Assembly: GCA_938073845.1 (NCBI GenBank)
Contig: CALJEO010000108.1
Location: 1 to 17,093, forward strand
Direction: 5' to 3'
Source of the DNA: an uncultured archaeon
GTDB lineage: Archaea; Korarchaeota; Korarchaeia; Korarchaeales; Korarchaeaceae
Length of the DNA: 17,093 bases
The notes below the pieces were generated by a model. The model was not told the origin of the DNA, searched no databases, and was given only the letters and a program-made list of their open reading frames with translations. Each line of letters starts with the position of its first letter. Within the stretch, counting starts at the first letter, position 1. A program made the position numbers and the translations under genes. Of this stretch, positions 1 to 17,093 are shown piece by piece.

Positions 1-141
1 GCTGGTCACTTGGGAATCATCAGGGGGATGGGAGGGATCGTGGAGATTAGGGACATCGATAACCCTGAGCTCATCTACAGAGGGGTTCCTAAGAACGTGA
101 TGGTCGTAGGAATGGAATCTCCCAAGATCAAGGTGAGGTGA
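1..141 (+). CDS. rps4e: Ribosomal protein S4e, 3' end only
   Basis: The first 46 codons are open in frame 1 and end at TGA 139-141; the gene begins outside the window. The visible tail has GHLGIIRGMGGIVEI followed by VPKNVMVVG and SPKIKV. This matches the expected end of archaeal S4e: a KOW-like Gly-rich strand, then a (K)NV.VVG strand and a short basic/hydrophobic tail. Position supports the call, because archaeal spc operons run L14-L24-S4e-L5-S14-S8. S4e is a small-subunit protein shared by Archaea and Eukarya. Its stop codon lies inside GGTGA (137-141), which is also the ribosome binding site for L5. Identity rests on a short tail plus context, so it is less certain than its neighbours. 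Confidence 0.75.
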   Translation, partial: AGHLGIIRGMGGIVEIRDIDNPELIYRGVPKNVMVVGMESPKIKVR

Positions 142-145
142 TTGT

Positions 146-685
146 TTGGAGGAGATCCTGAGGAGGTGGGAGAGAAACCCCATGCTGATCCCGAGGGTCA
201 TGGCTGTGACGCTGAACATAGCAGTCGGTAGGAGCGGCGAGGTACTTGAGAGGGCTGGGAAGGTCCTGGAGGAACTGACGGGGCAGAAACCGGTGGAGAG
301 AAGGGCTAAAAGGACAATAAGGGAGTTTGGAATAAGGAAGAAGGAACCCATAGCGGTATCCGTTACCGTAAGGGGGAGGAAAGCGGTAGAACTGCTCGAT
401 AGATTAGCAGAGGCTGTCGGTAGGAGCTTAAAGGCCAACTCATTCGATGAGTTCGGGAACTTCGCCTTCGGGATAAAGGAGCACATAGACATACCGGGTG
501 TTAAGTATAGGGCGGACATAGGGATATTCGGGATGGACGTGATGGTGAGTGTGGGGAGAGCAGGCTACAGGGTGGCGAGGAGGAGGGTGGAGAGGCGCAG
601 GATACCCCTGAGGCACAGGGTCAGCAAGCTGGAATCGATTGTCTTCGCTGAGAAGTACTTAAATCTGAGGGTTAGAGCTGAGTAG
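146..685 (+). CDS. rpl5: 50S ribosomal protein L5 (uL5)
   Basis: A 179-residue protein of normal archaeal L5 length. L5 binds 5S rRNA and sits in the central protuberance of the large subunit. Recognisable features are the N-terminal NPM...V..VTLNIAVG strand, the TGQKPV segment (about 45-50), basic residues before FGIRK, the conserved FDEFGNFAFGIKEHIDIPG block (about 100-118), and DIGIFGMDV. The start is TTG at 146, four bases after the GGTGA ribosome binding site at 137-141 that also holds the S4e stop. No in-frame ATG gives the expected N-terminus. The next gene (S14) begins 10 bases after the stop. Confidence 0.95.
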   Translation: MEEILRRWERNPMLIPRVMAVTLNIAVGRSGEVLERAGKVLEELTGQKPVERRAKRTIREFGIRKKEPIAVSVTVRGRKAVELLDRLAEAVGRSLKANSFDEFGNFAFGIKEHIDIPGVKYRADIGIFGMDVMVSVGRAGYRVARRRVERRRIPLRHRVSKLESIVFAEKYLNLRVRAE

Positions 686-695
686 GTGGTGAAAT

Positions 696-860
696 ATGGC
701 TAAACCAAAGAGGAAGATGAGGGTGAAGGGGAAGGGTGCTTACGTCTGTAGGAGGTGCGGCAGGGTGGGCTACGGGATAATAAGGAAGTATGATCTCTAC
801 CTCTGCAGGTCCTGCTTCCTGGAAGTAGCTCCCCTGATGGGCTGGAGGAAGTACGAGTGA
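696..860 (+). CDS. rps14: 30S ribosomal protein S14, zinc-binding type (uS14)
   Basis: A 54-residue ORF with Cys18-x2-Cys21 and Cys37-x2-Cys40, the zinc-ribbon pattern of the short archaeal S14. [20 protein letters not shown] and the C-terminal GWRKYE are typical. S14 lies in the head of the small subunit near S3 and S10. The ATG at 696 follows GGTGGTGA. The gene is short but certain from its motif and its place between L5 and S8. Confidence 0.95.
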
Positions 861-869
861 GGTGGTGTC

Positions 870-1262
870 ATGACCAGGCTGGACCCCTTGGCTGATGCGA
901 TGAGCGCCCTCACGAACGCCTCGGCCGTTGGGAAGAGGGAGGTCGTCGTGAACATAGCCTCGAAGCTCATAGGGAAGGTCCTGAGGGTCCTGAAGGAGGA
1001 GGGCTACATAGAAGACTTCGAGTACGTGGATGACGGGAGGTTCGGGAAGTACGTGGTCAAACTGAATGGTAGGATAAATAAGGCCGGAGCGATAAAACCC
1101 AGGTTCCCGGTCAAGGCCAATGAGTTCATGAGATGGGAGAAGATATACCTGCCAGCTGAGAACGTTGGGGTGATCGTGGTCTCGACGAACCAGGGCGTGA
1201 TGACGCACAGGGAGGCGAAGGAGAGGAGGATAGGGGGGGTCCTGATAGCATACTGCTACTGA
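870..1262 (+). CDS. rps8: 30S ribosomal protein S8 (uS8)
   Basis: A 130-residue protein of standard archaeal length that binds the central domain of 16S rRNA. The N-terminus [13 protein letters not shown] and the C-terminal block [20 protein letters not shown] plus GVLIAY are diagnostic; the latter is the S8 rRNA-binding signature. ATG 870 is preceded by GAGGTGGTG. The stop at 1260-1262 abuts the ribosome binding site of L6. Confidence 0.96.
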
Positions 1263-1272
1263 GGTGATCTGC

Positions 1273-1776
1273 ATGAGGTACCCCAATGTGATGACGTCAG
1301 CCATGGAGTTGAGCTTACCCATACCAGCTAACGTCAGGATCTCGGCTTCCGGAAGTAGGATAAGGGTTGAGGGACCTAAGGGGGTTTTGGAGAGGGAGTT
1401 CCACGGGGAGATGGTCGAGCTCTCAGTGGAAGGTGATGTCGTGAGGGTGAGGACCTTCGGTAGGAGGAAGTTCAACAGGGCCTACTTGGGTACCGTGGCC
1501 GCTCACATAAGGAACATGATCAAGGGGGTTACGGAGGGCTTCAGAAAGGAGATGGTGATAGTATACGCTCACTTCCCGATGAAGGTAGAGGTGGATGCTA
1601 AGAGGAAGCTCGTCAAGATATCCAACTTCCTGGGCGAGAAGGCTGCTAGGTATGCTAAGATAGTGGGGGACGTCGAGGTGAGGGTCGAGGGTGATAGGAT
1701 ATACATAGAGGGGATATCTAAGGAGGAAGGATCCCAGGGTCTTCATGGACGGTATATACGTGGTGAGGTGATATGA
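1273..1776 (+). CDS. rpl6: 50S ribosomal protein L6 (uL6) with disrupted C-terminus
   Basis: The N-terminal ~145 residues are normal L6, including the RIRVEGPKGVLEREF strand, the HIRNMIKGVTEGF segment, and FPMKVEVD...ISNFLGEKAARYAKI of domain 2. L6 lies at the base of the L7/L12 stalk. After GISKEE (1711-1728) the frame breaks from the family. Archaeal L6 continues with a conserved QTAANIE-type helix, then a RVF.DGIY tail. Here the helix is missing, and the tail reads perfectly in the next frame as RRKDPRVFMDGIYVVR, stopping at TGA 1769-1771. The frame continued from the start gives a nonsense tail ending at 1776. ATG 1273 is chosen because GGTGA lies five bases upstream; a GTG at 1264 is in frame but inside that site. 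Either a real deletion or an assembly or sequencing fault; see findings. Confidence 0.85.
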   Translation: MRYPNVMTSAMELSLPIPANVRISASGSRIRVEGPKGVLEREFHGEMVELSVEGDVVRVRTFGRRKFNRAYLGTVAAHIRNMIKGVTEGFRKEMVIVYAHFPMKVEVDAKRKLVKISNFLGEKAARYAKIVGDVEVRVEGDRIYIEGISKEEGSQGLHGRYIRGEVI

Positions 1777-2141
1777 GCGCCGGTCGGAGGAAGATGCTTA
1801 GGTTGAAGAAGAGGAAGCCCAGGTTCCTGAACCTAGCCCTCCATCGGAAGCTGGGGACTGTGAGGAGCTGGAGGAGACCTAGGGGCATCGATAATAAGCA
1901 GAGACTGAAGCTCAAGAGCAGGCCGAAGCAACCCAACATAGGATACAAGAACCCAGAGGAGATCAGGGGGTTGCACCCCTCGGGCAGGAAGCCCGTCGTG
2001 GTCCACAACCCGGAGGAGCTCAGGAGCCTTGCTGAGGGGAAGGAGGACATCATAGTTTACATAGCCCATACTGTGGGGGAGAGGAAGAGGAGCTTGATCA
2101 GGGAGGAAGCCTTTAAGCTCGGGATGAAGTTAGCGAATTGA
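1773..2141 (+). CDS. rpl32e: 50S ribosomal protein L32e
   Basis: A 122-residue basic protein, close to the usual ~125-135. Typical blocks are KKRKPRFLN, WRRPRGIDNKQRLKLK, PNIGYKNPEEIRGLHPSG, and a C-terminal domain VVHNPEEL ending in KLGMKLAN. L32e is specific to Archaea and Eukarya and binds 23S rRNA. ATG 1773 overlaps the L6 reading-frame end (ATGA). If L6 is read in its canonical C-terminal frame, its stop at 1769-1771 lies inside the GGTGA upstream of this gene, as at several other junctions here. Ten bases separate it from L19e. Confidence 0.95.
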   Translation: MSAGRRKMLRLKKRKPRFLNLALHRKLGTVRSWRRPRGIDNKQRLKLKSRPKQPNIGYKNPEEIRGLHPSGRKPVVVHNPEELRSLAEGKEDIIVYIAHTVGERKRSLIREEAFKLGMKLAN

Positions 2142-2151
2142 GGGTGAGCCC

Positions 2152-2553
2152 ATGGATCTGGAGTACCAGAAGAGGCTGGCCGCTAAGGTTGCTGGTGTCG
2201 GTCTGAGCAGGGTCAGAATAAACCCCGAGAAGATAGAGTTGGTCAGTGAGGCAGTGACAAGGGATGACATAAAGAGGCTGATCAGATCCGGAGCGATAGA
2301 GATCCTTCAGAGGAGGGGCGTGAGTAGGGCGAGGCGCAGCAGGAGGAGGGGTCCGGGCAGTAGGAAGGGAGGGAAGTATTCCACGCTTTCCAAGAAGGAG
2401 AGGTGGGTGAGGAGGATAAGGGCCCTGAGGAGGGAACTGAAGAGGATGAAGGAGGAAGGAATGATAGATGCTAAGACCTACAGGGAGCTCTACAGGAGGC
2501 TCTCCACGTTCAACAGTGTCTCGCAGCTGAGGGCTCACGTAGCCAGGGGGTGA
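2152..2553 (+). CDS. rpl19e: 50S ribosomal protein L19e
   Basis: A 133-residue, extremely basic protein with the L19e landmarks: LAAKVAGVGLSRVRINPEK at the N-terminus, DDIKRLIRSGAI, then SRARRSRRRGPGSRKGGKYS and a long Arg/Lys-rich helix. It is slightly shorter than many archaeal L19e (~150), mostly at the C-terminal helix. It is specific to Archaea and Eukarya. ATG 2152 follows GGGTGA. The stop TGA 2551-2553 lies inside GGGGTGA, which serves the next gene. Confidence 0.95.
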   Translation: MDLEYQKRLAAKVAGVGLSRVRINPEKIELVSEAVTRDDIKRLIRSGAIEILQRRGVSRARRSRRRGPGSRKGGKYSTLSKKERWVRRIRALRRELKRMKEEGMIDAKTYRELYRRLSTFNSVSQLRAHVARG

Positions 2554-2558
2554 TCCGT

Positions 2559-3155
2559 TTGGCGAGATCGGGAAGGTACAAGGTGAAGTTCAGGAGGAGG
2601 AGGGAGGGGAAGACCGACTACCTGAAGAGGTTAGCTTTGCTGAAGAGTAGGAAGCCAAGATTGGTTGTTAGGAAGACCAATAGGTACATAATAGTGCAGT
2701 TCGTTAGGTTTAAGGAATCGGGTGATGAGGTTATAGCTCACGCTTTCTCCAAGGAGTTGGAGAGGTACGGTTGGATGTACGGAGGCAAGAACCTACCAGC
2801 TGCCTATCTGACGGGCTACCTGGCCGCCCTGAGGGCCAAGGAGGCTGGGGTTAGCGAGGCCATCCTAGATATAGGGAGGTTCCCGTCCAAGAGGGGTTCC
2901 AGGCTGTACGCCGCCTTAAAGGGCGTTCTAGATGCTGGTATCGAGGTGCCCCACTCCGATGAGGTGCTGCCTGACGATGCGAGGATAAGGGGTGAGCACA
3001 TCTCCTTCTTCGCTTCTAAACTAGAAGTGGAGGATAGGGAGTTCCTCGAGAGACAGTTCTCAGATTATCTCAAGAGGGGGGCTGACCCTAAGGCGATGCC
3101 TGAGGTGTTCGAGGGCATCCTTGAGGGGTTTAGGGCAAAACCCATCGGGAGGTGA
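2559..3155 (+). CDS. rpl18: 50S ribosomal protein L18 (uL18)
   Basis: A 198-residue 5S rRNA-binding protein. RYKVKFRRRREGKTDYLKRL is the classic archaeal L18 N-terminus; LVVRKTNRYIIVQ and AYLTGYLAALRAKEAG, with DIGRFPSKRGSRLYAALKG, follow. I chose TTG 2559 because GGTGA (2549-2553) lies five bases before it and this gives the usual short N-terminus MARSGRYKV. A GTG at 2550 is in frame but falls within the ribosome binding site. The stop TGA 3153-3155 sits inside GGTGA for S5. Confidence 0.95.
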   Translation: MARSGRYKVKFRRRREGKTDYLKRLALLKSRKPRLVVRKTNRYIIVQFVRFKESGDEVIAHAFSKELERYGWMYGGKNLPAAYLTGYLAALRAKEAGVSEAILDIGRFPSKRGSRLYAALKGVLDAGIEVPHSDEVLPDDARIRGEHISFFASKLEVEDREFLERQFSDYLKRGADPKAMPEVFEGILEGFRAKPIGR

Positions 3156-3157
3156 TG

Positions 3158-3796
3158 ATGTTGTCCGAGGAGGAGTTCGAGATCGAGAGGGCCTGGGTGC
3201 CCAGGACATGGGTAGGTCGTTTGGTCGCTGAGGGGAAGATAAAGAGCTTGGAGGAGATACTGAGGAGAGGTATACCGATTCAGGAGCCAGAGATCGTTGA
3301 CACACTGGTCCCAGGGCTTAAGGAGGAGGTGATAGAGGTCATCAGGGTGCAGAGGCAGACCGATGCAGGCGAGCTCACGCAGCTCAGGGTGGTGGCTGCT
3401 GTGGGTGACGGTATGAACTACGTGGGAGTGGGTAAGGGGAAGGGGAAGGAGTTCAGCATAGCCCTAGCGGATGCCGTTAGGAACGCCAAGCTTAACGTGA
3501 TAAAGGTCAGAAAGGGATGCGGGTCCTGGGAGTGTGGCTGTGGAAGGCCTCACTCGATAGCAGCGGCAGTAAGCGGAGCATCGGGTTCCGTCAGGGTTAC
3601 CCTTCTCCCAGCACCCAGGAAGCTCGGGATAGCTGGTAATGAGACAGCTAAGATAGTGCTAGGTCTTGGTGGACTACATGACGTTAGGATATTCTCGAGG
3701 GGACACACCAGGAACAGGATGAATTATGCTTTCGCTCTACAAGATGCTTTACGCAAGCTGCTCGTGATGAACCTCCCGAGCGATTGGAGGAGGTGA
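3158..3796 (+). CDS. rps5: 30S ribosomal protein S5 (uS5)
   Basis: A 212-residue S5, normal for Archaea. The N-terminal WVPRTWVGRLVAEGKI leads into the double-stranded RNA-binding S5 domain (VVAAVGDGMNYVGVGKGKGKEF). The C-terminal domain contains CGRPHSIA, GSVRVTLLPAPRKLGI and DVRIFSRGHTRN, which line the mRNA entry region and affect decoding fidelity. ATG 3158 is given; TTG 3161 is equally likely because it lies five bases after GGTGA, like other starts here, and GTG 3152 is within that site. It is the last gene before a new promoter at 3805-3814, so the first transcription unit may end here, although read-through is possible. Confidence 0.96.
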   Translation: MLSEEEFEIERAWVPRTWVGRLVAEGKIKSLEEILRRGIPIQEPEIVDTLVPGLKEEVIEVIRVQRQTDAGELTQLRVVAAVGDGMNYVGVGKGKGKEFSIALADAVRNAKLNVIKVRKGCGSWECGCGRPHSIAAAVSGASGSVRVTLLPAPRKLGIAGNETAKIVLGLGGLHDVRIFSRGHTRNRMNYAFALQDALRKLLVMNLPSDWRR

Positions 3797-3800
3797 ACCG

Positions 3801-3838
3801 CTCCCTTTTTAAACTGATCCCCTAACAGGGGTTGGAGC
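3801..3838 (+). promoter_or_regulatory. Promoter for rpl30-rpl15-secY unit
   Basis: CTTTTTAAAC at 3805-3814 resembles an archaeal TATA box, placing transcription start near 3836-3838. Between TATA and start lies an inverted repeat CCCCT-AAC-AGGGG (3819-3831), which could be a protein-binding site. The following leader (about 3838-3890) can form a GC-rich hairpin, with 3849-3853 pairing with 3873-3877, just before the GGAGGTGG ribosome binding site. Confidence 0.55.
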
Positions 3839-3890
3839 GTACCCGTTAGGCGCGCTGCGCTCGATGGCGGGTGCGCCCGGAGGTGGTGGG

Positions 3891-4367
3891 TTGGAAACCC
3901 CCTTGATGGCAGTGGTTAGGATAAGGGGTAGGATCGGAGTGAAGCCGGATATAAGGAATACTCTGGAGATGCTGCACCTACGCAGGAAGTTCTGGGCAAC
4001 GCTGATACCCCTCACGGACTCCTACAGGGGTATGCTCCATAAGGTCAAGGACTACTCCACCTACGGTGAGGTAGATAGGGATACGCTGATAGCCCTGCTC
4101 AGGGAGAGAGGGGAGCTCAGGGAAGGGGGTAAGCTGAGCGATGAGTGGCTCTCCGCTAACAGTGAGTTCTCAAGCGTGGAGGAGTTGGCCGATGCCCTGC
4201 TCACTAGGAGGATCTACTTCCATAAGCTAGAGTGGATCAAGCCCTACTTCAGGCTCCACCCTCCTGAAGGGGGTTTCAAGAGGACCACTAAGAGGGCTTG
4301 GAACGATGGCGGGGAACTGGGGTACAGAGGGAAGGAGATAAATACTCTTCTCAGGAGGATGGTATGA
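3891..4367 (+). CDS. rpl30: 50S ribosomal protein L30 (uL30), long archaeal form
   Basis: A 158-residue protein; archaeal L30 is normally ~155 residues, much longer than bacterial L30. MAVVRIRGRIGVKPDI, TLEMLHLRRK, SYRGMLHKVKDYSTYGEVD and the C-terminal FRLHPPEGGFK...GGELGYRGKEIN are all family landmarks. TTG 3891 is chosen because it directly follows GGAGGTGGTG. ATG 3906 is a possible shorter start. ATG 3864 would lie upstream of the ribosome binding site and inside the leader hairpin, so I rejected it. The stop overlaps the L15 start (ATGATGA). Confidence 0.93.
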   Translation: METPLMAVVRIRGRIGVKPDIRNTLEMLHLRRKFWATLIPLTDSYRGMLHKVKDYSTYGEVDRDTLIALLRERGELREGGKLSDEWLSANSEFSSVEELADALLTRRIYFHKLEWIKPYFRLHPPEGGFKRTTKRAWNDGGELGYRGKEINTLLRRMV

Positions 4368-4834
4368 TGAGCAGCATACCCAGGAGGCGCAAGAGATCGA
4401 GGAAGATGAGGGGCTCCAGGCTCCATGGGTACGGCTTGCAGAGGCAGCATAGGAGGAGCGGTAGAAGAGGGGGATTTGGGATTTCGGGAACCAAGAAGCA
4501 CCTATGGACCTGGGTGACAGCTCACGAACCCGACTACTTCGGCAGGGGGAGGAGGGGCTTCAAGAGGCCCAGTGCTGTTACCAGGGAGGTAAGGGGCATA
4601 AATCTGGGTGAGCTGGACGAGATACTCCCCGAACTCATCTCCTCGGGAATAGCTAGGGAGCTTGAGGACGGCAGGCTGGAGCTGGATCTGGGGAGGATGG
4701 GCTACGACAAGCTGCTAGGTAGGGGGAGCGTGAGCAGGCCCATCGTGATCAGGGTGAGCAGCGCCTCCAGGCAAGCGATCAGCAAGCTTGAGAGCATGGG
4801 TGGCAGCGTCTTGATCGATCAGCGGGGGTATTGA
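4364..4834 (+). CDS. rpl15: 50S ribosomal protein L15 (uL15)
   Basis: A 156-residue L15, an assembly protein of the large subunit. The N-terminus RRRKRSRKMRGSRLHGYGLQ and the Gly/Arg-rich GRRGGFG and GTKKHLWTW segments are typical, followed by a globular C-terminal domain ending SMGGSVLIDQRGY. The ORF is open further upstream to 4298, but that part overlaps L30 and is unlike L15. ATG 4364 (or 4367) follows AGGAGGATGG. Sits directly before secY, as in most archaea and bacteria. Confidence 0.95.
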   Translation: MMSSIPRRRKRSRKMRGSRLHGYGLQRQHRRSGRRGGFGISGTKKHLWTWVTAHEPDYFGRGRRGFKRPSAVTREVRGINLGELDEILPELISSGIARELEDGRLELDLGRMGYDKLLGRGSVSRPIVIRVSSASRQAISKLESMGGSVLIDQRGY

Positions 4835-4837
4835 TGT

Positions 4838-6241
4838 ATGAGCCTAGCGAGGAACCTGATATCGAAGCTGAATAAAGGTATTCCGGAGGTCGAGAGGCCT
4901 AAGAGAGTCCCTACCCTCAAGGAGAAGCTCGCTTGGACTGGACTTGTCCTGATAATATACTACTTCCTTACCCAGGTCCCCATCTACGGCGCCCCGAGGG
5001 GCGGGCTTGACTACCTGGCTCAGATAAGGGTTATCTTCGCCGGAGCTCAGGGGAGCATAGTCGAGCTCGGGATAGGGCCTATAGTCACCGCTGGAATAGT
5101 CCTACAGCTCCTAGTCGGTAGTAAGATACTGAAGCTCGACCTAACGGACCCAGAGGACAAGAGGTTCTTCCAGGAGTCCCAGAGGGTTGCGGCGATATTC
5201 TTCATACTCTTCGAGGTATCCGCCTACACGCTCGGTGGGAGGTTCGGGAACCTCACTCAGGAGCAGGCGGCCATCGTCATAGCCCAGTTATCGCTAGGCT
5301 GCTTCCTCCTGATGATGCTGGACGATTTGGTGAGCAAGTGGGGCATAGGTAGCGGCATAAGTCTCTTCATACTGGCTGGGGTCGCTCAGGAGGCCCTGTG
5401 GGCCACGTTCTCCCCGAAGATAGAGGCCACTACGGGTAGGTACGTGGGGGCGATCCCAGCCCTGTTTACCGAGGGCGTATCAGCGATCTACAGGGGGTCC
5501 CTCCCCGGTCTGGTAGGCCTAATATCCACGTTCGTGGTCTTCCTGGCCGTCATCTGGGCCTACGAGGTGAGGGTGAACATATCGATAGCTCACTCGATAT
5601 ACGGGGGCCTCAGGACGAAGTACCCAATAAGGCTGCTCTACGTGAGCAACGTTCCAATAATATTCGCATCTGCCCTACTGGGGGATGTAGATATACTGGC
5701 GAAGATAGCATGGTCCAGGCTGGGTTCAGAGACGGAGGGGTGGGCTAAGTACCTAGTCGACTTCCTGGGGAGGTACGAGGCGGATCCCATTAGCGGAAGC
5801 GTATCCCCCGTCAGAGGGCTCGCTTACTACATAACCACACCTCATGGACCCGAGGTGATAGTTCAGGATCCTCTGAGAGCGATATTTTATGTGATGATCC
5901 TAGTGGGGTCCTGCGTGGCATTCGCCAAGATATGGGTGATGACAGCGGGCATGGATCCCAGAACGGTGAGCGAGCAGCTGGTCAAGCAGGGGATCGTGGT
6001 CCCCGGGAGGAGGGCTAATCCCAAGGTCATCGCTAAGACCATAGAGAAGTATATAGAAGCAGTCACTTACCTGGGAGGGATAATGGTCGGCCTGTTAGCG
6101 GCTGTCGCGAACTTCACAGGGGCCTTCGGTACGGGGAGCGGTATACTACTGGCTGTGACAATAATAGCGGGTCTCTACGAGAGATTGGCTCATGAACGTA
6201 CGCTTGAGATGTATCCAAGGTTGAAGAGGTTCATAGGGTGA
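4838..6241 (+). CDS. secY: Protein translocase subunit SecY
   Basis: A 467-residue polytopic membrane protein, the channel subunit of the archaeal Sec translocon (SecYE-beta). The N-terminus up to LTQVPIYGAP, the plug-region sequence YLAQIRVIFAGAQGSIVELG, GIGPIVTAGIVLQLLVGSKI, the DPEDKRFFQESQR loop and DLVSKWGIGSGISLFI are hallmarks. About ten hydrophobic segments are visible. The late cytoplasmic loop KQGIVVPGRRANPKVIAKTIEKYI, which contacts the ribosome, precedes the last two helices. It starts at ATG 4838, four bases after L15. Its stop TGA lies inside the GGTGA of the next gene, suggesting coupled translation with the DUF106 protein. Confidence 0.97.
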   Translation: MSLARNLISKLNKGIPEVERPKRVPTLKEKLAWTGLVLIIYYFLTQVPIYGAPRGGLDYLAQIRVIFAGAQGSIVELGIGPIVTAGIVLQLLVGSKILKLDLTDPEDKRFFQESQRVAAIFFILFEVSAYTLGGRFGNLTQEQAAIVIAQLSLGCFLLMMLDDLVSKWGIGSGISLFILAGVAQEALWATFSPKIEATTGRYVGAIPALFTEGVSAIYRGSLPGLVGLISTFVVFLAVIWAYEVRVNISIAHSIYGGLRTKYPIRLLYVSNVPIIFASALLGDVDILAKIAWSRLGSETEGWAKYLVDFLGRYEADPISGSVSPVRGLAYYITTPHGPEVIVQDPLRAIFYVMILVGSCVAFAKIWVMTAGMDPRTVSEQLVKQGIVVPGRRANPKVIAKTIEKYIEAVTYLGGIMVGLLAAVANFTGAFGTGSGILLAVTIIAGLYERLAHERTLEMYPRLKRFIG

Positions 6242-6245
6242 AGTT

Positions 6246-6749
6246 ATGGATCTAAACGCGATCCTTTTCCCACCTGGCTCGATACTGTTCCTGACACTGC
6301 TCGCCCTTTCAATAAGCCTGGCGATCAACCTGATAAACAGGAGGACCATCGACTACGGGAGGATGAGGGAGCTTCAGAAGATAGTCAAGGAGTACACGGA
6401 ACTTCAGAGGGAGCTTCTCAGGAACCCAGATGATAAGAGGTTGAAGAAGAAGCTCGATAAGATGAAGCCCCAGTTCGATGCCGCTAGGGGGGAGATCAGC
6501 AGGATGAACCTCAGACCCATGCTCTACACGACCCTACCGATAATAGTGATCTTCTGGTTGCTCGGGAGCTTCTACTCGGACATCCCCGTCATGAACCTGC
6601 CCTTCCCAATTCCCTGGATCCTGGACTACTTTCATGGAAACACGGGCCTATCGAACCAGACCTTAGGGTACTTAGGCTACTATGTGGTGGTCTCCTTCCT
6701 CCTCTCAGCGATATTCCAGAGGCTGCTCGGTACGTCGCCGTCCCAGTAG
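6246..6749 (+). CDS. DUF106 / EMC3-like (Oxa1 superfamily) membrane insertase
   Basis: A 167-residue membrane protein with the DUF106 pattern: a hydrophobic N-terminal helix (about 10-30), a charged coiled-coil hairpin (about 38-85, LQKIVKEYTELQRELL and LKKKLDKMKPQFD), and two more membrane helices (about 92-110 and 138-160). DUF106 proteins are the archaeal branch of the YidC/Oxa1/Get1/EMC3 superfamily, which helps insert membrane proteins. Position immediately behind secY, four bases after its stop, agrees with a role at the translocon. Many archaea carry an adenylate kinase gene nearby; none is present here. The downstream T-rich run suggests the unit ends here. Confidence 0.88.
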   Translation: MDLNAILFPPGSILFLTLLALSISLAINLINRRTIDYGRMRELQKIVKEYTELQRELLRNPDDKRLKKKLDKMKPQFDAARGEISRMNLRPMLYTTLPIIVIFWLLGSFYSDIPVMNLPFPIPWILDYFHGNTGLSNQTLGYLGYYVVVSFLLSAIFQRLLGTSPSQ

Positions 6750-6763
6750 GTACATCTTGCAAA

Positions 6764-6776
6764 TGTTTTTCCCTTT
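6764..6776 (+). terminator. T-rich terminator after the secY unit
   Basis: TGTTTTTCCCTTT begins 15 bases after the DUF106 stop. Pyrimidine and T-rich runs on the non-template strand are typical archaeal termination sites. No hairpin is evident. Confidence 0.5.
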
Positions 6777-6793
6777 AGAATTCTGGTAAGTAG

Positions 6794-6928
6794 ATTTATA
6801 ATTTAAAAACGGCAAGTTGTGTAATAAACTCCCTCATAGATATCTGCTGTAAGAGATCTTCCCTATTGTCCGTTATAAAAATTTAAAAATGCGGGGGTGG
6901 ACGTAACCCGTGCGCGGAGGTGCTATCA
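6794..6928 (+). promoter_or_regulatory. AT-rich promoter region for rpl34e, with two TATA-like boxes
   Basis: Two strong AT-rich boxes are visible: ATTTATAATTTAAAAA at 6794-6809 and TTATAAAAATTTAAAAATG at about 6873-6891. The second would start transcription near 6910, just ahead of the GGAGGTG site (6916-6922) of rpl34e. The first would start near 6825-6830, giving a longer leader or a separate short RNA. I see no ORF or recognisable RNA motif between them. Confidence 0.6.
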
Positions 6929-7231
6929 GTGATGAGCATCAATAAGAGAGGGACCAAAAGGAGATTGAAGAAGGTTAGAGTGGCGGTCAGGACACCAGGA
7001 GGCAGGACAGTGTATCACTACAAGCACAAGAGACACTCCCCAGCCAGGTGCATGAGATGCGGAGCCAAGCTGAACGCAACGCCAACAGGGCCCAGGTCCA
7101 TCATGGCTAAGATCCCCAAGAGTCAGAGAAGACCTAACAGGCCCTACGGCGGTAATCTATGCTCAAGCTGCTTGAGGGAGCTCATGACGACCTCCGCGAT
7201 ATCGGAGGGGATGTCACTCATTGCGTCCTGA
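6929..7231 (+). CDS. rpl34e: 50S ribosomal protein L34e
   Basis: A 100-residue basic zinc-ribbon protein. VRTPGGRTVYHYKHKR is the L34e N-terminal signature. The zinc site is Cys41-x2-Cys44 (CMRCGAKL) and Cys78-x2-Cys81 (CSSCLREL), with RPNRPYGG between. It is specific to Archaea and Eukarya. The start is uncertain between GTG 6929 (six bases after GGAGGTG) and ATG 6932; a GTG at 6920 is within the ribosome binding site. The usual cytidylate kinase gene between L34e and L14e is absent; L14e follows 36 bases downstream. Confidence 0.94.
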   Translation: MMSINKRGTKRRLKKVRVAVRTPGGRTVYHYKHKRHSPARCMRCGAKLNATPTGPRSIMAKIPKSQRRPNRPYGGNLCSSCLRELMTTSAISEGMSLIAS

Positions 7232-7241
7232 GGGACGCGTT

Positions 7242-7258
7242 CCCCGCTCGCGAGAGGG
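7242..7258 (+). promoter_or_regulatory. Inverted repeat covering the rpl14e ribosome binding site
   Basis: CCCC (7242-7245) can pair with GGGG (7255-7258) around the palindrome CTCGCGAG (7247-7254). The G-run is also the start of the ribosome binding site (GGGGGTG) for rpl14e, so folding could hide it. Short and unproven as a regulator. Confidence 0.35.
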
Positions 7259-7267
7259 GGTGTTGTT

Positions 7268-7567
7268 ATGGGTGTGATCGAGGTGGGTAGGGTTTGCAGG
7301 AAGGTAGCCGGTAGGGAAGCCGGGAGGCTCTGCGTGGTTGTTAGGATAATAGATAACAACTTCGTTGAGGTCACGGGACCCAAGGACCTCACCGGGGTCA
7401 GGAGGAGGAGGGTCAACGTGAAGCACCTGGTACCTCTCCCCGTCAAGCTGGACATATCTGAAGGTGCCGGGGATGCTGATGTCACGGAGGCACTGAGGAG
7501 CACAGACCTCTATCCGAAGCTGCTCGCGGATAAGGAGAAGAGGGAGAAGGCTAGGGTATCTGGGTGA
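7268..7567 (+). CDS. rpl14e: 50S ribosomal protein L14e
   Basis: A 99-residue protein with an SH3-like KOW fold. MGVIEVGRVCRKVAGREAGR, then VVVRIIDNNFVEVTGPK and LTGVRRRRVNVKHLVPL are the L14e hallmarks. It is slightly longer than some family members because of an acidic/basic C-terminal tail. ATG 7268 follows GGGGGTG. The stop overlaps the cbf5 start codon by four bases (GTGA). L14e next to Cbf5 is a recurrent archaeal arrangement. Confidence 0.95.
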   Translation: MGVIEVGRVCRKVAGREAGRLCVVVRIIDNNFVEVTGPKDLTGVRRRRVNVKHLVPLPVKLDISEGAGDADVTEALRSTDLYPKLLADKEKREKARVSG

Positions 7568-8559
7568 TCGATGAGATAGAAGAGGAGATAGTTGTCAAGA
7601 GCGCTTATGAGCCCGGTCCCTACGGTTATAGGCCTCGGGAGAGGCCTCTACAACTTTATCTAGATCACGGCCTGATAATCCTGGACAAACCGAGGGGTCC
7701 CTCATCGCACGAGGTGACCGAGACCGTTAGGAGGATCCTGGAGTACCCGGGGAAGATCGGTCACTGCGGTACACTGGACCCCAAGGTGACAGGGGTGCTT
7801 CCCGTAGTACTGGGCAATGCCACGAAGCTCAGCAAGTTCATCGCTGGCTACGACAAGGAGTACATAGGGATCCTCTACCTGCACGGGGACGTGGCCCAGG
7901 AGGAGCTGCTGCCTGCGTTGAGGAAGTTCACGGGGCCCATATTCCAGAGACCTCCCGTGAGGTCAGCTGTGAAGAGGTCCCTCAGGGTCAGGAGGGTCCA
8001 CTCCATCGAGCTCCTCAAAAGCGAGGGGAGTTTCCACACGCTCAGGGTGCATGTTGAGTCCGGGACATATGTAAGGAAGCTCTTCTTCGATATAGGCGAG
8101 TTCCTGGGGACGGGAGGCAGTATGAGGGAGCTGAGGAGGGTCAGGTCCGGGATATTCACTGAGGAGGACTGCGTCACCCTAGACGACCTGCGTGAGGCTT
8201 ACGAGAGCTGGAAAACTGAAGGGGATGAGGAGAAACTGAGGAAGGTGATTCTCCCTCTCGAGGAGGCCGTGAAGAATCTCCCCAAGATATACGTTAAGGA
8301 CAGTGCTGTGGCCTCCGTGGCGCACGGGGCCTCGCTTAAGGTGAGGGGCATCTGCTCCCTATCCAGGGGTATCAGGAAGGGCTCCATCGTGGCAATGATG
8401 AGCCTGAAGGGGGAGCTCATAGCCATAGGGAGGGCCACTATGGACTTCGACGAGATGCTCAAGGCTGAGAGCGGCGTGGCCTCCGATGTGGAGAGAGTGA
8501 TAATGCCGCGGGACCTCTATCCACCCATGTGGAAGAGCGCGGCTAAGAGGGAATCCTGA
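7564..8559 (+). CDS. cbf5: tRNA/rRNA pseudouridine synthase Cbf5
   Basis: A 331-residue Cbf5 (dyskerin homologue), the catalytic subunit of H/ACA ribonucleoproteins, which converts uridine to pseudouridine in rRNA and can modify tRNA U55. The N-terminal DHGLIILDKPRGPSSHEVT and the catalytic motif GHCGTLDPKVTGVLP, with Asp72 as nucleophile, are intact. RVHVESGTYVRKLFFDIGE and MRELRRVRSG follow in the TruB-like domain. A PUA domain spans about 240-310 (PKIYVKDSAVASVAHGASL and GELIAIGRA). The tail RDLYPPMWK is typical. GTG 7564 is the only workable start; an ATG at 7571 is in another frame and is quickly stopped. Its ribosome binding site is weak, so translation is probably coupled to L14e. Confidence 0.96.
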   Translation: MIDEIEEEIVVKSAYEPGPYGYRPRERPLQLYLDHGLIILDKPRGPSSHEVTETVRRILEYPGKIGHCGTLDPKVTGVLPVVLGNATKLSKFIAGYDKEYIGILYLHGDVAQEELLPALRKFTGPIFQRPPVRSAVKRSLRVRRVHSIELLKSEGSFHTLRVHVESGTYVRKLFFDIGEFLGTGGSMRELRRVRSGIFTEEDCVTLDDLREAYESWKTEGDEEKLRKVILPLEEAVKNLPKIYVKDSAVASVAHGASLKVRGICSLSRGIRKGSIVAMMSLKGELIAIGRATMDFDEMLKAESGVASDVERVIMPRDLYPPMWKSAAKRES

Positions 8560-8600
8560 AGATCGTCCCTCCCCCGACCCGCCGCACTCGAAGATCAATG

Positions 8601-8608
8601 TTTTAATA
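8601..8608 (+). promoter_or_regulatory. TATA box of tRNA-Ser
   Basis: TTTTAATA, about 31-38 bases upstream of the mature tRNA 5' end, in the gap after cbf5. Transcription would start near 8630, leaving a short 5' leader for RNase P to remove. Confidence 0.55.
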
Positions 8609-8638
8609 GTCCTCTGGGACGGGATGCCCTGGGGGAGG

Positions 8639-8726
8639 GCCGGGGTGCCCTAGCCCGGAAGGGGGCTGGCCTGGAGAGCCAGTGGCCCGTTGGGCCGCGT
8701 GGGTTCAAATCCCACCCCCGGCGCCA
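8639..8726 (+). tRNA. tRNA-Ser (anticodon GGA), CCA encoded
   Basis: A complete class II tRNA fold. The acceptor stem GCCGGGG (8639-8645) pairs with CCCCGGC (8716-8722). The anticodon stem CTGGC/GCCAG encloses loop CTGGAGA, with anticodon GGA at 8673-8675. A long variable arm (GGCCC-GTT-GGGCC) identifies serine, and the T arm is GTGGG-TTCAAAT-CCCAC. G73 (8723) fits tRNA-Ser, and CCA is encoded at 8724-8726. No intron is seen. Confidence 0.95.
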
Positions 8727-8990
8727 TGTCATGGATCCCAGAGCTCCCTAACAAGGAACCTCCGTCCGATAATCATCACTAACTACCTGTTCAGCCCAAC
8801 TGTTGGCTTTCATGGGGAGGCTGCATACCCATCATATATCTGGCAGGGACTTTGTGCGTGATCAGGGAAAGTCAGCTATCCGAGGGCAGGAATCCGTTCA
8901 CTCAACCGATGCAGCTCATCGATAGCCTGGTGAGGTACCGTAAAATCTTAATATTGGGACGTGGTGAACGGAGCGAAAAGGGGTGAGTGG
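8727..8990 (+). other. 264-base gap between tRNA-Ser and rps13
   Basis: No recognised gene. CATATATC (8833-8840) is a TATA-like element placed about 25 bases before GTG 8858, where a 42-codon ORF begins (listed separately). A second AT-rich element, AAAATCTTAATATT (8942-8955), could be a promoter for rps13. CCAAC-T-GTTGG (about 8798-8808) is a small inverted repeat. I found no C/D or H/ACA box pattern I would defend. Confidence 0.5.
8858..8986 (+). CDS. Possible small ORF, 42 aa, upstream of rps13
   Basis: GTG 8858 opens a 42-codon frame ending at TGA 8984-8986. Two contextual signs favour translation. A TATA-like CATATATC lies about 25 bases upstream, so the mRNA would be leaderless as elsewhere in this window. 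Its stop lies inside GGGGTGA, the ribosome binding site for the rps13 start TTG 8991, the same stop-within-site arrangement seen at several real junctions here. The peptide contains NPFTQPMQLIDSLVRYRKIL and a basic tail. I do not recognise it. It may be a leader peptide, a small protein, or chance; it is listed with low confidence. Confidence 0.3.
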   Translation: MIRESQLSEGRNPFTQPMQLIDSLVRYRKILILGRGERSEKG

Positions 8991-9440
8991 TTGTCCGGTG
9001 TCGAGCTGAAGAGGGTGGTAAGGCTCCTCAATACAACGCTAGATGGGACAAAACCTGTACTAATATCCCTAACGAATGTAAAGGGAATGAGTTATACCCT
9101 GGCAACAGCTGTACTCAGGAAAGCGGGTATACCTCCGAATAAGCGACTCGGGGAGCTCAGCGAGGAGGAGCAAGCGAAGATAGAGGAAGTAGTTAACAAC
9201 CCCAAGAAGTACGGGATCCCTTGGTGGCTGATGAATAGACAGAAGGATTACAGATCGAACGACTCGGTGATACTGATAGGCGATGACTTCAACTGGTACT
9301 TGACTCAAGACATAAGTCTGATGAAGAAGATAGGCAGTTGGAAGGGGATAAGGCACGAGCTCGGGCTGAAGGTCAGGGGGCAGAGGACAAAGACCACCGG
9401 AAGGGCTGGGAGGACCGTGGGCTATCAGAGGAAGAAGTGA
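8991..9440 (+). CDS. rps13: 30S ribosomal protein S13 (uS13)
   Basis: A 149-residue S13, which lies in the small-subunit head and contacts L5. VVRLLNTTLDGTKPV, the helix-hairpin-helix part LTNVKGMSYTLATAVLRKAGI, and the C-terminal KGIRHELGLKVRGQRTKTTG followed by GRTVGYQRKK are diagnostic. TTG 8991 follows GGGGTGA by four bases and gives the normal N-terminus. GTG 8961 is in frame but would add an unlike extension and precedes the likely ribosome binding site. It heads the S13-S4-S11 operon, the archaeal counterpart of the alpha operon. Confidence 0.95.
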   Translation: MSGVELKRVVRLLNTTLDGTKPVLISLTNVKGMSYTLATAVLRKAGIPPNKRLGELSEEEQAKIEEVVNNPKKYGIPWWLMNRQKDYRSNDSVILIGDDFNWYLTQDISLMKKIGSWKGIRHELGLKVRGQRTKTTGRAGRTVGYQRKK

Positions 9441-9449
9441 GGTGGGAAA

Positions 9450-9953
9450 TTGGGGGACATAAAGAGGCCCAGGAAGAAGTACGAGAGGCCATACAAGCCC
9501 TGGGATAGGAGGGTCCTTGAGGAGACGAACAGGCTGTGCGGATACTACGGCCTGAGGAATAAGAGGGAGCTCTGGAGAATGAGTTACTTGGCGAAGAAGT
9601 ACAGAAGGATGGCTAGACAGCTGTTAGCAGCTCCTGAGAGTGAGAGGGTAAAGATAGAACCCGTAATAAGGAAACTTCAAGCCTTGGGAATCTTAGGCAA
9701 GGAAGCGACTCTAGATGACCTACTGGATCTCAGCGTGGAGCAGTTCCTGGAGAGGAGGCTCCAAACAGTGGTCTGGAGGAAGGGTTTCGCAAAGAGCCCC
9801 TACATGGCGAGGCAGCTCATAACGCATGGGCACGTGAAGGTGGATGGTAGGAGGATAATGCAGCCCAGCTATTTAGTCAGGGTGGATGAGGAGGATAAGG
9901 TGGAATGCGCTCACCCTGCCTGCCTCGAGGAGGCCGTGAGGGAGGTGAGGTGA
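9450..9953 (+). CDS. rps4: 30S ribosomal protein S4 (uS4)
   Basis: A 167-residue archaeal S4. [19 protein letters not shown] is the classic N-terminus. An S4 RNA-binding domain follows at about 105-155 ([20 protein letters not shown], then [17 protein letters not shown] and [11 protein letters not shown]). S4 is a primary binder of the 5' domain of 16S rRNA. TTG 9450 follows GAGGTGGG and no ATG offers this N-terminus. The stop TGA (9951-9953) shares one base with the S11 ATG. Confidence 0.96.
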
Positions 9954-10354
9954 TGTACTCGAGCGAGAGGAAGGGAAAGATAGGAGTTGCTCACATATAC
10001 TCATCCTTCAACGATACCATAGTTCATATAACGGACATAACGGGAGCTGAGACCATCGCGAGGTACTCTGGGGGGATGTTCGTTGACGCGGATAGGCTCG
10101 AGGGCTCCCCATATGCCGCTCTGAAAGCAGCCATGGCGGCCGCTAAGGAAGCTCAGAGGAAGGGGATAACTCACCTGATAGTGAAGGTGAGGGCCCCCGG
10201 AGGGATCAAGAGCAGGATCCCCGGACCAGGGGCTACTGCAGCCATAAGAGGGCTTTCCAGATCCGACCTGATCCTGATAAGGGTTGAGGACGTGACGCCC
10301 ATACCTCACGACGGCTGCAGGAGGCCTCACGGTAGGAGGGGAAGGAGGGTCTAA
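9953..10354 (+). CDS. rps11: 30S ribosomal protein S11 (uS11)
   Basis: A 133-residue S11 from the platform of the small subunit. [51 protein letters not shown] and the C-terminal [20 protein letters not shown] are near-invariant in the family. The frame is open upstream to 9905, but ATG 9953, with GAGGTGAGGTG immediately before it, is the correct start and overlaps the S4 stop by one base. In many archaea rpoD follows directly; here an unknown gene with its own promoter intervenes. Confidence 0.97.
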
Positions 10355-10384
10355 ATAACGCTCGCATCCATCACGGAGGGGGAA

Positions 10385-10394
10385 ACCTTAAAAG
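10385..10394 (+). promoter_or_regulatory. TATA box for the 308-aa gene/rpoD unit
   Basis: ACCTTAAAAG, centred about 24 bases before GTG 10414, in the 59-base gap after rps11. No GGTGA-type ribosome binding site precedes that GTG. Together these point to a leaderless transcript starting at or next to the start codon. Confidence 0.6.
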
Positions 10395-10413
10395 TCCAGC
10401 TGTCGCAGTATGC

Positions 10414-11340
10414 GTGAGGAAGTCGACCTTGGCCGCTGAGGTTAACAGCGCGATCTCCCCGATCGTCGAATGGTATAGAGGAGCTGGGAGCATCAGGTCG
10501 ATAAAGAGAGGGCTTGATAACAGATCCTTCATAGTAGATCTCTCAGGAAGGAAGGAAATGAGGATACTCGCTGTAATTTACGATCCATCTACAGATGAGG
10601 ACATTCAAGAATTCGTTGAGTCACTTACTGATTCCTACAGGAGGGCCAGGATAGGATTCGATAGGCTGGATCTCTGGGTCCCCTCCCCCTTCTACCGAAG
10701 GGCCCAGGCCTTGATGGAGGAAGCCGGGAGGGGATGGGTGTCAAAAGTGATCCTGAGACCCCTAAAAGCCCCAGTCGATACTGAGGGTGAGGGGGCTGAA
10801 GATATGAGGGGGGCCATCAGATCTAAGGATGAGGGCCCCTTCGTCACAAGGGTTCCCGAGCCCGGCAAGAGGGTAAGCGAGGAGATGAACCTCCTAATAC
10901 GTGAGGTGGGAAGGGAGATAGGCGAGGGTGTGGCGAGAAGTCTGCAGGATTCTCTCAAGAGCATTCTATCCTCAATCGATATCAGGAGGAGCGATCCCGA
11001 GCTCATAGTGAAGATATATGAGCTGGAGAAGAGAGTGGAGCTTCTAGAATCTTTCATAAGACTGCTCGGTAACTATGGGGTCGGTAGCATACCTCAGGTC
11101 CATAGAGAGGTCCCTCCGGTACCTCAGGTCCATAGAGAGGTCCCTCCGGTTCAGGAGCGGCCTCAGGAGATAGCGAAGGATCACCAGAGGGTTGAGAGGG
11201 TAGCGATGGATGTGGTTAGGAGCGAGGAGATCGGCGAATCGAATCTCTCGGCTGATGATATCCTGGCTGAGATACTTAATAACCCATGGGTCAGCATCCT
11301 GAGGAGGAAAGGTGGTGAGGTTGAGGGTGAGGGTAGTTGA
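10414..11340 (+). CDS. Unknown 308-aa protein between rps11 and rpoD
   Basis: I do not recognise this protein. Residues about 1-118 look globular with alternating strands and helices (MRILAVIYDP, IQEFVESLTDSYRRARIGFD, LDLWVPSPFYRRAQALMEE, VSKVILRPL). About 119-155 is a charged linker. About 155-220 is helical and probably coiled coil (NLLIREVGREIGEGVARSL; LIVKIYELEKRVELLESF). Residues 227-246 are two exact copies of PQVHREVPPV. A charged region follows, ending in an isolated hydrophobic motif, DDILAEILNNPWVSILRRKG. There is no signal peptide or membrane helix. GTG 10414 lies at the expected transcription start of the TATA box. The 3' end overlaps rpoD by up to 29 bases, so the two are probably co-expressed. 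A role linked to RNA polymerase or the ribosome is only an inference from position. Confidence 0.85.
   Translation: MRKSTLAAEVNSAISPIVEWYRGAGSIRSIKRGLDNRSFIVDLSGRKEMRILAVIYDPSTDEDIQEFVESLTDSYRRARIGFDRLDLWVPSPFYRRAQALMEEAGRGWVSKVILRPLKAPVDTEGEGAEDMRGAIRSKDEGPFVTRVPEPGKRVSEEMNLLIREVGREIGEGVARSLQDSLKSILSSIDIRRSDPELIVKIYELEKRVELLESFIRLLGNYGVGSIPQVHREVPPVPQVHREVPPVQERPQEIAKDHQRVERVAMDVVRSEEIGESNLSADDILAEILNNPWVSILRRKGGEVEGEGS
11091..11150 (+). repeat. Perfect 2 x 30-bp tandem repeat within the 308-aa gene
   Basis: Bases 11091-11120 and 11121-11150 are identical. The unit length of ten codons keeps the frame, and each copy encodes PQVHREVPPV. Exact identity at third positions suggests a recent duplication. 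Confidence 0.97.
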
Positions 11341-12079
11341 GCTATCCGAAGGGAGGGCATTCCTCGTCCTGGAGGATGTCACACCCTCCCTAGCGAACTC
11401 CATAAGGAGGGCGATAATAGGGGAGGTTCCTACCTTCGCCGTGGATGAAGTGATCTTCTTCGAGAACACCACCCCGTTCTTCGATGAGTACATAGCTCAC
11501 AGGCTGGCTATGATTCCCATCAGGACTAGCTTGGATCTGATAAGGATTGATCCTAACAGGACCGTGGTGTTTGAGTTATCCAAGAAGGCGAAGGAGCTCA
11601 TCGAGACCGTTTACTCAGGTGAGCTCAAGTCCTCGGACCCATTGGTCTACCCGGCTAACGATAGGATCCCGATAATAAAGATGAGGAAGGGTCAGAGGAT
11701 AAGGCTTCAAGCCATAGCTAGGGTAGGAAGGGGTAAGGAGCACTCTAAATGGTCTCCTGCTGCGGCGGTCGGCTACAGCTATATGCCAGTATACGAAATA
11801 ATCGATCCCAATGTGGACTGCGATCTGAGTAGTTGCTCTGATTGCATGAAGCCCGATGGGGGAGTGATCAGGGTGGACTATCCCGTGATGTGCAGGGGCT
11901 GCTGGGAGGCCCTAGAGAGATGTAGGGTGAGGAACTCGGGTAGGGTACTGAGGAGCTGGGACGAGTCCAGGATAATCATAAGATACGAGTCCACGGGTTC
12001 TATGCGACCAGATGAGATATTCATTGAAGCGGTGAATCAGATGAAGGGAAAGCTGAGCGAATTCCTGAGCAATATATGA
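11312..12079 (+). CDS. rpoD: DNA-directed RNA polymerase subunit D (RpoD)
   Basis: A 255-residue archaeal RpoD, equivalent to bacterial alpha and eukaryal Rpb3/RPAC1, which pairs with RpoL to nucleate polymerase assembly. The dimerisation domain holds DVTPSLANSIRRAIIGEVPTFAVDEV and FFDEYIAHRLAMIPIRT; ARVGRGKEHSKWSPAAAVGY is the second signature. Six cysteines (170, 175, 178, 194, 197, 204) fall in the insert domain that binds an iron-sulfur cluster in some archaeal RpoD proteins. Their spacing is not the plain CxxCxxCxxxC of a ferredoxin. GTG 11312 is given; GTG 11315 and TTG 11321 are alternatives, and all overlap the upstream gene. Confidence 0.96.
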   Translation: MVRLRVRVVELSEGRAFLVLEDVTPSLANSIRRAIIGEVPTFAVDEVIFFENTTPFFDEYIAHRLAMIPIRTSLDLIRIDPNRTVVFELSKKAKELIETVYSGELKSSDPLVYPANDRIPIIKMRKGQRIRLQAIARVGRGKEHSKWSPAAAVGYSYMPVYEIIDPNVDCDLSSCSDCMKPDGGVIRVDYPVMCRGCWEALERCRVRNSGRVLRSWDESRIIIRYESTGSMRPDEIFIEAVNQMKGKLSEFLSNI

Positions 12080-12081
12080 GC

Positions 12082-12099
12082 CTGAGGGAGCTCAGCTTT
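12082..12099 (+). terminator. Hairpin plus T-run after rpoD
   Basis: CTGAG-GGAG-CTCAG (12082-12095) followed by CTTTT, starting two bases after the rpoD stop. The short stem and T-run resemble a terminator and separate rpoD from the tRNA-Leu promoter. Confidence 0.4.
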
Positions 12100-12110
12100 T
12101 GGCAGCTAAC

Positions 12111-12120
12111 TTTATATAAT
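12111..12120 (+). promoter_or_regulatory. TATA box of tRNA-Leu
   Basis: TTTATATAAT, 27-36 bases before the mature tRNA 5' end. Transcription would start near 12140, giving a leader of a few bases. Confidence 0.7.
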
Positions 12121-12146
12121 CCCTAGCTCCCAAGCAGTTGGTCGGG

Positions 12147-12233
12147 GCGGGGGTAGCCAAGCCAGGTCCAAGGCGCCCGCTTGAGGGGCGGGTGGGCGTC
12201 AGGCCCGCGTGGGTTCAAATCCCACCCCCCGCA
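12147..12233 (+). tRNA. tRNA-Leu (anticodon GAG), CCA not encoded
   Basis: A complete class II tRNA fold. The acceptor GCGGGGG (12147-12153) pairs with CCCCCGC (12226-12232). The anticodon stem CCCGC/GCGGG encloses loop TTGAGGG, with anticodon GAG at 12183-12185. It has a long variable arm and a T arm GTGGG-TTCAAAT-CCCAC. A73 (12233) fits leucine. The next bases are CTC, so CCA must be added enzymatically, unlike the tRNA-Ser in this window. tRNA-Leu between rpoD and rpl18e is common in archaea. The accessory oxidase block begins 113 bases after it. Confidence 0.95.
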
Positions 12234-12310
12234 CTCCCGCGTTGGGGAAACTTGAACATCTTGCCCCGTTTAACCTACTGGAGCAGAGGAGCGATCTCAT
12301 GGAAAGCTCA

Positions 12311-12321
12311 TAAAAAGGAAA
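12311..12321 (-). terminator. T-rich terminator for the cyd operon
   Basis: On the minus strand the sequence after the second cyd gene reads TTTCCTTTTTA, about 25 bases past the stop. This is a typical archaeal T-rich terminator. Confidence 0.5.
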
Positions 12322-12346
12322 GGGGTGGAGTATCCATCCAAGTGGG

Positions 12347-13516
12347 TCATTTCTGCCTCTTGAAGAACACGACGTAGAGGAAGTACCCAATGGCCGCGAG
12401 TAGTACCAGGATCCCCAAGGCTGTCACTGCGAGGAGGGAGGGATCATTTGAGAGGGGACTGACGTTCTCCAGGGAGAGGGACCTACCGAGGATGGTCCTC
12501 CAGGGCTCAGGTATTTGAGGTGCGACGATCGGGAGATTAGCTAGGAAGAACGGGTACTGACTGAACATATTGAGGTACTCGCCGCTCAGTATAGTTAGCG
12601 CAGCGGATATTGTTGCTAGTAGGGCGAGGTTGAACCGCTCAGAAACGGACTTCCCTCCCAGTAAGGTCAGCCTGAGTATCGCGTATATCTGAACCACTAT
12701 GAGGACCAGCTTGACCGTGAACAACCAGCTTAAGTCAAGACCCCCTTGCGCCCCGCTTACGCTCCAGCCGAGGGACCCGAATATGTTGTTGAACTTCATC
12801 GGTGTCGAGAGCAGGGACATGGCATACCAAGGACCCAGGAGTAGCATTAGAAACATTGATACGATCGCTATGTTTAAGCTGAGCGAGTAGAGGGACCTCT
12901 CCTCAACGGAATCCCCCTTCATCAAGCTGAAAGCAGCTATCGTCGCTATGAATAGGGAGCCGAATGTCAGAGCTCCTAGAATGCTCTTTAGGTAGAGTGG
13001 AGCGAATGTGGGGTTCATTAATGCCTCGAAGGTATCTATGTAAGGCTTACCATCGAACTTAAGCCCTACGGGTGTATTGAGGAATGAGAAGACGAGCCTG
13101 AAGCCTAGGGGTATAGTGTAGGACGTCAGGGCTAGCAGAACCCCGGAAGCGAAGTGATAACTCCTCGGAAAGCTCTCCCAGCCGTAGTAGTAGAGGACTA
13201 TCGATAGGAAATGCAGTAGTATCGATAGTATGGCTATGGCGAAGGGAACCAGTGTGATGTTGCCCGCCAAGCCGACGAACTCTGGGTAAAAGCTGAGGAG
13301 GAAAACTGTGAAGGCGGTTCCCATCACACCAGCTAAAGCGTAGGTGGCAGCGTAAACCCTGAATATGCGCTTAGCTAACTCATCTAGCTTCGCGTTACCC
13401 GAGAAATCGGCCCTCCTCTTCAGGAGTGGAACTATCGTCGAGAGTGAGATGCCCAGGTTGACGGCCACTATGTGGATGCCGAACACCAAGGCTAGGTAGT
13501 AGACCTGAGGGATCAT
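12347..13516 (-). CDS. Cytochrome bd-type oxidase second subunit, CydA-like (CydA')
   Basis: A 389-residue membrane protein with about nine hydrophobic helices. In this position one expects CydB, but the sequence follows the neighbouring CydA. Between GT (66-67) and GW (112-113) it aligns without gaps over 46 residues with CydA 79-124, sharing both prolines, AG and GW. PLYLKSILGAL (173-183) aligns with CydA PVYLGSIFHAL (283-293), and the PW at 338-339 with CydA 488-489. The functional residues are gone: CydA Glu106 and Glu113 become Ala95 and His102, the heme ligand His291 becomes Gly181, and there is no quinol-binding Q-loop. This fits the CydA' subunit known from archaeal CydAA' oxidases. 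ATG 13516 lies two bases after the cydA stop, behind GGGGAGGTGTGA; a longer frame to 13558 overlaps cydA and is less likely. Confidence 0.85.
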   Translation of the reverse strand: MIPQVYYLALVFGIHIVAVNLGISLSTIVPLLKRRADFSGNAKLDELAKRIFRVYAATYALAGVMGTAFTVFLLSFYPEFVGLAGNITLVPFAIAILSILLHFLSIVLYYYGWESFPRSYHFASGVLLALTSYTIPLGFRLVFSFLNTPVGLKFDGKPYIDTFEALMNPTFAPLYLKSILGALTFGSLFIATIAAFSLMKGDSVEERSLYSLSLNIAIVSMFLMLLLGPWYAMSLLSTPMKFNNIFGSLGWSVSGAQGGLDLSWLFTVKLVLIVVQIYAILRLTLLGGKSVSERFNLALLATISAALTILSGEYLNMFSQYPFFLANLPIVAPQIPEPWRTILGRSLSLENVSPLSNDPSLLAVTALGILVLLAAIGYFLYVVFFKRQK

Positions 13517-13518
13517 GC

Positions 13519-15144
13519 TCACACCTCCCCAAGAGAGGGCTTGTAAAGAAGCCTCCAAACAGCTAGGATGAGGGCTAAAGCTACGGAGATAATTATCAAG
13601 GCAATTAGAGCATAGGAGAGAGGGTCTCCGGGGTTAGCTGTATGGGCAACATCCACCGTCATGATCCCATATATCGACCAGGGCTTCCTCCCCATCTCCC
13701 TGACAGCCCAGCCAAGGAAGCTGATTAGCTGAGCGGCTATTGGAGTTAGTACGTTTATCTTGAGGAGTATCGTCGAAATTGAGCCCATCTTAATTGCAAG
13801 TATCGCATAAATCAGAGCGTAGAATCCTAGAAGTAAGCTAAGTCCCGTTTTGGAGTAATAGAGGTAATGCAGGATGAGGGGAGGTCTACAATCGGTTATG
13901 GCAGGCTTGCCATCCAGCACACAGTATCCCTTATCTATGGAGTCATATTCGGGTAGTTTGGCATCAAAGCTGCCGTAAATTATGAATGACATCAGCCTCT
14001 CAATGCCCAAAGACCTAGATAGACTAAATATACTGTTACTCGTTCCCTCCATAGCAGCTAACTTCTCCGGGTTACTTCTCGCTATCTCAACTCCAATTAG
14101 ATGCCCGAAGACCAGGCCCTGTACTGCGATTGTGATCAGCGCCAGGACGATGCCGAACCTCAGGCCCGCCAGGTAGTAGCCCTTTTTCCCCTCGTTCCTG
14201 CCCTTAAGCAGGAGGAGCGAGTAAGCCCCGACCATCGTGAAGGCAGTTACCGTTACAGCGGACCCTAGGGCGTGGAATATGCTGCCCAAGTAGACCGGAG
14301 AGAGGAAGGTCACCATAGTGTAACCGACGCTCCTCACGGTGTTGGTAACTATGATGTCGACTACGTCCTTCACTAGGAGACCCTTGAGACCCTCAAGGGC
14401 CTCGTTCCTTATCACCAAGGATAGCACGCTTTCGCCAACCTTCACGTTCCCCCAGGACTCGTATATGAGTCTCGAAACTATCTTGGAAGGTAGCAGCACC
14501 GAAACACCGTTCTCTCCACTACCGACTACCTCCATACCGAGTGAGGTGAGTTTATCTACCTCAAGTACATTCACTACATCATTCGGGACCACCAAGAGGA
14601 CCTTTGGGAATCCCTGATCGTACTTCCACCCGCTTGCCGGGTCGTAGGCCGCCACTATCCCGGTCGGAGCCACCATGTAGCTATTCACGCTCATTATCAA
14701 TGCTCCTGAGAACCAGGCTCCGAATAGGGCTAGCAGGGAGAGCAAGATCTTAGCCTTGATCCCTATCTTGTTCCATCCGAAGATCAGGAGATATATGAAG
14801 GTTATCTCTATCAGGAACGCGAATATCTCGGCGTAGAGTGGGAAGAATATGTACCTACCCGCGGCCTCAAGGATGTTAGGCCATATTACCACTAATCCGA
14901 ACTCACTGAGCGTGCCTGCTGCCGCACCAACCGCGAATACTATCCCAAGAGCTTTAGCCATTGTCCTAGCCATTTCGTGCCACCTCTCATCCTTACTCCT
15001 AGCGTAGAGCAGTAATGCTACCATTATCACGAGGGGAAGTCCCAGGACGTACTGCAGTATCGCCCAGTGAAGCTCGATTCCTATTATGGAGAGTATCCTA
15101 TCGAGCGCTGCAGGGTAACTTAACCACTGGGATAGAAGGTCCAT
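13519..15144 (-). CDS. cydA: Cytochrome bd-type quinol oxidase subunit I (CydA)
   Basis: A 541-residue heme-bearing subunit that oxidises quinol and reduces oxygen. Landmarks relative to E. coli numbering: His26 matches H19 (same nine-residue spacing to the LGL glycine); Glu113 matches E107 (same spacing to the GW at 123-124); His291 is the best match for H186; GWAVREMGRKPW (478-489) matches GW..E.GRQPW, with Glu483 as the E445 heme ligand; and SNPEKLAAMEG (357-367) is the Q-loop QP.K.AA.E motif. Two oddities: about 137 residues separate helix 4 (ending near 154) from His291, roughly 100 more than usual, and no Met equivalent to M393 is evident in HYLYYSKTGLSLLLGF. ATG 15144 follows GGGAGGTGATCT. 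It is co-transcribed with the CydA' gene. It probably supports microaerobic respiration or oxygen removal. Confidence 0.9.
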   Translation of the reverse strand: MDLLSQWLSYPAALDRILSIIGIELHWAILQYVLGLPLVIMVALLLYARSKDERWHEMARTMAKALGIVFAVGAAAGTLSEFGLVVIWPNILEAAGRYIFFPLYAEIFAFLIEITFIYLLIFGWNKIGIKAKILLSLLALFGAWFSGALIMSVNSYMVAPTGIVAAYDPASGWKYDQGFPKVLLVVPNDVVNVLEVDKLTSLGMEVVGSGENGVSVLLPSKIVSRLIYESWGNVKVGESVLSLVIRNEALEGLKGLLVKDVVDIIVTNTVRSVGYTMVTFLSPVYLGSIFHALGSAVTVTAFTMVGAYSLLLLKGRNEGKKGYYLAGLRFGIVLALITIAVQGLVFGHLIGVEIARSNPEKLAAMEGTSNSIFSLSRSLGIERLMSFIIYGSFDAKLPEYDSIDKGYCVLDGKPAITDCRPPLILHYLYYSKTGLSLLLGFYALIYAILAIKMGSISTILLKINVLTPIAAQLISFLGWAVREMGRKPWSIYGIMTVDVAHTANPGDPLSYALIALIIISVALALILAVWRLLYKPSLGEV

Positions 15145-15177
15145 TAGATCACCTCCCTATTTCTAAATCCGAAAGCC

Positions 15178-15203
15178 ATATCATATAAAATATAAATATT
15201 ATG
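15178..15203 (-). promoter_or_regulatory. Promoter of the cyd operon
   Basis: The minus strand reads ATAATATTTATATTTTATAT about 40-60 bases before the cydA ATG, a long AT-rich TATA region. CCATAT (15177-15182) and ATTATGG (15198-15204) form an imperfect inverted repeat around it, a possible regulator site. A normal ribosome binding site follows, so this transcript has a leader. Confidence 0.55.
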
Positions 15204-15245
15204 GTTCAAAAAATAAACAAAAGAGGAGGATACGCTGGGCACCGC

Positions 15246-15255
15246 TTTTTATATG
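15246..15255 (+). promoter_or_regulatory. TATA box of the MFS gene (leaderless)
   Basis: TTTTTATATG is centred about 25 bases before ATG 15275. Transcription would start at or next to that ATG, supporting it as the start over the upstream GTG 15260. Confidence 0.6.
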
Positions 15256-15274
15256 ATCAGTGGCCTCAGGGAGG

Positions 15275-16570
15275 ATGCGGTTCAGCGAGCTTTTGGATGA
15301 GGTGAAGATAGGGGGCTTCCACTATAGGATACTCCTGACGGCCTCTCTGATATACTGCCTCACTGCGATGAACGTGATGCTCATCGCAGCCTTAGTTAGT
15401 CCCATTGCTAGGGATTGGAACTTAGACGTGTTGACTATGGGCTATCTGATGAGCTCCGGATACCTGGGTATGTTCCTAGGTGCCCTGCTCTTCGGTAGGC
15501 TAGCTGACGTCATAGGGAGGAGGAGGGTCCTGATCATAGTTCTGATCTTAGAATCAGTGTTCACCGCGGCCTGCGGATTAGCTCAGAATCTACTTTCCCT
15601 ATACTTACTCAGATTCCTAGCTGGCGTGGGGCTAGGGGGAGCCTTACCGCAGCCCGGTGTCTATGTCTCAGAGTACGTGCCTAAGAGGAAGAGGGGTCTC
15701 TTCCTAGGTTTGGTTGAGGCTAGCTGGGTTTACGGGGTTATAATATCGCTCCTTATCCCTTACTTCGTGCTTCCGTCCCTTGGATGGAGGATCACCTTCT
15801 CAGTGGCCCTGCTTCCCCTCGCGGTGCTTCCCCTCGTGGTAGCTTACCTCCCTGAGAGCATGAGGTTCCTCATGGTCAAGGGCAGGATGAGCGATGCGGA
15901 GAGGATCTTACGCAGTTTAGGAGTCGAGAGAATTCCGGAGCATGAGGGGATGACTGAATTTAGGAGGTATAGGGTAAGGGACCTGCTTTCTAGGGAGTAC
16001 GCCAGGAGAACGCTGCTGCTCTTCATACTATGGGGAGGACTCATCTACACATATCACGGCATATTCCTCTGGCTCCCCACAATATACTCTAGGCAGTTCG
16101 GACTGGGGGATGTCACCTCGCTCAGGTGGACCCTCCTGGTTACCCTCTTCCAGATACCCGGATACTACTCGGCCTCCCTCCTACTCGATAGGATAGGGAG
16201 GAAGAGGGTGTTAGCTATATACTTGATAGCAGCAGGCATCTCCTCGGCCCTACTCAGCCTCAGGGTTGATCTTGTGTGGATATTCACCTTCAGCTCACTC
16301 ATATCCTTCTTCAACCTCGGTGCCTGGGCCGGGCTCTACGCTTACACCCCGGAGCTCTATCCGACCGAGGTGAGGGGAGTTGGTTCAGGAGCAGCAGCTA
16401 GCTTCGGGAGGCTCATGGGGATATTGGCACCCTCGATAACGGGATACCTATTCATGCTGAGCGGGGTCTCAGGTCCCTTCACGGTCTTCTCACTGGTCCA
16501 CTTCCTAGCAGGCCTGGCAGTGGTCGCCATGGGTGTCGAGACGATGGGTAAGTCCTTAGAAGAGATATGA
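15275..16570 (+). CDS. Major facilitator superfamily transporter, sugar/organic-acid type
   Basis: A 431-residue protein with twelve likely membrane helices in two halves. The loop 2-3 signature GRLADVIGRRRV and its repeat in the second half, LLDRIGRKRVL, are clear. Other motifs are RFLAGVGLGGALPQPGVYVSE with KRKRG, the PESMRFLMVKGRMSDAERIL segment after helix 6 typical of the sugar-porter and aromatic/organic-acid branches, and PELYPTEVRGVGSG after helix 10. The substrate cannot be told from sequence. It is divergent from the cyd operon, with 130 bases between the two starts. ATG 15275 is chosen because the TATA box predicts leaderless initiation there. Probably an independent accessory gene. 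Confidence 0.92.
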   Translation: MRFSELLDEVKIGGFHYRILLTASLIYCLTAMNVMLIAALVSPIARDWNLDVLTMGYLMSSGYLGMFLGALLFGRLADVIGRRRVLIIVLILESVFTAACGLAQNLLSLYLLRFLAGVGLGGALPQPGVYVSEYVPKRKRGLFLGLVEASWVYGVIISLLIPYFVLPSLGWRITFSVALLPLAVLPLVVAYLPESMRFLMVKGRMSDAERILRSLGVERIPEHEGMTEFRRYRVRDLLSREYARRTLLLFILWGGLIYTYHGIFLWLPTIYSRQFGLGDVTSLRWTLLVTLFQIPGYYSASLLLDRIGRKRVLAIYLIAAGISSALLSLRVDLVWIFTFSSLISFFNLGAWAGLYAYTPELYPTEVRGVGSGAAASFGRLMGILAPSITGYLFMLSGVSGPFTVFSLVHFLAGLAVVAMGVETMGKSLEEI

Positions 16571-16600
16571 TTATGTGGATATACTTCCGCAATCTTGTAA

Positions 16601-16616
16601 ATATTTTATCCTTTTT
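16601..16616 (+). terminator. T-rich terminator after the MFS gene
   Basis: ATATTTTATCCTTTTT begins about 30 bases after the stop. No hairpin; typical archaeal T-run. Confidence 0.5.
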
Positions 16617-16644
16617 CCGCTAATATGGTTTATTTTATAACATA

Positions 16645-16683
16645 AAAGCCCTCCTGCTGGATGAGTATGCGAAGCTGAATCCC
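16645..16683 (+). repeat. 39-bp exact copy of an internal rpl18e segment (upstream copy)
   Basis: Bases 16645-16683 are identical to 17046-17084 inside rpl18e, in the same orientation, 401 bases apart. The flanks differ immediately on both sides. The copy reads KALLLDEYAKLNP like the gene, but its frame has an upstream stop (16621) and no start codon, so it is not an independent gene. It ends about 21 bases before the rpl18e TATA box. Confidence 0.97.
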
Positions 16684-16704
16684 GGAGGCACTCCCTCATC
16701 CAAA

Positions 16705-16714
16705 CCTATTTAAA
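16705..16714 (+). promoter_or_regulatory. TATA box of rpl18e
   Basis: CCTATTTAAA at 16705-16714 predicts transcription from about 16736, leaving a short leader with the GAGGGTGA ribosome binding site. The gene's own promoter is consistent with its separation from rpoD. Confidence 0.55.
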
Positions 16715-16751
16715 GCGTCAGCGTGCATGCCTCCCGAGAGGAGGGTGAAAG

Positions 16752-17093
16752 TTGAAACCCACCGGTCCGACGAACCCCAGGCTTATGAGGATGATAAAGA
16801 ACCTTGAGGTAGCTTCCAGAGTGAACGAAGCACCGATATGGAAAGCTGTAGCTGAGAGGCTCAAGAAACCGACTAGGAGGAGGGTTGAAGTTAACCTTTG
16901 GAAGATAGAGAGGTACGCTGATGGTGCAGCAGCCGTCATAGTCCCCGGGAAGGTCCTGGGTGATGGGGAGATGAGGAGCTCAGTCATCGTAGCGGCGGCC
17001 GGCTTCACAAGGGAAGCGAGGAGGAAGATAGAGGAAGCCGGAGGGAAAGCCCTCCTGCTGGATGAGTATGCGAAGCTGAATCCCAAAGGTTCC
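16752..17093 (+). CDS. rpl18e: 50S ribosomal protein L18e, 3' end outside window
   Basis: 114 codons are open from TTG 16752 to the window edge without a stop. The protein reads MKPTGPTNPRLMRMIKNLEV, then EAPIWKAVAERLKKPTRRR and VEVNLWKIERYADGAAAVIV, then PGKVLGDGEM and AGFTREARRKIEEAGG, ending NPKGS. This is archaeal L18e, a relative of bacterial L15 found in Archaea and Eukarya. Only a few C-terminal residues should be missing. TTG 16752 follows GGGTGA by three bases; ATG 16785 would cut the conserved N-terminus. In other archaea rpl13, rps9 and rpoN follow. Residues about 99-111 correspond to the duplicated 39-bp segment. Confidence 0.93.
   Translation, partial: MKPTGPTNPRLMRMIKNLEVASRVNEAPIWKAVAERLKKPTRRRVEVNLWKIERYADGAAAVIVPGKVLGDGEMRSSVIVAAAGFTREARRKIEEAGGKALLLDEYAKLNPKGS
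17046..17084 (+). repeat. 39-bp repeat, copy inside rpl18e
   Basis: The in-gene partner of 16645-16683. It encodes the KALLLDEYAKLNP part of L18e and is in its expected place. Confidence 0.97.

Follow-up and report, generated by a model that had tools for sequence, protein, structure and literature searches.

The stretch of DNA analysed here (the window) spans the 17,093 bases of contig C108 in full; the contig belongs to the draft genome G000. This draft holds 945,919 bases in 156 contigs, is 63.73% complete and 0.24% contaminated, and leaves roughly one third of the genome unrecovered; 54 of the 59 other contigs that were sampled are shorter than 10 kb. The window carries rpl6, the gene for ribosomal protein uL6, between rps8 and rpl32e (Table 1), the names of the neighbours being our own reading unless backed by a family match. 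Comparisons were made with the genomes of the same genus (n = 16) and of the phylum (n = 29), the source genome being counted in both sets; one of the genus genomes consists of a single contig, 1,590,757 bases long. The gene row of the window is collinear with that of genome G011, with 26/26 ORF matches in the same order, and a chimeric contig was rejected on this basis.

Table 1. Coordinates of rpl6, its junction and its neighbours in the window
Feature	Position	Strand	Remarks
rpl6 (uL6), frame 0	1273..1776	+	167 aa from ATG 1273; aberrant past GISKEE; TGA 1774-1776
Junction, about 1726/1727	1720..1730	+	50 bases of 15/15 same-genus relatives missing in the window
Canonical uL6 C-terminal ending RRKDPRVFMDGIYVVR and TGA	1721..1771	+	+1 frame
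Out-of-frame nonsense tail GSQGLHGRYIRGEVI of the frame-0 product, and stop	1729..1776	+	
rpl32e (name by reading)	1773..2141	+	intact; start overlaps the rpl6 frame-0 stop (ATGA)
rps8 (name by reading)	870..1262	+	intact; upstream neighbour of rpl6

Residues 2-152 of the rpl6 product are a normal uL6, with 85% identity to the two nearest members of the genus. As the original prediction had described, frame 0 turns to nonsense after GISKEE (GSQGLHGRYIRGEVI, ending at a TGA within the start of rpl32e) and RRKDPRVFMDGIYVVR-TGA lies in the +1 frame; the canonical ending KDPRVFMDGIYVVR and its stop are intact at 1727-1771, one base out of frame. Frame 0 is without the QTAANIRLATKI helix. When single deletions of 40-59 bases were tried against each same-genus relative, a loss of exactly 50 bases at about 1726/1727 gave the best fit with 15/15 of them, the position relative to L005 being loose by a few bases (tied placement at 446). 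The claim that an out-of-frame deletion of about 50 bases removed a conserved helix was thereby borne out, and alignment with the L6 of close relatives, put forward with it as a check, gave an intact helix and 50 extra bases in each of the 15. The missing part of the protein is VGQTAANIRLATKI and its neighbours; the C-terminal QTAANI helix, absent in frame from the window, is present in all 15 (as QTTANI in one). With an intact relative as query, rpl6 was matched in two pieces (query residues 1-154 and 164-181 of 181), so the likeness is not due to chance.

Conservation of the uL6 C-terminus was examined in the genus, the phylum and a wider genome collection. Within the genus, rpl6 was intact in the 15 other genomes. 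Across the phylum, uL6 was matched in 28 of 29 genomes (the exception, G017, is 78% complete), and the 27 matches besides the window's own reached query residue 179-181. Helix and tail were also in frame at 80/80 loci from a scan of a genome collection (70 by motif, 10 by eye); these are the best 80 of 370 confirmed stretches and some come from the genus or phylum genomes above, and because the scan query stopped before the lesion, intact tails were not favoured among them. No other archaeal uL6 examined is without the helix segment, and none of the relatives examined has the 50-base loss. A short form shared by relatives would, according to the original prediction, have argued for a lineage-specific L6; it occurs in 0/15 genus relatives and 0/27 matched phylum genomes. 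The invariant columns in 16 aligned uL6 sequences include Q154, T155, A157, N158, D169, R171, F173, D175 and G176; in a second set of 16 sequences, Q154 and N158 were only nearly invariant. uL6 was a single-locus gene in each of the 28 matched phylum genomes, the only second match being the split half of the window's gene, and plasmids gave 12 weak and uninformative matches, all below 60% identity.

The window's product scored 152.0 bits against the TIGR03653 (uL6_arch) profile, for which the cut-off is 185.4 and the intact relative L005 reached 210.2, and 157.8 against NF004037 (cut-off 184; intact relative 219.7). The alignment to TIGR03653 breaks off at position 142 of a 170-position profile, and PF00347 was matched twice above its cut-off, with the second copy covering positions 1-56 of 80. 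The product is like the archaeal uL6 family (NCBIfam TIGR03653/NF004037, Pfam PF00347) in residues 2-152 and in its G011-like gene row, but unlike it in falling below both equivalog cut-offs, which the intact relative passes. In the predicted model of the intact relative L034 (mean pLDDT 86.3, pTM 0.79), the missing part forms the helix 149-162. In the model of the window's product (mean pLDDT 77.2, pTM 0.68), a helix at 150-155 is left and the nonsense tail has a mean pLDDT of 55 (residues 151-160) and 52 (residues 161-167).

The sequences at both breakpoints were then read from the relatives. Recombination or slippage between two AGGAGGA copies had been proposed as the cause of the deletion. 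The left copy is present in relatives, but the right copy was found in 0/15, and the bases shared exactly at both breakpoints number 1 to 5 rather than 7-8: five in L005 (GAGGA, 50 bases apart), two in L004, L006, L007 and L014, and one in the other ten genus relatives. Of all possible 50-base deletions in the L005 gene, about 1.5% would share at least 5 bases; in L004 and L007 none would. Direct-repeat slippage was thus rejected, although a longer match, not visible from the relatives, may have existed in the window's own ancestor. DNA hairpins around the lost stretch were weak (z of -0.50, -1.89 and -0.11 for three pieces from two relatives), and 8 of 200 shuffles of the second piece folded as well as the original.

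The age of the lesion was assessed from the part of the gene that it had put out of frame. Over the 45 bases at 1727-1771, the window differs from its four nearest relatives, L004, L005, L006 and L007, at 2, 2, 3 and 5 positions, respectively, and none of these differences alters the protein of the lost frame, a stop-for-stop exchange being one of the synonymous changes. The out-of-frame tail has not decayed, so the deletion is either of very recent date or absent from the cells; the power of this test is low, as a recent real deletion looks the same.

To learn whether faults are common in the assembly, 52 readable stretches of G000 (329,157 bases, window included) were surveyed against ORFs from 800 kb of G011. 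No inner N run was present in these stretches and there is thus no direct trace of scaffolding. The survey flagged 24 of 213 matched ORFs in G000 and 19 of 104 in genome G010; an earlier and smaller survey at a laxer identity limit had given 55 and 77 matches. Eight flags from G000 and seven from G010, viewed residue by residue, were mostly over-long start choices or antisense ORFs, and pairs of neighbouring paralogues, which give two-frame flags, were set aside from their coordinates and identities. Eighteen missing-end cases were tested for the missing part in another frame, and among the 3'-end cases only rpl6 was positive (83 vs 29). After inspection, two clear lesions were left in the 213 matches from G000, rpl6 and a second frameshift in the C78 gene (L247, 5117-5748), read as a metallo-hydrolase, in which 1 base has been lost near codon 174 with respect to G011. 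A further G000 case (R108019, L228), with two overlapping frames, was taken, short of proof, for a wrong-frame ORF. G010 gave no clear lesion in 104 matches; two of its 5'-end cases, R231021 (L188) and R744972 (L189), have an N-terminal part that scores in another frame against G011, and these may reflect either a frameshift in G010 or G011 or a wrong start in G011. Simulated deletions were flagged in 201/205 (50 bases), 205/205 (51 bases) and 199/205 (1 base) trials, and 22/205 were flagged without any change. With so few clear lesions in the sample, the G000 assembly does not look faulty overall, and this speaks against an artefact.

Combined, these results make it probable that the contig misreports the gene of the population through a consensus fault, be it a short-overlap join, a chimeric molecule or a minor variant in a fragmentary bin, and that the uL6 made by living cells is most likely an ordinary one, QTAANI helix and VVR ending included. 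The consensus would skip 50 bases at one spot of an otherwise normal rpl6: either two contig ends were fused across a short overlap during assembly or scaffolding, or a chimeric or minor-variant molecule supplied the consensus. We infer the fault itself, thin coverage at this spot and the step responsible. The reading is favoured because the bin is fragmentary and the lost part conserved, and we weighed these points above the cleanness of the draft. In its favour, uL6 is intact at all genus, matched phylum and scan loci and invariant columns are among those lost or shifted; the lost frame is undecayed; no long repeat that could have caused a natural deletion is present in the relatives; and the bin has at least one further frameshift, the 1-base loss in C78. 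Against it stand the lack of an inner N run, the scarcity of other lesions and the collinearity with G011. Moreover, a graph assembler normally needs a molecule that carries the join, and not just a few shared bases. Judged from the contig, the case resembles known consensus and assembly faults of metagenome-assembled genomes in being a single lesion in a near-universal gene of a fragmentary bin, followed by undecayed sequence; it is unlike them in the absence of inner N runs and the few other lesions. The original prediction had listed a rare lesion, a mixed population and an assembly fault as possible causes, and these are the right ones to weigh; its statement that rpl6 has lost a helix describes the contig sequence but probably not the organism.

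A genuine loss of the 50 bases, of very recent date and carried by the sequenced strain or a fraction of its population, is possible but clearly less likely than a consensus fault. The cells would then make a uL6 without its C-terminal helix and with wrong last residues, and would survive with a fitness cost, like rplF truncation mutants of bacteria. The ATG of rpl32e at 1773 overlaps the frame-0 TGA of rpl6 at 1774-1776, and translation would reach this start so that the rest of the operon would still be made. The fairly clean state of the sampled assembly also speaks for a real deletion, as do viable truncations and frameshifts of the uL6 C-terminus in bacteria. Excerpted reports describe FusE mutants of Staphylococcus aureus that carry rplF truncations and frameshifts, with doubling times more than 2-fold longer (PMC12493156; PMC3352095), and an excerpt of another states that several bacteria become resistant to aminoglycosides through C-terminally truncated uL6 and that defects of assembly and growth often accompany rplF changes (PMC12572303). 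By analogy, as bacteria survive truncation of the uL6 C-terminus, the archaeal lesion, if real, need not be lethal. In these excerpts, the uL6 C-terminus is likewise removed by deletion or frameshift, but they concern laboratory-selected or drug-resistant bacterial mutants, whereas here the organism is an uncultured archaeon under no known selection and the lesion is known from a contig sequence alone. A real deletion is further disfavoured by its absence from every other archaeal uL6 examined, by the invariant residues among those lost and by the less confident predicted fold of the short product (mean pLDDT 77.2 vs 86.3 for the intact relative). Among the papers listed for L6 together with frameshifts and archaea, none deals with an archaeal uL6 lesion, judged by title and abstract opening.

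That the lineage truly lives with a helix-less uL6, its GTPase-associated centre working without the helix or being compensated for it, appears very doubtful. According to excerpts of a study in yeast, uL6 bridges the sarcin-ricin loop and uL11, its depletion stops or slows growth with most depleted cells viable for days, and losing both uL6 genes is lethal (PMC6678285).

It is highly improbable that the lesion is real and that a further, intact copy of the uL6 gene, located in the unrecovered part of the genome, masks it. A draft only 63.73% complete leaves room for such a gene, but each of the 28 matched phylum genomes has a single uL6 locus, and the helix-coding pattern, with up to one mismatch, was found nowhere else in G000. 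The search for a second rpl6 suggested in the original prediction, made in the draft by family and by relative query, found none.

A functional short archaeal uL6 is unlikely in general, and the form in which a +1 shift near AAGGAGGA rejoins the canonical ending and skips the helix is the least credible of the readings considered. It draws on the ending being intact one base out of frame and on the Shine-Dalgarno-like AAGGAGGA at the junction, at which a helpful frameshift had been suggested; however, the motif recurs within four other, intact reading frames, neither a slippery sequence nor a stop codon placed to force a shift was seen at the rpl6 junction, the helix would still be absent after the shift, and such a form is absent from all relatives examined. 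In the window, AAGGAGGA occurs five times, against 1.84 expected (5 of 200 shuffles reached five), at plus-strand positions 993, 1720, 2040, 2449 and 3320, and reads in frame as Lys-Glu-Glu in four copies and Lys-Glu-Asp in one. Programmed +1 frameshifting was rejected, as nothing but this common motif spoke for it.

If the consensus is at fault, the case is a caution: through one faulty join, a universal marker protein in a metagenome bin can appear truncated and score under the curated cut-offs for naming. A real deletion would be the natural equivalent, in an archaeon, of the bacterial C-terminal truncations of uL6, and would put to the test the extent to which translational GTPases rely on this part of the protein.

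Elsewhere in the window, an EMC3/TMCO1-like membrane protein (PF01956) is encoded at 6246-6746 on the plus strand, directly 3' of a gene read as secY. A 308-aa protein encoded at 10414-11337, also on the plus strand, has no Pfam family match at the limit used and shows 63% identity to its G011 counterpart, compared to 85-99% for the flanking neighbours. Two adjacent proteins encoded on the minus strand, at 12350-13558 and 13522-15144, both match cytochrome bd oxidase subunit I (PF01654), a pair that we take to resemble the CydA-A' pair described in archaea. One relative of cytochrome bd subunit I, at G012:C3:127061-128677, has a single in-frame TGA and, judging from this reading frame, isolated lesions may also be present in further drafts of the genus. 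Relatives of the larger protein are present in 16 of the 28 other phylum genomes and fall into two groups, one with 74-80% identity (G009-G012, together with G022 of another genus) and the other with 45-50%.
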